Translations under genes and position numbers: made by a program
In this document: piece by piece, positions 1 through 64,000 of the stretch
Position numbering within the stretch: the stretch's first letter is position 1
How the letters are laid out: each line of letters starts with the position of its first letter
The notes under the pieces: model-generated
What the model was told of the DNA's origin: nothing
The model's input: the letters and a program-made list of their open reading frames with translations, nothing else
The model's database searches: none
Assembly (NCBI GenBank): GCA_030696695.1
Contig: JAUYRP010000034.1
Span: 62,001 to 126,000 of the forward strand
Length of the DNA stretch: 64,000 bases
From: Methylophilus sp.
Lineage (GTDB): Bacteria; Pseudomonadota; Gammaproteobacteria; Burkholderiales; Methylophilaceae
Reading direction: 5' to 3'

Positions 1-3000
1 TTGCCAATACTCAAGTAAATGCACCACATTAGACATGGTGCCTTGTTTGGGCCCAGCAATTATGGTGATATCTAGTTTTTCAACAATATGCGCCAATGCG
101 GGGTCGGCAATCACTTGGCTCACTTCGCCATTGGGGCTGTCATCTGAAATAATGATTTGGCCGGTGGGGTAACTTTGTGTAGCTAAACTCACCAGCAATT
201 GCGGAATAAATGCATGTTTATAGGCAGGTACCAACGTCGCTAATACTGGTTTAGCTTGTCCGCCATCCGTGCCATTTTGCGGTGGTAGTGCTTCTAATTG
301 TGCGACAAACTCTGCGGCCAGTTGCTGTGCTGTGTCTGCGCTTAAGCCAAATTGCTGACCAATTTCTAAGGTCTTCACCGCTTTATCCACATTGCCAGCC
401 AACATCAGCGCATCCACATAGCTGACCCAATATTGTTCATATGCAGGGTTGGCGGCAATGGCTAATTCAAATCGTGGAATGGCGTCTACTAGGCGCTCGG
501 TATGGGTCTCGATGATTGCCAATTGGTGATTGGCTTCACCATGATTCGGTTGCACGTTTAACACTTCTTGATAGAGCTGCTCCGCCATGACCACATCACC
601 CGCGTTTTGTTGTTCTTGGGCTAAATCCAACACTTCTTGCAGTGCATCATTTAATGACTGTGCTGGCTGAATAAGATTGGTGAGGCCTCTAAACGCCAAC
701 GCATCCAACACAGCTTGCGGGTCTATTCTAAAATTAGAGTGAACAATATCGCCGCCCAATTGCGCCTCAAGCGTTTCACCTAAAATATAGGTGAGCGTTT
801 GCCCAATGGATGAAGCCACATTGCCAAAATACCAATAGTTGGCGTAGCGGGTGTCGTTCATCATCACCAACACATGCGCGTCTGCTGGCGCCCACAACAT
901 GTTCAAAATGGCTGCGCCAGAAGCCGCCACAATATATTGGGCATTGCTAAACACGGTGACTTGCTCGATAAAGCTCAAATCGCTTGGATCAACCCCTACA
1001 AAACCATTCGCAACTAACAAGGTTTCAATGGCATCTTCATTCACCAGCATGCGGGCGTTAATAGTATTGCCACGTTTGCGCTTGATGAATATTTTATTTG
1101 GCTGTGCAGCGCGCGTTTCTACAGGCACTTTATCTAACATGGCATTGCGTAATGCCAACAACGCTTGTGGATGATAAATAGCACGATCAGGGGCAGAGGT
1201 AATATCTTTACCCACGCCATCAAGGGCTTTGGGGCGCTGAAACACCACATTGGCCAATGGGCTTAACCACATAGCCTGTGGAAAGTGGTGCAATGAAAAC
1301 GGCTCTATCTTAATCAGCTGCTCTGGCTTTACGCCCAGTAGGGTTAAAGACTCTAATTGACTGGGATACGACTGCGCATCCACCAAAATATGATATTGGG
1401 AGATGTCCACACCAGCCTGCTGTAACACCACCATTTGTGGCAAAAATTCGGTCAGCCAATGCGCGTAATTGATGGCGCCATTGCCAATCAAGCTAATCAC
1501 TTTGCAATCGTGATCCGTACGCGCACCAAGATTTGCGTAGCCCGCCAAATTCATATCCGTGCGCACTCTGCAATAACCCAAGCCTTGCTCTGCGGTTTCC
1601 CATGTCTCTGGGTTAAAGTACTGCGGCTGTATGCATTTATCTTGCACGATGGGGAACGCGCCGCTGCCTATCACTTTAAAGTCGGACACTTCTGCCATAT
1701 ATACTGGCGGATGCTGCAACACATGGGCAGATTGCACCAATGGGTTTGGGCTAGGTTGCCCAAAAATGGGGATCGCTTGCGTCGTGTATTCCGCCGCTGG
1801 ATATAACTGCGTGGCATTGAATGCTTGAACGGTTGCCTCAACCGTAGTCAATTCAAAGGTATGCACATTCAACGCTTCTGCCACATCAGTCTCTGGCAGA
1901 TCTTGCTCCTGCCATTTTTGTAAGTATTGTTGGTAATGCCGTTGCCAAGATGCACTACCAAATGCGCCACCACTTTGATGTGTGAGCTGAATTGGCCAAG
2001 TGCCTAAGCGCATGCCAGCATTGCGTGCTGTTCTGCAAAAATCTAAATCATAAAAATGGAAGTCAAACCGTGTATCAAATGCGACTTGATGCTGCGTGAG
2101 CGTCGATTTTTTGGTCGCAAAAAATACGCCGTCCATCAATTCACAGGCGGCAGGCACCACGCCGTAATCCGAGACTTCACCATTGGCGTGCTGTCCATGC
2201 CCTACTTTGCCGCTTAAATATTGTTTGTCATCCCACACAAACTGGGTATTGATAAATGGCCATGCTGGCTGTTTAGGCAAACGGCGGCGATTTCCTGCCA
2301 CACCAACCACATCAAACTGATTGAGGCCAGCGAGTACCGCTGCCACAAAATCGGGCTGGTCTAACCAGACATCATCATGCACAAATACTAAAACAGCATC
2401 GTCTTCCGCCTGGGCAATGCACGCATTAAACACCTCAGGTAAACCGCGACTATTTTCATACGCCACCCGCACCGCAATACGGCTATCTTTCGCCATGTGC
2501 CCTTTGAGTGATTGTCCCAGCGCTGAATCTTGCCAAAATGCTTGTTCTGTCATACGTGTTGCGCTAATCACCTCAACTGTCATATTTTCATTTGAAGTGA
2601 GCACTTGCTTATTTTCTTGAATAGCATTGGCAACGCTATGTTGAATTTTTCCTGCTTTTGCCAATGCGGGGGCTTTAGCATCCCACAGGCTACGTAAAAC
2701 AGTTTCCATCTGGCTGGCAAAGCGTTGACCATCCATCAGCGGTGCGCTTTGCACCTGTGCTCTTAATCCTGCTCGTAGTGTCGCCAATTGGCTGGTATCT
2801 TTGGCAAAATGCAATGCCTGCTGCACATATTGTGCTGGCGTATGCACTACCCAATCCAGCAAACCTGCCGCATTCATCATGCTGGCGCCTTGTCGGGCAA
2901 TCAATGTATCGCCAGCCAACGTCAGCGTGGGCACGCCCATCCATAAGGCTTCACAGGTAGTGGTACCACCAGTGAAAGGAAAACTATCCAGCACCATGTC

Positions 3001-5157
3001 TACTTCTGCATAGCCTGCTAAATATGCCTCGCGTGTAACTTTACCTAACAAAGTTACCCGTGCTGGTGCAATACCACATTGCTGCAAGCGTATTTGCACA
3101 GCTTGGACAATTTGCGCATCCGCAAACGATTTAGATTGCCAACGTAGTTTGGCATCTGGCAGTGCTTGCATGATTTCTGCCCACACTTTCAATACGGCAT
3201 CGCTCACTTTGGTCATGTTTTGAAAACAACCAAAAGTGATATATCCGTTGCGTAATGCTGGCAATGGCGCAACCTCTATCGCCTGCTCTGGTGCAGTAAA
3301 GCACATGCGCGTATCAGGCAAATAAGCAATGGTTTCTGTAAATTGTGCTTGATGTTCGGTGGGTACACCCATCGGGTCTACCAATACATAATCCATGGCT
3401 TCCACACCAGTGGTGGCCCAATAACCTAACCAGCTGGCTTGTACAGGCGCAGGTTGCCATGCAAATAGCGGCAATTTATTCCCACCGGTATGGCCAGATA
3501 AATCGAGTAATACATGTAATTGATCGGCATGTATCATGGCCGCGGCGGCTTGGTCATTGTGTCCCGCTAGCGATTGCCAATGGGTAAAATACGGTTTGAG
3601 TGTGGCGGTGGTCGCGTCTTCGCGACCATCGGTGGAATAGGCGAACAACTCAATTTGGGTAGGGTCTACATGCGCTAACCATGCTTTTAAAAAATAAGCG
3701 ACAGGGTGTTGGCGCAAATCTCCCGACACCAAACCCACACGCAAACGCTGGTCTGGCGCAGCCACTTGCCATTGCACGTAAGGTGTGTGCGCTAGAGATT
3801 TGGTTAATTGACCATATTGATGCGCAACGTCTATACGCGCTTCAGGCGTAAAGTCATCACTATAGGTCATGGCAAATAACAAGTTGTCATGTGCACCCAC
3901 ATGCTGTGGTGCAATCTGCAATACACGCTGTAAGCTAGCGATTGCTTGCGCAATCATGCCTTGGTCGAGATATACATTCCCCAGATTCAAATAAGCATCA
4001 GCGTAATCAGGCGCTTTGCTAATCGCTTTCTTTAAGCAGGCTTCTGCTTGCGATAACTTGCCTAATAGCTTGAGTGTCACACTATAGTTGCTCAGTGTTC
4101 TGGCATCATTCGGTTGAAATTTCAGGGCTTGTTCAAACGCTTGTTCAGCTTCAATGTTAACCATTTTGGCTTGTAAAATCAGGCCTAGGTTATTCCATGC
4201 ATCACCCAACTTTGGTGCCAATGCCAACGCTTGGCGGACCAGCGTCTCTGCTTCCACATAACGGCCTTGGTTCATCATCACTACGGCCATATTGTTGAGC
4301 GTTTCGGCAGTCGGCGGCTCTAAGCTAAGCGCTTTGATGTAGCAATTTTCTGCGGCTTGTACTTGGCCTGTTTCTTTATACAGCAAGCCTAAATTTTTAT
4401 AGGCGGGCAAGAAATTGTCATCGATAGCAATTGCTTGCAAATACGCTTGTTCCGCCTCGTCATCGCGTTGTAACGCTTTTAACACAATGCCTAAATTGTT
4501 GTGCGCACCTGCGTGCGATGGATTGCAACGTATGGCAGTATGGTAGTGTTGTTCTGCCAAACTCAACTCATCCAACGCTTTATACGCCGCGCCTAAATTC
4601 AAATGAATCGATGCATTCTCTGCATCTGCACTCAAGGCTTTTTCATAGTGCTTGACTGCTTCTTTGTGCTTGCCTTGCTCTTGCAACACCACACCAAAAT
4701 TAAAATGCATGTGCACATGCTGCGGGGCTAACTTAAATGCTTTGCGATAATTGGCCTCTGCTAACGCCCATTGCTTAAGCTCTTTTTGCACATCGGCCAA
4801 GTTAAACAACGCTTGTACAAACTGCGGGGCGAGTTTCACGGCTTTTTGGTAACAGACTTGTGCAGCTTGCAGTTTGCCGGCGTCATACAGGCAATTGGCA
4901 TAGTTATATTGGGCTTCTGGATCTTTAGGCAGTAATTCCGCTGCGTTTTTTAACGCTTGCTCGGCGGTCTCTAATTGCATGCTTTGCTGATACAACACAC
5001 CGAGCACTTTCCACGCAATACCATGCTTTGGGTAATCTTGTGTCAACGTGAGCGCTAGGGATAGCGCCTCTGCCTGCATGCCTTGATTAAAATACTGAAT
5101 GAGCTGATTCAACACAGTATTGCTAGGCACACCTTTGGGCTTACTTGAATTAGCCAT
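1..5157 (-). CDS. Giant multidomain TPR glycosyltransferase (OGT-like + GT2 + GT61), 3' end outside window
   Basis: An uninterrupted reverse-strand frame of at least 1,719 residues runs off the left edge. Domains in order: TPR repeats (about 20-435); an OGT/SPINDLY-type GT41 catalytic region (about 469-822, with RLRVGLVSGD and FPFTGGTTTCEALWMGVPT); a GT2-like domain (about 859-1080, with the acidic motif VFVHDDVWLD); a GT61/DUF563-like domain (about 1186-1436, with NGAINYAHWLTEFLPQ and ASGAAILNMLWAP); more TPRs (about 1500-1600); then the start of another GT2 domain (PVLATLVPAYKHAF, IIISDDSPNG). The start at 5157 follows GGAGA with 8-nt spacing; an in-frame ATG at 5205 is an alternative. Known relatives glycosylate proteins or build surface glycans. 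The acceptor here is unknown. It probably acts in the cytoplasm, as no signal peptide is seen. Confidence 0.85.
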   Translation of the reverse strand, partial: MANSSKPKGVPSNTVLNQLIQYFNQGMQAEALSLALTLTQDYPKHGIAWKVLGVLYQQSMQLETAEQALKNAAELLPKDPEAQYNYANCLYDAGKLQAAQVCYQKAVKLAPQFVQALFNLADVQKELKQWALAEANYRKAFKLAPQHVHMHFNFGVVLQEQGKHKEAVKHYEKALSADAENASIHLNLGAAYKALDELSLAEQHYHTAIRCNPSHAGAHNNLGIVLKALQRDDEAEQAYLQAIAIDDNFLPAYKNLGLLYKETGQVQAAENCYIKALSLEPPTAETLNNMAVVMMNQGRYVEAETLVRQALALAPKLGDAWNNLGLILQAKMVNIEAEQAFEQALKFQPNDARTLSNYSVTLKLLGKLSQAEACLKKAISKAPDYADAYLNLGNVYLDQGMIAQAIASLQRVLQIAPQHVGAHDNLLFAMTYSDDFTPEARIDVAHQYGQLTKSLAHTPYVQWQVAAPDQRLRVGLVSGDLRQHPVAYFLKAWLAHVDPTQIELFAYSTDGREDATTATLKPYFTHWQSLAGHNDQAAAAMIHADQLHVLLDLSGHTGGNKLPLFAWQPAPVQASWLGYWATTGVEAMDYVLVDPMGVPTEHQAQFTETIAYLPDTRMCFTAPEQAIEVAPLPALRNGYITFGCFQNMTKVSDAVLKVWAEIMQALPDAKLRWQSKSFADAQIVQAVQIRLQQCGIAPARVTLLGKVTREAYLAGYAEVDMVLDSFPFTGGTTTCEALWMGVPTLTLAGDTLIARQGASMMNAAGLLDWVVHTPAQYVQQALHFAKDTSQLATLRAGLRAQVQSAPLMDGQRFASQMETVLRSLWDAKAPALAKAGKIQHSVANAIQENKQVLTSNENMTVEVISATRMTEQAFWQDSALGQSLKGHMAKDSRIAVRVAYENSRGLPEVFNACIAQAEDDAVLVFVHDDVWLDQPDFVAAVLAGLNQFDVVGVAGNRRRLPKQPAWPFINTQFVWDDKQYLSGKVGHGQHANGEVSDYGVVPAACELMDGVFFATKKSTLTQHQVAFDTRFDFHFYDLDFCRTARNAGMRLGTWPIQLTHQSGGAFGSASWQRHYQQYLQKWQEQDLPETDVAEALNVHTFELTTVEATVQAFNATQLYPAAEYTTQAIPIFGQPSPNPLVQSAHVLQHPPVYMAEVSDFKVIGSGAFPIVQDKCIQPQYFNPETWETAEQGLGYCRVRTDMNLAGYANLGARTDHDCKVISLIGNGAINYAHWLTEFLPQMVVLQQAGVDISQYHILVDAQSYPSQLESLTLLGVKPEQLIKIEPFSLHHFPQAMWLSPLANVVFQRPKALDGVGKDITSAPDRAIYHPQALLALRNAMLDKVPVETRAAQPNKIFIKRKRGNTINARMLVNEDAIETLLVANGFVGVDPSDLSFIEQVTVFSNAQYIVAASGAAILNMLWAPADAHVLVMMNDTRYANYWYFGNVASSIGQTLTYILGETLEAQLGGDIVHSNFRIDPQAVLDALAFRGLTNLIQPAQSLNDALQEVLDLAQEQQNAGDVVMAEQLYQEVLNVQPNHGEANHQLAIIETHTERLVDAIPRFELAIAANPAYEQYWVSYVDALMLAGNVDKAVKTLEIGQQFGLSADTAQQLAAEFVAQLEALPPQNGTDGGQAKPVLATLVPAYKHAFIPQLLVSLATQSYPTGQIIISDDSPNGEVSQVIADPALAHIVEKLDITIIAGPKQGTMSNVVHLLEYWQ

Positions 5158-5457
5158 TGGCTGATTCTCCGTTTGATGCCTAGTATGTGCTTGTGTAGTA
5201 ATCATCTTTGCCCTAGATTTTAGTTAATCTTTTGTTTTGCTATTTGTTTTGCTTGGGCGCAGGCTATTCCGCGCTTTATAGCATTATCAGAAAACTTGAG
5301 GGCAAAGCATTGCTGAATTAGAAGGATAAAACTGGGTTAATTTATGGATATCATAAAAGGCAATAAATGGTTTGCACAACAAGCACTTAGTGCTATGCTT
5401 AACTTGCGTTAAAAGCAATTACTCACTTGTCACAAAAACGTGTTTAGGAGGGTTAAT

Positions 5458-5553
5458 ATGGATTTTTTAGGAGCAGGCGGTGTTTGGACTTTGCTGTTAG
5501 TGTGCGCTGTCATTGGCGTTTTGCTGGTCGTGGCAGCTAAATTTGTTGATTAA
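5458..5553 (+). CDS. Tiny single-pass membrane peptide, 31 aa
   Basis: A 31-codon frame begins with ATG six bases after a strong AGGAGG ribosome-binding site and ends at TAA 5551-5553. The product starts MDFLGAGGVWTLLL and is one hydrophobic helix ending AAKFVD, typical of small single-span membrane proteins. It lies alone between the giant glycosyltransferase (divergent) and the diguanylate cyclase (convergent), with an intrinsic terminator 23 bases after its stop, so it looks like a self-contained transcription unit. I do not recognise a family. The strong Shine-Dalgarno sequence plus the terminator are the reasons to call it real. Confidence 0.6.
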   Translation: MDFLGAGGVWTLLLVCAVIGVLLVVAAKFVD

Positions 5554-5575
5554 CGACTATCGTTCAAGCAAAGTA

Positions 5576-5600
5576 AAAAGGCGCTATATGCGCCTTTTTT
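5576..5600. terminator. Bidirectional rho-independent terminator
   Basis: A GGCGC stem with loop TATAT and GCGCC is flanked by A5 on the left and T6 on the right, so it can end both the small rightward gene at 5458 and the leftward... it sits just past the 3' end of the leftward diguanylate cyclase (stop at 5623). Confidence 0.85.
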
Positions 5601-5622
5601 AATGTACGCATAATGCAAACCT

Positions 5623-6825
5623 TCAAGCAGAATACACGCGGTTGCGGCCAGCGTTTTTGGCGTCATATAGCGCTTTGTCGGCACGCGCAATCATGGCATC
5701 TACTGTGTCCGCCCCATTCGTGATAGAAGATACCCCAAGCGATACCGTAATTTGCAATGTGATTTCATCCATCGGTAGCGTAATCTTAGCTTTCTCTATG
5801 CCTACTCTTAAGCGCTCAGACACTTCTAGCACTTGATGTTTGTCGGTTTCTGGCAGTAATAACGCAAATTCCTCACCACCAAGTCGACCGCATACATCAG
5901 AATCACGCAGCATATGCCTGCACAACTCAGCCACATTTTTTAACACCATATCGCCAGCTTGGTGACCATGTGTATCATTGATGCGCTTAAAAAAATCAAT
6001 GTCCATCATGATGATAGAGAGCGGATTGTTGTAACGAAGCGCACGGTGTAATTCAATTTCTGCCTGTCGCATAAACCAGCTTCTGCTACTGAGGCCCGTC
6101 AGGAAATCATGATTCACTTGATGACTCAATTCTTCTTCCAAGCTTTTCAGTTTGGAAATATCACTCACCAGCCATAACGTGAGCGTAGGATCGTAAGCAA
6201 TCGCAGCGCCGCTAATATCCACCCACACTTTCTGGCTGTTACTCTTTCTCATCTCAAATTGCGTACGGTAAGGCTTGCCATGCTGCACCGGATAGGCGTC
6301 TTGGCCAATCTCATCATACTTGGAAGCATTTGCATATAACATTTTGGTAGAAGCACCCACCAGCTCTGCCTGTGTATAACCCAAGATTTTACTCATACCA
6401 CGGTTACACCAAATTATTTTGCGGTTTTTCAGCATCATGCTGCCGATCAACTCATTGTCTAAGACAATTTTTAGCTCTTCTATATGCCTGAGTAACAAGC
6501 TCGTGAACACGCCGATGAGGGCTGAGGTAATCGTAAAAAACACCACAGAAGGCACGAGTTTTATATCGAAATAAAACTGATGATACGGCGGGACAAAATA
6601 ATAAATACCTGCCAAGCAAGATAGCACTGCCACTAGCGTGCCTGATAATGCACCACAAAAATAGAAGCTGATGATAATGGCTGGGTAGAATGTTACATAC
6701 GGCCCACCTGCTGATTGCGGCATTAACGTGAAACGGCAAAATAAGGCGAACGCAAACAAGCACAAAGCGATGGCTATGCGGTAGTAAAGGTTAAGTTTAT
6801 TAAACTTGTCATTCAAATTAAACAT
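5623..6825 (-). CDS. Membrane-anchored PAS-GGDEF diguanylate cyclase
   Basis: This 400-residue protein should make the second messenger c-di-GMP from two GTP. About 110 N-terminal residues form several hydrophobic spans resembling the DUF4118 membrane sensor region (GGPYVTFYPAIIIS). A PAS domain follows at about 120-235, then a GGDEF domain with an intact active site GGEEF at 316-320. An RxxD inhibitory site (RDSD, 307-310) stands five residues before it, so product feedback inhibition is expected. It is a single gene, convergent with the small membrane peptide gene. A perfect 10-bp inverted repeat lies 55 bases upstream and may be an operator. The ligand of the sensor part is unknown. Confidence 0.88.
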   Translation of the reverse strand: MFNLNDKFNKLNLYYRIAIALCLFAFALFCRFTLMPQSAGGPYVTFYPAIIISFYFCGALSGTLVAVLSCLAGIYYFVPPYHQFYFDIKLVPSVVFFTITSALIGVFTSLLLRHIEELKIVLDNELIGSMMLKNRKIIWCNRGMSKILGYTQAELVGASTKMLYANASKYDEIGQDAYPVQHGKPYRTQFEMRKSNSQKVWVDISGAAIAYDPTLTLWLVSDISKLKSLEEELSHQVNHDFLTGLSSRSWFMRQAEIELHRALRYNNPLSIIMMDIDFFKRINDTHGHQAGDMVLKNVAELCRHMLRDSDVCGRLGGEEFALLLPETDKHQVLEVSERLRVGIEKAKITLPMDEITLQITVSLGVSSITNGADTVDAMIARADKALYDAKNAGRNRVYSA

Positions 6826-6879
6826 GTGTGTTGGTTTAACTTAACAAGCGTGATTAGCCGCTTTTTAAGTCAAATATAT

Positions 6880-6907
6880 GTGTGATTTAACATATGCTAA
6901 ATCACAC
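6880..6907. promoter_or_regulatory. Perfect 10-bp inverted repeat upstream of diguanylate cyclase
   Basis: GTGTGATTTA (6880-6889) and TAAATCACAC (6898-6907) are exact reverse complements separated by 8 bases. The element lies 55-82 bases upstream of the cyclase start codon, where an operator would sit. The half-site resembles a CRP half (TGTGA), but the spacing is far too wide for CRP/FNR. The binding protein is unknown. Confidence 0.4.
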
Positions 6908-6976
6908 AACTCGGTTTCAAATGAAAGATTAGCGCGCTAAACATACCCCATTCCTGCCCTCCGAGGCGTAGCGATA

Positions 6977-7009
6977 ATAAGCACAATGGGTTTCAATCAT
7001 TGTGCTTAT
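6977..7009. terminator. Possible terminator hairpin after efflux operon
   Basis: A perfect 12-bp inverted repeat (ATAAGCACAATG / CATTGTGCTTAT, 9-base loop) lies 37 bases beyond the stop of the outer-membrane efflux gene. The leftward side lacks a clear U-run, so it may instead be an mRNA-stabilising 3' hairpin. Confidence 0.5.
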
Positions 7010-7045
7010 CTCAGACGCATAAGCCTTAGTCACAGATGGATCAGA

Positions 7046-8494
7046 CTACTTCCATCCACCGCCTAGCGCTCGATACAAATTCACCATCGCGCTCATTTGC
7101 TTCTGTTTAGTCTCAATCAGCTCGCCCTTGGCTTCAAGTGTTTCACGCTGGGTGAGCAGTATTTCTAAGTATTCTGCTCTAGCAGACTTAAACAGCTGAT
7201 TCGCCACATCCACCGACTGTGTGAGTGCATCCACCTGTGAGGTTTTTAGTTGATAGTTGTGCTCTAGATTATCAATATTAGAAAGCTGGTTAGACACTTC
7301 ACCATAGGCATTGATAATGGTTTGCTCGTAATCAAAAGCCGCTTGGATTTGTGTGGCATTGGCGTTTTTATACACAGCCTCAATCGCGTTGCGGTTGATC
7401 AAGGGTGCCATCACATCACCAGCCAGTGAGTATGCAAGTGACGCTGGCGTGTTAAGCAGATACTTGGGATTAAACGCTTGAAAGCCAACACCAGCGCGGA
7501 TTGCAAACGAAGGATAAAAGTTAGCCTTGGCCACTTGAATATTCAAATCCGCTGCCGCAAGTTCTAGTTCCGCTTTTCTAATGTCGGGCCGATGTGCTAA
7601 TAGCTCGGCCGGTAAACCCGTTTGAATCAACTTAGGCTTCGTTTCCATAAATCCAGCCGAAGCTCTTTGGATAGGCTGTGGTGTTCGCCCCAGCAAAAAG
7701 TTAATGCGATTCTCCAGCTCCACTTGCTGCTGCTTAATCACATATTGCCTGCTCTGGTTTTTTTTCACCTCCGCCTCAAAACGCTTGACCGCTAATGACG
7801 TTGCTCTGGCATATTTCTGCAGCTCTCTGGTCACTTCAAGCGCGTTTTGTTGGATTGTAATGTTCTGTTCCAAGTTCTCTAGCTGGTTATCCAAGGCCAC
7901 CAACTCGTAATACGCATTGGCAACTTCTGCGACTAAATTAGTCACTAAGAAATTTTTGCCTTCGATAGAGGCCATGTATTCCATGGTGGCGACTTTGGTG
8001 GCATTTCTAAGCTTCTTCCACACGTCTAATTCCCACGAGGCGCGTAAACCAAACTGATAATTGCCCAAGGGGTCAGGGAAAGCTTTCCCCTCTTTAATCT
8101 CTAAGCTTTCTTCCACTGCGCCATTTCGCGTATAACGCCCTACCTTCTCAGCGTCTATACCAGCGCCAAAACTCACAAAAGGCAGGTACTCTCCTTTGCG
8201 AGCTTGAATCTCATTAGAGGCAATACTGATACGCTGCATCAAAATATTGACCTCCTTATTGTTGACGACAGCGGTATCGATTAACCCCGACAAATAGTGG
8301 TCCTCAAAAAAGGTCTTCCAGTCTACATTGGCTATATTTTCGGCTTCTTGAGCGCTTTGATTAAAATGCGCGGGTAATTGCGGATCTGCCTTTTTGGTCG
8401 TTAATACAGGAATAGCACATGCTTGCGTCATGACTGCTAGCGCGCCGATTACCATCATGCGTATAAAAGTATGTTTAGTCATCTTGATTATCAT
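7046..8494 (-). CDS. RND efflux outer-membrane channel lipoprotein (OprM/TolC family)
   Basis: The 482-residue protein is the outer-membrane exit duct of a tripartite efflux pump. The N-terminus has a signal peptide ending in a lipobox-like TQAC, as expected for a lipid-anchored OprM/NodT-type channel. Two repeated outer-membrane-efflux domains follow, with a typical second-repeat sequence (LLAHRPDIRKAELELAAADL, about 300-320). Its start overlaps the end of the pump gene by 20 bases, or by 8 if ATG 8482 is used, which indicates translational coupling. It is the last gene of the three-gene operon. Substrates cannot be told from sequence. Confidence 0.92.
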   Translation of the reverse strand: MIIKMTKHTFIRMMVIGALAVMTQACAIPVLTTKKADPQLPAHFNQSAQEAENIANVDWKTFFEDHYLSGLIDTAVVNNKEVNILMQRISIASNEIQARKGEYLPFVSFGAGIDAEKVGRYTRNGAVEESLEIKEGKAFPDPLGNYQFGLRASWELDVWKKLRNATKVATMEYMASIEGKNFLVTNLVAEVANAYYELVALDNQLENLEQNITIQQNALEVTRELQKYARATSLAVKRFEAEVKKNQSRQYVIKQQQVELENRINFLLGRTPQPIQRASAGFMETKPKLIQTGLPAELLAHRPDIRKAELELAAADLNIQVAKANFYPSFAIRAGVGFQAFNPKYLLNTPASLAYSLAGDVMAPLINRNAIEAVYKNANATQIQAAFDYEQTIINAYGEVSNQLSNIDNLEHNYQLKTSQVDALTQSVDVANQLFKSARAEYLEILLTQRETLEAKGELIETKQKQMSAMVNLYRALGGGWK

Positions 8495-11400
8495 TTCTGT
8501 TGTAGTGATATAACTCAGTCAAAGGTTTAAATTCTTCGTTTTTAATCAACGATTTACCTTCTTCCATTTTTGCAAAGATGTAGTACAAGCCCGGGATTAA
8601 TATCACCCCAAACACCGTACCGAAGAGCATGCCACCTAAGGCCGAGGTACCAATGGTGCGATTACCAACAGCACCTGCACCTGTCGCCACTACTAAAGGA
8701 ATGAGCCCGGCAATAAAGGCAAATGAGGTCATTAAGATAGGGCGGAAACGTGCTTTAGCGCCTTCAATGGCAGCTTCTGCAATCGTCATCCCCTGCTCAT
8801 GTTTTTGCACCGCAAACTCCACAATCAACACCGCGTTTTTGCTGAGCAATCCCACCAGCATGACTAGCCCCAACTGGGCATAAATATCGTTAGCAAGCCC
8901 TAGCATTTTCAACAACAGAAAAGTACCAAATATACCCGCTGGCAAAGACAGAATTACTGCCAACGGCAATAGGAAGCTCTCATACTGTGCGGCCAATACC
9001 ATGTACACAAACACTAGCACTACCGCAAAAATCACCACGGCCTCATTGCCACGTTTAGCCTCGTCGAAAGACAAGCCTTCCCAGCCGATATCGTAACCAT
9101 GTGGCAATGTTGCTTTTGCCACTTCCTGCACCGCTTTAATCGCATCATCCGTGGTGTAACCTTTGGCAGGCGTAGCGCGAATGGTGGCTGAGTTGTAGAG
9201 GTTGTAACGTGTGATCTCGTTAGGGCCTTGTTTCTTCTTCATTTTCATAAAAGACGAGTACGGCACCATTTCGCCTTCTTCGTTTTTCACATAGTAGTTC
9301 AGCACGTCACTTGGATATCTGCGAAATTCTGGACTGGCCTGCGTGTAGACTTTAAAGAAGTTATTGAAGCGAATAAAACCCTGCTCATATGTACTACCAA
9401 TCAAAATGTTCAGGTTTTCCATGGCTTTGCCAATCGATACGCCTTTTTGCATGGCGGCTTGATTGTCAATTTCTAACTCATATTGCGGGTAATTGGCTGC
9501 ATAAAACGTAAACAAACCCGTGAGCTCTTTACGCTTGCCCAATGCCGCCATAAACTCCTGATTGATTTTGTCAAAGGCGTGATAATCGGTGTTATCGGTT
9601 TTATCTAACAATCGCAACGCCAAACCAGATGCAGCACCATAACCTGGTACGGCTGGTGGCTCAAAGAACTCAACAATCGCACCAAAATTTTTGGTGGTTT
9701 CTTCCAACTCTTCAATGATTTGCTGTACCGATTTATCGCGTTTTGACCAGTCCTTCAGGTTAATCAAACAGGTACCTGCGTTGGAGCCGCGACCTTCAGT
9801 TAAAATCTCATAACCAGCGAGGGACGACACAGATGCAATGCCATCGATTTTCTCGGCTGCTTGCTGCAGTGCTCGTGCCACCTTATTGGTGGCCTCTAGC
9901 GTGCTACCAGGCGGGGTCTGAATAATGGCGTAAATCTGGCCTTGGTCTTCACCCGGAATAAAGCCTGCAGGTAAAGTTTTATTGATGAAAAAAGTGCCAA
10001 ACACAAATGCGCCTAACACCACTATCGTCACAATTCGGAAAGTCACAATTTTACGCAGTAGATTAGTGTAGCGGCCTGTCAATCGTTCAAACCAGCGATT
10101 AAACATATCAATAAAAAAGCTAATTGGAGTGGTTCGTTTAACTTGCCCATGATTGTTTTTAAGCAACATGGCGCACAACACTGGCGTGAGCGATAACGCG
10201 ACAACACCCGAAATCACAATGGACGCTGCCATGGTGATTGAGAATTGGCGATAGAACACGCCGACTGGCCCTGTCATAAAGGCAACGGGCACAAACACGG
10301 CCGTCATCACCAATGTAATGGCGACAATGGCACCGCCAATTTCTCCCAATACCAATTGCGTGGCTTTATAGGGTGTAAGGTGCGCATCTTCCTCCATCTT
10401 GGCGTGCACCGCTTCTACCACCACAATCGCGTTATCCACCACAATGCCAATCGCCAACACTAACGCAAACAGCGTGATGAGATTGATGGTGATGCCAAAC
10501 ATCTGCATACAAAAGAAGGTACCTATCAGTGACACTGGCACCGCCAAAATGGGGATTAAGGTAGAGCGCCAATCACCCAAAAAGATAAACACCACCAACG
10601 CCACCAAAATAAACGCTTCTACTAGGGTGTGCAGCACCTTATCTATGGAGGCATCTAGGAATTTAGACACGTCGTAATCAATCTCGTACTCCATGCCAAC
10701 AGGGAACGAGCCTTTTAGCTCTTCCATTTTCTCTTTCACTTGGTCAATCACTTCACTCGCGTTACTGCCGTAGTTTTGCTTGAGGATAATGGCGGAGGAC
10801 GGATAGCCGTCTTTATTGGAATAAATATCAAAGAACTCACTACCCAGTTCAACCTTTGCTAAGTCTTTCAGTTTGAGCATTTCGCCGTCAGAATTCGCAC
10901 GGATAATGATGTCCCCGTATTGCTCAGGCTTGTTATATCGGCCTTGATACACCAGCACATACTCTTTAGATTGCGCCGCAATGCCTGAGCTCTGCCCTAA
11001 ACGACCAGGGCGACCAATAATGCTTTGCTCACCAATCGCTTTCATCACTTCGTCTATCGAGACTTTGTAAGCGCGCATTCTGTCTGGGTTGAGCCAAATG
11101 CGCATGGCGTATTGGCGGCTGCCTAAAATCTTGGCACTGGCAATACCGTTCACACGTTGAATTTCGGGGATCACATTGACGTTAGCGTAGTTAAATAAAA
11201 ACTTCTCATCAGCGTGTTTATCTTTGCTGAATAAGTTGATGTACATCAGCATGCTGGGCTGTACGCGCTCCACCACCACGCCTTCTAATTGCACCAACTC
11301 TGGTAGCCGGCTCATCACTTGGTCTAAGCGTGTTTTCACGTTAATCATGGCTTGGTTGGGGTCGGTGCCTAAGGCAAAAATCACCTGAATGGTGGCTTCG

Positions 11401-11657
11401 CCCGCACTGGTTGCATCAGACACGATGTACTTCATGCCTGGCACCCCATTAATGGCGCGCTCAATCGTAATCAGTGAGGATTGCACCAATACATCGGCAC
11501 TAGCGCCTGGGTAAGCCAACGATACAATCACGCGTGGTGGCGCAATATCGGGGAATTGAGAAGTGGGCAATGTCCGAATGGATAAAAACCCTAAGAACAC
11601 AATAATGAGCGACAGCACAATGGCCATCACTGGTCTTTTGATAAAAATATTAAACAT
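8475..11657 (-). CDS. RND inner-membrane efflux permease (HAE1/AcrB-like)
   Basis: This 1,060-residue proton-driven pump (MFNIFIKRPVMAIVL start) has the normal HAE1 length and the expected two halves of one plus five helices with large periplasmic loops. It should take hydrophobic compounds from periplasm or membrane and pass them to the outer-membrane channel. In the TM4 proton-relay motif the sequence reads GIVVDNAIVVVE: Asp408 is present, but the next residue, Asp in AcrB, is Asn409. The gene sits 18 bases after the membrane-fusion gene and overlaps the channel gene. No regulator is adjacent. Confidence 0.95.
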   Translation of the reverse strand: MFNIFIKRPVMAIVLSLIIVFLGFLSIRTLPTSQFPDIAPPRVIVSLAYPGASADVLVQSSLITIERAINGVPGMKYIVSDATSAGEATIQVIFALGTDPNQAMINVKTRLDQVMSRLPELVQLEGVVVERVQPSMLMYINLFSKDKHADEKFLFNYANVNVIPEIQRVNGIASAKILGSRQYAMRIWLNPDRMRAYKVSIDEVMKAIGEQSIIGRPGRLGQSSGIAAQSKEYVLVYQGRYNKPEQYGDIIIRANSDGEMLKLKDLAKVELGSEFFDIYSNKDGYPSSAIILKQNYGSNASEVIDQVKEKMEELKGSFPVGMEYEIDYDVSKFLDASIDKVLHTLVEAFILVALVVFIFLGDWRSTLIPILAVPVSLIGTFFCMQMFGITINLITLFALVLAIGIVVDNAIVVVEAVHAKMEEDAHLTPYKATQLVLGEIGGAIVAITLVMTAVFVPVAFMTGPVGVFYRQFSITMAASIVISGVVALSLTPVLCAMLLKNNHGQVKRTTPISFFIDMFNRWFERLTGRYTNLLRKIVTFRIVTIVVLGAFVFGTFFINKTLPAGFIPGEDQGQIYAIIQTPPGSTLEATNKVARALQQAAEKIDGIASVSSLAGYEILTEGRGSNAGTCLINLKDWSKRDKSVQQIIEELEETTKNFGAIVEFFEPPAVPGYGAASGLALRLLDKTDNTDYHAFDKINQEFMAALGKRKELTGLFTFYAANYPQYELEIDNQAAMQKGVSIGKAMENLNILIGSTYEQGFIRFNNFFKVYTQASPEFRRYPSDVLNYYVKNEEGEMVPYSSFMKMKKKQGPNEITRYNLYNSATIRATPAKGYTTDDAIKAVQEVAKATLPHGYDIGWEGLSFDEAKRGNEAVVIFAVVLVFVYMVLAAQYESFLLPLAVILSLPAGIFGTFLLLKMLGLANDIYAQLGLVMLVGLLSKNAVLIVEFAVQKHEQGMTIAEAAIEGAKARFRPILMTSFAFIAGLIPLVVATGAGAVGNRTIGTSALGGMLFGTVFGVILIPGLYYIFAKMEEGKSLIKNEEFKPLTELYHYNRNDNQDD

Positions 11658-11675
11658 AGCGGGTCTCTTCTTTCA

Positions 11676-12758
11676 CTATTCTGCGTGAAGTTCTAATTGT
11701 GAAAGCACCTGCTGAGGTGACTTAAAACTGGCTACAATGGTTTGACCGCTGTGTACTTTGCGCAAGCCTTCCAGCAGAATCTTGTCGTTCACACTCAAAC
11801 CATTTTTCACCACAAATACATGCGGTAACTCTGCCGCTACAGTAATCAGCCTTTGCTCTAATTTGTTGTCTTTATTCACCACATACACATAGGTTTTATC
11901 AAGGATTTCAAAAGTCGCATTTTGTGGAATGAGCAGAGCATTTTTATAAGGAATATCAATCAACACATTGCCCGTTTGCCCGTGCCGAAGGATTTGGTCT
12001 GGATTAGGAAACACCGCTCTAAATTCGATGTTGCCGGTTGTATTATCAAAATCCGCCTCGATTGTTTCAATCACACCCTCTTGGTTAAACACTTGATCAT
12101 TGGCTAATTTCAGTTTGACTTTAACGGGATTCTCGCTTGTTTTATTGGCCTTATAGTCCAAATACTCTGATTCAGGCACGTTGAAATACACCCACATTTT
12201 GCTAATGTCAGACAATGTAGTGAGTAAGTCACCCTCAGCTACCAAGCTGCCATTCCGTACATTAAAGTGGTCCATCACTCCACTAAAAGGGGCATTGATA
12301 TCAGTAAAATTTAAGTGCGTTTGCGCTAATTTTACTTCGGCCTCTGCTTTGTCTAATCGTGCTTTGGCCAATGCAAGCTCGTTAGGGGATACGATACTTT
12401 TATCAGCCAGCGCCTTGGTGTTTTGATATTCAATCCGCACCATCTCGGCTTCTGCCTTAGACTTTTGCAGATCCACCTGATAAAGGTTCGGCATGATTTT
12501 GAACATACGCTGCCCTTTGTTCACCATTTGCCCTTCATCCACAAATATATCTTGCAGATAGCCACGCTCTAATGCTCTAAGTTCTATGTGCCGATAAGCG
12601 TGAATCTGACTCACATATACTTTCACAATGTTGGTATCTTTCCGTAATGGCTGAGTCACAGCCAAGGTGAGCTTTGCTTCCTCTGGCGCTTCTGCTTGGT
12701 GGCACCCAGCCAAAGTCAGCAGCACAAGGCTTACAGTTACTAATAATTTATTCGTCAT
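11676..12758 (-). CDS. RND efflux periplasmic membrane-fusion lipoprotein (AcrA/MexA-like)
   Basis: The protein of about 360 residues bridges the pump and the outer-membrane channel. I chose the ATG at 12758 because it gives a clean lipoprotein signal (MTNKLLVTVSLVLLTLAGC). The frame is open further upstream, but that extension lacks sense as a signal. Visible parts are a lipoyl/barrel-sandwich half (LRALERGYLQDIFVDEGQMV), an alpha-helical hairpin rich in K/A/E, the returning lipoyl half (INAPFSGVMDHFNVRNGSLV) and beta-barrel/proximal domains. It is the first gene of the operon. An 18-bp palindrome about 245 bases upstream is a candidate operator. Confidence 0.92.
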   Translation of the reverse strand: MTNKLLVTVSLVLLTLAGCHQAEAPEEAKLTLAVTQPLRKDTNIVKVYVSQIHAYRHIELRALERGYLQDIFVDEGQMVNKGQRMFKIMPNLYQVDLQKSKAEAEMVRIEYQNTKALADKSIVSPNELALAKARLDKAEAEVKLAQTHLNFTDINAPFSGVMDHFNVRNGSLVAEGDLLTTLSDISKMWVYFNVPESEYLDYKANKTSENPVKVKLKLANDQVFNQEGVIETIEADFDNTTGNIEFRAVFPNPDQILRHGQTGNVLIDIPYKNALLIPQNATFEILDKTYVYVVNKDNKLEQRLITVAAELPHVFVVKNGLSVNDKILLEGLRKVHSGQTIVASFKSPQQVLSQLELHAE

Positions 12759-13002
12759 ATTCGCTTCATTTTCAAATTTAAAAAGGCAAGGCAACACCGC
12801 TGTTTTGCTCATACATTTCTGTTGCTTGGCTAAAGGCAGTTCAAGATACTTAATCTTGAATTGGTCACAGCACATACAAAAGCGTGATTAAGCAGGGTGC
12901 TTGATTTGAATTAAGTCTTTGAACAGGGGTAGTCTGATAGCGCACACTTATCGCAACTACACATAGAGTGATTAAATTGAATCACCGTCTGCTTGCAACA
13001 AA

Positions 13003-13020
13003 TGGCATATTGATATGCCA
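13003..13020. promoter_or_regulatory. 18-bp near-perfect palindrome upstream of efflux operon
   Basis: TGGCATAT-TG-ATATGCCA has perfect 8-bp arms around a 2-base centre, the geometry of a dimeric repressor site. It lies between the efflux operon start and the 3' end of the small gene at 13102. No regulator gene is adjacent, so the partner is unknown. Confidence 0.35.
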
Positions 13021-13101
13021 AATAATGAGCGTATGCGATATTGCCTAACAGGTTCACTCAAACGTTATTGAGCAACTGTCAGCACAACTATCTGTTAAAG
13101 A

Positions 13102-13434
13102 CTAAAGCTTGGGGGGAGAACGAGAACGAACTAGATGTAAAAAACGACGATTGGATACTACATTTTCTGGTTGCACATACTTAAAGACATAAGCACTTGC
13201 AAACGCCAGCAGAAGACCTAAAACAAATACCTTTGTAACGGTTTGATTGTCTAATGGCGGCTCAGAACCACCATTCGCTTCTTGCATTTCAACCACACGC
13301 ACTTGCGCGGTGTCGTCAGCAACTAACGAAGTATCACTATATTGTGATGCTAGCGAAATACCAGCCATCACAAACAAGACCGTTACCATCAACAGCCTTA
13401 ATTGTATCGACACTAAATTGAGTTTTTGTTTCAT
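13102..13434 (-). CDS. Hypothetical small membrane protein
   Basis: A 110-residue frame that I do not recognise. It has an N-terminal hydrophobic segment that could be a signal peptide (LLMVTVLFVMAGISLASQ), a polar acidic middle, a second hydrophobic helix (VFVLGLLLAFASAYVF) and a basic tail. No good ribosome-binding site precedes the ATG. It is upstream of and co-directional with the efflux operon, but about 340 bases away, so co-transcription is uncertain. It could be a real inner-membrane or secreted protein, or a chance frame. Confidence 0.45.
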   Translation of the reverse strand: MKQKLNLVSIQLRLLMVTVLFVMAGISLASQYSDTSLVADDTAQVRVVEMQEANGGSEPPLDNQTVTKVFVLGLLLAFASAYVFKYVQPENVVSNRRFLHLVRSRSPPKL

Positions 13435-13845
13435 TACTTGGGTATTGTGTTTACGCTAGTTAACCTAATAAAGACTACTGCTTTGTTTAGTTTGGTATTT
13501 TCGCCAAAAATTCATTCTATTTGAAAAGAATTTTTTTAACAACGTTTTAAATTAGGATCTCATTTAAGTTGGGTAACTCTACCCTCTTCATATGGATTGG
13601 ATTGCATAGTCTAGACTGTTAATGTGGTCGTAATATATTTTGATCGATTGATTTGAATAAGTTGGTTTAGTTGGTTTAGTTGGTTTAGTTGGTTGTTTCA
13701 TTTTGCCATTATCAATAATTTTGATATTTTATTTTAACTAACTCAATGATTAAACTGTGATTTATATGCCTTTAAAATTTTCATCCACCTGTCCCACTAA
13801 ATTATTAGTGGTGTTTTGATGTCCACTTTTCGTAATACTCTTTGA
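13435..13845. other. AT-rich intergenic region, 411 bases
   Basis: Contains a short 9-bp tandem repeat (13661-13694) and long A/T runs. No gene, RNA gene or clear promoter pair was recognised. It precedes the DUF4238-like gene and shares its low G+C, suggesting one foreign segment. Confidence 0.5.
13661..13694. repeat. 9-bp tandem repeat, about 3.8 copies
   Basis: The unit GTTGGTTTA is repeated three times exactly and then partly. Short repeats like this may vary in copy number by slippage. It lies about 150 bases upstream of the DUF4238-like gene. Confidence 0.85.
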
Positions 13846-15072
13846 ATGATCCTTTCTCAGATACAGAAAATTGATCCCACAGCAGAGTTACAGCTTGCTA
13901 TGGACATCTCACTTATCTGGGAAGAGGTACTAGACGCGATTCTTAAGGAAATGCTTGAATATTCAAAACCTCATATAGGTGATTTACATATAAATCTTCG
14001 TGAAGAAATGGCTCTTGAGTTAGCAAAGCTAATCCACTTTATTGCCGAAAAGGTTGTTTCAAACAGAATGGATGGCCGATTTATTTCAGAAATTAATCCT
14101 ACAACAGAGCGGGAGCAATGTTTTAGTAAGGCAGGTAGAAATAAAATATCTACAACAGCAAAAATTTTTGCTGAGCATATTTGGATAAAAAAATATAAGG
14201 AACGATGGAAGCCAAAAACAGAAGCAGCACTTAAGAAAGATAAAGAAGGAAGAAAAAACTCGAAAATTATTCTACAAAAAGTCATAGAAAATCATTTCAT
14301 TCCAAAATCGTATATAAAAAAATATTGGTCTGAAGGACAATTTATTTATAGAGGCATTAAGACTAAAGATGGATTAAAGCAAAAAATCCGAACCCCTCTT
14401 GGGAGTTGGGGATTCAGGAACAATCTTTATTCGGATCGTCTAGAGGCTTACTTTAGTCTACTAGAAGGAGACGCGGCTAATCCTATCGTAATGATACTAA
14501 ATGTCGAGCCGCTAAATCCCCCTCAACGTGAGGCCCTAATTGGGTTTATTGTAATCCAACGAATACGAAACCCTCATTTCATGGAATCTCTGGCGAAGCC
14601 AATGACCGCACTGGTTGCTAATGAAGTTGGTGAAGACAAAGCTAAAGATAGTATGTATATGCAGCAGGTTTATGAAACCCTATACGAGCAAAATGAATTT
14701 TATGACAAGTTGGCGAGACCAATTCTTTTTAGTCGCTGGGTCGTTGTTCGCTCCGCAACTCCAGATTTTTTGCTGCCTGATGTTTGTAACTTATTTGGTA
14801 ACTACCAAGACAGGCAATATGTTTTTATGCCCCTAACTCCCACCGATTGCCTAGTTGTACTTCCAATTGCTGTAGATAAACCAAGAATTGTGCCTCACTA
14901 CATTAAGGCAACTGAATCCATGATCAAAGATATTTCTTACATACTATATTGTTCAGCAAGAAGTGAATTTTTAAGCGCGAGTGATGCAACGTTGCATCTT
15001 AATAATGAAAAGCCTAAAAATGTCGTCCTGCGGATCATTTTGGCTCTCGCCAAAATCACCGCTGATGATTAG
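13846..15072 (+). CDS. DUF4238-like protein of unknown function
   Basis: The 408-residue protein carries the hallmark HFIPKSYIKKYW at 150-161, which resembles the start of DUF4238 (a histidine-phenylalanine-x-proline motif), followed by LGSWGFRNNLY and PPQREALIGFIVIQRIRNP. The first 150 residues are an extra, mostly helical region before that motif. Many members of this family are orphan genes in variable regions. Their biochemical role is unknown to me. Base composition is lower in G+C than the neighbours, there is no operon partner, and the gene ends 2 bases from the convergent ybaK-like gene, all signs of acquired DNA. The start codon lacks a clear Shine-Dalgarno sequence. Confidence 0.7.
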   Translation: MILSQIQKIDPTAELQLAMDISLIWEEVLDAILKEMLEYSKPHIGDLHINLREEMALELAKLIHFIAEKVVSNRMDGRFISEINPTTEREQCFSKAGRNKISTTAKIFAEHIWIKKYKERWKPKTEAALKKDKEGRKNSKIILQKVIENHFIPKSYIKKYWSEGQFIYRGIKTKDGLKQKIRTPLGSWGFRNNLYSDRLEAYFSLLEGDAANPIVMILNVEPLNPPQREALIGFIVIQRIRNPHFMESLAKPMTALVANEVGEDKAKDSMYMQQVYETLYEQNEFYDKLARPILFSRWVVVRSATPDFLLPDVCNLFGNYQDRQYVFMPLTPTDCLVVLPIAVDKPRIVPHYIKATESMIKDISYILYCSARSEFLSASDATLHLNNEKPKNVVLRIILALAKITADD

Positions 15073-15074
15073 CG

Positions 15075-15566
15075 TTATCCCGTAAACACGCCTTGATCCG
15101 CACCAGCCAGTAGCTTTAACAAATCCACGCCTTTTAACGATAACGCAAACCCCAACACGCCACTGCCAATCACGACAGTTTCATAGTTGTTTACACTGGT
15201 ATCGACCAACACTTGAATGTCTTTTGGTAACGCAATGGGTGGCACTGCCCCTACTACATATCCACTCACTTCTGCCACTTCGTCAAATTCGGCCATGCGG
15301 CATTTACGCTCATTCAAATGTTGGCGTAGTACTGCCCAATCGGCACGGCCGCCACCTGCAACCGCCAAAAGCACAAACTTATCTGAGGCCGTTTTAAACA
15401 GTACGCTTCTCACCACGGATTGCGGATCTAGGCCACGCTTTGTCAGTAATTCTTCAAGGTTTCTGATTGGTTTTTTATCTTCAGTTAGTGGGATTTCAAT
15501 CACATCATAAGTAATCCCTTGCTGGTCTAACAATGTGGTCACTGGTGAAGAAATAGCGTTTGTCAT
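15075..15566 (-). CDS. YbaK/EbsC-type aminoacyl-tRNA deacylase
   Basis: The protein of about 163 residues is of the YbaK/ProX editing-domain family, which hydrolyses mischarged aminoacyl-tRNAs in the cytoplasm. Visible family features are VLFKTASDKFVLLAVAGGGR, with the lysine that is catalytically important in YbaK-type proteins, and the late VIGSGVLGFALSLKGVDLL. I chose ATG 15566 (MTNAISSPV) over the longer frame because it follows GGACGA and matches the family N-terminus. The exact mischarged substrate is unknown. Confidence 0.82.
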   Translation of the reverse strand: MTNAISSPVTTLLDQQGITYDVIEIPLTEDKKPIRNLEELLTKRGLDPQSVVRSVLFKTASDKFVLLAVAGGGRADWAVLRQHLNERKCRMAEFDEVAEVSGYVVGAVPPIALPKDIQVLVDTSVNNYETVVIGSGVLGFALSLKGVDLLKLLAGADQGVFTG

Positions 15567-15681
15567 ATGTATTCGTCCATCAAATATTAGTGCCACTATA
15601 GTAGTTGGCTACTGCAATGACAACCGCTAATCAAACGCTGTCATCCCAATCATCTACCCACAATGTGTATCTGCAAACTAA

Positions 15682-16572
15682 CTAATCTATAAATTGTGGT
15701 TTGAGTTCTTGCATTGCTAGGTCTAAAAATGCGCGCAACTTGGGGGACATAAACCGCTGTTGTGGGTACACCAAATGCACTTGGTCTTCACTGCCCACCC
15801 AATTGGGCAATACACGTTTTAGGTTGCCACTGAGCAAGCCTTGTTTGCAAATAAAGGCAGGGAGCATGGCAACGCCTTGCCCGTTCTCTGCCATGGCTTT
15901 GACCACGCCTATGCTGTTTGCCATAGTAGTGGCTTGCAATGGAATGGTGATGCTATTACCGCCATTGTTTAAATGCCATGCATCACGGCCGATGGGGGTA
16001 AATTGCAAACAATGGTGCGCATGTAAATCTTGTGGTGTTGCTAATGGTGCTGATTTAGCCAAATAGTCTTTGCTGGCAAACAGCGCCCAGCGGATACTAC
16101 CTAGTGACTTTGCGACCAAACTGGAATCTCGCAACTCGCCAGTACGAATCGCTACATCCACGCCTTCTGCCACTAAATCCACATAGCGTTCAGTCAATAG
16201 TAATTCAAACATCACTGCAGGATACAATTGTTGTGTGCGCGCGATTAAACCTGCCAGCAAGCTATCACCTAAATCTGCCGGCGCGGTGACTTTGAGCCGA
16301 CCTTGTGGCTGGTGGCGTGCTGCATCGAGTGCGGCCTCAGCCTCTAACAAATACCCAAGGCCTTGCGCCGCATGTTGGTAGTACACGCTACCGGCTTCTG
16401 TCAGGTGTAGCTTTCTGGTAGTGCGTTGTAATAGCGTTACACCCAAGCGTTTTTCTAACCTAGCCACACGTGTACTGACAGTGGAAGTTGGCACGCCTAG
16501 TTGTTTGGCGGCCGCACTAAAACTACCCACTTGTACCACTTTGACAAACACTGCCGTTTCGTTGAAATCCAT
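15682..16572 (-). CDS. LysR-family transcriptional regulator
   Basis: This 296-residue protein has a normal LysR layout. The N-terminal winged helix-turn-helix (about 1-60) includes FSAAAKQLGVPTSTVSTRVA. The C-terminal co-inducer domain (about 90-290) includes APADLGDSLLAGLI and MAENGQGVAMLPAFI. It belongs to the CrgA/DsdC-like subgroup often annotated as regulating a divergent gene. It is divergent from the pirin / YcaC pair with 139 bases between, so it most likely controls those genes and itself. Confidence 0.93.
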   Translation of the reverse strand: MDFNETAVFVKVVQVGSFSAAAKQLGVPTSTVSTRVARLEKRLGVTLLQRTTRKLHLTEAGSVYYQHAAQGLGYLLEAEAALDAARHQPQGRLKVTAPADLGDSLLAGLIARTQQLYPAVMFELLLTERYVDLVAEGVDVAIRTGELRDSSLVAKSLGSIRWALFASKDYLAKSAPLATPQDLHAHHCLQFTPIGRDAWHLNNGGNSITIPLQATTMANSIGVVKAMAENGQGVAMLPAFICKQGLLSGNLKRVLPNWVGSEDQVHLVYPQQRFMSPKLRAFLDLAMQELKPQFID

Positions 16573-16711
16573 ATTGGTTAAACCTGAGATTGTTCATTTA
16601 AATGAAAAGTAATTTACCATTTAACCATCTAGTGCAACATTTGTCATGTGTCTATAGTGAGAACCATCAGAACAAAACATTAAAACGTAATACCAAGACA
16701 AGGAGCGCATC

Positions 16712-17578
16712 ATGAAAAAACTAGCTTTTATCAAACGCAGCAATGGCAACCACTGGGTGGGCGATGGCTTTCCTGTGCAGAGCATTTTTTCTTACAGAGA
16801 CATTGCAGAAGAAATGTCACCTTTTCTGCTGATGGATTACGCTGGCCCAGCCAATTTTGAGCCCACAGAACAACGCCGTGGTGTTGGCAAACACCCTCAC
16901 CGTGGCTTTGAAACAGTCACCATTGTGTACGATGGTCAGGTGTCACACCATGATTCCACCAACGCTGGCGGTACGATTGGAAAAGGTGATGTGCAATGGA
17001 TGACAGCAGGCGCTGGCATTATTCATGAGGAATACCATGGTGATGACTATGCTAAGACTGGCGGCCCTTTTGAAATGATACAGCTATGGGTAAACCTGCC
17101 AGCCAAAGACAAAATGGCAGCGCCTGGGTATCAGGGTATTACCAGTGCGCAAATTCCAGAGATCCCACTGGCGGATGATGCTGGCAAAGTGCGGGTGATT
17201 GCAGGGGAATATGCGGGGCAACATGGCCCAGCCAAGACCTTTAGCCCGATGAACGTGTGGGATGTAAGGCTGAATGCGGGTAGCACCACCACATTCAATC
17301 TACCGGATGGACATACCACTACCATCTTTGTACTGCATGGTGCAGTGAGAACTGGTGATGTGCATACTATTCGCCCATCTGAACTGGCCGTGATGCAACG
17401 TGCAGGTACTGAGTTAGTGTTGGAAGCACAGCAAGACACAGTGTTGCTGTTGCTAAACGGGGCACCGCTGAACGAACCAGTGGTGGGTCATGGCCCATTT
17501 GTCATGAACACTTGGGAAGAAATTGACCAAGCGGTGGATGACTATAACCATGGCCGTTTTGTAACAGCAGTGGCATAA
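16712..17578 (+). CDS. Pirin family protein
   Basis: The 288-residue cupin protein has both pirin signatures: GKHPHRGFETVTIVYDG (metal-binding His-x-His) and AGAGIIHEEYH (third His and Glu), so the metal site is intact. Bacterial pirins such as YhhW have quercetin dioxygenase activity in vitro, while the physiological role here is open. A good AAGGAGCGC ribosome-binding site precedes the ATG. It is followed 39 bases later by a YcaC-like hydrolase and faces a LysR regulator, an arrangement seen repeatedly in proteobacteria for inducible stress or aromatic-compound responses (inference). Confidence 0.92.
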   Translation: MKKLAFIKRSNGNHWVGDGFPVQSIFSYRDIAEEMSPFLLMDYAGPANFEPTEQRRGVGKHPHRGFETVTIVYDGQVSHHDSTNAGGTIGKGDVQWMTAGAGIIHEEYHGDDYAKTGGPFEMIQLWVNLPAKDKMAAPGYQGITSAQIPEIPLADDAGKVRVIAGEYAGQHGPAKTFSPMNVWDVRLNAGSTTTFNLPDGHTTTIFVLHGAVRTGDVHTIRPSELAVMQRAGTELVLEAQQDTVLLLLNGAPLNEPVVGHGPFVMNTWEEIDQAVDDYNHGRFVTAVA

Positions 17579-17617
17579 CCTTAACCTTTGATAAATGGAA
17601 CCCTTGAGGAGAATAAA

Positions 17618-18244
17618 ATGAGCAAACCTTACGTACGTTTAGATCGCGATAATGCAGTGGTATTACTGGTAGATCACCAAGCTGGCCTATTGTCCTTGGT
17701 GCGTGATGTGGACCCAGACCGTATGAAAAATAATGTACTGGCACTGGCCGATGCTGCTAAATTTTTCAAACTGCCGACCATACTCACCACCAGCTTTGAA
17801 ACTGGCCCCAATGGCCCGCTCATGCCAGAGTTAAAAGCCTTGTTTCCAGATGCGCCTTATATTGCGCGACCAGGCCAAATTAACGCTTGGGACAATGAAG
17901 ACTTTGTAAAAGCCATTAAAGCCACTGGCAAAAAACAGCTGATTATTGCTGGTGTGGTCACGGAGGTGTGTGTTGCATTCCCTGCGTTATCTGCAATTGA
18001 AGAAGGCTTTGAAGTGTTTGTAGTAGCTGATGCTTCAGGCACCTTTAACGAAATGACGCGTGATGCAGCATGGGATCGGATGTCAGCGGCTGGCGCGCAA
18101 ATGATGACTTGGTTTGGCATGGCTTGTGAATTACACCGCGATTGGCGCAACGACATAGAAGGCTTGGCAGCACTATGTGCCAACCACATTCCAGACTATC
18201 GCAACCTGATGACCTCATACAACAGTATCAGTGCTCAACGCTAA
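17618..18244 (+). CDS. YcaC-like isochorismatase-family hydrolase
   Basis: The 208-residue cysteine hydrolase starts MSKPYVRLDRDNAVVL after a GAGGAG ribosome-binding site. The isochorismatase fold is shown by LLVDHQAGLL (catalytic Asp), the IARPGQINAWDNEDF region and GVVTEVCVAFPALS, whose Cys is the expected nucleophile. It closely follows the YcaC pattern (ACELHRDWRND near the C-terminus). YcaC itself has no firmly established substrate. It forms an apparent operon with pirin, and a hairpin follows its stop. Confidence 0.92.
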   Translation: MSKPYVRLDRDNAVVLLVDHQAGLLSLVRDVDPDRMKNNVLALADAAKFFKLPTILTTSFETGPNGPLMPELKALFPDAPYIARPGQINAWDNEDFVKAIKATGKKQLIIAGVVTEVCVAFPALSAIEEGFEVFVVADASGTFNEMTRDAAWDRMSAAGAQMMTWFGMACELHRDWRNDIEGLAALCANHIPDYRNLMTSYNSISAQR

Positions 18245-18624
18245 CCCCTCATATTCACCAAGATCCATGTGGTCTTGGTGAGTGCTAGTAACCTCTGTTT
18301 TACCATCCATTATTTACCAACATACCCTGCAACAAAATTGATTTAATATCATGTGCTTACAAGGATATTCTAAGTAAATTGATTAATTTTGGTGCGCTTT
18401 TCCTAGCCTTTGCACCACGAATGCTCTTAGCTTTTTTATGATTAAATCTGACGCTCTGCCTTGAGATAGGCTTGCATTCAGCCACTACGCACGAATTAAA
18501 CTTTTTATAGCCTGCTGGCACAAATAATGCTTAGTCAACATGCATTGCTCGGCAGTTAGTTACCACAGTATTATTTAAAGGTCTTCCTATTTTTAACCTG
18601 AAAGCTATCTCATCACAGACTGAC
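18245..18624. other. Intergenic region, 380 bases
   Basis: Holds the hairpin at 18255-18281 and otherwise nothing I can name. It must contain the promoter of the GGDEF-EAL gene. The reading frame of that gene stays open for some distance upstream of 18625, so part of this stretch could be coding. Confidence 0.5.
18255..18281 (+). terminator. Hairpin after pirin/YcaC operon
   Basis: Perfect 9-bp inverted repeat TCACCAAGA / TCTTGGTGA with a 9-base loop, starting 11 bases after the YcaC stop. No U-run follows, so termination is plausible but unproven. Confidence 0.5.
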
Positions 18625-20703
18625 GTGGCGTTTGTTCACGACCGTCAGCTCATGCTCAATAAGGTTATTGATAACCTTAAAGGCATGGTCTATTGCAATA
18701 TTTACGATGAATATTGGACCATGCTGTATGTGAGCAACGGCTGTATTGGGCTGACTGGTTATAGCCCTGAACATCTCATCAATAATCAAACCATTTCTTT
18801 TCAACAGGTGATTGTGGAGGAGTATCGCGCCTACGTGCGGGATGAAATTGCCAAGGCAGTAGCTCATAACTCCTGGTTTGAAATTGAGTATCCGCTTCAG
18901 CATGCTAAGGGCCATACAATTTGGGTAAGCGAACGTGGCTATCCAATATTTGATGAGTTTGGACAAGTACAAGCATTAGAAGGCTATATTCAAGACATAT
19001 CCGACCGGAAAAACGTAGAGGATTCGCTAAAAAAAGCCGAAGCGCGCTACCGCTCTATTTTTGAAAATGCGATTGAGGGTATTTTTCAAAGCACCTTAGA
19101 TGGCCAATACTTAGTGGCCAATCCTGCGCTTGCGGGGATTTACGGGTATGCGTCCAGCGAAGAGTTGATTCATGCACTGAATAATATTCAACATCAACTG
19201 TATGTGTTACCAACGCGACGTGAAGAGTTTGTGAATGAAATTGCGACCAAAGGCAAAGTGCAAAACTTTCAATCGCAAATCTACCGCAAAGATAAATCCA
19301 TCATTTGGATTTCTGAGAATGCACGCTTGGTTTATGACAAGGATAACCAGCCCATTTATTATGAAGGCACGGTTGAGGACATTACCGAATTAAAAAACCA
19401 TGCGGTGGAAATTGAATATCAGGCCACACATGACCATTTAACAGGTCTGCCGAATCGCTACATTCTGAATGACCGCCTGCAACAATCGATCAATTTTGCA
19501 CACCGCTATCAATCCATGTTGGCTGTCGTTTTTGTCGATTTGGATCAATTCAAAATCATCAATGACAGCATGGGACATTCGGTTGGCGATCAGTTATTGG
19601 TTGCGGTGTCTCAACTGATTTCTAGCAATGTGCGCGAGATAGATACCGTAGTGCGATTGGGCGGCGATGAATTTGTGATTTTGATTCCCAATGTACACAG
19701 CAAAGATGATATTGAACTCAGCCTGAGCCGTTTGCTTCACAATTTATCTAAACCGCTGACAATTAATAATTTTAATTTCAGCGTCACGTGTAGCATGGGC
19801 ATAAGCGTGTACCCTAATGACGGCGATGACCCAGACACATTGCTCAAAAATGCTGATTCGGCCATGTTTAAAGCCAAGCATGCAGGTAGAAATAATTTTC
19901 AGTTTTTTACGCCCGAGCTCAATGATATTTTGACTGACCGCTTTAATTTGGAATACAAATTACGGCGCGCGATTGAACGTGATGAGTTTCTTTTGCATTA
20001 CCAACCTAAATATAATCTCACCACTGGGCAAATATCTGGTGCCGAGGCATTGATACGGTGGCAACCAGAGGGTGAAGTACTCATTCAGCCGCTCACCTTT
20101 ATTCAAATCGCTGAAGAAACTGGTCTTATCGTCAAAATTGGTCAATGGGTATTAGAAACGGCTTGCCGAAAAGCCAAGCAAATACATGACAAGACGGGTA
20201 CCCATTTACCCATTGCGGTGAATGTATCGCCCAAGCAATTCCGCCAACCCAACTTTGTAGAAATTGTGCAGCAAGTGCTGAAAGAGACTGGATTAACGCC
20301 CTCCTCACTTGAGCTAGAAATCACTGAAAATATCATGATTGAGGACACACCCAAGTTTATTGAAACCTTGCAACAGCTAAAACAAATTGGTGTGAAATTA
20401 TCGCTAGATGATTTTGGTACAGGCTATTCAAGCTTTTCATATTTAAAGGATTTCCCGATCGATCAACTTAAAATTGACCGTGGTTTTATCAATGCACTTG
20501 AGCAAGACAATGCCAATATGGCGATTTTAAAAGCCATTATTTTCTTGGGGCAAAGTTTGGGGCTATGTGTTGTGGCAGAAGGTGTTGAAACACAATTTCA
20601 ATATGACTTTTTAAAATCGGTGGGTTGTGACGAGGTCCAAGGTTTCTTTTTTAGCAAGCCACTGCCTGAACATACTTTCGACGTACTCACCCTTCAATCT
20701 TAG
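18625..20703 (+). CDS. PAS-PAS-GGDEF-EAL c-di-GMP signalling protein
   Basis: The 692-residue soluble protein has two PAS domains (about 10-130 and 140-260), a GGDEF domain with intact GGDEF at 346-350 and RxxD site REID at 337-340, and an EAL domain with E474-A475-L476 and D595-D596 (LDDFGTGYSS). Both halves keep their key residues, so it may both make and degrade c-di-GMP. The start is uncertain: GTG at 18625 has no good ribosome-binding site, and ATG 18652 is a close alternative. No transmembrane segment is seen. It stands alone. Its sensory ligand is unknown. Confidence 0.9.
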   Translation: MAFVHDRQLMLNKVIDNLKGMVYCNIYDEYWTMLYVSNGCIGLTGYSPEHLINNQTISFQQVIVEEYRAYVRDEIAKAVAHNSWFEIEYPLQHAKGHTIWVSERGYPIFDEFGQVQALEGYIQDISDRKNVEDSLKKAEARYRSIFENAIEGIFQSTLDGQYLVANPALAGIYGYASSEELIHALNNIQHQLYVLPTRREEFVNEIATKGKVQNFQSQIYRKDKSIIWISENARLVYDKDNQPIYYEGTVEDITELKNHAVEIEYQATHDHLTGLPNRYILNDRLQQSINFAHRYQSMLAVVFVDLDQFKIINDSMGHSVGDQLLVAVSQLISSNVREIDTVVRLGGDEFVILIPNVHSKDDIELSLSRLLHNLSKPLTINNFNFSVTCSMGISVYPNDGDDPDTLLKNADSAMFKAKHAGRNNFQFFTPELNDILTDRFNLEYKLRRAIERDEFLLHYQPKYNLTTGQISGAEALIRWQPEGEVLIQPLTFIQIAEETGLIVKIGQWVLETACRKAKQIHDKTGTHLPIAVNVSPKQFRQPNFVEIVQQVLKETGLTPSSLELEITENIMIEDTPKFIETLQQLKQIGVKLSLDDFGTGYSSFSYLKDFPIDQLKIDRGFINALEQDNANMAILKAIIFLGQSLGLCVVAEGVETQFQYDFLKSVGCDEVQGFFFSKPLPEHTFDVLTLQS

Positions 20704-20912
20704 CGTATCCAGCTAGCACTACCCCACTCTTCTGTATACCAACCTTGTCTGACTGGCTTGTTACAAAGCACTGTACAACAGCATACCCATTTTAAGTTGT
20801 AGGCCATTTCTTACGGCAAGTTACCGCTTTCACCTATAAAACTCCTCAGCCTTAATCTCTACACTGGCACCATGTTTTATTTATATTCAAATATATTTTG
20901 GAGGATTCAATC

Positions 20913-20990
20913 ATGGGTAAATATTTAATTGCATGGCTTTTAGGCGTACCTGGCATTGTGTTGGTGTTGATTTACTTCTTTATGAACTAA
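20913..20990 (+). CDS. Tiny single-pass membrane peptide, 25 aa
   Basis: A 25-codon frame starts at ATG after TTTTGGAGGATTC, a near-ideal ribosome-binding site, and ends at TAA 20988-20990. The product (MGKYLIAWLLGVPGIVLVLI, then YFFMN) is one hydrophobic helix with a basic N-terminal residue. It resembles short hypothetical membrane peptides I have seen in proteobacteria, but I cannot name a family. It lies 45 bases upstream of the ferritin-like gene and may be co-transcribed with it. Confidence 0.65.
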   Translation: MGKYLIAWLLGVPGIVLVLIYFFMN

Positions 20991-21035
20991 ACCATCCGCA
21001 TTCTTCTTTTAACTATTCAAGAAAGTGTTCATTCA

Positions 21036-21587
21036 ATGCAAAAAAATCAGAGTCTACAAGTAACACCCTTTTCACTAGATATCCAGTCCATACGTGCCAA
21101 TGCACGCAAGCACGTAGAGGAAGGCGCACAAACGGCATCATACAGAGGCGACGTAGATGAAATTATTGCGCTGCTAAATCATTCTTTGGCCACTGAGCTA
21201 GTGTGTGTATTGCGTTACAAGCGCCACTATTTCACAGCTTCTGGTATCCATGCCCAATCCATTGCCAATGAATTTAATATTCATGCACAAGAAGAATTAG
21301 CGCATGCTGACTTAATTGCTGAACGTATTGTGCAACTTGGCGGTGAACCTGACTTCTCGCCAGATACACTGACCAAACGCAGTCATGCGGATTACGCAGC
21401 ATGTTTGGATTTGGATGAGATGATTAAAGAAAACTTAGTTGCGGAGAGAATTGCAATTGATGCATATCGTGCCTTAATACGACATATAGGCGATGACGAC
21501 CCAACGACTAAGCGTATGCTAGAGCACATCCTTGCGCAAGAGGAAGAACATGCGGATGAACTAGCTGATTGGATTAAAGCTTCTTAG
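21036..21587 (+). CDS. Bacterioferritin-like ferritin family protein
   Basis: This 183-residue ferritin-like four-helix protein should store or detoxify iron. Diiron-ligand patterns are visible in the expected order: E in HSLATELVCVLRYKRHY, E-x-x-H in AQEELAHADLIAERI, then E in KENLVAERIAIDAYR and E-x-x-H in ILAQEEEHADELADW. The C-terminus ends directly after the fourth helix. A polar N-terminal extension of about 40 residues precedes helix A, longer than in classical Bfr. It follows the 25-residue membrane peptide gene. Confidence 0.88.
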   Translation: MQKNQSLQVTPFSLDIQSIRANARKHVEEGAQTASYRGDVDEIIALLNHSLATELVCVLRYKRHYFTASGIHAQSIANEFNIHAQEELAHADLIAERIVQLGGEPDFSPDTLTKRSHADYAACLDLDEMIKENLVAERIAIDAYRALIRHIGDDDPTTKRMLEHILAQEEEHADELADWIKAS

Positions 21588-21690
21588 CGGAAAGTGAACC
21601 TTGATTTGCATACAACTTATGCTTGAAGCTTTATTGATGTAAGCCACTTTGTATGTCATGCACTTTGATTTTTTAATACGGGAGAAAGAA

Positions 21691-21900
21691 ATGAAATTAG
21701 ATAAATTAGCACTCACAACATTACTGATGGCCACTTTTATTGGCTTAACTGCCTGTCAAGAAAAAGGCCCTGCTGAAACTGCTGGTGAAAATATCGACAA
21801 TGCCGTTGAAGAAATGGGCGACAAAGTTGAAGATGCAACTGACAACGCAGGTGACACTGTTGAAGAGATGGGCGACAAAATTGAAGACAAAACTGATTAA
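21691..21900 (+). CDS. Small acidic repeat lipoprotein
   Basis: A 69-residue protein with a signal peptide ending in a lipobox (FIGLTAC), preceded by GGGAGAAAGAA. The start at 21691 is chosen for this ribosome-binding site and signal. The mature part is acidic and contains two near-copies of VEEMGDK(V/I)ED, giving an amphipathic helical repeat. It recalls entericidin-like or LEA-like small lipoproteins, but no specific family can be claimed. A terminator-like hairpin follows. Confidence 0.75.
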   Translation: MKLDKLALTTLLMATFIGLTACQEKGPAETAGENIDNAVEEMGDKVEDATDNAGDTVEEMGDKIEDKTD

Positions 21901-21937
21901 CAACATTTAGTCATTAGTAAATTATCACTTCATATAA

Positions 21938-21990
21938 CAGCGCGGTTATGTGCAACAACACTGTTGTGCCTAAATCGCGTTGATTTTTTT
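21938..21990 (+). terminator. Probable intrinsic terminator after lipoprotein
   Basis: A bulged stem (GCGCG...TGCAACA / TGTTGTGC...CGCG) is followed after a few bases by T7 at 21984-21990. It ends the lipoprotein transcript before the convergent cardiolipin synthase. Confidence 0.6.
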
Positions 21991-22042
21991 GGGGCGCGCT
22001 GATTTTTTGTATTCAGGTTTTAATGCCTGTAGTTGCTGAGCG

Positions 22043-23467
22043 TTACAATAATTTTTCGATTATCCTAGAAAACCGTTCTTTCACTTTTTCTAGAAATGGC
22101 CTTTTCTTCCATTCTTGCAATTGAATTTTTTTGGCTTTTTCTATGTCTTTCGCAAATTTTGCGTCTAATTGATTCGCCGTTTTTTTACCCAGTACCACAA
22201 CATCTACTTCTTCATTCAATGTGGCGCTGCGGTAATCAAAGTTAGAACTTCCCACCACAGACCAAACACCATCCACTGAAATCGTTTTTGCGTGCAACAC
22301 CTCGGCATTCATTTCATAAATATCAATCCCGCTTTTTAACATATCTTCATAATGAGAGCGCTGTACATAAATAGAAACGGTTGAATCTGAAAGCCCAGGT
22401 AGAATTAACTCAACTTTTGCACCCCTCTTAGAGGCTTCAATCAGCGATTTCTTTTGATCTTTTGTCGGAACAAAATAAGCTGAATTCATAACGATTTTTT
22501 TGGCTGCGTTGTCAATCGCTGCTACCAACGTGGCATAAAAATAGTGCTTGTCATCTTTAGGTGAGCTACCAATTACATGGATAAATTCATTGCCCATTTT
22601 TTCTTGCTTCGGAAAAAAATCTTGCTGATCAATGACTTGATTGGTGTCCCAATGTTCTAAAAATAGCGTTTGTAGCGCAGCCACTGCCGGCCCTTTGATC
22701 TGCAAATCAGTATCGCGCCAATAAGCCTCTTGTGCATTCTTGGGTTGTTTACTTGCACCAGAAGAACCAAATAAGGATTTACTTTGGTAAGTACTACTTA
22801 AATTCACTCCACCCACAATCGCCACTTTACCGTCCACAATCAGCATTTTCCTGTGATCACGGTGATTCACATCATGGATGTTTTCTAGGTCTATCGAGCT
22901 ATACTCAGTAAGCTTTACCCCAGCATTTTTTAAATTATCTAAAAATGTTCTGCTGATGTTTAAGCTACCAAACGCGTCGTATATCACGTTGACTCTTACA
23001 CCCTCATTACGCTTTTTGATGAGCAATTGTTCTAGTGTTTCATTTTCGTACTCTATATTTTCAAAAATAAAATACTCTAAATTGATATGTGATTTTGCTG
23101 AATTGGCCGCTTCAAAAATGGCTTTGAAAGTATGTTCTCCATCAAACAGCAATTCTGTATCATTGCCCGCAATCAAAGGTTGATTAGATATACCTTGCGT
23201 AATTTTTAGCTGTTTCTCAAGCAAAGCGGCATCTTCATCACTATCGGCCAACCGGTTGATGGCTTTATCGACACCTGCAGATGAGAAATTCTTATTAATG
23301 CCTTTGATTTCCAAGTCTTGTGTGTGCGGCTCAGCATCTTCAATGATTGTTTGGGTGTCGGGGATGGTTTGGCACCCACTCAATAGCAATCCGCTCAACA
23401 ACAAAAGAGAGAAAATGTTAACTACGTGCTGGCGAACCATTAAATGCTGACTGAAATTTGAATGCAT
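22043..23467 (-). CDS. Phospholipase D family cardiolipin synthase-like lipoprotein
   Basis: The 474-residue protein has a signal peptide ending LLSGC, so it is probably a lipoprotein facing the periplasm. Two PLD motifs are visible: HRDHRKMLIVDGKVAIVGG in the first half and HAKTISVDGVWSVVGSSN in the second, the paired HxK motifs needed for catalysis. Family members condense phospholipids to cardiolipin. The periplasmic lipoprotein form resembles ClsC/YmdC-like or related PLD proteins. It is convergent with the small lipoprotein gene and alone in its transcription unit. Confidence 0.85.
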   Translation of the reverse strand: MHSNFSQHLMVRQHVVNIFSLLLLSGLLLSGCQTIPDTQTIIEDAEPHTQDLEIKGINKNFSSAGVDKAINRLADSDEDAALLEKQLKITQGISNQPLIAGNDTELLFDGEHTFKAIFEAANSAKSHINLEYFIFENIEYENETLEQLLIKKRNEGVRVNVIYDAFGSLNISRTFLDNLKNAGVKLTEYSSIDLENIHDVNHRDHRKMLIVDGKVAIVGGVNLSSTYQSKSLFGSSGASKQPKNAQEAYWRDTDLQIKGPAVAALQTLFLEHWDTNQVIDQQDFFPKQEKMGNEFIHVIGSSPKDDKHYFYATLVAAIDNAAKKIVMNSAYFVPTKDQKKSLIEASKRGAKVELILPGLSDSTVSIYVQRSHYEDMLKSGIDIYEMNAEVLHAKTISVDGVWSVVGSSNFDYRSATLNEEVDVVVLGKKTANQLDAKFAKDIEKAKKIQLQEWKKRPFLEKVKERFSRIIEKLL

Positions 23468-23674
23468 GGTTTAAACTTGATAGCAGATGCTAATGATGAC
23501 CACATGAATAATTCATTCATATTACTATAGTGGGGTTACACATAGGACACGCCAAGTGCAAATTTGGTTGCCTGTGATATATGACTGACATGACTGTGGT
23601 TATTCCACCACGATTGATGAATGAGACGTTGAATCTGCAAACTTTATTGAACAACAGCCATTGGATGGCCAATA

Positions 23675-24079
23675 TTATTTCGCCTGCGCTTGTGTGAGCG
23701 CTTTTCTAAACCCCAACGGATCTGAAATATTTGGAATGGGTGCTTGATTAAAGCCCGTGCCTGCAATGCTCAGCGAGCCATAATTAAATACTCTACCCAG
23801 TACGCTTTGCTGTACTTCAATTGATTCAACTTTAGCAATATTGATTTCAATCACTCTTCTGCTGATTAAGCCGGTTTTTACAACGACTCTTTTATTGGTA
23901 ACGGCTAGCTCGGTAGTTTTGTATCGAATATAAGCGATAATCAGCAACACCAAGCCGATAACAACGGGCGCTAAAATGACGCCAAAGAAAATCAATGGAA
24001 ACATAGACCATAAACTGATATTGCCTTGATGCAATATCGTCTCGTCATCTAACAATGAGCCTTCGATATAGCTTGCCAT
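23675..24079 (-). CDS. Bacterial PH-domain (bPH2/DUF304-like) membrane protein
   Basis: The 134-residue protein has two close hydrophobic helices (about 25-55) followed by a bPH2-type pleckstrin-like beta domain, recognisable as LAVTNKRVVVKTGLISRRVIEI...VESIEVQQSVLGRVFNYGSL. Such proteins are membrane-associated and probably scaffold or lipid-interacting; no enzymatic role is known. It is followed downstream by the GIY-YIG gene with a 47-base gap or more, in the same direction. Confidence 0.8.
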   Translation of the reverse strand: MASYIEGSLLDDETILHQGNISLWSMFPLIFFGVILAPVVIGLVLLIIAYIRYKTTELAVTNKRVVVKTGLISRRVIEINIAKVESIEVQQSVLGRVFNYGSLSIAGTGFNQAPIPNISDPLGFRKALTQAQAK

Positions 24080-24126
24080 GAAACTTCCTTTTTCAACTGT
24101 TTTTACATTATGTATTAGTTTTAAAG

Positions 24127-24414
24127 CTAACTGTTTGCTAATTTCCGCTTCTCATTTGCTTCAAGTTGCTTGGTTGCATATTCTGCAATGGAGGCCTCGG
24201 AACGATTGGCGTATGCAATGACTTTGAGCAGCTGTTTGGGCGGGTGTGAACGTGTATATTTGGCACCCTTGCCTGCTACATGTGCTTGATACCGTGCCGC
24301 AACATCCACAGTAATACCTGTGTAGATACTCCCGTCCTCGCATTCAATGAGATACAAGTACCAAGGCTTAACATGTTTTTCATCGGTTGTAGCTAAGTTG
24401 TTTTGATGGGTCAT
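24127..24414 (-). CDS. GIY-YIG nuclease superfamily protein (YhbQ-like)
   Basis: A protein of about 95 residues with the single GIY-YIG domain: WYLYLIECEDGSIYTGIT (the GIY...YIG equivalents are YLY and YTG), the conserved Arg in DVAARYQAHVAGKGAKYTR, and a late Glu/Lys region. E. coli YhbQ-type proteins are small putative DNA nucleases. The ATG at 24414 gives the normal length. An in-frame TTG at 24465 would add 17 unusual residues and has no ribosome-binding site. Confidence 0.85.
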   Translation of the reverse strand: MTHQNNLATTDEKHVKPWYLYLIECEDGSIYTGITVDVAARYQAHVAGKGAKYTRSHPPKQLLKVIAYANRSEASIAEYATKQLEANEKRKLANS

Positions 24415-24540
24415 ACAGAGGTTATAGTAACTAATTGATATAGTGCTGAGCTTACTAGATGCCAAGACTCAATAGCGTGAATTACTATATTTTAAGTGCC
24501 AAATGTGTATATTTGGTTAATTGAAGTGGTTAAGCGCCAA

Positions 24541-24993
24541 TCACTTGCGCATATTTTCAGCAATGCTAGACAACTCACCACGGGCTGAAAAATGGACGAT
24601 GACAGATTTCTTACCTCTCAGCTGCGTCAAATCTATCTCCTGCAATTTAAACCGTTCTGCAATATCGCCCACCGGTACGGTCGTGTTATCCACACGTCTT
24701 ACCGCATCTTTAAAGCGAAAGCGTTCGATTTTTGCCCACCCAATCAAAATTGCACTGATGATGACAATAATCGCTGAATACAAACCTAGCTTATCTATCA
24801 CACCTGCATACCCTTGAAGCGCGACAATTTGAATGTGAAATAACTTTGCTCCTACCCACCAAGCGACCAGCGTAATCAATGGTAGCCACAAATAGATATA
24901 AAGCATCCAGAAGAAAAAAGTCACTGAGCTCCAGCCAAATCGGTGGGCATTTGATTGTAGTTCTGGGTTCTCTATGATCAATGATCTACTCAT
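24541..24993 (-). CDS. pgaD: PNAG synthesis accessory protein PgaD
   Basis: The 150-residue protein has two transmembrane helices (about 23-50 and 68-90) and a short cytoplasmic tail, as in PgaD. PgaD partners with the glycosyltransferase PgaC in the inner membrane, and in E. coli the pair binds c-di-GMP to switch on polymerisation. Its start overlaps the end of pgaC by 4 bases (ATGA). Assignment rests on size, topology and position as the last gene of pgaABCD, since PgaD sequence conservation is weak. Confidence 0.85.
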   Translation of the reverse strand: MSRSLIIENPELQSNAHRFGWSSVTFFFWMLYIYLWLPLITLVAWWVGAKLFHIQIVALQGYAGVIDKLGLYSAIIVIISAILIGWAKIERFRFKDAVRRVDNTTVPVGDIAERFKLQEIDLTQLRGKKSVIVHFSARGELSSIAENMRK

Positions 24994-26261
24994 GGCATGG
25001 TCCTATTTTGATGAATGCCACGATCTGGGCTGGTCCAAGTGGCACGTTTGTTGCGATCTTTCAATAATGCTGCTGGTAAGCCAACCACACTGGTGGCTGC
25101 TGAAATCATCCAGAACAGCATGGGGTACCAGATCATCCAGTAATAGTAACGACGGATTTTCTTTTCATAACGGCTATCAATAAACAAGCTCAATGCAAAC
25201 TGTAACAAGCAAGTCATGGCAAGCAACACACCGTTCCACTCCGGAATAACGGTTTTGATATATAGATAGGGCGGCAAGTCGATAAAATTACCAATCGCCC
25301 ATAACAAAAAGATGGCGCACATGACATAAGCCCACAAGATGCTCACCACCAACTCTGTGTAGACTGGCCACATGCGACGTTTTTTAATGTCTGTAAAAAT
25401 GCCTCTGAATTTCAGCAACACTTCTGCACCACCCTGCGCCCAACGCAAGCGTTGTTTCCACAAACCTTTAAGTGTTTCTGGCATCAGTATCCAACATAAG
25501 GCATTGGGTTCGTAGCGCACATCATAATAATGGGTCTGCATTTTCCAGCTGATGTCGATATCTTCGGTCACCATATTGGTGCTCCAATAACCCACCTTGT
25601 GTAAGGCAGATTTTCGAAACGCAGCCACCACGCCTGACACCGTGAATACACGGCCATACACGCGTTGCGCACGCTTAATCAGACCAATCACAGAAGAAAA
25701 TTCGCCCACTTGTAACTTGCCTAGCATGGTGGAACGGTTGCGGATTCTCGGGTTGCCGGTCACTGCAGCCACTCTTGAGCTGGAGACAAAATGCCGCATC
25801 ATCCAGGTAATGCAGTTGGGATCAAGTACTGCATCGCCATCAATACACACGAGATACTCGCTGGTCGACAACATGGCGCCTACCGTCAATGCCATCGCCT
25901 TGCCTTGGTTGCTTGCCAGTTGTACCGCTTTCACATTGGGATGTTGCGATGCAATGTCTTCTATAATCGCGGCCGTGTTGTCGCTGCTGCCGTCATTGAT
26001 AGCAATAATGTCGTAATTTGGATAATTCAGTTTAAGCAACGCACCGATAGTTTCATAAGCGTTGTGTCCCTCATTAAAACAAGGCACCAACACACTCACA
26101 TGCGGGTATTCTGGCAACGCTGGCGGCGATGTATATAAAGCATCGCCCTGCTCTCGACTAAAGTAATAGTAAAGCGCACCTGCCATCCATAAATAAGACA
26201 TAAACAGTGGGTAATAAAAGGCAAACCCTAATAACCACTCAGGCAAATCTTTGTACCACAT
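24990..26261 (-). CDS. pgaC: Poly-beta-1,6-GlcNAc synthase PgaC (GT2)
   Basis: The 423-residue processive inner-membrane glycosyltransferase polymerises UDP-GlcNAc into PNAG. GT2 motifs are complete: VLVPCFNEGHNA, NDGSSDNTAAII, the DxD-type CIDGDAVLD, TEDIDISW and the QxxRW-type KQRLRWAQGG. One hydrophobic segment precedes the catalytic domain and several follow it. It is the third gene of the operon. UDP-GlcNAc supply would come from glmU and glmS, which also lie in this window. Confidence 0.95.
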   Translation of the reverse strand: MWYKDLPEWLLGFAFYYPLFMSYLWMAGALYYYFSREQGDALYTSPPALPEYPHVSVLVPCFNEGHNAYETIGALLKLNYPNYDIIAINDGSSDNTAAIIEDIASQHPNVKAVQLASNQGKAMALTVGAMLSTSEYLVCIDGDAVLDPNCITWMMRHFVSSSRVAAVTGNPRIRNRSTMLGKLQVGEFSSVIGLIKRAQRVYGRVFTVSGVVAAFRKSALHKVGYWSTNMVTEDIDISWKMQTHYYDVRYEPNALCWILMPETLKGLWKQRLRWAQGGAEVLLKFRGIFTDIKKRRMWPVYTELVVSILWAYVMCAIFLLWAIGNFIDLPPYLYIKTVIPEWNGVLLAMTCLLQFALSLFIDSRYEKKIRRYYYWMIWYPMLFWMISAATSVVGLPAALLKDRNKRATWTSPDRGIHQNRTMP

Positions 26262-26297
26262 ATTTAAGTTTCATCTTTCATAGTAGCGTGCCTATGT

Positions 26298-28262
26298 TCA
26301 TTTACCTGAAGGTAAATATGGAAAGCTTCGCGATGAAATATGCGGGCGAATAGCATCCATGTCCGGTTGATTATTCAAAAAGTTATCTGGGTAATAGCCA
26401 AAATGATGCGCACCAGCACGCTCGAGAATTTGCATCTGTTGTTTTATAACGTCTGAATGGACGGGTTGCTTTAATTTCCAATCCACGGCTTGTAGCTCAA
26501 ACACGGTTTTCTGCAACCCTTGTGGGGTCTGCTTGGCTTGCGCAACCAATGAGGTTAGCCAAGCCTTAGAATCTGCCACGTTTTCCATCAACGGCATTGC
26601 CATGACTGCGGTGTAATCATAGGCGGCGATAAAGTCACGGTAGTTTTGACTGAGCCAACGCTCACTTTCCGCATTGAGCATCACGGGCGCATATAAGTTA
26701 CGTGCTGTTTTTAACTCAGGTTGGTAATGTTTAAGCGCGTCTGCTAATTCCAAGGTAAATTGAATAAGCTTTTGGCTTTTAAGTGTTACTAATTTGGCAG
26801 CTTGTTCAGGGTCTTGTTGTATCTCTGTAATGCTAGCACCCGTCAGCTTGAACTCCTGTTGATACGCCGTGCGTGCAAATTGGCTATCGTCTTCATGTTC
26901 GGAGAACACTGCATCATCGTGAAATAAGATGCCAGAAAATTTGGTATAGGCACCTAAATCAACATAAATCTCTTTGATGATCTGTCTTGCTTCTGATGAA
27001 AAGGGCGTTAAGCGCTTGTAAGCAGCTTTGTCTGCTTCTGGTTGCGCAGAGGTGACTTGAAATGATGCTTGCTTGCGTTTATCTTTTAACTCAAACGAGA
27101 GTACTGGCATCCAAGCATAAACTTTTACGTTCGTACGTGTCATGAGCTGCCATGCCACGCGGCTAAACAAGTCAGCGCGCATCTCCACATGACGATTAGG
27201 GAAATAAACCGCTTCCGCTACGCCATCGCCATTACTATCTGAAAATGCTTGTAAGTACACCGTGGTAGGCGCTAATGACTGCACACGATCTAACAGTGCA
27301 TCTAAATTTCTAGTGGTTTGCTCTACACTTTCATCATACACATAGTCTAAATCAATGTGCATCACGCGCTGTCTATCTAGCAAAGGTTCACGTCGGTCTA
27401 GCTCTGCCAAACGTATTTCCGTAGGGTTTCCATCAATTAAAAAGCGCCCTATTTGCGTTAAGTTTTGCGTATTGGGCAGCTCATTCTCCGCCAAACTTAA
27501 TGTCACTGGCATACCAACTTCACCAGCAACCGCTCTTGCAGTGCTATTGTGTGCGCCATAGGGCCACACCATCACGCGTGGCAATTTTCCTGTCATACGC
27601 TGAATGAATGCGTTGTTTTTCATTAAGTCTTGCTTAATGCGAAGACGGTACTGCGCTGGTGATTCGTAGGCTTGGCTAGTCGCGTCATACTGCATGGTGA
27701 CGGCGGCGGCCATCATGTTGCCTTGCGGGTTGGCCAATATACCGTGATGCAAATCGTAACTATGAGAAGCAAACTCCACTAATCCAGAATCAGCCATCTC
27801 TTTTATTTGAGCGGTTGTTAAAAAATGTGCTCTAGATACCAATTCATCACCATATTGCACTGTTTTATCGGGCGCTACCTCCAGCCAACTGCCAACCAAA
27901 GCGGCCACTGCAGGGTATTGATACAACTTAAGCAAGGGATAAACGCGGGTGTAGAAACTTGCATAACCATCATCAAAGGTCAGCAATACAGGTTTGTGCG
28001 GTAAAGGTTTAATACCAGATTTTGCATTCAACAAATCATCAATACTAATCGGATGATAACCATGTGCCTGCAGCCAAGCAAAATGGCGCGCTAAATTTCT
28101 AGTCGACAAGGTGGTAGTGTCTTGGTCCAAGTCGCCATCTACTTGGTCTTTAACATCGTGGTAACTTAACACATCAAAGGTTTGTGCAGCCGCACAAGCC
28201 GTGACAGAAAGCACGCTGATATTCAGCAGCAACACTATAAGAGATAAAGTTAATTTAACCAT
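26298..28262 (-). CDS. pgaB: PNAG deacetylase/hydrolase PgaB
   Basis: The 654-residue periplasmic protein has an N-terminal signal with a possible lipobox (SVTAC). A polysaccharide deacetylase domain carries LLTFDDGYASF (FDDGY at 96-100), FASHSYDLHHG (metal His pair) and VWPYGAHN. The C-terminal GH153-like domain has HIDLDYVYD and ILFHDDAVFSEHED. Both active regions look intact, so it should partly deacetylate PNAG for export and cleave it. It is 1 base from pgaA and 36 bases from pgaC. Confidence 0.95.
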   Translation of the reverse strand: MVKLTLSLIVLLLNISVLSVTACAAAQTFDVLSYHDVKDQVDGDLDQDTTTLSTRNLARHFAWLQAHGYHPISIDDLLNAKSGIKPLPHKPVLLTFDDGYASFYTRVYPLLKLYQYPAVAALVGSWLEVAPDKTVQYGDELVSRAHFLTTAQIKEMADSGLVEFASHSYDLHHGILANPQGNMMAAAVTMQYDATSQAYESPAQYRLRIKQDLMKNNAFIQRMTGKLPRVMVWPYGAHNSTARAVAGEVGMPVTLSLAENELPNTQNLTQIGRFLIDGNPTEIRLAELDRREPLLDRQRVMHIDLDYVYDESVEQTTRNLDALLDRVQSLAPTTVYLQAFSDSNGDGVAEAVYFPNRHVEMRADLFSRVAWQLMTRTNVKVYAWMPVLSFELKDKRKQASFQVTSAQPEADKAAYKRLTPFSSEARQIIKEIYVDLGAYTKFSGILFHDDAVFSEHEDDSQFARTAYQQEFKLTGASITEIQQDPEQAAKLVTLKSQKLIQFTLELADALKHYQPELKTARNLYAPVMLNAESERWLSQNYRDFIAAYDYTAVMAMPLMENVADSKAWLTSLVAQAKQTPQGLQKTVFELQAVDWKLKQPVHSDVIKQQMQILERAGAHHFGYYPDNFLNNQPDMDAIRPHISSRSFPYLPSGK

Positions 28263-28263
28263 G

Positions 28264-30714
28264 TTAGAACAGTAGGTTTAACCTAGCAAAATATTGGGTG
28301 ATGTATTCATTGACACCATCAAATGGATGACGAAAACGCGTCACACCGTAATCTATTTCAAAACGATCATCCCATCGGAATTGTTGCTCATAGCTCACCA
28401 ACCAAGTGGTGTCCGACCCAAAATTTTTCTGCCAATAATGACCCGTGCCCACTTGTAAGCGATGACCGAATGAACGTTCATAGCGTCGCCACAGCAACCA
28501 TTCGTTGTCAAGAATCACCGACGATTCTAGATCCCGCTCTGGATTATAATAAATCGTATTTCGTTCTGTATTTTGTGAGGCGTCTAAACGCAGATGCGTG
28601 GTGAGCTTGTAGTGGGGCCGTGTGATCAATCGCAGATCTGTGGCTAAATTGAGTATCTTGCGTTGGTTGCCATCACTCATGTCCATATAACCAACGTTTA
28701 CGGATGCGCGCGCTAAATCGCTCCAGCGATGTACAGCATATGCATTCATCATGTCACCACTGATGCCTGCGTTTAATCCACGTAATGGCATTTGTGTAGC
28801 GTTAACCGCTAACGCACCGCCAAACAGCCAATAATCATCTAAGCGATAATCTGCCGTTACCGCAGCGGTGGTGCCTATGTTCGAAATTGTGCCTTGGCTC
28901 ACTTGACCTGTGATGCGCCAGTCTCGGTCTGTGTATTCAAGACCAATGCCGGGATAGAAAATATTGCCGGTGCCTTCGGGAAAGGTAGCATGCTCATAGC
29001 GTGTGCTTACAAATGCACGATAGTTGTAATTGATTGGGCGCGAATACAATACTGCATTTACAGCTTGTGAGCGGCTACCAAATGCTGAACCAGAATAGGT
29101 GCTATCGATGCCATCTACTACTAGCTGACGCTCATTGCGTAGCATCCAACGACGGTCCAATAATTGCACCGCTGAATTCTCTGGGTACATCTCCACCAGT
29201 GGCTCAATTTCGCTTTCTGCCAATTGCCAATCGCGCAGATCAAGCCGTGAGTTGGCTAAATTCACTTTGGGTAATAACAACTCAGGGTAATCCTGGGTTA
29301 CCTCGATAAAGCGTTGTTCTGCGCGGTTTGGCCAGCCGCGCCAACGCCATATTTCACCCAACGCCATTCTCACGTCGTTATTCGCTGGGCCCACATCATT
29401 CAATGCTTGAAATCGCTGTTCAGCAGTAGCTAAATCATCGCCATACGCACGTAAGTAATACGCTTTGCTATCGGCTTCTAACTTATTGTCCTCTGAGCGC
29501 ACCACCCGGTTATTCGGTCTTTGTCTGTAGGCCGTCAGTGAGTTCGACACCTCATCAATCAGTGTAGTGGCGGCATCAAACTGCTCTAACTCTACCAAAG
29601 TATAGAATTTAGAAAACTTGGTTTCCAATACGTCAGGTGCAAGCAGCAGCGAAGCGTCATACGCTTTAATCGCTTCCTCTGGTTTTCTTAAATACAAATA
29701 GGCATCGCCCACAGCATTGAGCACATACGCTGGGAGCTCAACTTTGGCTTGTTGCAGCTGTTGATAATGCGTAATCACTTCTTGCATACGATAGCGATTA
29801 CGTAATGCCACCATACGATCAAACACTAAATTTCTCTGCAAATACGTATTCAGCTCCAACGTGTTCCAATCACACTGGCAAGCCTCATCTAATTTGGCTA
29901 GCGCTTGATCTGTATCGGCAAATCTATCTGCTGGAAGCTTGCTTGGGTAGCGACCCCAAGCGATATATTGCGCTGCATTATCGTTGTGGATTTTTGCTAT
30001 CTCATTATTGTTCGCAGCATTTGGATATTGCTTGGCCAAGGCTAACGCTTGTGCGGTCGCGCCAGCTTCTCGCGCAGATCTAATCAAGGCTGTAGCCGCG
30101 GCCTCATCTTGTGGGTTTAACGCTAATATGCGCGTATTGGCATCCACCTCAAGCACGGGTTGTTTAGTCTGTTGACCAAAATATGCTAGTGCCCGATAAA
30201 CCTCAACATAATTCGGATATTGCTGGCGCAATATGGTGATAGAAGATTCTGCCTCGTCAAAACGCCCTGCATCAATGAGTGCCAGCGTTTTTCCTACTTG
30301 ATAATCGACTTGATTAGGCTCGCGTGCTATTAACTGCGCGTAATAGTCTATGGACGTTGAATATTGCTTGGTGTTGCGTGCTGCTTTTGCTAAAGCGCTT
30401 AAGCCGTAGCTTGGCATGCTTGCTGTATCTAAATTGCTAGCATGAGCTAGAGCTTCTTGATCTTTCTTGGCCCAAGTGAGCACCTCAATGTAATCGGCTT
30501 GTATGCCCATATCATTCGGTGCTTCTTTCGTCATGGCGACGAATGCAGGGATAGCAATCTCAAATTTGCCTGCGCGCGCTTCTTGAAGCGCTACTTGACG
30601 GCGATCGCCTAGGCTCAATGCGGTGGCAGCTGTTTCCGCGGCGATTGCCGTCTGCTCTAGCGTTAGCATCAACACTAGCAACGTCATTCTGATCAAGGCG
30701 TTCGTATACCGCAA
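28264..30714 (-). CDS. pgaA: PNAG outer-membrane export porin PgaA
   Basis: A protein of about 816 residues with a signal peptide (LLVLMLTLEQTAIAAETA), a periplasmic superhelix of TPR repeats (about 30-510) and a C-terminal 16-strand type beta-barrel ending with an aromatic residue (YFARLNLLF). It carries deacetylated PNAG out of the cell. The start is debatable: TTG at 30714 lies six bases after GGGGGA; TTG 30729 and ATG 30687 are alternatives. A non-ATG start could throttle expression. It is first in pgaABCD. Confidence 0.92.
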   Translation of the reverse strand: MRYTNALIRMTLLVLMLTLEQTAIAAETAATALSLGDRRQVALQEARAGKFEIAIPAFVAMTKEAPNDMGIQADYIEVLTWAKKDQEALAHASNLDTASMPSYGLSALAKAARNTKQYSTSIDYYAQLIAREPNQVDYQVGKTLALIDAGRFDEAESSITILRQQYPNYVEVYRALAYFGQQTKQPVLEVDANTRILALNPQDEAAATALIRSAREAGATAQALALAKQYPNAANNNEIAKIHNDNAAQYIAWGRYPSKLPADRFADTDQALAKLDEACQCDWNTLELNTYLQRNLVFDRMVALRNRYRMQEVITHYQQLQQAKVELPAYVLNAVGDAYLYLRKPEEAIKAYDASLLLAPDVLETKFSKFYTLVELEQFDAATTLIDEVSNSLTAYRQRPNNRVVRSEDNKLEADSKAYYLRAYGDDLATAEQRFQALNDVGPANNDVRMALGEIWRWRGWPNRAEQRFIEVTQDYPELLLPKVNLANSRLDLRDWQLAESEIEPLVEMYPENSAVQLLDRRWMLRNERQLVVDGIDSTYSGSAFGSRSQAVNAVLYSRPINYNYRAFVSTRYEHATFPEGTGNIFYPGIGLEYTDRDWRITGQVSQGTISNIGTTAAVTADYRLDDYWLFGGALAVNATQMPLRGLNAGISGDMMNAYAVHRWSDLARASVNVGYMDMSDGNQRKILNLATDLRLITRPHYKLTTHLRLDASQNTERNTIYYNPERDLESSVILDNEWLLWRRYERSFGHRLQVGTGHYWQKNFGSDTTWLVSYEQQFRWDDRFEIDYGVTRFRHPFDGVNEYITQYFARLNLLF

Positions 30715-30729
30715 ATCTTTCCCCCACAA

Positions 30730-31161
30730 TACTGAATACAGTGACTAGCAACTCACTGTGCTTATTATCATTTAGTGCTATACACAGAATAGAAATTTAA
30801 TACGTGTAAGGTACAACTTGAAAATGTCATCTATATGATTAAATAGACTTTTTTAATCATCGGCACTTAAATAAGCTGTCGCAATATATACCAAATGTGC
30901 ATCTGGACGCTTATTTCAGCTTAAGAAATTACATAACTTAACAATTTTTCAGACTGCGAAATTTAGTTAGAGGCAACTATAGAACGCGCTGATTAAACAC
31001 AACAATAGCCCTAATGGGCATTTGTTGTGTAGTCTTAACAATGAGTAATACCTTGATTGTCTAGAGAACTTATCAGCGCTTACAAAAAATGTAGGTTCTC
31101 TTTATATTTTTAACAATCAAATATTACAGTTCAGTGCGTTACAAATCTTAATAGAGAATCC
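30730..31161. other. Intergenic region upstream of pgaA, about 430 bases
   Basis: Should contain the pgaABCD promoter near 30,750-30,850. It also holds an imperfect hairpin (30997-31030) after the hipA fragment. No gene or recognised RNA is seen. The A/T-rich segment around 30,835-30,860 is the only other striking part. Confidence 0.5.
30997..31030 (-). terminator. Interrupted hairpin downstream of hipA/RT remnants
   Basis: Outer arms ACACAACAA / TTGTTGTGT and inner arms GCCC / GGGC around TAAT form a long hairpin. On the leftward strand it is followed by TTTAATC, so it may end transcription from the hsd operon and remnants. Confidence 0.5.
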
Positions 31162-31542
31162 TCAATTTTCTGAGTAACGATTTAATAAGGACTTAGTGTT
31201 GCTTTTGATATGCTGATGCAAGCGCTTTATAAGCGTTTTTTCTGTACCTTGTGATTTTATCGCATGCATTTCTTCAGATATTGCGTCTAAGTTACTTAAA
31301 ACGGATTCTGCTACCGCAAGAAAAATATTATAGGTGTACTTTTCTTTAATATTTAACTGTTTTGCCAAAATACCTATCTGTTTGCTGCCGATTTTGTGCG
31401 GTAACGTCACGCCGCCAATGTTAAATGCAAAGTTTTTCGACAGTCCGCTATAAAAACTGGTTGAAATCAGATCATAAAATGGCGTCAGCCTAGCAGCTTG
31501 GCAAGCGGGGAGCAGGTCATGACCAATTCTGGATATTCTCTT
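31162..31542 (-). pseudogene. HipA-like C-terminal fragment
   Basis: The frame open from 31542 to the stop at 31162 encodes about 126 residues that look like the end of a HipA-type serine/threonine kinase: ARLTPFYDLISTSFYSGLSK, FAFNIGG, then a helical tail. The N-terminal kinase parts (ATP-binding loop, catalytic Asp) are missing. The sequence before the HipA-like part is taken up by another remnant in a different frame. An internal ATG at 31410 could give an 82-residue product, but it would be non-functional as a kinase. I read this as deletion debris. HipA identity is from pattern memory and is moderate. Confidence 0.5.
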
Positions 31543-31704
31543 CTAAGTTAAAAGTAGATGCATCGGGCGCTAGCGTATCTGCGTACCCATTATGCGAGCA
31601 AATATAGCTGTGGCTTTTTTCCATGCCTGTGCCAAAACAACAGGATCAGACAAATAATCTAATGTTGGCTTCAGCTGTTTATATTTAGGGTTAACTAAAC
31701 TCAC
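31517..31704 (-). pseudogene. Frameshifted N-terminal remnant of reverse-transcriptase-like gene
   Basis: A GTG codon at 31704, three bases after the hsdS stop, opens a frame reading MSLVNPKYKQLKPTLDYLSD and on to LAQAWKK. At a run of six A (31615-31620, reverse strand) the frame breaks. One added base would continue SHSYICSHNGYADTLAPDAS and TFNLEENIQNW before a stop at 31517. This resembles the N-terminus of a bacterial RNA-directed DNA polymerase family that I associate with restriction-modification loci (memory, not searched). The polymerase domain itself is absent. The sequence then passes abruptly into the HipA-like fragment. Confidence 0.45.
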
Positions 31705-31707
31705 AAT

Positions 31708-33447
31708 CTAAGCCACCGCCTGTGCCACCAAAGCATCGGCAATGGCTTGTTGTTGCTGGTTGGCTTGTTGAATGCGGGTTTTGAGTTGGTCGCATAGTGC
31801 CATGAGTGCATCTACTTTGGCGACGATGCGGTGTTGCTCCTCTTTTGGGGGCAAACCAACTACAAACATATATAGCAAATCTTTCCTAATTCCTGTTTGA
31901 CCTGCTGTTCTTTCCGATTCCTTTATAACCAGATTTTGTATTCTTGGCTCACTCAATAAATAATAAAGAAAATCTTTTGAAACAATTTCATTAATCGGAT
32001 CAGCTTTCATCAAAGCAACATTATAAGTACCGCTTAAGCCCCTAAGGATTTGAAAAACTGGTGGGCCATATCGGCCAATCATAATGTCATCTTTCTCAAA
32101 CATTCTGTTTGCGTACTTACTTGGTATGTAAGTTGGATAACTATCGCTTTTAAAATCTCTAATTTGTATTAATCTTGTGTAGCCTATCTGAGGTCTTTCA
32201 ATAAAAACTGTTTTTGGTGGTTGACTACCGCCTACTATTTCAACAATTTTACCTAATCTAATTTTTACCCAGTTATTTGGAAAGTCAATTGGACACTCTG
32301 TGTCTTTAATAGGTAAGTCTAGATTTGCCTGTTCCCCTTTACCTAATTTCATCAAGCTTCTGTTTTTAATTAATTTATTATTTAATTCCTCAGATAAATC
32401 TGCATTAGTTTGATTTGTGAGTTTGCCCATGACGGCGAGTTGTAGCAGGGTTTGTTTGAGGGCGTCTATGCTGGTTTCGGTGGTAAACAGCACATCAAAA
32501 TGCGCGTAGATGCGTTGCCAGTTGGCGTTAAATTCTGCGGCGTTTTGGCTTTGGGTGAGCGTACCGAGCAGTTGGCTCACCAAGGTTTCATGCGCTTCTT
32601 GTGCGTTGCCGTGTTGTTGCTCTAACTGGTCGCATAGCGCCATCAGTTCATCGACTTTGGCGACGATGCGATGTTGTTCGGCAAGTGGTGCTAATGGGAA
32701 AGGGTTTAATTCAACAAAGTCTTTAGGTAATCGTTTCTGACCTGCCGTACCCGTCATCTTAGCTTCACCTAACTCTAAAAATTTCGGTGACTTCAAATAT
32801 GCCAATACATACCTAGGGTTCAAGGTATTCATTAATGGCCTAACGATATGTAATTCAGTCGTTCCGGCACCTACACCATTTTTAATGTTTTCAAAAACGC
32901 ATGCTTTACTGTTCTCAAAACAAGGTGTTATTTTTGCAACTCCTACATCCCCCTCAGCAAAGTGAGTAAAACCCTGTTTAATATCTTTCCAAAGACGTTT
33001 CTCATCTTGATGACTATCGTTAAATCTTGATCCGATTAAGGTCATCGGTACAAAAGAAGCCTCAATATCGTCTGGCGCTATATTCCTAGGGTTAACTAGT
33101 GCGGCATTTAATAATGTTGTCCACTCCCAACCCTTTGGTAATTCAAACGGTTTTTCATCCTCACCAATCGGTGCAAGTGGTTTTTCTTTTTTGAGTTTGC
33201 CTTCTGCTATCAGTTTGGCTTTTTCAGCTTGGATGCGTTTAAGCAGTTCGCTCGCTGGTTCATCATTCGGGTCTTGTGCCACCAATTTGCCACGCACCGC
33301 CAACTCTAAAATAAGCTCACGCAGTTTTTTTACGCCATACACGTTGCCAGCATTCCCACTGGCTCTGCCACGTCCTGATTTTTTCTCGGACTCCGCCGCT
33401 GTCCAAATATCCATATGCTCGGTGAGCAGGTTTGCAATAGTCACCAT
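31708..33447 (-). CDS. hsdS: Type I restriction-modification specificity subunit HsdS
   Basis: The 579-residue protein directs the complex to its bipartite target. It has two target-recognition domains, roughly 110-250 (PKGWEWTTLLNAALVNPRNI) and 390-540 (FPNNWVKIRLGKIVEIVGGS). Each is followed by a near-identical helical spacer (EEQHRIVAKVDALMALCDQL and AEQHRIVAKVDELMALCDQL). An N-terminal region (YGVKKLRELILELAVRGKL) recurs in the middle as DALKQTLLQLAVMGKL. It starts 2 bases after hsdM. The recognition sequence cannot be predicted by eye. Confidence 0.95.
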   Translation of the reverse strand: MVTIANLLTEHMDIWTAAESEKKSGRGRASGNAGNVYGVKKLRELILELAVRGKLVAQDPNDEPASELLKRIQAEKAKLIAEGKLKKEKPLAPIGEDEKPFELPKGWEWTTLLNAALVNPRNIAPDDIEASFVPMTLIGSRFNDSHQDEKRLWKDIKQGFTHFAEGDVGVAKITPCFENSKACVFENIKNGVGAGTTELHIVRPLMNTLNPRYVLAYLKSPKFLELGEAKMTGTAGQKRLPKDFVELNPFPLAPLAEQHRIVAKVDELMALCDQLEQQHGNAQEAHETLVSQLLGTLTQSQNAAEFNANWQRIYAHFDVLFTTETSIDALKQTLLQLAVMGKLTNQTNADLSEELNNKLIKNRSLMKLGKGEQANLDLPIKDTECPIDFPNNWVKIRLGKIVEIVGGSQPPKTVFIERPQIGYTRLIQIRDFKSDSYPTYIPSKYANRMFEKDDIMIGRYGPPVFQILRGLSGTYNVALMKADPINEIVSKDFLYYLLSEPRIQNLVIKESERTAGQTGIRKDLLYMFVVGLPPKEEQHRIVAKVDALMALCDQLKTRIQQANQQQQAIADALVAQAVA

Positions 33448-33449
33448 GC

Positions 33450-34928
33450 TTAATTGCCTTGCGAACTTGCGGCTAGGGCTTCGCCCAAGATGCTTTTAAG
33501 CTGGTTGCGTAAGCTTGCTATGTCTTGTTGCATGGTGTGGTATTGCGCTATCAGCCCTTCAGGGTCGTGCGTGATTTGCTCGCCCACATGCGGATTTTTG
33601 CAATCGAGGTTGTAATTGCGGGCTTGAATGTCGGCTAGGCTGACTTTCCAAGCTTGTTCGTTTTCTTGCCTAGCGCTAAAGCCGTCACTCTCACTGCCCC
33701 ACCAGTTGGCGAGCGTTTCAAACTCTTCGACCTTCATGGGTTTGGTTTTGTTGTAGGCTTTAACGCCTGCGGGCAATGGTTGCTCGTAAAACCAGATGTG
33801 TTGCGTGGGCGTGCCTTTGGTAAAAAACAGCAGGTTGGTTTTAATGCTAGTGTAAGGCGCAAACACGCTGTTGGGCAGGCGCACAATGGTATGCAGGTTA
33901 CAGTCTTGCAGCAGTTTTTCTTTGATGCGGGTTTTAATGCCTTCGCCAAACAAAAAGCCATCGGGCAACACCAGTGCGGCACGGCCACCTGTTTTAAGTA
34001 GTTGCATGAGTAGCACTAAAAACAAATCGGCGGTTTCACGGGTTCTAAACGTGGCAGGGAAGTTGGTTTCAATGCCGTCTTCTTCCATGCCGCCAAACGG
34101 TGGATTGGTGATGACCACATCCACACGGTCTTTTGGTTCCCAGCTAATGAGCGGGCGCGCTAGGGTGTTGTCGTGGCGAATATTGCTAGGCACCTCAATG
34201 CCATGCAAAATCATATTGGTGGTGCATAGCATGTGCGGCAAAGGCTTTTTCTCAATGCCGTAGATATTGGCTTGTAGCGTGGCTTCGTCTTCCACTGTTT
34301 TCACATCTTGCTTGCGGATATGCTCGATAGTATTACTTAAAAAGCCGCCTGTGCCACAGGCTGGGTCCATCACCTTTTCACCTAAGCGCGGGTTGGCCAT
34401 GCGCACCATAAACTCAGTGACAGCGCGTGGGGTGTAAAACTCACCTGCATTGCCTGCGGCTTGTAAATCACGCAATAGTTGCTCGTACATATCACCAAAC
34501 AAATGGCGCTCTTGGGCTTTGTTAAAGTCTACGCCTTCTTGAATTTTGTTGATGACTTGGCGAATGAGTTGACCTGACTTCATGTAGTTGTAGGCGTCTT
34601 CAAACACCGAGCGAATCACATAAGCGCGTTGGTCGTTGCCTTTGGCTTGCAAGTTTTGTAAGGCAGGGAATAAGTCGTTATCAATAAACTGCTTGAGCGC
34701 ATCGCCTGTCATGCCTTCGGCATCAGCAGCCCAATTACGCCAGCGGTATTGCTCTGGCAAAGGCGATTGGTAGTTATCTTGCACAATGTCCCACTCTGTT
34801 TCTCGGTCATCAAATATCTTGAGGAATAACAGCCAAACCAATTGGCTTAAACGTTGTGCGTCGCCATCCACACCTACGTCTTTGCGCATGATGTCTTGAA
34901 TGGATTTAATGGTGCTGGATATGCTCAT
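33450..34928 (-). CDS. hsdM: Type I restriction-modification methyltransferase HsdM
   Basis: The 492-residue N6-adenine methyltransferase has an HsdM N-terminal helical domain (IQDIMRKDVGVDGDAQRLSQ), the SAM-binding motif DPACGTGGFLSN and catalytic motif IV NPPFGG, in the order normal for type I enzymes. It protects host DNA and forms the M2S core with HsdS. It lies 15 bases downstream of hsdR and 2 bases upstream of hsdS, clearly one operon. No frameshift is seen. Confidence 0.96.
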   Translation of the reverse strand: MSISSTIKSIQDIMRKDVGVDGDAQRLSQLVWLLFLKIFDDRETEWDIVQDNYQSPLPEQYRWRNWAADAEGMTGDALKQFIDNDLFPALQNLQAKGNDQRAYVIRSVFEDAYNYMKSGQLIRQVINKIQEGVDFNKAQERHLFGDMYEQLLRDLQAAGNAGEFYTPRAVTEFMVRMANPRLGEKVMDPACGTGGFLSNTIEHIRKQDVKTVEDEATLQANIYGIEKKPLPHMLCTTNMILHGIEVPSNIRHDNTLARPLISWEPKDRVDVVITNPPFGGMEEDGIETNFPATFRTRETADLFLVLLMQLLKTGGRAALVLPDGFLFGEGIKTRIKEKLLQDCNLHTIVRLPNSVFAPYTSIKTNLLFFTKGTPTQHIWFYEQPLPAGVKAYNKTKPMKVEEFETLANWWGSESDGFSARQENEQAWKVSLADIQARNYNLDCKNPHVGEQITHDPEGLIAQYHTMQQDIASLRNQLKSILGEALAASSQGN

Positions 34929-34943
34929 GTTTGCTTCTTATAG

Positions 34944-37298
34944 TTATGCGTACAGTTGTTGTTCAAGTTCTTTTAAGGCTTGCAAATAGGCTGGCTTGCC
35001 ACCAAAGGCTGAAATCAGCTCTGGTGCGCTACCCATGCTTTTGAACGGGTCTAGAGTGAGTATTTTAATGTCTTCGATATTCTCGACACCGGTATCGGCG
35101 TATTTTTCTAGCAAGGCATTGAGCACTTGGCGCGCTTGTTCGCCATATTTAGCAAAGTAGTTGCGCTTTTTAACTTGCTCGGCGCGTTCTTTGCGGGTGA
35201 GTGGTGGTTGGTCAAACGCCACATGGCAGATGAGATCAAAGGCATCAAAATCTTTGCCGACTTCTTCGGCTAAAGCATCCAGCAACACCCCATGCTGTTC
35301 AAGCTCATCAATCAAAGCGGCTTTGCGTTCTGCACTGGTCCAAGTTTTTAAAAAGTCATCCAGCGAGGCGTAATCCTTACGCACGGTGTGGCGCGTGTAA
35401 TCTTTCAGCGACTCGGTAATCAGCTTGCCTTCCGGGCCGTAATATTGAACGCGTTCAGATACGACATGAACGGTGACATTGCCTACGACGTATTTAACCC
35501 GGCCTAGCCCAGGTTCTGGTTCGGGACCGAATGGATCATCTTCGCCGCCCTCGCCTGCAGCGCCGCCTGTTTGTGTCGATGTGTCTTCGTCTTCTGGCGG
35601 TACTACTGGCTGATCTGGTTTTGGCTCATAAACTACAATTGGTGGGCCATTAAACTTTTCGTCCGCAAACAGTTCGGTGGCTTTTTTAAAGTCCATGATG
35701 GTAAACCAGTATTTGCCATAGTCTTCATTGATGCGTGTGCCACGGCCAATAATCTGTTTAAACTCGGTCATGGATTTAATGTTTTGGTCGAGCACGACCA
35801 ATTTACAGGTTTGTGCATCTACGCCTGTGGTCATGAGCTTGGATGTACAAGCTATCACTGGGTAACGTTCTTCTGGGTTGATGAAGTTATCTAACTCGGC
35901 TTTTCCTTCGTTTTCATCGCCAGTAATGCGCATGATGTATTTGCGGTTTTCTTTTACGCGCTCTGGATTCAAATTTACCAAGGCCTGACGCATGCGCTCT
36001 GCATGGTCAATGTCATCACAAAACACGATGGTTTTGGCATAAGAGTCGGTGAGTGTGAGGTATTCGGTAATTTTTTGGGCCACTAACTCAGTGCGCTTTT
36101 CTAACACCAAAGTTCTATCCATATCGGTTTGGTTGTAGATGCGGTCTTCAATCAGCTGACCTTTTTTATCCACCTGCCCTGCGTTGGGTCGCCAACCTTG
36201 TAAGTCTTTATCTATATCAATGCGCACCACTTTGTATGGCGCTAAAAAGCCATCTTCAATGCCTTGTTTCAGCGTGTAGCTGTACACAGGCTCACCAAAG
36301 TAAGTGATACTAGAAATCTCTTTGGTTTCTTTGGGTGTGGCGGTTAAACCGATGTGGGTGGCTTTATTAAAGTATTCCAACACTTCACGCCAGGCTGAGT
36401 CTTCTGATGCGCTGCCTCGGTGGCATTCATCGACCACGATTAAATCAAAAAAGTCTGGGCTAAATTGCTTGTAGATGTTTTTGTCTTCTTCATTACCTGT
36501 CACTGCTTGATAGAGCGAAAGATAAATCTCGTAGCTTTTATCAATTTGGCGCTTGCTGATTTTAGTCATCGCCGCGCCAAAAGGTTTGAAGTCATTGTTC
36601 TTGGTTTGGTCGACCAGAATATTGCGGTCAGCTAGAAACAGAATGCGTTTTTTAGTACCTGATTTCCATAAACGCCAAATAATTTGAAAGGCGGTATAGG
36701 TTTTACCTGTGCCAGTCGCCATGACAAGCAACACACGTTGTTGCCCGCGAGCGACTGCTTCAATGGTGTTGTTGATGGCGCTGGCTTGGTAATATCGTGG
36801 CGCGCGGCCTGAGCCGTCATCATAATAGGGCATTTCTACTGTGCTTTTAGCTTGCTCAGTCTGAATGCCTTTCCAAACGCAATAGCGCTGCCAGAGTGCT
36901 TCAGGGCTTGGAAATTCGTTGAGCGCTATTTCTTGCTCAATGCGACTGGAATTGCCAGTGCGGTCATGCATTAAAAAGGCATCACCGTTAGAGCTAAATA
37001 CAAAGGGGATTTCTAAGGTCTCGGCATAGTTAAGCGCTTGTTGCATGCCTGCCCCGACGCTATGGCCATTGTCTTTGGCTTCGATAATGGCGATAGGGAT
37101 ATTAGATTTGTAATAGAGAATATAGTCAGCGCGTTTTTGCTCACCACGGCTATGCAGCTTGCCACGCACAATGATGCGACCTTTGGTAAAGCTTACTTCT
37201 TCACGTACTTGCATATGTATATCCCAACCCGCCTCTTGAATAGCGGGTGAAATAAACTTAGTGCATATATCGCGTTCAGATAACTTTTTCTTATCCAA
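34944..37298 (-). CDS. hsdR: Type I restriction endonuclease HsdR
   Basis: The 784-residue translocating restriction subunit has an N-terminal nuclease domain with a PD-(D/E)xK-like [20 protein letters not shown]. The SF2 helicase motor follows: motif [17 protein letters not shown]-like [12 protein letters not shown] motif LTATPKET and the late [15 protein letters not shown]-terminal helical domain binds the methylase. It is first in the operon, separated from gyrB by a terminator. All key motifs are intact, so the system looks active. Confidence 0.96.
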
Positions 37299-37378
37299 TT
37301 TAGAAGCCCGTCTTTATTTTTAGTGTTACTTTAAATCAATGATTAGTATTTAAAACCCTTATTACTATTTTATGCATT

Positions 37379-37402
37379 AAAAAAGCCCTTTCGGGCTTTT
37401 TT
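37379..37402 (-). terminator. Intrinsic terminator after gyrB
   Basis: AAAAAAGCCC-TTTC-GGGCTTTTTT forms a symmetrical hairpin with a U-run on both strands. It lies 62 bases after the gyrB stop and upstream of hsdR, isolating the restriction operon from replication genes. Confidence 0.9.
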
Positions 37403-37463
37403 AATATTCACTCAAAATATAGAAAATTGCGAATTATTCATAGTTTTGTGCAAACCTACAAAA

Positions 37464-41011
<3,548 letters not shown>

Positions 41012-41269
41012 AATGTTACCTATTTATTTTTGCTTAATTAACTATTTAATATATAAATAAAACAATAGTAATAATAATGATGTAAAAAACTGTTGATAAC
41101 CTAATATAACTATTATATTCAATACGTTATTTAATTTTTACCATGTGTAAAACTATCAATAGTTCTGTGTATACATTGTGCATAACTATTGAGAATCATT
41201 CATTTCAACCGCTACGCATATTTCATACACAACTAAATTCACTACTTATCCACAACCCTACTCAACCAA
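41012..41269. other. oriC: Candidate chromosomal origin oriC (dnaA-dnaN gap)
   Basis: This AT-rich gap contains a perfect DnaA box TTATCCACA (41246-41254) and near-consensus sites TGTTGATAA (41091-41099), TGTGTAAAA (41144-41152), TGTGTATAC (41166-41174) and TGTGCATAA (41177-41185). A run of triplets TAG-TAA-TAA-TAA-TGA (41066-41080) next to the first box resembles DnaA-trio elements, beside a very AT-rich stretch suited to unwinding. Gene orientation changes at the adjacent dnaA/rpmH boundary, consistent with an origin here. The dnaA-rpmH gap also has one perfect box, so a bipartite origin is possible. Confidence 0.7.
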
Positions 41270-42697
41270 TTAATCTCGAATCACTTGCGTTAAAAACCCA
41301 ATATCTCTGGCTATTGTTTGATCATTTAACCGGAGTTGCTCAATTTCCTCGCAAGCATGCATCACCGTGGTATGGTGGCGGCTACCAAACGCTTCTCCAA
41401 TTTCAGGAAAGCTGTGATTCGTTAGTTCACGGGCGAGACTCATTGCTATCTGTCTTGGCCTAGCAAAATTACGTGTACGTTTTTTACTGTACATTTCACT
41501 GACTTTAATTTTGTAGTAGTCAGCCACCGTCTTTTGTATATTCTCAATGGTAATCTGACGACCACGTACCGCAATCAAATCACGTAAAGCATCTTTAGCC
41601 AGATGAATATCAATAGGGTGCCCAGTAAAATTAGCCATTGCAATAATACGGTTTAATGCACCTTCTAACTCTCTCACACTAGAACGAATTTGCTTAGCGA
41701 CAAAAAACGCGACATCTTCATGCAGATGGATATTAACGCTTTCAGCTTTTTTAAGCAAAATAGCCACGCGCATTTCTAGCTCAGGTGGTTCAATCGCAAC
41801 GGTTAATCCCCAACTAAATCGGGTACGTAAGCGCTCATCCACATCGATAATTTCTTTTGGATAAGTATCGCAAGTAATGACAATCTGCTTTTTTTCTTCA
41901 ATCAACGTGTTAAAAGCGTAAAAAAACTCTTCTTGCGTGCGTGTTTTTTTAGCAAAAAACTGAATATCATCAATCAACAGTAAATCCAATGAGTGGTATT
42001 GCTGCTTAAAATCATCAAACGCTTTATTTTCGTAGGCTTTGACTACATCAGAAACATAGCGTTCTGCATGCAAATAGCGGATGTTAGCATCAGGCTTTTG
42101 TGCTTTTAAGTGGTTGCCTATCGCCTGTAGCAAATGGGTTTTGCCTAACCCAACGCCACCATAAATAAATAAGGGGTTATAGGCTTGCCCAGGATTATCC
42201 GCCACTTGTATTGCCGCTGCGCGCGCTAATTGGTTGGCGCGGCCCGTCACATAGTTATCAAAATTAAACGATAAATTTAAACCGGATGCTCGTTCATTGG
42301 TGCGACGTTCTGACGCTCTGTGTTGACCATTTAATTGGGGTAATTTATCGTGCGCCGTGGCAATAGAGGGATGTTTTCTACCGCTATTCAACTGATTTGG
42401 GCTAGCCTCAGCGTTGCGAACGTCCGGCATCACCCCATTTTTCTTGTGATCAGCAGCATCTGCAGCAAGTATGTCTAATTCAATTTGGATATGTTCTGGC
42501 AGTAATTCATCTGCAAGAATTTGAATTTTTGTGAAAAACTTATCTTTAATCCATTGTTGTACAAAGCGATTAGGCGCCAGCAACCTAATGGCATCAGGCC
42601 GCACGTCTACTTTCAATGGTTTTATCCATGTGTTAAATTGCTGCGGCGAGAGCTCTTTCTCGAACCGTAGCAAACAAGTAGACCAAAAGTTATCCAT
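41270..42697 (-). CDS. dnaA: Chromosomal replication initiator DnaA
   Basis: The 475-residue AAA+ initiator binds DnaA boxes and opens the origin. The N-terminal DnaB-interaction domain (FEKELSPQQFNTWIKPL) is followed by a poorly conserved linker. Then come Walker A GGVGLGKTH at 180-188, Walker B LLLIDDIQFF, and the C-terminal DNA-binding signature (FGSRHHTTVMHACEEI). It is flanked on both sides by intergenic DnaA boxes, so autoregulation is likely. It is divergent from rpmH. Confidence 0.98.
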   Translation of the reverse strand: MDNFWSTCLLRFEKELSPQQFNTWIKPLKVDVRPDAIRLLAPNRFVQQWIKDKFFTKIQILADELLPEHIQIELDILAADAADHKKNGVMPDVRNAEASPNQLNSGRKHPSIATAHDKLPQLNGQHRASERRTNERASGLNLSFNFDNYVTGRANQLARAAAIQVADNPGQAYNPLFIYGGVGLGKTHLLQAIGNHLKAQKPDANIRYLHAERYVSDVVKAYENKAFDDFKQQYHSLDLLLIDDIQFFAKKTRTQEEFFYAFNTLIEEKKQIVITCDTYPKEIIDVDERLRTRFSWGLTVAIEPPELEMRVAILLKKAESVNIHLHEDVAFFVAKQIRSSVRELEGALNRIIAMANFTGHPIDIHLAKDALRDLIAVRGRQITIENIQKTVADYYKIKVSEMYSKKRTRNFARPRQIAMSLARELTNHSFPEIGEAFGSRHHTTVMHACEEIEQLRLNDQTIARDIGFLTQVIRD

Positions 42698-42844
42698 TGA
42701 TACCTAAAATTTAAAAATCAGAATAAATCATAAGACTATATCATTTACCTGAGTAAATAATAATTTAAGTATTTGATTTAATTAAATATTTTATTTATTG
42801 TTAAGAATGATTCTCAAATAAGATTTTAACGCTTTTATGCAGAC

Positions 42845-42853
42845 TTATCCACA
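42845..42853 (+). promoter_or_regulatory. DnaA box in dnaA-rpmH gap
   Basis: Exact consensus TTATCCACA located 148 bases upstream of the dnaA start. It may mediate DnaA autorepression or be part of a bipartite origin. Confidence 0.75.
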
Positions 42854-42897
42854 GCTATTCTTAAATAATTAACAATGATAAATCAATAAAAAAATCA

Positions 42898-42927
42898 TTG
42901 ACATAGGTAGTGTAAATGCGGTTTAAT
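42898..42927 (+). promoter_or_regulatory. Promoter of rpmH operon
   Basis: Perfect -35 TTGACA (42898-42903) with a -10 candidate TTTAAT (42922-42927, 18-base spacer; TTAATA one base later is similar). It lies 55 bases before the rpmH start codon. Confidence 0.6.
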
Positions 42928-42981
42928 ACACGGCTTTGTAAAACACGTAAAACGAACGCCGCACTTGGCTTGGAGATTTAA

Positions 42982-43116
42982 ATGAAACGTACCTATCAAC
43001 CATCTAAAACACGTCGTGCACGCACACACGGTTTTTTAGTGCGCATGAAAACCAAAGGTGGTCGTGCAGTGATTGCAGCTCGCCGAGCAAAAGGTCGTAA
43101 ACGCTTAGGTTTATAA
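42982..43116 (+). CDS. rpmH: 50S ribosomal protein L34
   Basis: The 44-residue, highly basic protein [20 protein letters not shown] ending RKRLGL is a full-length L34. TGGAGATTTAA before the ATG is a good ribosome-binding site. It heads the conserved rpmH-rnpA-yidD-yidC-mnmE cluster beside the origin. Confidence 0.98.
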
Positions 43117-43143
43117 TCATCTCATTGCAGAAGCTTTAAGCTG

Positions 43144-43485
43144 ATGCAACCGCTGATAATGCTAAAAAAAACGGATGAATTTTCATCCGTTTTTAGTTTC
43201 AGAAAACGCATATCATCACACTTTTTTGTAGTACATTACAGACCAAATGATACGCAAGTGATGCGCATTGGGTTTGTGGTAGCAAAAAAGGTGGCAAAAC
43301 ACGCAGTAGATAGAAACTACATGCGACGTGTATTGCGAGAAATCTGTCGTCATGGATTGATGGTAAATCTGGAGGCAGATGCAGTGATTCAAGTACATAA
43401 AAAATTTGTGCACCAAGATTTTAGCCAAGTGAAACAAGAGCTTAATGTGATTTTTGAGAAAATACAGAAGCGACTCAATGGCTAA
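43144..43485 (+). CDS. rnpA: Ribonuclease P protein component
   Basis: The 113-residue basic protein helps RNase P RNA trim tRNA 5' ends. The family signature appears as RNYMRRVLREICR (usually RNRxKRxxRE), after GFVVAKKVAKHAVD. It starts 27 bases after rpmH; MLKKTDEFS at 43159 is an alternative start and is closer to the usual N-terminus. The catalytic RNA is not in this window. Confidence 0.96.
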   Translation: MQPLIMLKKTDEFSSVFSFRKRISSHFFVVHYRPNDTQVMRIGFVVAKKVAKHAVDRNYMRRVLREICRHGLMVNLEADAVIQVHKKFVHQDFSQVKQELNVIFEKIQKRLNG

Positions 43486-43546
43486 ATATTGTGAATATGG
43501 ATATCGGGTAAGTTTCGGTTAACGATCATGGTTAGGAAATAACCAC

Positions 43547-43756
43547 ATGCGTAAAGTAGCAATAGTGTTGGTCAAATGTTATCAATGGATATTGAGTCCA
43601 TTTGTCGGCATGCACTGCCGCTTCACGCCAAGTTGTTCTCAATATGCCATAGCGGCCATCACTAAACACGGGACTATCAAGGGTGGATATTATGCCCTGT
43701 TGCGTATTGCAAGATGTCATCCTTGGCATGCAGGTGGTCATGACCCAGTCCCTTAA
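43547..43756 (+). CDS. yidD: Membrane protein insertion efficiency factor YidD
   Basis: A 69-residue protein with the complete YidD pattern: YQWILSPFVGMHCRFTPSCS, then YYALLRIARCHPWHAGGHDP. The three cysteines are kept. It is a small inner-membrane-associated helper of protein insertion and lies between rnpA and yidC, as in most bacteria. AGGAAATAAC precedes the ATG. Confidence 0.96.
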   Translation: MRKVAIVLVKCYQWILSPFVGMHCRFTPSCSQYAIAAITKHGTIKGGYYALLRIARCHPWHAGGHDPVP

Positions 43757-43798
43757 ATCAATTCCTCTTTTAATCATCATTATTTTTCAAAGAATGTT

Positions 43799-45421
43799 AT
43801 GGACACCAGACGTATAATTTTATTTGTCATTTTCTCCTTTTCTATCATGATGTTATGGGATGCGTGGCAACGTAAAGACGCACCGGAAACCGCATCTGTA
43901 GCACAAACAGCCACTACTACTGCAGGAGCAAGCGCTGATGCGTTGCCTACCGTGACTGCAACTGACCAGTTTAAATTAGCGCGTGGTCAGCGTGTGCTTG
44001 TAGAAACAGATTTGTTCAAGGCAGAAATTGACACGAATGGTGCTGATTTACGTCAGTTATCTTTACGTCAACATCGCGCTAATGAGGGTGATGGTGAGTA
44101 TGAGTTATTAAGCGATGCAGAAAAACCGATGCTTTATGTGGCGCAAACTGGGTTAAAAGGTGAGCACCTACCTACGCATCGTGCAATATTTACTTCTGCT
44201 CAGACGGAATACCGTATGGATGACGGTGCAGAGAGTTTGGAAGTTAGATTCACAGCGCCAGCAGAGAATGGCGTAGCCGTTGAAAAGGTCTATACTTTTC
44301 ACCGCAATAATTATGCGATTGATGTGCGTTACGAAATCAAAAATGATAGTGCTGCTGCCATTACAGCATCCGTGTATTACCAGATTATTCATGACAGTCA
44401 ATCGAACCAAGGTTCTGCGATGATGCCAACCTTTACAGGTGGTGCTTACTATAATGAAGCAGATAAATTCAATAAAGTGAAGTTTGATGACATGGCTAAA
44501 CAAGATTTGGCTTTGAAATCTAAAGATGGTTGGGTGGGCTTGGTGCAGCATTATTTTGTCGGCGCATGGATTCCACAAGAGGGACTAGAGCGCAAGTTTT
44601 ATACCTCAAAATTAACAGACCAATATTTTTCGATTGGTACCATCAGTCCATTGGCTTCAATCGAAGCGGGTAAAACACTGGCTGTGCCTGCACGCTTGTA
44701 TGTAGGGCCGCAAACACAGAAAGACTTAGAGGCAACTGCGCCTGGTCTAGAGTATGTGGTGGACTATGGTATTTTGACCGTCATTGCTAAACCGCTGTTT
44801 TGGCTTTTATCGCAATTATATGAATGGGTCAAAAACTGGGGTGTAGCGATTATTTTGCTCACAGTCATTATCAAAGCCGCATTCTTCAAGTTATCAGCAT
44901 CGAGCTATAAAAGCATGGCACAAATGCGCGAGTTGGCACCACGCTTACAAGCAATGAAGGAAAAATTTGGTGACGATAAGCAAAAAATGCAGCAAGCGAT
45001 GCTAGAAATGTATCGCACAGAAAAGATTAACCCGATGGGTGGTTGCTTACCTATTCTGGTGCAAATCCCTGTATTTATTGCGTTATATTGGGTGTTGCTA
45101 GGGTCGGTAGAACTGCGTCATGCACCGTTTTTCGGTTGGATCACAGACTTATCCGCGATTGACCCATGGTATATCTTGCCATTACTTATGGGTGCAACCA
45201 TGATTATTCAAACTTACTTGAATCCTGCACCAACTGACCCAATTCAAGCCAAGGTCATGAAGATCATGCCGGTAGTATTCAGTATTTTCTTCTTTTTCTT
45301 CCCAGCGGGTTTGGTATTGTACTGGCTAGTGAATAATATCTTGTCCATCTGGCAACAGTGGTACATCAACAAAACGATTCATGCGGAAGCGTTAGCTAAA
45401 AAAGGCCACGCTAAGAAGTAG
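43799..45421 (+). CDS. yidC: Membrane protein insertase YidC
   Basis: The 540-residue inner-membrane insertase is of the Gram-negative type: an N-terminal helix ([20 protein letters not shown]), a large periplasmic domain (about 60-330) and the conserved five-helix core including [20 protein letters not shown] and [20 protein letters not shown]. It inserts proteins such as the ATP synthase c subunit, encoded further along in this window. It is 42 bases after yidD and 11 bases before mnmE. Confidence 0.98.
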
Positions 45422-45432
45422 TCCCTCCGCGT

Positions 45433-46779
45433 ATGGCTGATGACATACTAGACACGATTGCTGCCATCGCCACCGCAAGTGGCGCTGGCGGCATTGGGGT
45501 TGTACGTGTGTCTGGCCCATTAAGTCAATCTATCGCAAACTCTGTGTTGGGGCACTGCCCTTCCCCGCGTCATGCAGCCTATTTAGATTTTAAAGATGCG
45601 GATGGTCAGTTAATAGACCGTGGCATCGCGATTTATTACCCGAATCCCCACTCTTATACAGGTGAAGATGTTTTAGAGTTGCAAGCACATGGCGGCACCG
45701 CCTTGATGCAAATTTTGCTAGCGCGATGTATTGCTCTGGGCGCGCGCCAAGCGATGCCAGGCGAATTTACTAGACGTGCATACCTGAACGATAAGCTAGA
45801 CTTAGCACAAGCTGAGGCGGTTGCAGATCTCATCAATGCTGCCACTGAAGAAGCCGCTAAAAGCGCAGTGCGCTCTTTATCAGGCGAGTTTTCGCAAACG
45901 ATACATGCGTTGTTGCAACAGTTAATCGAACTGCGTATGTATGTAGAAGCGTGCTTGGACTTTCCTGAAGAAGAGATTGATTTTATTACACAAGGCCGTG
46001 TTGCAGAGAAAATCACACTGAATCAACAAGCGCTTGCACGGATTTTTAGCAAAGCCAAACAAGGTGCGTTATTGCGCGATGGTATTCATGTCGTGTTAAT
46101 TGGCCAGCCAAATGTAGGTAAATCTAGCTTGATGAATGCATTAGCTGGCGAAGAAGTGGCCATTGTCACACCCATTGCCGGCACAACACGAGATACTATT
46201 AAGAGTGCCATCCAAATTCAAGGGGTGCCTTTGCATGTGATTGATACAGCTGGCCTGCGTGATACAGAAGATGAAGTCGAAAAATTTGGTATTGCGCGAA
46301 CTTGGCGAGCCACAGAAACGGCCAATATCGCATTATTATTGCTTGACTCAACTCACGGCATTACCGAAAAAGAAAAATCGATTTTAGACCGCCTGCCGCA
46401 AGAAATCGCCAAAATTTGGGTACACAATAAAATTGATGTTTCGCAAGAGTCAGCAAAAATCACAGAAATCAATGGCCAGCACCATGTATTTCTTTCTGCT
46501 AAAACTGGTCAAGGTCTAGACTTGCTTAAGTCGCAGTTATTAAACTTTGCTGGATACCAAGCTTCCGGTGAGGGTGTCTTTATGGCGCGTGCTCGACACT
46601 TGAAAGCGCTTGATGAGGTGCGAGGTCATCTTGATCAAGCCGCACATCAAATCACTTCGGCTGAGTTGGTGGCTGAGGAGTTGCGCTTGGCACAAGAGGC
46701 GCTTAGTACGATTACTGGTGAGTTCACGCCGGATGATTTATTGGGTGAAATATTTAGTAAGTTTTGTATTGGCAAATAA
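45433..46779 (+). CDS. mnmE: tRNA modification GTPase MnmE
   Basis: The 448-residue GTPase forms a complex with MnmG to install the 5-carboxymethylaminomethyl group on wobble uridine 34. The N-terminal folate-binding domain ([20 protein letters not shown]), the G domain ([29 protein letters not shown]) and the C-terminal FCIGK with the essential cysteine are all present. Its partner mnmG lies 750 bases downstream. A terminator immediately follows the stop. Confidence 0.98.
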
Positions 46780-46780
46780 A

Positions 46781-46806
46781 AAGACCATCTTTGTAGATGG
46801 TCTTTT
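46781..46806. terminator. Bidirectional intrinsic terminator after mnmE
   Basis: Stem AGACCATCT / AGATGGTCT with loop TTGT, A-run on the left and T5 on the right, overlapping the mnmE stop region. It also serves the convergent DUF2853-like gene. Confidence 0.9.
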
Positions 46807-46828
46807 TAGCTATTTAGCGTGTGTTTGA

Positions 46829-47158
46829 TTACTTCACAAACAAACCTAATTTATTGTATTTGTCAGCTAGTAAATAATAAAAAGCTAGACGAGATTTAAA
46901 GCGCTCTTCTTTCAGCACTTCTGCTACCGCCGCAACCGCCGCATCCAAAGAAGCATCAGAATCTGTTAAGCCTAGTTTTTTCTTAAGAAAGTTTTCACGC
47001 ACAGTGACTCTTTCGGATTCATCACTCGCAGCAACATACTGTGAGTCATTGTTGGAAAGTACCAACGCATAGTTTTTTGCTAAGCCGTCTAGTGCTGCTG
47101 TATTCACGTTTTTTGCATATTTAGTCACGAAATCTTTATGCGCTTGAATATCTGCCAT
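46829..47158 (-). CDS. DUF2853-like protein
   Basis: A 109-residue soluble helical protein. The start MADIQAHKDF is preferred because GAGGAG lies eight bases upstream; the frame is open 15 codons further, but without a ribosome-binding site. The sequence (ALVLSNNDSQYVAASDESER, FLKKKLGLTD, FKSRLAFYYLLADKYNKL) matches my memory of the DUF2853 pattern. No function is known. It stands alone, convergent with mnmE. Confidence 0.72.
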   Translation of the reverse strand: MADIQAHKDFVTKYAKNVNTAALDGLAKNYALVLSNNDSQYVAASDESERVTVRENFLKKKLGLTDSDASLDAAVAAVAEVLKEERFKSRLAFYYLLADKYNKLGLFVK

Positions 47159-47353
47159 CTTAAATCTCCTCGGTGCATTGAAAAATATTAATTTTTTAAC
47201 CATCTAGCGATGGTGGAGGTGTGTTTGTAAGTGTTTATCTGTTGGGCTGTACGCCAGCATCCATTAAATAGCACACTTGCCATGTCGCCGATATCACTAT
47301 AGGCGCATCGAAGGCGATCCGTCAATAGTTAACGCGTAAACAATTGTTGCGAT

Positions 47354-47369
47354 TGTTCCACGTGGAACA
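47354..47369. promoter_or_regulatory. parS: parS site 1 (variant)
   Basis: TGTTCCACGTGGAACA is a perfect 16-bp palindrome differing from the canonical parS at two symmetrical positions. The same variant is known as a ParB site in Pseudomonas. ParB loads here and spreads. Confidence 0.85.
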
Positions 47370-47437
47370 ATGATTTTAAGAGAAAATTGCTGATTAAATA
47401 TAGCCTATCCAACTCCGATTGCGAGATATGATCGGTG

Positions 47438-47453
47438 TGTTTCACGTGAAACA
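47438..47453. promoter_or_regulatory. parS: parS site 2 (canonical)
   Basis: TGTTTCACGTGAAACA is the exact canonical chromosomal parS palindrome, 75 bases upstream of the mnmG start. It serves the ParA/ParB pair encoded 2.6 kb downstream. Confidence 0.95.
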
Positions 47454-47528
47454 TTGATAAATGTATGACGTAACTATCTGTTTTGCTATAAAATTCCACT
47501 TTTAGTTGTATTGCTAGAAATAGATTAA

Positions 47529-49433
47529 ATGATGGAATTTCCTGATAAATTTGATGTAATTGTAGTGGGTGGCGGCCATGCCGGCACTGAGGCCGCGCTC
47601 GCAGCAGCTCGCATGGGCCAAAAAACCTTGTTACTTACCCATAACATCGAAACTTTGGGTCAGATGTCTTGCAATCCAAGTATTGGTGGTATTGGCAAAG
47701 GACATTTAGTTAAAGAGGTGGATGCGCTAGGTGGTGCCATGGCCATGGCAACCGATGAAGGCGGCATACAGTTTAGAATTTTAAATTCCAGTAAAGGGCC
47801 GGCAGTGCGTGCTACACGTGCGCAAGCAGACCGTATTCTATACAAAGCAGCAATTCGTCGTCGATTAGAAAATCAACCCAATCTTTGGTTGTTCCAGCAG
47901 GCGGTAGACGACATTATTTTAGAAGGTGACAAAGCCGTTGGCGTGGTAACGCAAATTGGTTTACGCTTTGCCTCTAAATCGGTAGTGCTCACTGCAGGTA
48001 CGTTTTTAGGTGGTTTGGTGCATGTTGGTTTGCAGCATTACAGTGCTGGACGTGCAGGCGACCCCCCTGCTATTTCCTTGGCAGCGCGATTGCGAGAAAT
48101 CGGTTTGCCCGCTGGCCGTTTAAAAACTGGCACCCCTCCGCGTATTGATGGCCGAACTATAGATTACAGTGTGATGGCAGAGCAGCCAGGTGATAACCCT
48201 GTGCCTGTCTTTTCATTTTTGGGTCATGCGAGTCAGCATCCCGCGCAGTTACCATGCTGGATTACGCATACCAATGAGCGCACACACGAGATCATTCGTA
48301 GCGGTCTAGATCGCTCGCCCATGTACACAGGTGTCATTGAGGGTGTTGGCCCAAGATACTGTCCTAGTGTGGAAGATAAAATTCATCGCTTTGCAGACAA
48401 AGAGTCCCATCAAATCTTTTTAGAGCCTGAGGGTTTGAATACCAATGAGATATACCCAAACGGGATATCGACTAGCTTACCGTTTGATATTCAACTAGGC
48501 CTAGTACGCTCTATTAAAGGTTTAGAAAATGCACATATCTTGCGTCCTGGATATGCCATTGAATATGACTACTACGACCCACGTGCATTAAAAAGCACGT
48601 TAGAAACAAAATCGGTGCAGGGTTTGTTTTTTGCCGGCCAAATTAATGGCACTACAGGTTATGAGGAAGCGGCAGCGCAAGGTTTGCTCGCGGGCGCCAA
48701 TGCAGCATTGTATGCGCAAGAAAAAGAAGGTTGGTGCCCAGCACGAGATGAGGCTTATCTCGGTGTGTTGGTGGATGATTTGATTACCACAGGTGTGACA
48801 GAGCCTTACCGTATGTTTACCAGCCGTGCAGAGTATCGTTTGCAGTTGCGCGAAGACAATGCAGATATGCGCCTAACGGAAATGGGTCGTAAATTGGGCT
48901 TGGTGGATGATGCGCGTTGGGAAGCGTTTAGTCGCAAACAAGACGCGATTGGGCGTGAGCAAACGCGTTTAAAACGTACCTTTGTGCAAGCCAATGTTTC
49001 ACGTGAAACACAAGAGGCGGTATTAGGCAAAGCGTTAGAGCATGAATACAGCTTGTTTGAGTTGTTGCGCAGGCCAGAGGTGACTTACGATGGCTTGTTG
49101 AACCTAGTGCCCTGCCCTGAGCAATTGACGGATGACGTTAAGGAACAAGTGGAAATCGCGGCTAAATATCAAGGCTACATTGATCGACAAAAAGATGAAA
49201 TAGCCAAGCAAAAAGGCAGTGAGCACATCAAGTTAGGTGTGGAGATAGATTATGCAGATGTGCACGGGTTAAGTATAGAGGCGCGCCAAAAGCTGCTTGC
49301 CCACAAGCCAGAAACCATCGGACAGGCTGGCCGCATCTCGGGGATTACACCTGCGACCATTTCGCTATTGTTGGTCTACTTAAAGCGTAAGCACAAAAAA
49401 CAGGCCAGTCAATCTAACATCGAAGCCGCATGA
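47529..49433 (+). CDS. mnmG: tRNA uridine-34 modification enzyme MnmG (GidA)
   Basis: The 634-residue FAD enzyme acts with MnmE. FAD-binding ([20 protein letters not shown]), GidA signatures ([33 protein letters not shown]) and the C-terminal helical domain are all present. ATG 47529 and ATG 47532 are both possible starts. Residues 490-494 (VSRET) are encoded by a third parS site. The gene overlaps rsmG by 4 bases and so leads the operon mnmG-rsmG-parA-parB. Confidence 0.98.
48995..49010. promoter_or_regulatory. parS: parS site 3, inside mnmG
   Basis: Exact canonical TGTTTCACGTGAAACA within the mnmG coding sequence, read in frame as V-S-R-E-T (490-494). Confidence 0.92.
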
Positions 49434-50065
49434 GTCAAGCGGAGCAATTAGCCGATGGCATTCGCCAGATGGGTTTAACTGTCAGTGCGCATGCGCAACA
49501 GCAGTTGTTACAATATTTAAGTTTGCTACAAAAATGGAACAAGGTGTACAACTTGACTGCTGTACGTGATCCGCAGGAGATGGTCACGCTACATTTGTTA
49601 GATAGTTTAAGTGTGATGCCATACGTGCATGGGCCGCGAGTGTTGGATGTAGGCAGTGGCGCAGGTTTGCCGGGCATAGTGTTGGCGATTTGTAACCCGA
49701 CATTGCAGGTGACAACCATAGATACGGTGCAAAAAAAAGCCATCTTTATGCGTCAAGTCAAAGGTGAATTGGGGCTAGAAAACTTATCTGTGGTGCATGC
49801 GCGAGTTGAGGCATATCAACCTGAGCAGCCGTATCAGCAAATCATTTCTAGGGCTTTTTCAGACATTGCTTTGTTCTTGCGATTGACCAAGCACTTAATC
49901 GCAAGCGGCGGAGAATGGTTGGCAATGAAGGGCTTGGTACCTACGCAGGAGTTGGCTGCGCTCGATGTGAAGCCGAAAGTAGTTCATCCTTTAAGCGTCT
50001 CGGGATTAGATGCAGAGCGACATCTGGTGATATTCGATAGTGTTGTATTGGAAAGTAAGGCATGA
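49430..50065 (+). CDS. rsmG: 16S rRNA (guanine-527-N7) methyltransferase RsmG
   Basis: The 211-residue SAM methyltransferase (GidB) has motif [18 protein letters not shown], the downstream motif [16 protein letters not shown] and an N-terminal [17 protein letters not shown] that is typical of the family. It modifies G527 of 16S rRNA. It overlaps mnmG by 4 bases and parA by 4 bases, giving translational coupling. Confidence 0.97.
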
Positions 50066-50823
50066 AAATTCTAGCAATCACGAACCAAAAAGGTGGCGTA
50101 GGCAAAACCACTACCTGCGTTAACTTGGCAGCAAGTTTGGCACATCACGGCAAAAAAGTATTGCTGGTGGATTTGGATCCACAGGGCAATGCCAGTACCG
50201 GCAGCGGTATTGATAAAGCACACCTGACACATAGCATTTATCATGTTCTGTTGAATGACAAAACGCTGCAAGAAGTGATTGTGCATAGCGAGCAAGGTGG
50301 TTTTGATGTTGCGCCTTCTAATCGAGAGTTGGCAGGGGCAGAGGTGGAATTGGTGAATGAAATGGCGCGTGAAACGCGCCTAAAGCAGGCCATAGCCAAG
50401 TTGGGCGACGCTTATGATTATGTGCTGCTGGATTGCCCCCCTGCCCTCAACTTGGTCACAGTCAACGCACTCACAGCCGCCAACTCAGTGATGATACCAA
50501 TGCAATGCGAGTATTACGCGTTGGAGGGTTTGTCAGATTTGGTCAACACCATTAAAAAAGTACGCGCGCATTTAAATCCTGTTTTAGAAATTGAAGGACT
50601 GTTGCGCACCATGTTTGATAATCGCAATATGTTGGCGAGTCAGGTGTCGTCGCAATTGGTCAGTCACTTTGGTAAAAAAGTTTATCAAACAGTCATTCCT
50701 CGCAATATTCGCTTGGCTGAGGCGCCTAGCTACGGTATGCCGGTATTGGTGTATGACAAAGCTTCAAAAGGCGCCATGGCGTATTTGGAGCTGGCGAATG
50801 AAATTATCCATACAAAACAATAG
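50062..50823 (+). CDS. parA: Chromosome partitioning ATPase ParA
   Basis: The 253-residue Walker-type ATPase has the deviant Walker A KGGVGKTTTCVNLA at 10-23 and LLVDLDPQGNAS. It drives ParB-parS complexes apart over the nucleoid. No N-terminal DNA-binding extension is present, as expected for a chromosomal (Soj-type) ParA. It overlaps rsmG by 4 bases; parB follows after 166 bases. Confidence 0.97.
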   Translation: MKILAITNQKGGVGKTTTCVNLAASLAHHGKKVLLVDLDPQGNASTGSGIDKAHLTHSIYHVLLNDKTLQEVIVHSEQGGFDVAPSNRELAGAEVELVNEMARETRLKQAIAKLGDAYDYVLLDCPPALNLVTVNALTAANSVMIPMQCEYYALEGLSDLVNTIKKVRAHLNPVLEIEGLLRTMFDNRNMLASQVSSQLVSHFGKKVYQTVIPRNIRLAEAPSYGMPVLVYDKASKGAMAYLELANEIIHTKQ

Positions 50824-50989
50824 AGATATTTGCTCGCATGTCTGCACTTGTGAATACATTGTTAAAAATAGCGCAAAATCCTCATTTACTCCATGTAAAC
50901 TCCGGTTTCTTGCCATTTTTTGCCTCGTCTTCACGGCGTTCGCCTATGCGTGAAAAAATCTCTAATCATTAATTTATAAGGTCATTGAG
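50824..50989. other. parA-parB gap with palindromic element
   Basis: Unusually wide for this gene pair. It includes TTTAC-TCCAT-GTAAA (50885-50899) followed by a G+C-richer tract (CTCCGG ... GTCTTCACGGCGTTCGCC). The composition and motif remind me of dispersed intergenic elements in proteobacteria, or of a structured RNA, but I cannot name it. Confidence 0.4.
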
Positions 50990-51838
50990 ATGGTAAAACC
51001 AAAAGGATTGGGTCGAGGCTTAGATGCTCTGTTGGCAGGTGACATGGGCACTGTGGGTGAGGCAGATGCATTGCGCATGTTGCGCGTCAATCAATTGCAG
51101 CCAGGAAAATATCAACCACGTTCTTACATGGACGATGCAGCACTACAAACCCTAGCGGAAAGTATTAAGTCACAGGGCATTATGCAACCGATTTTGGTGC
51201 GTGAGATTGCCGATGAGCGCTTTGAGATCATTGCGGGAGAGCGTCGTTGGCGCGCTTCCCAAATCGCAGGCTTAGATGAAGTGCCGGTATTGGTGCGCGC
51301 CATCGCCGACGAAGCGGCATTGGCCATGGCCTTGATTGAAAATATCCAGCGTGAGAATTTAAACCCGTTAGAAGAGGCGATAGGCATTAAGCGACTGATT
51401 GATGAGTTTTCTATGACGCACGAACAAGCAGCGCAAGCAGTCGGTCGCTCACGTGTTGCAGTATCTAATCTGTTGCGTTTGCTTACCTTGAGCCAGCCAG
51501 TGCAAGACATGCTCATGCATAATAAGTTGGACATGGGGCATGCACGTGCGTTGGTGGGGTTGGCGCCAGCACAGCAAGTGATGCTGGCCAATAGAATTGT
51601 GCAAGAGGACTTGTCGGTAAGAGATGTAGAACGCGTAGCCAAGCAGCCTACCCAATCAACATCAAAACCAAAAGCAACTGGGCGGGATGATGTAGCGATT
51701 TTGGAGGAGCGTTTGAGTGATGCGATTGGCGCAAGTGTTTCTATTAGCGCAAAAGCAAATGGCGCAGGCACGCTCAAGATTCAATATAGTCACCTAGACC
51801 AACTGGACAACATCATAGCAAAACTCTCTCGAAAATAA
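50990..51838 (+). CDS. parB: Chromosome partitioning protein ParB
   Basis: The 282-residue parS-binding CTPase clamp has LGRGLDALLAGDMG at its start, the CTP-binding ParB box GERRWRASQIAGLDEVPVLV, the ALIENIQRENLNPLEEA motif, the helix-turn-helix THEQAAQAVGRSRVAVSNLL and a C-terminal dimerisation domain. It binds the three parS sites upstream. It is the last gene before the ATP synthase cluster. Confidence 0.97.
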   Translation: MVKPKGLGRGLDALLAGDMGTVGEADALRMLRVNQLQPGKYQPRSYMDDAALQTLAESIKSQGIMQPILVREIADERFEIIAGERRWRASQIAGLDEVPVLVRAIADEAALAMALIENIQRENLNPLEEAIGIKRLIDEFSMTHEQAAQAVGRSRVAVSNLLRLLTLSQPVQDMLMHNKLDMGHARALVGLAPAQQVMLANRIVQEDLSVRDVERVAKQPTQSTSKPKATGRDDVAILEERLSDAIGASVSISAKANGAGTLKIQYSHLDQLDNIIAKLSRK

Positions 51839-51972
51839 GGCATATGAAATACAAAAGCGCAAAATGGACGCTAAGTATTTCATTTTACTAGTACATTTAG
51901 TTATTTAACGTATATTAAGTGCTTGACTAAAAGACTGTAATAATTCAAAATCGCGGCTCCTTGGCTTGAGCC

Positions 51973-51994
51973 CATTTCAAACGCTTTTGAAATG
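51973..51994 (+). promoter_or_regulatory. Perfect 9-bp hairpin directly upstream of atpI
   Basis: CATTTCAAA-CGCT-TTTGAAATG ends 8 bases before the atpI ATG, where the ribosome-binding site should be. No Shine-Dalgarno sequence is visible, so the hairpin may limit atpI translation or mark an RNA-processing site. Confidence 0.5.
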
Positions 51995-52002
51995 AAAACA
52001 GT

Positions 52003-52395
52003 ATGAACACCACGAACAACGGCTTAGCTACAAATAATATGGTCAGCAATATGATGCGATGGCAGTTGTCTGCAACTGCGGTGGCGGCAATTCTGGCGTT
52101 ACTGCTGAGCGGAATGCATGCATTCTTTTCGGTGATTGCAGGTGGGGTGTCTGTGATAGTGGGCGCTTACATTGCATCGCGAATTTTGGCGCGAAATGAA
52201 GGGGATGTAGAGCCCTCTTCCGTGCTGATTAATCTGTTAAAAGCAGAAGCGGTAAAGATAGTGGTGATCGCAGTGCTGTTGTTTGCGGTCTTTAAGATGT
52301 ATGCAGCGTTGGTGCCTTTCGCACTCATCGCAGGGTTGGCAGCTGCAGCGATTTTTTCAGGCGCAGCTTTAGCAAAAACAGATAAATCCATTTGA
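52003..52395 (+). CDS. atpI: ATP synthase subunit I
   Basis: The 130-residue protein with four hydrophobic helices matches AtpI, a helper for c-ring assembly and ion supply, in size, topology and place at the head of the atp operon. It has the typical SVIAGGVSVIVGAYIASRIL second-helix region. No ribosome-binding site is seen at the chosen ATG, and a hairpin lies just upstream. AtpI sequences are weakly conserved, so position is the main evidence. Confidence 0.88.
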   Translation: MNTTNNGLATNNMVSNMMRWQLSATAVAAILALLLSGMHAFFSVIAGGVSVIVGAYIASRILARNEGDVEPSSVLINLLKAEAVKIVVIAVLLFAVFKMYAALVPFALIAGLAAAAIFSGAALAKTDKSI

Positions 52396-52436
52396 TTTAT
52401 CGATATTAAAATCATTAACGATTATTTAAGAAAATT

Positions 52437-53261
52437 ATGACGACAGAACACGCACAACAAGCTGAACATGCGCTTACGCCATCTAATTACATTGCCCACC
52501 ATTTGAGCTTCAATACAAAGTCAATTGGCGAAGGCGGTTTCTGGACATTGCATGTGGATACCTTGGCGATGTCTGTAATTTTGGGCTTGGTTGTAATGGG
52601 TTTGGTTTGGTGGGTTGCGCGCGGCGCTACTGCTGGTGTGCCAACAAAGCGTCAGGCTTTTGTTGAGTTAGTGTTTGGTTTTGTGGATGACCAAGTAAAA
52701 AATATTTTCCACGGTGACCGTCATAGCTTTATTGCTCCAACAGCTTTGACGGTTTTTTTATGGGTGTTTGCAATGAACGCCATGGATTTCTTGCCAGTGG
52801 ATATCTTTGCAAAATTCATGCACAGCCTAGGTTTTGACACTTGGCGTGCTGTCCCTACTTCCGATATTAATACTACTTTTGCCTTAGCGCTGGCCATTTG
52901 GTTCTTGATGATTTTCTTTTCGATCAAGGCCAAAGGTTTAGGTGGCTGGATTCATGAATTATTCTGCTCACCATTTGGTAGCAAAATTTGGGTGTGGCCA
53001 GCCAACTTCTTGTTCAACATGATTGAATATGTCTCTAAACCGCTCTCTCACTCATTACGTCTATTCGGCAACATGTATGCTGGTGAAGTGATCTTCTTAT
53101 TGCTAGGTTTATGGGCCGCAACAGGTTTAACCGGTACAGTTGCAGCAGCTATTTTGGGTGCAGGCTGGTCTATCTTCCACATTTTAATCGTAGCACTGCA
53201 AGCGTTTATTTTTATGATGTTGACTGTGGTGTACTTGGCCATGGCGCACGAATCACACTAA
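52437..53261 (+). CDS. atpB: ATP synthase Fo subunit a
   Basis: The 274-residue membrane subunit forms the proton half-channels. The essential arginine lies in [20 protein letters not shown]. Other conserved parts are [21 protein letters not shown] and the C-terminal [20 protein letters not shown]. It is 41 bases after atpI. Confidence 0.98.
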
Positions 53262-53284
53262 GCGATTCAAAAAGGTTTTTGTAG

Positions 53285-53608
<324 letters not shown>

Positions 53609-53691
53609 TCCAGTAACGAATCATTTGGTTTGAGCACGGCTTGAACCATTTGAATGACGCATGCTTTATTGATATTTAATTTGGATCAAAA

Positions 53692-54162
53692 ATGAACATT
53701 AACTTTACACTAATCGCACAAGCTATCGCATTTGCTGTGTTGATTTGGTTCACAGTGAAATTCGTATGGCCACCGCTATTAAAAGCGATTGAAACGCGCC
53801 AGAAAGATATCGCTGATGGTTTAGCTGCTGCACAAGAAGGTAGAAGTGCTTTAGAAGTGGCTGCAAAAAAATCAGAAGCTGCACTGAACGAAGCCAAGCA
53901 AAAAGCAAGTGAAATCATCGGACAAGCAGAAAAGCGTGCTACGCAAATTATCGAAGAAGCTAAAAGCAACGCAAAAGTTGAAGGAGACCGCATTATTGCA
54001 GGTGCCAAAGCTGAAATTGATCAAGAAGTAAACCGTGCGAAAGAGGGTTTACGTGCGCAGGTTTCTAGTCTTGCAGTGGCAGGTGCAGAAAAAATCTTAC
54101 GTAAAGAAATTGATGCCAAAGCGCACAGCGATATGCTTTCAAAATTAGCTGCAGAACTCTAA
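53692..54162 (+). CDS. atpF: ATP synthase Fo subunit b
   Basis: The 156-residue peripheral stalk subunit has one N-terminal membrane helix (ALIAQ-like [20 protein letters not shown]) and a long charged coiled coil rich in Ala, Lys and Glu that dimerises and contacts delta. Length is normal (E. coli 156). It is 9 bases before atpH. Confidence 0.98.
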
Positions 54163-54171
54163 GGATAAGAT

Positions 54172-54708
54172 ATGGCTGAAATATCAACCATCGCAAGACC
54201 TTATGCGGTAGCTGCCTATAAATTGGCGAAAGAAAAAAAAGCGCTTGCTAAGTGGTCTGAAATGTTAAGTTTTGCAACTGCGGTTGTAAACGACGTGAAT
54301 ATGCAAGCGTATATTCAAGACCCAAAAGTGGTAAGTGCTGATTTAGAAGCGGCCTTTTTAAAAGTCTGTGGCGATAAGTTAAATGAGCATGGTCAAAACC
54401 TGATTAAGGTATTGGTGGAATATGGTCGTTTATCTATTCTTCCAGCCATTACTGAAGCATTTGAAGCATTAAAGGCACTAGAAGAAGGTACGTTAGAAGC
54501 GCAAATTATTGCTTCTGCAAAACCGAGTGCTGCCGAGACCAAAGATTTAGTGAAGCGTCTAGAAGCCAAGTTCGGTAAAAAAATCGAAGCAACCGTTTCT
54601 GTAGATCCAGAAATGATTGGTGGTTTCAAAATTATCGTTGGTGATACCGTTATTGATGCGTCCGTTAAAGGACAACTACAAAATTTAGCCTACTCGCTCA
54701 GCGCGTAA
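54172..54708 (+). CDS. atpH: ATP synthase F1 subunit delta
   Basis: The 178-residue stator subunit links F1 to the b dimer. The N-terminal helical bundle (TIARPYAVAAYKLAKEKKAL) and C-terminal signature (GGFKIIVGDTVIDASVKGQL) are typical. It is tightly linked to atpF. Confidence 0.98.
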   Translation: MAEISTIARPYAVAAYKLAKEKKALAKWSEMLSFATAVVNDVNMQAYIQDPKVVSADLEAAFLKVCGDKLNEHGQNLIKVLVEYGRLSILPAITEAFEALKALEEGTLEAQIIASAKPSAAETKDLVKRLEAKFGKKIEATVSVDPEMIGGFKIIVGDTVIDASVKGQLQNLAYSLSA

Positions 54709-54758
54709 GGCACATGATATTAAGCAAACTTTAGGCAAAGAGAAAATTAGGAGCCACA

Positions 54759-56300
54759 ATGCAGTTATCTACATCAGAAATCAGTGAACTGATTAAAAGC
54801 AGATTAGAAAATTTTTCTACCACAGCTGAAGCACGTACACAGGGCACAGTGATTTCAGTGACTGACGGTATTGTTCGTATTCACGGTTTGTCCAACGTGA
54901 TGGCGGGTGAAATGATTGAATTCCCAGGCAATACATATGGTTTAGCGCTTAACTTAGAGCGTGATTCTGTAGGTGCTGTGGTATTGGGTGATTACGAGCA
55001 CATTACAGAAGGCGATGTATGTAAATGTACAGGCCGTATTTTGGAAGTGCCAGTGGGCCCAGAATTGATTGGCCGTGTTGTAAATGCATTGGGTCAGCCC
55101 ATCGATGGTAAAGGTCCAGTCAAAACCAAATTAACAGACAAGATTGAAAAAGTAGCGCCTGGCGTGATTGCACGTAAATCAGTGTCACAACCAGTACAAA
55201 CTGGTTTGAAATCTGTGGACTCCATGGTGCCAGTGGGCCGTGGTCAACGTGAGTTGATCATTGGTGACCGTCAAACTGGTAAAACAGCGGTTGCAGTCGA
55301 TGCCATCATTAATCAAAAAGGTCAGAACATGACCTGTATCTACGTAGCGATTGGGCAAAAGGCTTCTACAATTGCTAACGTGGTACGTAAATTAGAAGAA
55401 AACGGTGCAATGGCTTACACCATTGTAGTAGCTGCTTCAGCTTCTGATTCTGCTGCATTGCAATTTTTAGCACCTTACTCTGGTTGTACCATGGGTGAAT
55501 ACTTCCGTGACCGCGGTGAAGATGCATTGATTGTGTATGATGACTTGACCAAACAAGCGATTGCTTACCGTCAAATTTCATTGTTATTACGTCGTCCACC
55601 AGGTCGTGAAGCTTACCCAGGTGACGTATTCTATATTCACTCACGTTTGTTAGAGCGCGCTGCGCGTGTGAACGAAGAGTATGTTGAGAAATTTACAAAC
55701 GGTAAAGTCAAAGGCAAAACTGGTTCATTGACTGCATTGCCAGTGATTGAAACAGCAGCTGGTGACGTTTCAGCATTCGTTCCAACTAACGTGATTTCTA
55801 TTACTGACGGTCAGATTTTCTTGGAAACTGACTTGTTCAACGCTGGTATTCGTCCTGCGATTAACGCGGGTATTTCAGTATCTCGCGTTGGTGGTGCAGC
55901 ACAAACTAAGGTAATTAAGAAACTTGGCGGTGGAGTACGTTTAGCATTAGCGCAATATCGTGAATTGGCTGCGTTTGCGCAGTTTGCTTCTGATTTGGAT
56001 GAAGCAACACGTAAACAATTAGACCGTGGTCGTATGTTTACAGAGTTGATGAAGCAAGCGCAATATGCACCTTTAAGCGTTTCAAACATGGCAATTACCT
56101 TGTTTGCTGCAAACAAAGGTTACTTTGACGATGTGCCTACGAATAAAGTATTGGCGGTCGAAGGTAAGTTACATGGCTTTATTGCTTCTAAATACAAAGC
56201 GCTTGCTGATGCAATTGAAACAAGCAAAGACTTAAGCAGCGATAACGAAAAAGCACTTGATGCAGCAATTCAAGACTTCAAAGCGACAACTGCTTACTAA
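54759..56300 (+). CDS. atpA: ATP synthase F1 subunit alpha
   Basis: The 513-residue non-catalytic nucleotide subunit has its P-loop [13 protein letters not shown], the arginine-finger region [17 protein letters not shown] and normal length (E. coli 513). AGGAGCCACA before ATG is a strong ribosome-binding site, matching the need for three copies per complex. Confidence 0.99.
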
Positions 56301-56323
56301 TATCTCACTATTAGGACACTCAA

Positions 56324-57262
56324 ATGGCTGGTAGTAAAGAAATTAGAACCAAGATCAAAAGTGTAGAAAATACACGCAAGATCACCAAGGCAATGGAAAT
56401 GGTGGCCGCTTCTAAAATGCGTAAAGCGCAAGACAGAATGCGTGCCTCACGTCCGTATGCTGAGAAAATTCGCAATGTTGCGGCACATCTTTCGCTTGCA
56501 CACTCTGAGTATAAGCACCCTTTCTTAGTAAAGCGTGAGAATGTGAAGAATGTTGGCATTATTGTGGTGAGCTCAGATAAAGGTTTATGCGGTGGCCTAA
56601 ATACCAATGTGTTGCGCTTAACGGTTAACCAAATGAAAACTTGGGAATCAGAAGGCAAACACTTGTCTGTAAGCGCGATTGGTAATAAAGGCTATAGCTT
56701 TATGAACCGTATTGGCGCGGATGTGAAATCTCACATTATCGGCTTGGGTGATGTACCACATTTAGAAACACTGATTGGTACGATTAAAGTGATGCTAGAC
56801 GCATATACCACTGGCGAAATTGATCAGTTGCATATCTGTTACACACGCTTTATCAATACGATGAAACAAGAGCCTGTGATTGAGCAATTGTTACCTTTAA
56901 CCAGTGAGCGCTTAGGTACAAAACCTACTGAAGAAAAATCAGAAGAATTAAGTGCAAGCGCTGTGGTGAAAAGTGCTGTGCAAATTGGCGCAGCTAAAGG
57001 GCATTGGGATTATATCTACGAGCCAGAAGCGAAGCCTGTGATTGACCAATTGTTGGTACGTTACATTGAGTCGTTGGTATACAACGCAGTGTCAGAAAAT
57101 ATGGCATCTGAGCAATCATCACGTATGGTTGCCATGAAATCTGCATCTGATAATGCGAAGAACGTCATTGGCGAGTTGAAACTGGTGTACAACAAAGCGC
57201 GTCAAGCAGCGATTACGAAAGAGATTTCAGAAATCGTTGGTGGCGCGGCGGCAGTTGCTTAG
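56324..57262 (+). CDS. atpG: ATP synthase F1 subunit gamma
   Basis: The 312-residue rotor shaft has the N-terminal coiled coil ([20 protein letters not shown]) and C-terminal coiled coil ([19 protein letters not shown]). Compared with E. coli gamma (287), about 23 extra residues lie between QLLPL and WDYIYEP, forming an Ala/Ser/Glu/Lys-rich loop at about 200-225. The rest is conserved. It is 23 bases after atpA. Confidence 0.98.
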
Positions 57263-57366
57263 TGATTGGACGCTACTAACCCGTCAAGGCGTTAAGTAGA
57301 GACCAAATTGTAAAGCGCAGCAATCGCTAAATATTAGAATTTATTTAATCTGACTAAAGAAGTTAG

Positions 57367-58824
<1,458 letters not shown>

Positions 58825-58865
58825 GCATTATGTGGTTAACTAGTTAAACGCTTTAAGGAAAAATA

Positions 58866-59291
58866 ATGGCAAATACTGTTCATATCGATGTAGTCAGTGC
58901 AGAGGCAAGTATCTTCTCTGGAGATGCTGAGTTTGTAGTAGCGCCAGCAAGTGCAGGTGACGTGGGTATTTACCCAAACCATGCGCCGATGATCACGACT
59001 ATCAAGCCAGGTGCGCTGCGGATTAAGCAAGCTAATGAAGCTGAAGAAACGTTAATTTTTATCTCAGGCGGTATGCTGGAAGTGCAACCAGGGGTAGTCA
59101 CAGTATTGGCTGATACAGCGGTACGTGGTCACGACTTGGATGAAGCTAAAGCAATTGCTGCCAAAGCAGCCGCTGAAGAAGCCATTAAAAACAGAACCTC
59201 AGATATTGACTATGCAACTGCGCAGGCTGAACTGTCTGAAGCTGTTGCACAGATTCAAACTATTGAGCGTTTACGTAAGAAAACGCATTAA
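58866..59291 (+). CDS. atpC: ATP synthase F1 subunit epsilon
   Basis: The 141-residue regulatory rotor subunit has an N-terminal beta barrel ([19 protein letters not shown]-like, with [19 protein letters not shown]) and a C-terminal helical hairpin that can block rotation. It ends the operon, with an intrinsic terminator 25 bases later. Confidence 0.98.
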
Positions 59292-59315
59292 TTGGATCGA
59301 AGGTAATGTTCAAGC

Positions 59316-59342
59316 AAAAAGGCAACTTAGGTTGCCTTTTTT
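59316..59342 (+). terminator. Intrinsic terminator of the atp operon
   Basis: AAAAAGGCAAC-TTAG-GTTGCCTTTTTT: perfect stem, 4-base loop, T6 run. Confidence 0.93.
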
Positions 59343-59399
59343 GTTTATACTTTCGATATCACTGCTCTGATTCCAATACACAACCAAAACATTATCAAT

Positions 59400-60770
59400 A
59401 TGGCATCACTCAACATTGTTATTCTTGCTGCGGGTAAAGGTACCCGTATGCATTCTGATACACCCAAAGTATTACACCACATAGGGCATCAACCGATACT
59501 TGCACATGTAATAGCTTGTGCAAAAGCGCTTAACCCACAAAAAATCATAGTAGTGTATGGGTTTGGTGGTGAACAAGTGAAGCAAGCACTCAATGATGAC
59601 GCCATTACCTGGGTGAATCAGGCTGAGCAACTTGGTACTGGGCATGCTGTGCAACAAGCAGCGCCCTACTTAGATGAGAATGGGCAGACGTTAATTTTGT
59701 TGGGGGACGTACCACTTGTTGATGTACAAGCCTGTCAGCAATTGCTAGAAACATCACAACAGGGCCTGACATTACTCAGTTTTAACAAGTCAGACCCAAC
59801 AGGCTACGGACGTATAGTACGTAATGCAGCAAATAAAGTAGCAGCTATTATTGAACACAAAGATGCTACAGATGCGCAGCGTGCAATACTAGAAGTGAAT
59901 ACGGGTATCATGGCGATGCCCACCAACCAATTAAAAAAATGGCTCAAACAACTCCAAAATAACAATGCACAAGGCGAGTACTATCTCACCGATATTATTG
60001 CTTTTGCGGTGAAGGACAATGTAGCGGTGACCGCTGAAATCACTACAGATGAGTGGTCAGTCACAGGTATTAATGCGAAAACAGATTTAGTACACATTGA
60101 ACGTGTCTATCAAGCCAGACAGGCGCAAATCTTGCTGCAACAAGGGGTCACTTTAAAAGATGCACAGCGCATTGATATTCGCGGCAATCTAACTTGCGGG
60201 CGTGATGTTGAAATTGATGTGAACTGCATATTTGAAGGCAATGTAATCCTAGGCGATCGCGTATATATTGGTGCAAACTGCGTGATAAAAAATGCCAACA
60301 TACAAACAGGCGCGCGCATTGCACCGTTTACCCATATTGATGATGCAACTGTGGGTGAACAAAGTCGTATTGGCCCTTACGCACGTTTGCGTCCAGGTAC
60401 CATACTGGCAGCAGATACGCATGTGGGCAACTTTGTAGAGCTCAAAAATGCGCAGGTGGATATAGGCAGCAAAATCAATCACTTAAGTTATGTGGGTGAT
60501 AGCACTGTGGGTAAAAACGTGAATATAGGCGCTGGCACAATTACTTGCAACTACGATGGCGCTAATAAATTTAGAACCATTATTGAAGATGATGCTTTCA
60601 TAGGGTCTGATACGCAACTGATTGCACCAGTCACCATAGGTAAAGGTGCCACCATCGCTGCTGGCTCAACCATCACCAAAAATGCACCTGCAGATGCATT
60701 GACCTTATGCCGTGCCAAAGAACAGATATCCATTACTGGTTGGAAACGACCACAAAAAATTAAGAAATAA
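59400..60770 (+). CDS. glmU: Bifunctional UDP-GlcNAc pyrophosphorylase/acetyltransferase GlmU
   Basis: The 456-residue enzyme makes UDP-GlcNAc in two steps. The N-terminal uridylyltransferase has [19 protein letters not shown]. The C-terminal left-handed beta-helix acetyltransferase is shown by hexapeptide repeats such as [20 protein letters not shown] and [18 protein letters not shown]-GlcNAc feeds peptidoglycan, LPS and the PNAG made by PgaC. It lies 28 bases upstream of glmS, forming an operon. Confidence 0.98.
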
Positions 60771-60798
60771 TGCAGTAGTTAAAGAAAGAATACATTCT

Positions 60799-62643
60799 AT
60801 GTGTGGAATTGTTGGGGCAATTGCCAAAAGAAATATTGTGCCAGTATTGATAGAGGGCCTGAGTCGGCTTGAGTATCGAGGCTATGACTCTGCTGGAGTG
60901 GCTATTTTAGATACAGCGAAAATCAAACGTGTACGCGCGGTGGGTCGCGTTTCAGAATTACAAATCAAAGCCAGTGCAGAGAGTCTTAGCGGCATGTTAG
61001 GCATCGGCCACACACGCTGGGCAACGCATGGCGGTGTGACAGAAAGTAATGCGCACCCGCATGTATCACCTTCACAAGCTTCACCAGAAATCGCCGTTGT
61101 ACATAATGGTATTATCGAAAACTACGACGAGCAACGTGAAAAATTAAAACAATTAGGGTATGAGTTTACCTCACAAACCGATACAGAAGTGATTGCTCAC
61201 TTGGTGCATTACCACAGTCAACAAGGCTTGGAGTTGCTAGATGCTGTAAAACAATCGGTAAAAGAACTGACAGGCGCATTTGCCATCAGCGTGATTGCAG
61301 TCAATCGCCCTGATCTCATGGTGTGTGCACGTTTGGGTTGCCCGTTACTCATTGGCTTGGGTGAATCAGAAAACTTTATTGCTTCCGATGTTTCTGCGGT
61401 GTTGTCTGTCACTCGTAAAGTGATCTATTTAGAAGACGGAGATGTGGCGGCATTAACGACTGATAGCGTCACTATCTATGGCAAAAATGATGAAGTAGTG
61501 GAGAGAAAAATTCACATGAGTGATGTCTCACTCGCCTCATTAGAACTAGGCCCGTATAGCCACTTTATGCAAAAAGAAATTCACGAGCAACCACGTGCAT
61601 TAACGGATACCATCGAAGCGCTGATTGACGATGGTGCTTTTAGACCAGAGTTGTTTGGCGAACAAGCGGAGCAAGTGTTCAAGCAGGTCGATAGCGTGCT
61701 GATATTGGCGGCAGGCACTAGTTACTATGCTGGACTCACTGCCAAATACTGGCTTGAGAGCATTGCCAAGATTCCATGCAATGTAGAAATCGCCAGTGAA
61801 TACCGCTATCGCGTCTCAGTGCCCAATCCAAATCAACTGATTGTCACCATTTCACAGTCGGGAGAAACCTTAGATACGATGGAAGCATTAAAACATGCCA
61901 AATCGTTAGGGCAAGAGCTCAGTTTAGCCATTTGCAATGTGCAAGAAAGCGCAATACCGCGCGCGTCTAAACTCATCTTTTACACACGAGCGGGCGCTGA
62001 AATTGGCGTGGCATCCACCAAAGCCTTCACCACACAGCTAGTGGCGTTATTTGTCTTGGCAGTCACATTGGCCAAACAAAAAGGCTTGTTGAGCCAAGAG
62101 AATGAGCAAACGCACTTGAACGCATTGCGTCAATTGGCTGGTAGCGTGCAGTTTGCGCTAAATCTGGAGCCGCAAATTAGAGAATGGGCCAAACGCTTTG
62201 GTGACAAAGAGCATGCATTGTTCTTAGGCCGAGGCATCCACTATCCCATCGCGATGGAGGGTGCGCTCAAGCTTAAAGAAATCTCCTATATTCATGCAGA
62301 GGCCTACCCAGCCGGTGAGCTAAAACACGGACCACTTGCATTGGTAGATAACAATATGCCGGTGGTAGTAATTGCGCCCAATGATACGTTGTTGGAAAAA
62401 GTGAAATCCAACATGCAAGAAGTGAAAGCGCGCGGCGGTGAGCTATTTGTATTTGCCGATGCCGATAGTCACTTTAAGGAATCCGAAGGCGTGCATGTGA
62501 TTCGTACCCCACGCCATGTGGGTGTGCTCTCTCCTATTTTGCATACTATACCAGTGCAATTGCTGGCGTATCACGCAGCCTTGTTAAAAGGCACGGATGT
62601 CGATAAGCCTAGGAATTTGGCTAAGAGTGTGACGGTGGAATAA
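60799..62643 (+). CDS. glmS: Glutamine-fructose-6-phosphate aminotransferase GlmS
   Basis: The 614-residue enzyme makes glucosamine-6-phosphate from fructose-6-phosphate and glutamine, the first step toward UDP-GlcNAc. The start [12 protein letters not shown] is fixed by the need for Cys at the mature N-terminus as the glutaminase nucleophile; the frame is open 29 codons further upstream but this is not used. Two SIS domains follow ([19 protein letters not shown]), with the C-terminal KSVTVE. No ribozyme-like leader fits in the short glmU-glmS gap. Confidence 0.98.
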
Positions 62644-62763
62644 GAATACTTAAACGCTTTAGGACTTTAATTGGCGCATTAGGTTTTGATGAATCAAAGA
62701 TACGATTAGTCAAAGTAAATGACCTGTTTATGATGGCACCTACTTCCACTGCTACTAAACAAA

Positions 62764-62788
62764 AAAGCCTGACCTCAAGTCAGGCTTT
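62764..62788 (-). terminator. Terminator between glmS and DUF2171-like gene
   Basis: AAAGCCTGA / TCAGGCTTT with a 7-base loop. The leftward strand continues with a six-U run, so it ends the DUF2171-like transcript strongly and may also serve glmS. Confidence 0.8.
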
Positions 62789-62809
62789 CGCTAAAAAATG
62801 ATGGCTAAC

Positions 62810-63043
62810 CTAATTCGGTCTTGTTGACCATTGTTGCATGGCCTCTTCGCCAGAGCGATCAATTTTCACTTTACCATCTTCGGTGGACACAACCCAGTTT
62901 AACGGGATGTAATGGTGCTGACCAGTTTCATCTCGGGTCAGCTTGATGAGTTTTGCGCCTTCAATATGGTCAACCGTTGCGAACTGACCATCCAATGAAC
63001 ATACTACTGGCATATCTGGTTTAATCGTATTTGTGTTAATCAT
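62810..63043 (-). CDS. DUF2171-like small protein
   Basis: A 77-residue protein starting MINTNTIKPDMPVVCSLDGQ after GGAGAAGCAC. The longer open frame is rejected for lack of a ribosome-binding site. The sequence (VVCSLDGQFATVDHIEGAKL, then HHYIPLNWV) has the beta-barrel pattern of PRC/DUF2171 small proteins. No function is known for these. It has its own terminator, so it appears to be an independent unit. Confidence 0.75.
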   Translation of the reverse strand: MINTNTIKPDMPVVCSLDGQFATVDHIEGAKLIKLTRDETGQHHYIPLNWVVSTEDGKVKIDRSGEEAMQQWSTRPN

Positions 63044-63158
63044 GTGCTTCTCCAATATTGATAGGAAACATATCCTAAACAATATTTAACGCCGTTCCTC
63101 TAGTTCAAATTATCGGTGTATGTCCTATAAGCTTGTAAGACAGCAAGATATATAAAAG

Positions 63159-64000
63159 TTAAATAAACCACCAAGCTGCCCAAACAGCACCCATTTGTAT
63201 CACTAAACCAAGTATCACTTGGATTACAAACACGCGATTGCCGCTCACCACAGCCATCATCGCTTTAGAACATGTATTCGCAGTAAGCCCAACTAAAATC
63301 GGGATGACTGCCTGTTCTGGGCTAAGCGAGCCAGAGGAAGCGAGGGTGGCCACAGAAATGGCCGCAGCATGTGCATCGGCTAAGCCAGCCACACCAGAGG
63401 CGAGTACTAGCCCAGCCTGCCCCAACCATATCTTGAGCCCTGCTGATGCGATTAGTACCACTGCGATCACCCCAGCAAATTTAAAAGCGCTCATCACACT
63501 AAACGTTTGCGATGCGATGTGCGCATGCGGAGTATGTTGCCGATAAGATTTTAGCGTCACCATACCACCATAAACTGCAATGGATACGCCGCCAGCCAAC
63601 AGCGGCCATGCCAGTGCCTGCAACGTGGCTGGATGAACAGCTAACAACAATAGCACCAACTGCAAAATGGTCGCCAAACTAGATAAAACAGCACCCGCGG
63701 CAGCGGCACTTGTCATTTCGGTAGATGCCTTTGCGCGTGCGCCCATGCTGCCAATGGTAGCAATACTGGAGATAAAACCTGAAATGAGTCCTACCAATGG
63801 TAGGCCAACTCGGCTACCTACAAGACGTAAAGCAATGTGGCCAAGTGCACTGATGGTCATCACCAAAATGACAATCAGCCATAAATGGCGTGGGTTGATA
63901 GCAGAAAATGGCCCGATGAGTTGATCGGGCACGATAGGCAAAATAATGAGGGTGGCAGCGGCAAGAATCAATACATCGTTGAGTTCAGCTTTGGTGACAA
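63159..64000 (-). CDS. DUF4010 / MgtC-type membrane protein, 5' end outside window
   Basis: The frame continues past an internal TTG at 63971 to the window edge (VTKAELNDVLILAAATLIIL), so the gene is cut at its N-terminal side. At least 280 residues show seven or more hydrophobic helices and the DUF4010 pattern (INPRHLWLIVILVMTISALG, GFISSIATIGSMGARAK, LVGLTANTCSKAMMAVVSGN). Full-length relatives carry an MgtC-like domain in front, outside this window. The transport or regulatory role is unclear. Confidence 0.85.
   Translation of the reverse strand, partial: VTKAELNDVLILAAATLIILPIVPDQLIGPFSAINPRHLWLIVILVMTISALGHIALRLVGSRVGLPLVGLISGFISSIATIGSMGARAKASTEMTSAAAAGAVLSSLATILQLVLLLLAVHPATLQALAWPLLAGGVSIAVYGGMVTLKSYRQHTPHAHIASQTFSVMSAFKFAGVIAVVLIASAGLKIWLGQAGLVLASGVAGLADAHAAAISVATLASSGSLSPEQAVIPILVGLTANTCSKAMMAVVSGNRVFVIQVILGLVIQMGAVWAAWWFI

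Follow-up and report, generated by a model that had tools for sequence, protein, structure and literature searches.

A drt1 remnant behind a type I RM operon

Our analysis indicates that the window, by which we mean the whole 64 kb stretch of DNA analysed, probably holds the deletion scar of drt1, the last gene of an hsdR-hsdM-hsdS-drt1 operon. On this reading the place behind the last hsd gene in relatives is an exchangeable slot in which DRT1 recurs, and type I RM would form a first line of defence with co-expressed DRT1 as the second. The restriction operon and the scar lie on the minus strand (Table 1). Since hsdR, hsdM and hsdS are open, stand close together on one strand and match type I models, a type I RM system is predicted from sequence. 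The drt1 remnant begins with a GTG codon at 31704, 3 bases past the hsdS stop, and its frame changes in a poly-A run between pieces 1 and 2; both features had been described in an earlier note on this DNA and both were borne out. Each piece alone matched the PADLOC model Drt1a and the matched stretches are contiguous on the model, which is why we regard the two pieces as one broken gene. A DRT1 N-terminal profile, built from 82 sequences with the closest relative excluded, was used to scan the six frames of the 64 kb plus five fetched loci. The two pieces were its two best matches, the next match in the window having an E value of 0.7. The earlier assignment to a reverse transcriptase (RT) could be narrowed to DRT1, an RT-nitrilase, on the strength of the Drt1a matches of both pieces, an intact relative and a solved structure.

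Table 1. Features of the restriction operon and the adjoining scar in the window.
Feature	Position	Strand	Evidence
hsdR, type I restriction subunit, 784 aa	34944..37298	-	open full length; PADLOC REase_I PDLC03049, 1246.8 bits; Pfam ResIII, HSDR_N, EcoEI_R_C
hsdM, type I methyltransferase, 492 aa	33450..34928	-	open full length; PADLOC MTase_I, 858 bits; Pfam N6_Mtase, HsdM_N
hsdS, type I specificity subunit, 579 aa	31708..33447	-	open full length; PADLOC Specificity_I PDLC03179, 526.5 bits; Pfam Methylase_S
drt1 remnant piece 1, residues 1-30, GTG start	31615..31704	-	Drt1a PDLC03745 positions 5-25, E 5.8e-6; six-frame profile E 2.8e-13
drt1 remnant piece 2, residues 31-62, other frame, stop at deletion junction	31520..31615	-	Drt1a PDLC03745 positions 26-57, E 1.5e-7; six-frame profile E 1e-10
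Junction: stop codon (31519-31517) and about 16 bases ascribed to neither gene	31501..31519	-	comparison with locus L002; alignment of most HipA relatives starts at residue 12-13
hipA remnant, C-terminal ~110 residues and stop	31162..31500	-	34-57% identical stretches in 13 other family genomes; HipA_C 15.7 bits

The remnant preserves DRT1 N-terminal sequence over 62 codons of about 1235. Past codon 62 drt1 sequence is absent, and from the first base after that codon the window diverges from locus L002. Because the sequence ends there, the remnant has neither the RT active site YVDD nor the nitrilase E-K-C residues. It is, moreover, altered at three near-invariant residues, namely R36 (83/84 sequences), W40 (82/84) and L47 (81/85). 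Judged by its sequence, it is the remnant of a DRT1 gene and not a working DRT1, and the scar itself is an ordinary pseudogene. The proposal of a deletion scar of an RT gene that was once part of a type I operon is thereby supported, all but the first 62 codons of drt1 being gone while the hsd genes are open.

Frameshifts in homopolymer runs are a common type of sequencing error, and the poly-A run could therefore be taken to mean that drt1 is really intact and was broken by sequencing or assembly. However, whether or not the frameshift is real, drt1 is absent past codon 62 and HipA-like sequence stands in its place. The three changes at near-invariant residues also speak against an error, as does the genome to which the window belongs, where no further Drt1a match at E 1e-5 was found besides the remnant and a group II intron RT. 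We give this explanation practically no weight. The other RT gene of the genome (L138; G000:C30:1623-3014) is of the group II intron type and has a maturase domain. Downstream of the scar, at 22043-30729 of the window, lie genes of which some may be pgaABCD-like (surface polysaccharide).

An intact DRT1 in the same genus

Matches to Drt1a at E 1e-5 or better were obtained in 9 of 187 family genomes. Besides the window remnant, the sole near-full-length match among the 187 came from genome G059, that of Methylophilus aquaticus VKM B-3159 (100% identity), which belongs to the same genus as the window; the other matches were weak and fell in the RT region. The M. aquaticus DRT1 has 1235 residues. 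Its match to Drt1a PDLC03745 scores 1285.7 bits and spans positions 4-1176, its match to PDB chain 9yfd_A covers residues 1-1208 of 1229, and it carries both YVDD and the nitrilase E-K-C of a full-length RT-nitrilase. All 87 DRT1 proteins compared, that of M. aquaticus among them, have both RT aspartates and the nitrilase E-K-C. Serines of the M. aquaticus protein occur in the region of the priming position (S402 in PMC13275509), compared here by region. A search of 369 genomes of the class with this protein gave no match, an outcome to which we attach no weight.

The window remnant is identical to this protein at 56 of 62 residues, and the DNA of the two is 83% identical across the hsdS end and the drt1 start. 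In M. aquaticus, drt1 starts 3 bases after a 109-residue frame that consists of the hsdR N-terminus fused in frame to the hsdS C-terminus. Here, then, is an RT-domain protein that shares the N-terminus of the remnant and directly follows an hsd frame, as the earlier note had suggested looking for. No close hsdM was found in the M. aquaticus genome. Since the window has kept RM and lost drt1, while M. aquaticus has kept drt1 and lost RM at that site, one genus shows opposite losses.

The HipA-like sequence at the junction

A HipA-like C-terminus, in a different frame and running to the stop at 31162, had been noted behind the RT fragment. The frame and the stop were correct, but the HipA-like part begins near 31500, as most HipA relatives align from residue 12-13 of the remnant frame (P0001), and about 20 bases at the junction were ascribed to neither gene. 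Residues 13-119 of P0001 are 52% identical to the complete HipA of locus L012, which supports the HipA identity, and the matches in the 13 other genomes of the family lie mostly in frames of about 420 residues. Alignment to Pfam, proposed as a check, failed for the remnant alone, which scored below the HipA_C cut-off of 30.5; the complete HipA of L012 reached 148.3 bits and also matched Couple_hipA.

There was no sign that a hipA module formed part of an RM-RT unit, and we rejected this idea. M. aquaticus has no match to the HipA remnant, and at the two of the 13 HipA loci that were read (L012 and L014) no hsd or drt1 frame occurs within flanks of about 1.5 kb. A helix-turn-helix (HTH) frame behind drt1 in M. 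aquaticus, considered as a possible hipB, had one other match in 187 genomes (L140).

drt1 behind type I operons in other bacteria

The survey covered 88 DRT1 loci: 80 from genome contigs, the best of 234 confirmed there, together with 3 from viral contigs and those in 5 of 6 plasmid records. Intact hsdR-hsdM-hsdS genes of the window's family stand directly before a full drt1, less than 60 bases away and on the same strand, in six of these loci: an Oleispira MAG (L041), Marinobacterium rhizophilum (L050), Pleionea mediterranea (L056), Shewanella benthica (L059), Nitrincola tapanii (L082) and Marinobacter gelidimuriae (L087). The window itself keeps only the RM half of this arrangement. In L034 an hsdS gene precedes drt1 at a contig edge, and type I R genes of other families precede it in L048, L096, L065 and L078. 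Stop-to-start spacing is 8 to 52 bases, on the same strand, in seven hsdS-drt1 loci and 3 bases in M. aquaticus; drt1 overlaps the preceding frame by 4 bases in L036 and L044, and behind the R genes of other families the gap is about 11 to 146 bases. The earlier note had raised an intact RT tightly coupled to hsdS in relatives as a compound defence system worth describing. As regards gene order and spacing this is supported by these sequences, but the RT looks like a removable tail gene and not like a fixed part of the RM operon.

The side on which type I genes occur was compared using loci with at least 2.5 kb upstream (73, with the truncated L029 left out) or downstream (76). A type I gene or scar stood directly upstream of drt1 in 14/73 loci and directly downstream in 2/76 (L045 and L112; Fisher p 0.0011, kinship ignored). 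In this count L065 and L078 have the same RM, the L089 scar was recognised by eye and on the upstream side only, and some upstream queries had been taken from upstream neighbours. With scars excluded, the comparison was 10/73 upstream vs 2/76 downstream (p 0.016, the loci not being independent). An added check of 20 larger downstream and 10 further upstream neighbours of drt1 yielded no type I gene on either side. When neighbours were pooled, with 25 families listed per side, HsdS was the nearest upstream family in 6/62 loci and the known partner Drt1b lay downstream in 10/70.

With the queries used, no type I gene was detected directly upstream of drt1 in 59/73 loci. None lay directly beside drt1 in the five plasmid records; the one type I-annotated gene of L028 is about 7 kb off and on the other strand. 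In 10/73 loci (L032, L033, L035, L038, L040, L054, L063, L064, L071 and L080) drt1 stands behind the gene for the ~1480-aa DrmMI-like protein of L063 or for a protein related to it, and it is also found behind type IIG and ankyrin genes. Since DRT1 follows other defence genes as well, its partner is not specific. Between the DrmMI-type partner, a second repeated partner of DRT1, and drt1 itself stands a gene of about 665 aa in 8 of the 10 loci, the copy in L032 being weakly LmuB-like.

Upstream content was also mapped onto a FastTree phylogeny of 87 DRT1 proteins, which came with long-branch warnings. Five changes account for hsdRMS before drt1 (7 rows), 4 for the scars (4 rows) and 8 for the two labels combined. 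The hsdRMS label shows some clustering (mean of 6.8 after shuffling, with a value this low in 3/500 shuffles), and the scars show none. The number of changes needed points to repeated gains and/or losses. The same can be seen in another way: compared with L050, L056 and L059, L041 has HsdR and HsdM proteins of 74-78% identity but a DRT1 of only 33-34% identity, and the DRT1 proteins of L050, L056 and L059 are 62-67% identical to each other. DRT1 divergence correlated with that of HsdM (r 0.67, p 0.016 for 6 loci; 0.38, p 0.038 for 8 loci) and less with that of HsdR (r 0.50, p 0.044; 0.26, p 0.096), and showed no correlation with that of HsdS (r -0.02 and 0.04, respectively). Co-inheritance of drt1 with RM is thus only partial, drt1 tracking HsdM in part, HsdR less and HsdS not at all.

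A candidate cargo slot behind the last hsd gene

In two of the Vibrio loci, L065 and L078, the hsdM and hsdR genes are 93-94% identical at the DNA level, hsdS is mostly different, and similarity ceases at the hsdR stop; the drt1 genes that follow belong to different clades (29-39% identity). A search with the HsdR of L078 in 196 genomes of the genus gave 10 matches at E 1e-150 or better, L078 included, from which the partial match of G608 (48%) was left out. Together with L065, ten hsdMSR copies were readable downstream, with HsdR proteins 92-100% identical; the copy in G588 is split over contigs. Four of the ten carry drt1 of two distant clades, one clade accompanied by a drt1b-like frame (L078 and L159, the latter 59% identical to L078) and the other found in L065 and L155 (92% identical to each other). 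In one copy (L156) the cargo is no more than a frameshifted stub of drt1, about 50 codons long, a second stub like that of the window. Five hold other cargo. L157 encodes a protein of 2486 residues that matches TmtA weakly; L158 and L160, which are near-identical, and L161 have a module of two genes, one for a 495-residue protein and one for a helicase of 940 residues; and L162 has a 344-residue PDC-S11 candidate. Without the two seeds, intact drt1 is present in 2/8 copies and the stub in 1/8.

Between the Vibrio copies, identity is 79-100% over the final 300 bases of hsdR. Over the first 300 bases after the hsdR stop it is 22-47% where the content differs and 57-100% where it is of the same kind. 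Because similarity stops at the last hsd stop codon, with differing content behind it, we infer a swappable cargo slot at the 3' end of the operon in which DRT1 recurs. The far end of the slot is marked in five copies by an inverted repeat that they share, followed by a tniQ-like frame (shortened in L161; the Pfam TniQ model was tested in L158 and L078). TnsD/TniQ genes beside Vibrio type I operons, at L065:289-1887, L078:14253-15464 and L158:8487-9698, suggest that the RM-cargo islands ride on Tn7-like elements. The PDC-S11 candidate occurs both behind the Marinobacter drt1 (L087:13996-15084) and directly behind a Vibrio hsdR (L162:1430-2464), as if one set of cargo circulates.

These loci also bear on the rival explanation that drt1 and type I RM merely land in the same defence islands, so that position and order are meaningless. 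The other cargo taken up by the Vibrio slot, the TniQ or TnsD genes near 6/10 Vibrio copies and the occurrence of DRT1 behind DrmMI-type, type IIG and ankyrin genes are all in keeping with it. Against plain clustering speak the upstream bias, the spacing of 8 to 52 bases, on the same strand, between hsdS and drt1 where loci of the window's family are intact, and DRT1 of two distant clades in one slot behind HsdR proteins 92-100% identical; we judge it decidedly improbable.

The corresponding site behind hsdS varies in the window's family as well. A related hsdM occurs in 13 genomes, in three of which the contig stops within the site or short of it. Of the ten readable sites, that of the window holds the drt1 and hipA remnants, and four have no same-strand gene of 80 codons directly behind. 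Two of the others hold DUF3800 proteins, and one each holds a UG19 RT, an AlbA/Schlafen gene, and a 584-residue gene that overlaps hsdS and is followed by a second gene. The UG19 reverse transcriptase (L137:7932-9992, genome G052; 572 bits) starts 6 bases behind the hsdS of a distant type I operon of the same family. UG19 was considered as a second regular RT behind hsdS and rejected, this being the one case; the sole match at E 1e-60 in 321 class genomes (L142) follows a 1283-residue frame that may encode an oxidase.

Two further observations concern the RM operon itself. In another genus of the family (L129, genome G110) the order gyrB-hsdR-hsdM-hsdS is the same as in the window (37298-39869), with hsdM 89% identical and the contig ending inside hsdS. 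This recurrence points to gyrB as a possible insertion site common to both. In a close relative of the window's operon (L127:9160-10002, genome G069), a 280-aa gene with no Pfam or PADLOC match lies between hsdR and hsdM.

Reciprocal losses and the relation of DRT1 to restriction

Four loci carry an hsd scar before an open drt1. In L030 the scar is one in-frame fusion of the hsdR N-terminus with the hsdS C-terminus. The scar of L044 joins three parts in a single frame, namely the N-terminus of hsdR, a short piece from its interior and the C-terminus of hsdS, and this frame ends in an overlap with the drt1 start. A shifted hsdR N-terminus remains in L036, where the end of the frame likewise overlaps the drt1 start, and L089 retains an hsdS C-terminal remnant whose frame does not stop at the drt1 start. 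As the frame still runs to the drt1 start in 3/4 scars, translational coupling from hsd to drt1 is suggested by these sequences, four scars being too few for proof.

Survival of an open drt1 where the adjoining RM is gone makes it less likely that the two form one sensing unit, in which the Hsd complex would hold DRT1 inactive and release it when a phage blocks or evades restriction. Such guarding has a precedent in PrrC-PrrI (PMC3506569) and would suit both the repeated occurrence of DRT1 behind different type I families and the nearly identical Vibrio RM that carries DRT1 of two distant clades. It is at odds with the four scarred loci, among whose genomes that of M. aquaticus has no close hsdM, as well as with the uncorrelated divergence of DRT1 and HsdS and the 59/73 loci in which no type I gene was detected directly upstream. 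Moreover, DRT1 by itself protects E. coli, according to PMC13275509. We consider guarding improbable.

We favor instead the reading of the window as the scar of a removable tail gene. In this scenario the RM genes would have stayed open while drt1 was deleted past codon 62, so that the cut end would now abut the C-terminal end of hipA. Where intact, drt1 follows the last hsd gene at a distance of between a few and a few dozen bases and would be expressed from the RM promoter, probably by translational coupling, to judge from spacing and scars. RM would act first, against unmodified phage DNA, and DRT1 would act second by aborting infections that have passed restriction and are at replication; both the division of labor and the order are our inference. 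Each half should be able to work alone, and the loss of each half on its own would follow if it works without the other. A stronger form, which we think unlikely, would make DRT1 a dedicated second-line effector of type I RM that sits in a maintained slot, is co-translated, senses or exploits RM failure and aborts the infection, distant clades being reinstalled since they would work with any type I system.

The DRT1 study (PMC13275509) describes an RT with a nitrilase effector that makes template-free, protein-primed DNA adducts, requires both its RT and its nitrilase site, causes abortive infection and presumably acts midway through infection. Escape mutants link DRT1 to the T4 Dda helicase, and the activation pathway is called elusive. 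Given that elusive trigger, the natural RM-DRT1 pairs, the two DRT1 clades behind a near-constant RM and the natural deletions of a single half offer material for testing cooperation between restriction and DRT1. To judge from sequence, the loci of the relatives are more interesting than the window scar, as the spot behind the operon appears repeatedly to gain, swap and lose the same kind of antiphage gene.

Relation to known systems

The window remnant corresponds to the N-terminus of DRT1 (UG1 RT-nitrilase; PDB 9yfd; PMC13275509), of which the M. aquaticus copy is full length; the window copy differs in that 62 of about 1235 codons remain, none of them for a catalytic residue. In PMC13275509 the word restriction appears only at two places in the reference list, and sections 5, 9 and 10 name no RM partner. 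The consulted portions of PMC8565338, PMC4244168 and PMC12839542 contain nothing on DRT1 with RM. Suicide and defence genes inside type I RM clusters are already known. Among the matches listed, an RT as a recurrent, swappable tail gene was not found, nor was DRT1 in this role with slot exchange and reciprocal loss, and the arrangement may be new.

The closest parallels are as follows. AbiA and AbiK (PMC8934634) are likewise UG/Abi-type RTs reported with RM genes, but they belong to other RT classes, and the available part of that paper describes no slot exchange or reciprocal loss. PrrC-PrrI (PMC3506569) resembles the present case in that the gene for a suicide-type effector, an anticodon nuclease, is clustered with hsd genes; the protein is a different one, control by the Hsd complex is hypothetical for DRT1, and drt1 stands behind the last hsd gene. 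DarTG2 with RptR, in the type I RM island of EPEC (PMC12255303), is similarly a second defence module inside a type I operon, and the hsdS-hsdR site is called a potential recombination hotspot there; its slot lies between hsdS and hsdR, in contrast to the drt1 slot behind the last gene, where the cargo is an RT. TgvAB, in the type I RM cluster of VPI-2 (PMC11411939), are also embedded defence genes and are described as complementary with respect to modified and non-modified phages, but they form a GmrSD-like pair inside the cluster, whereas drt1 is a single RT gene at the operon end.
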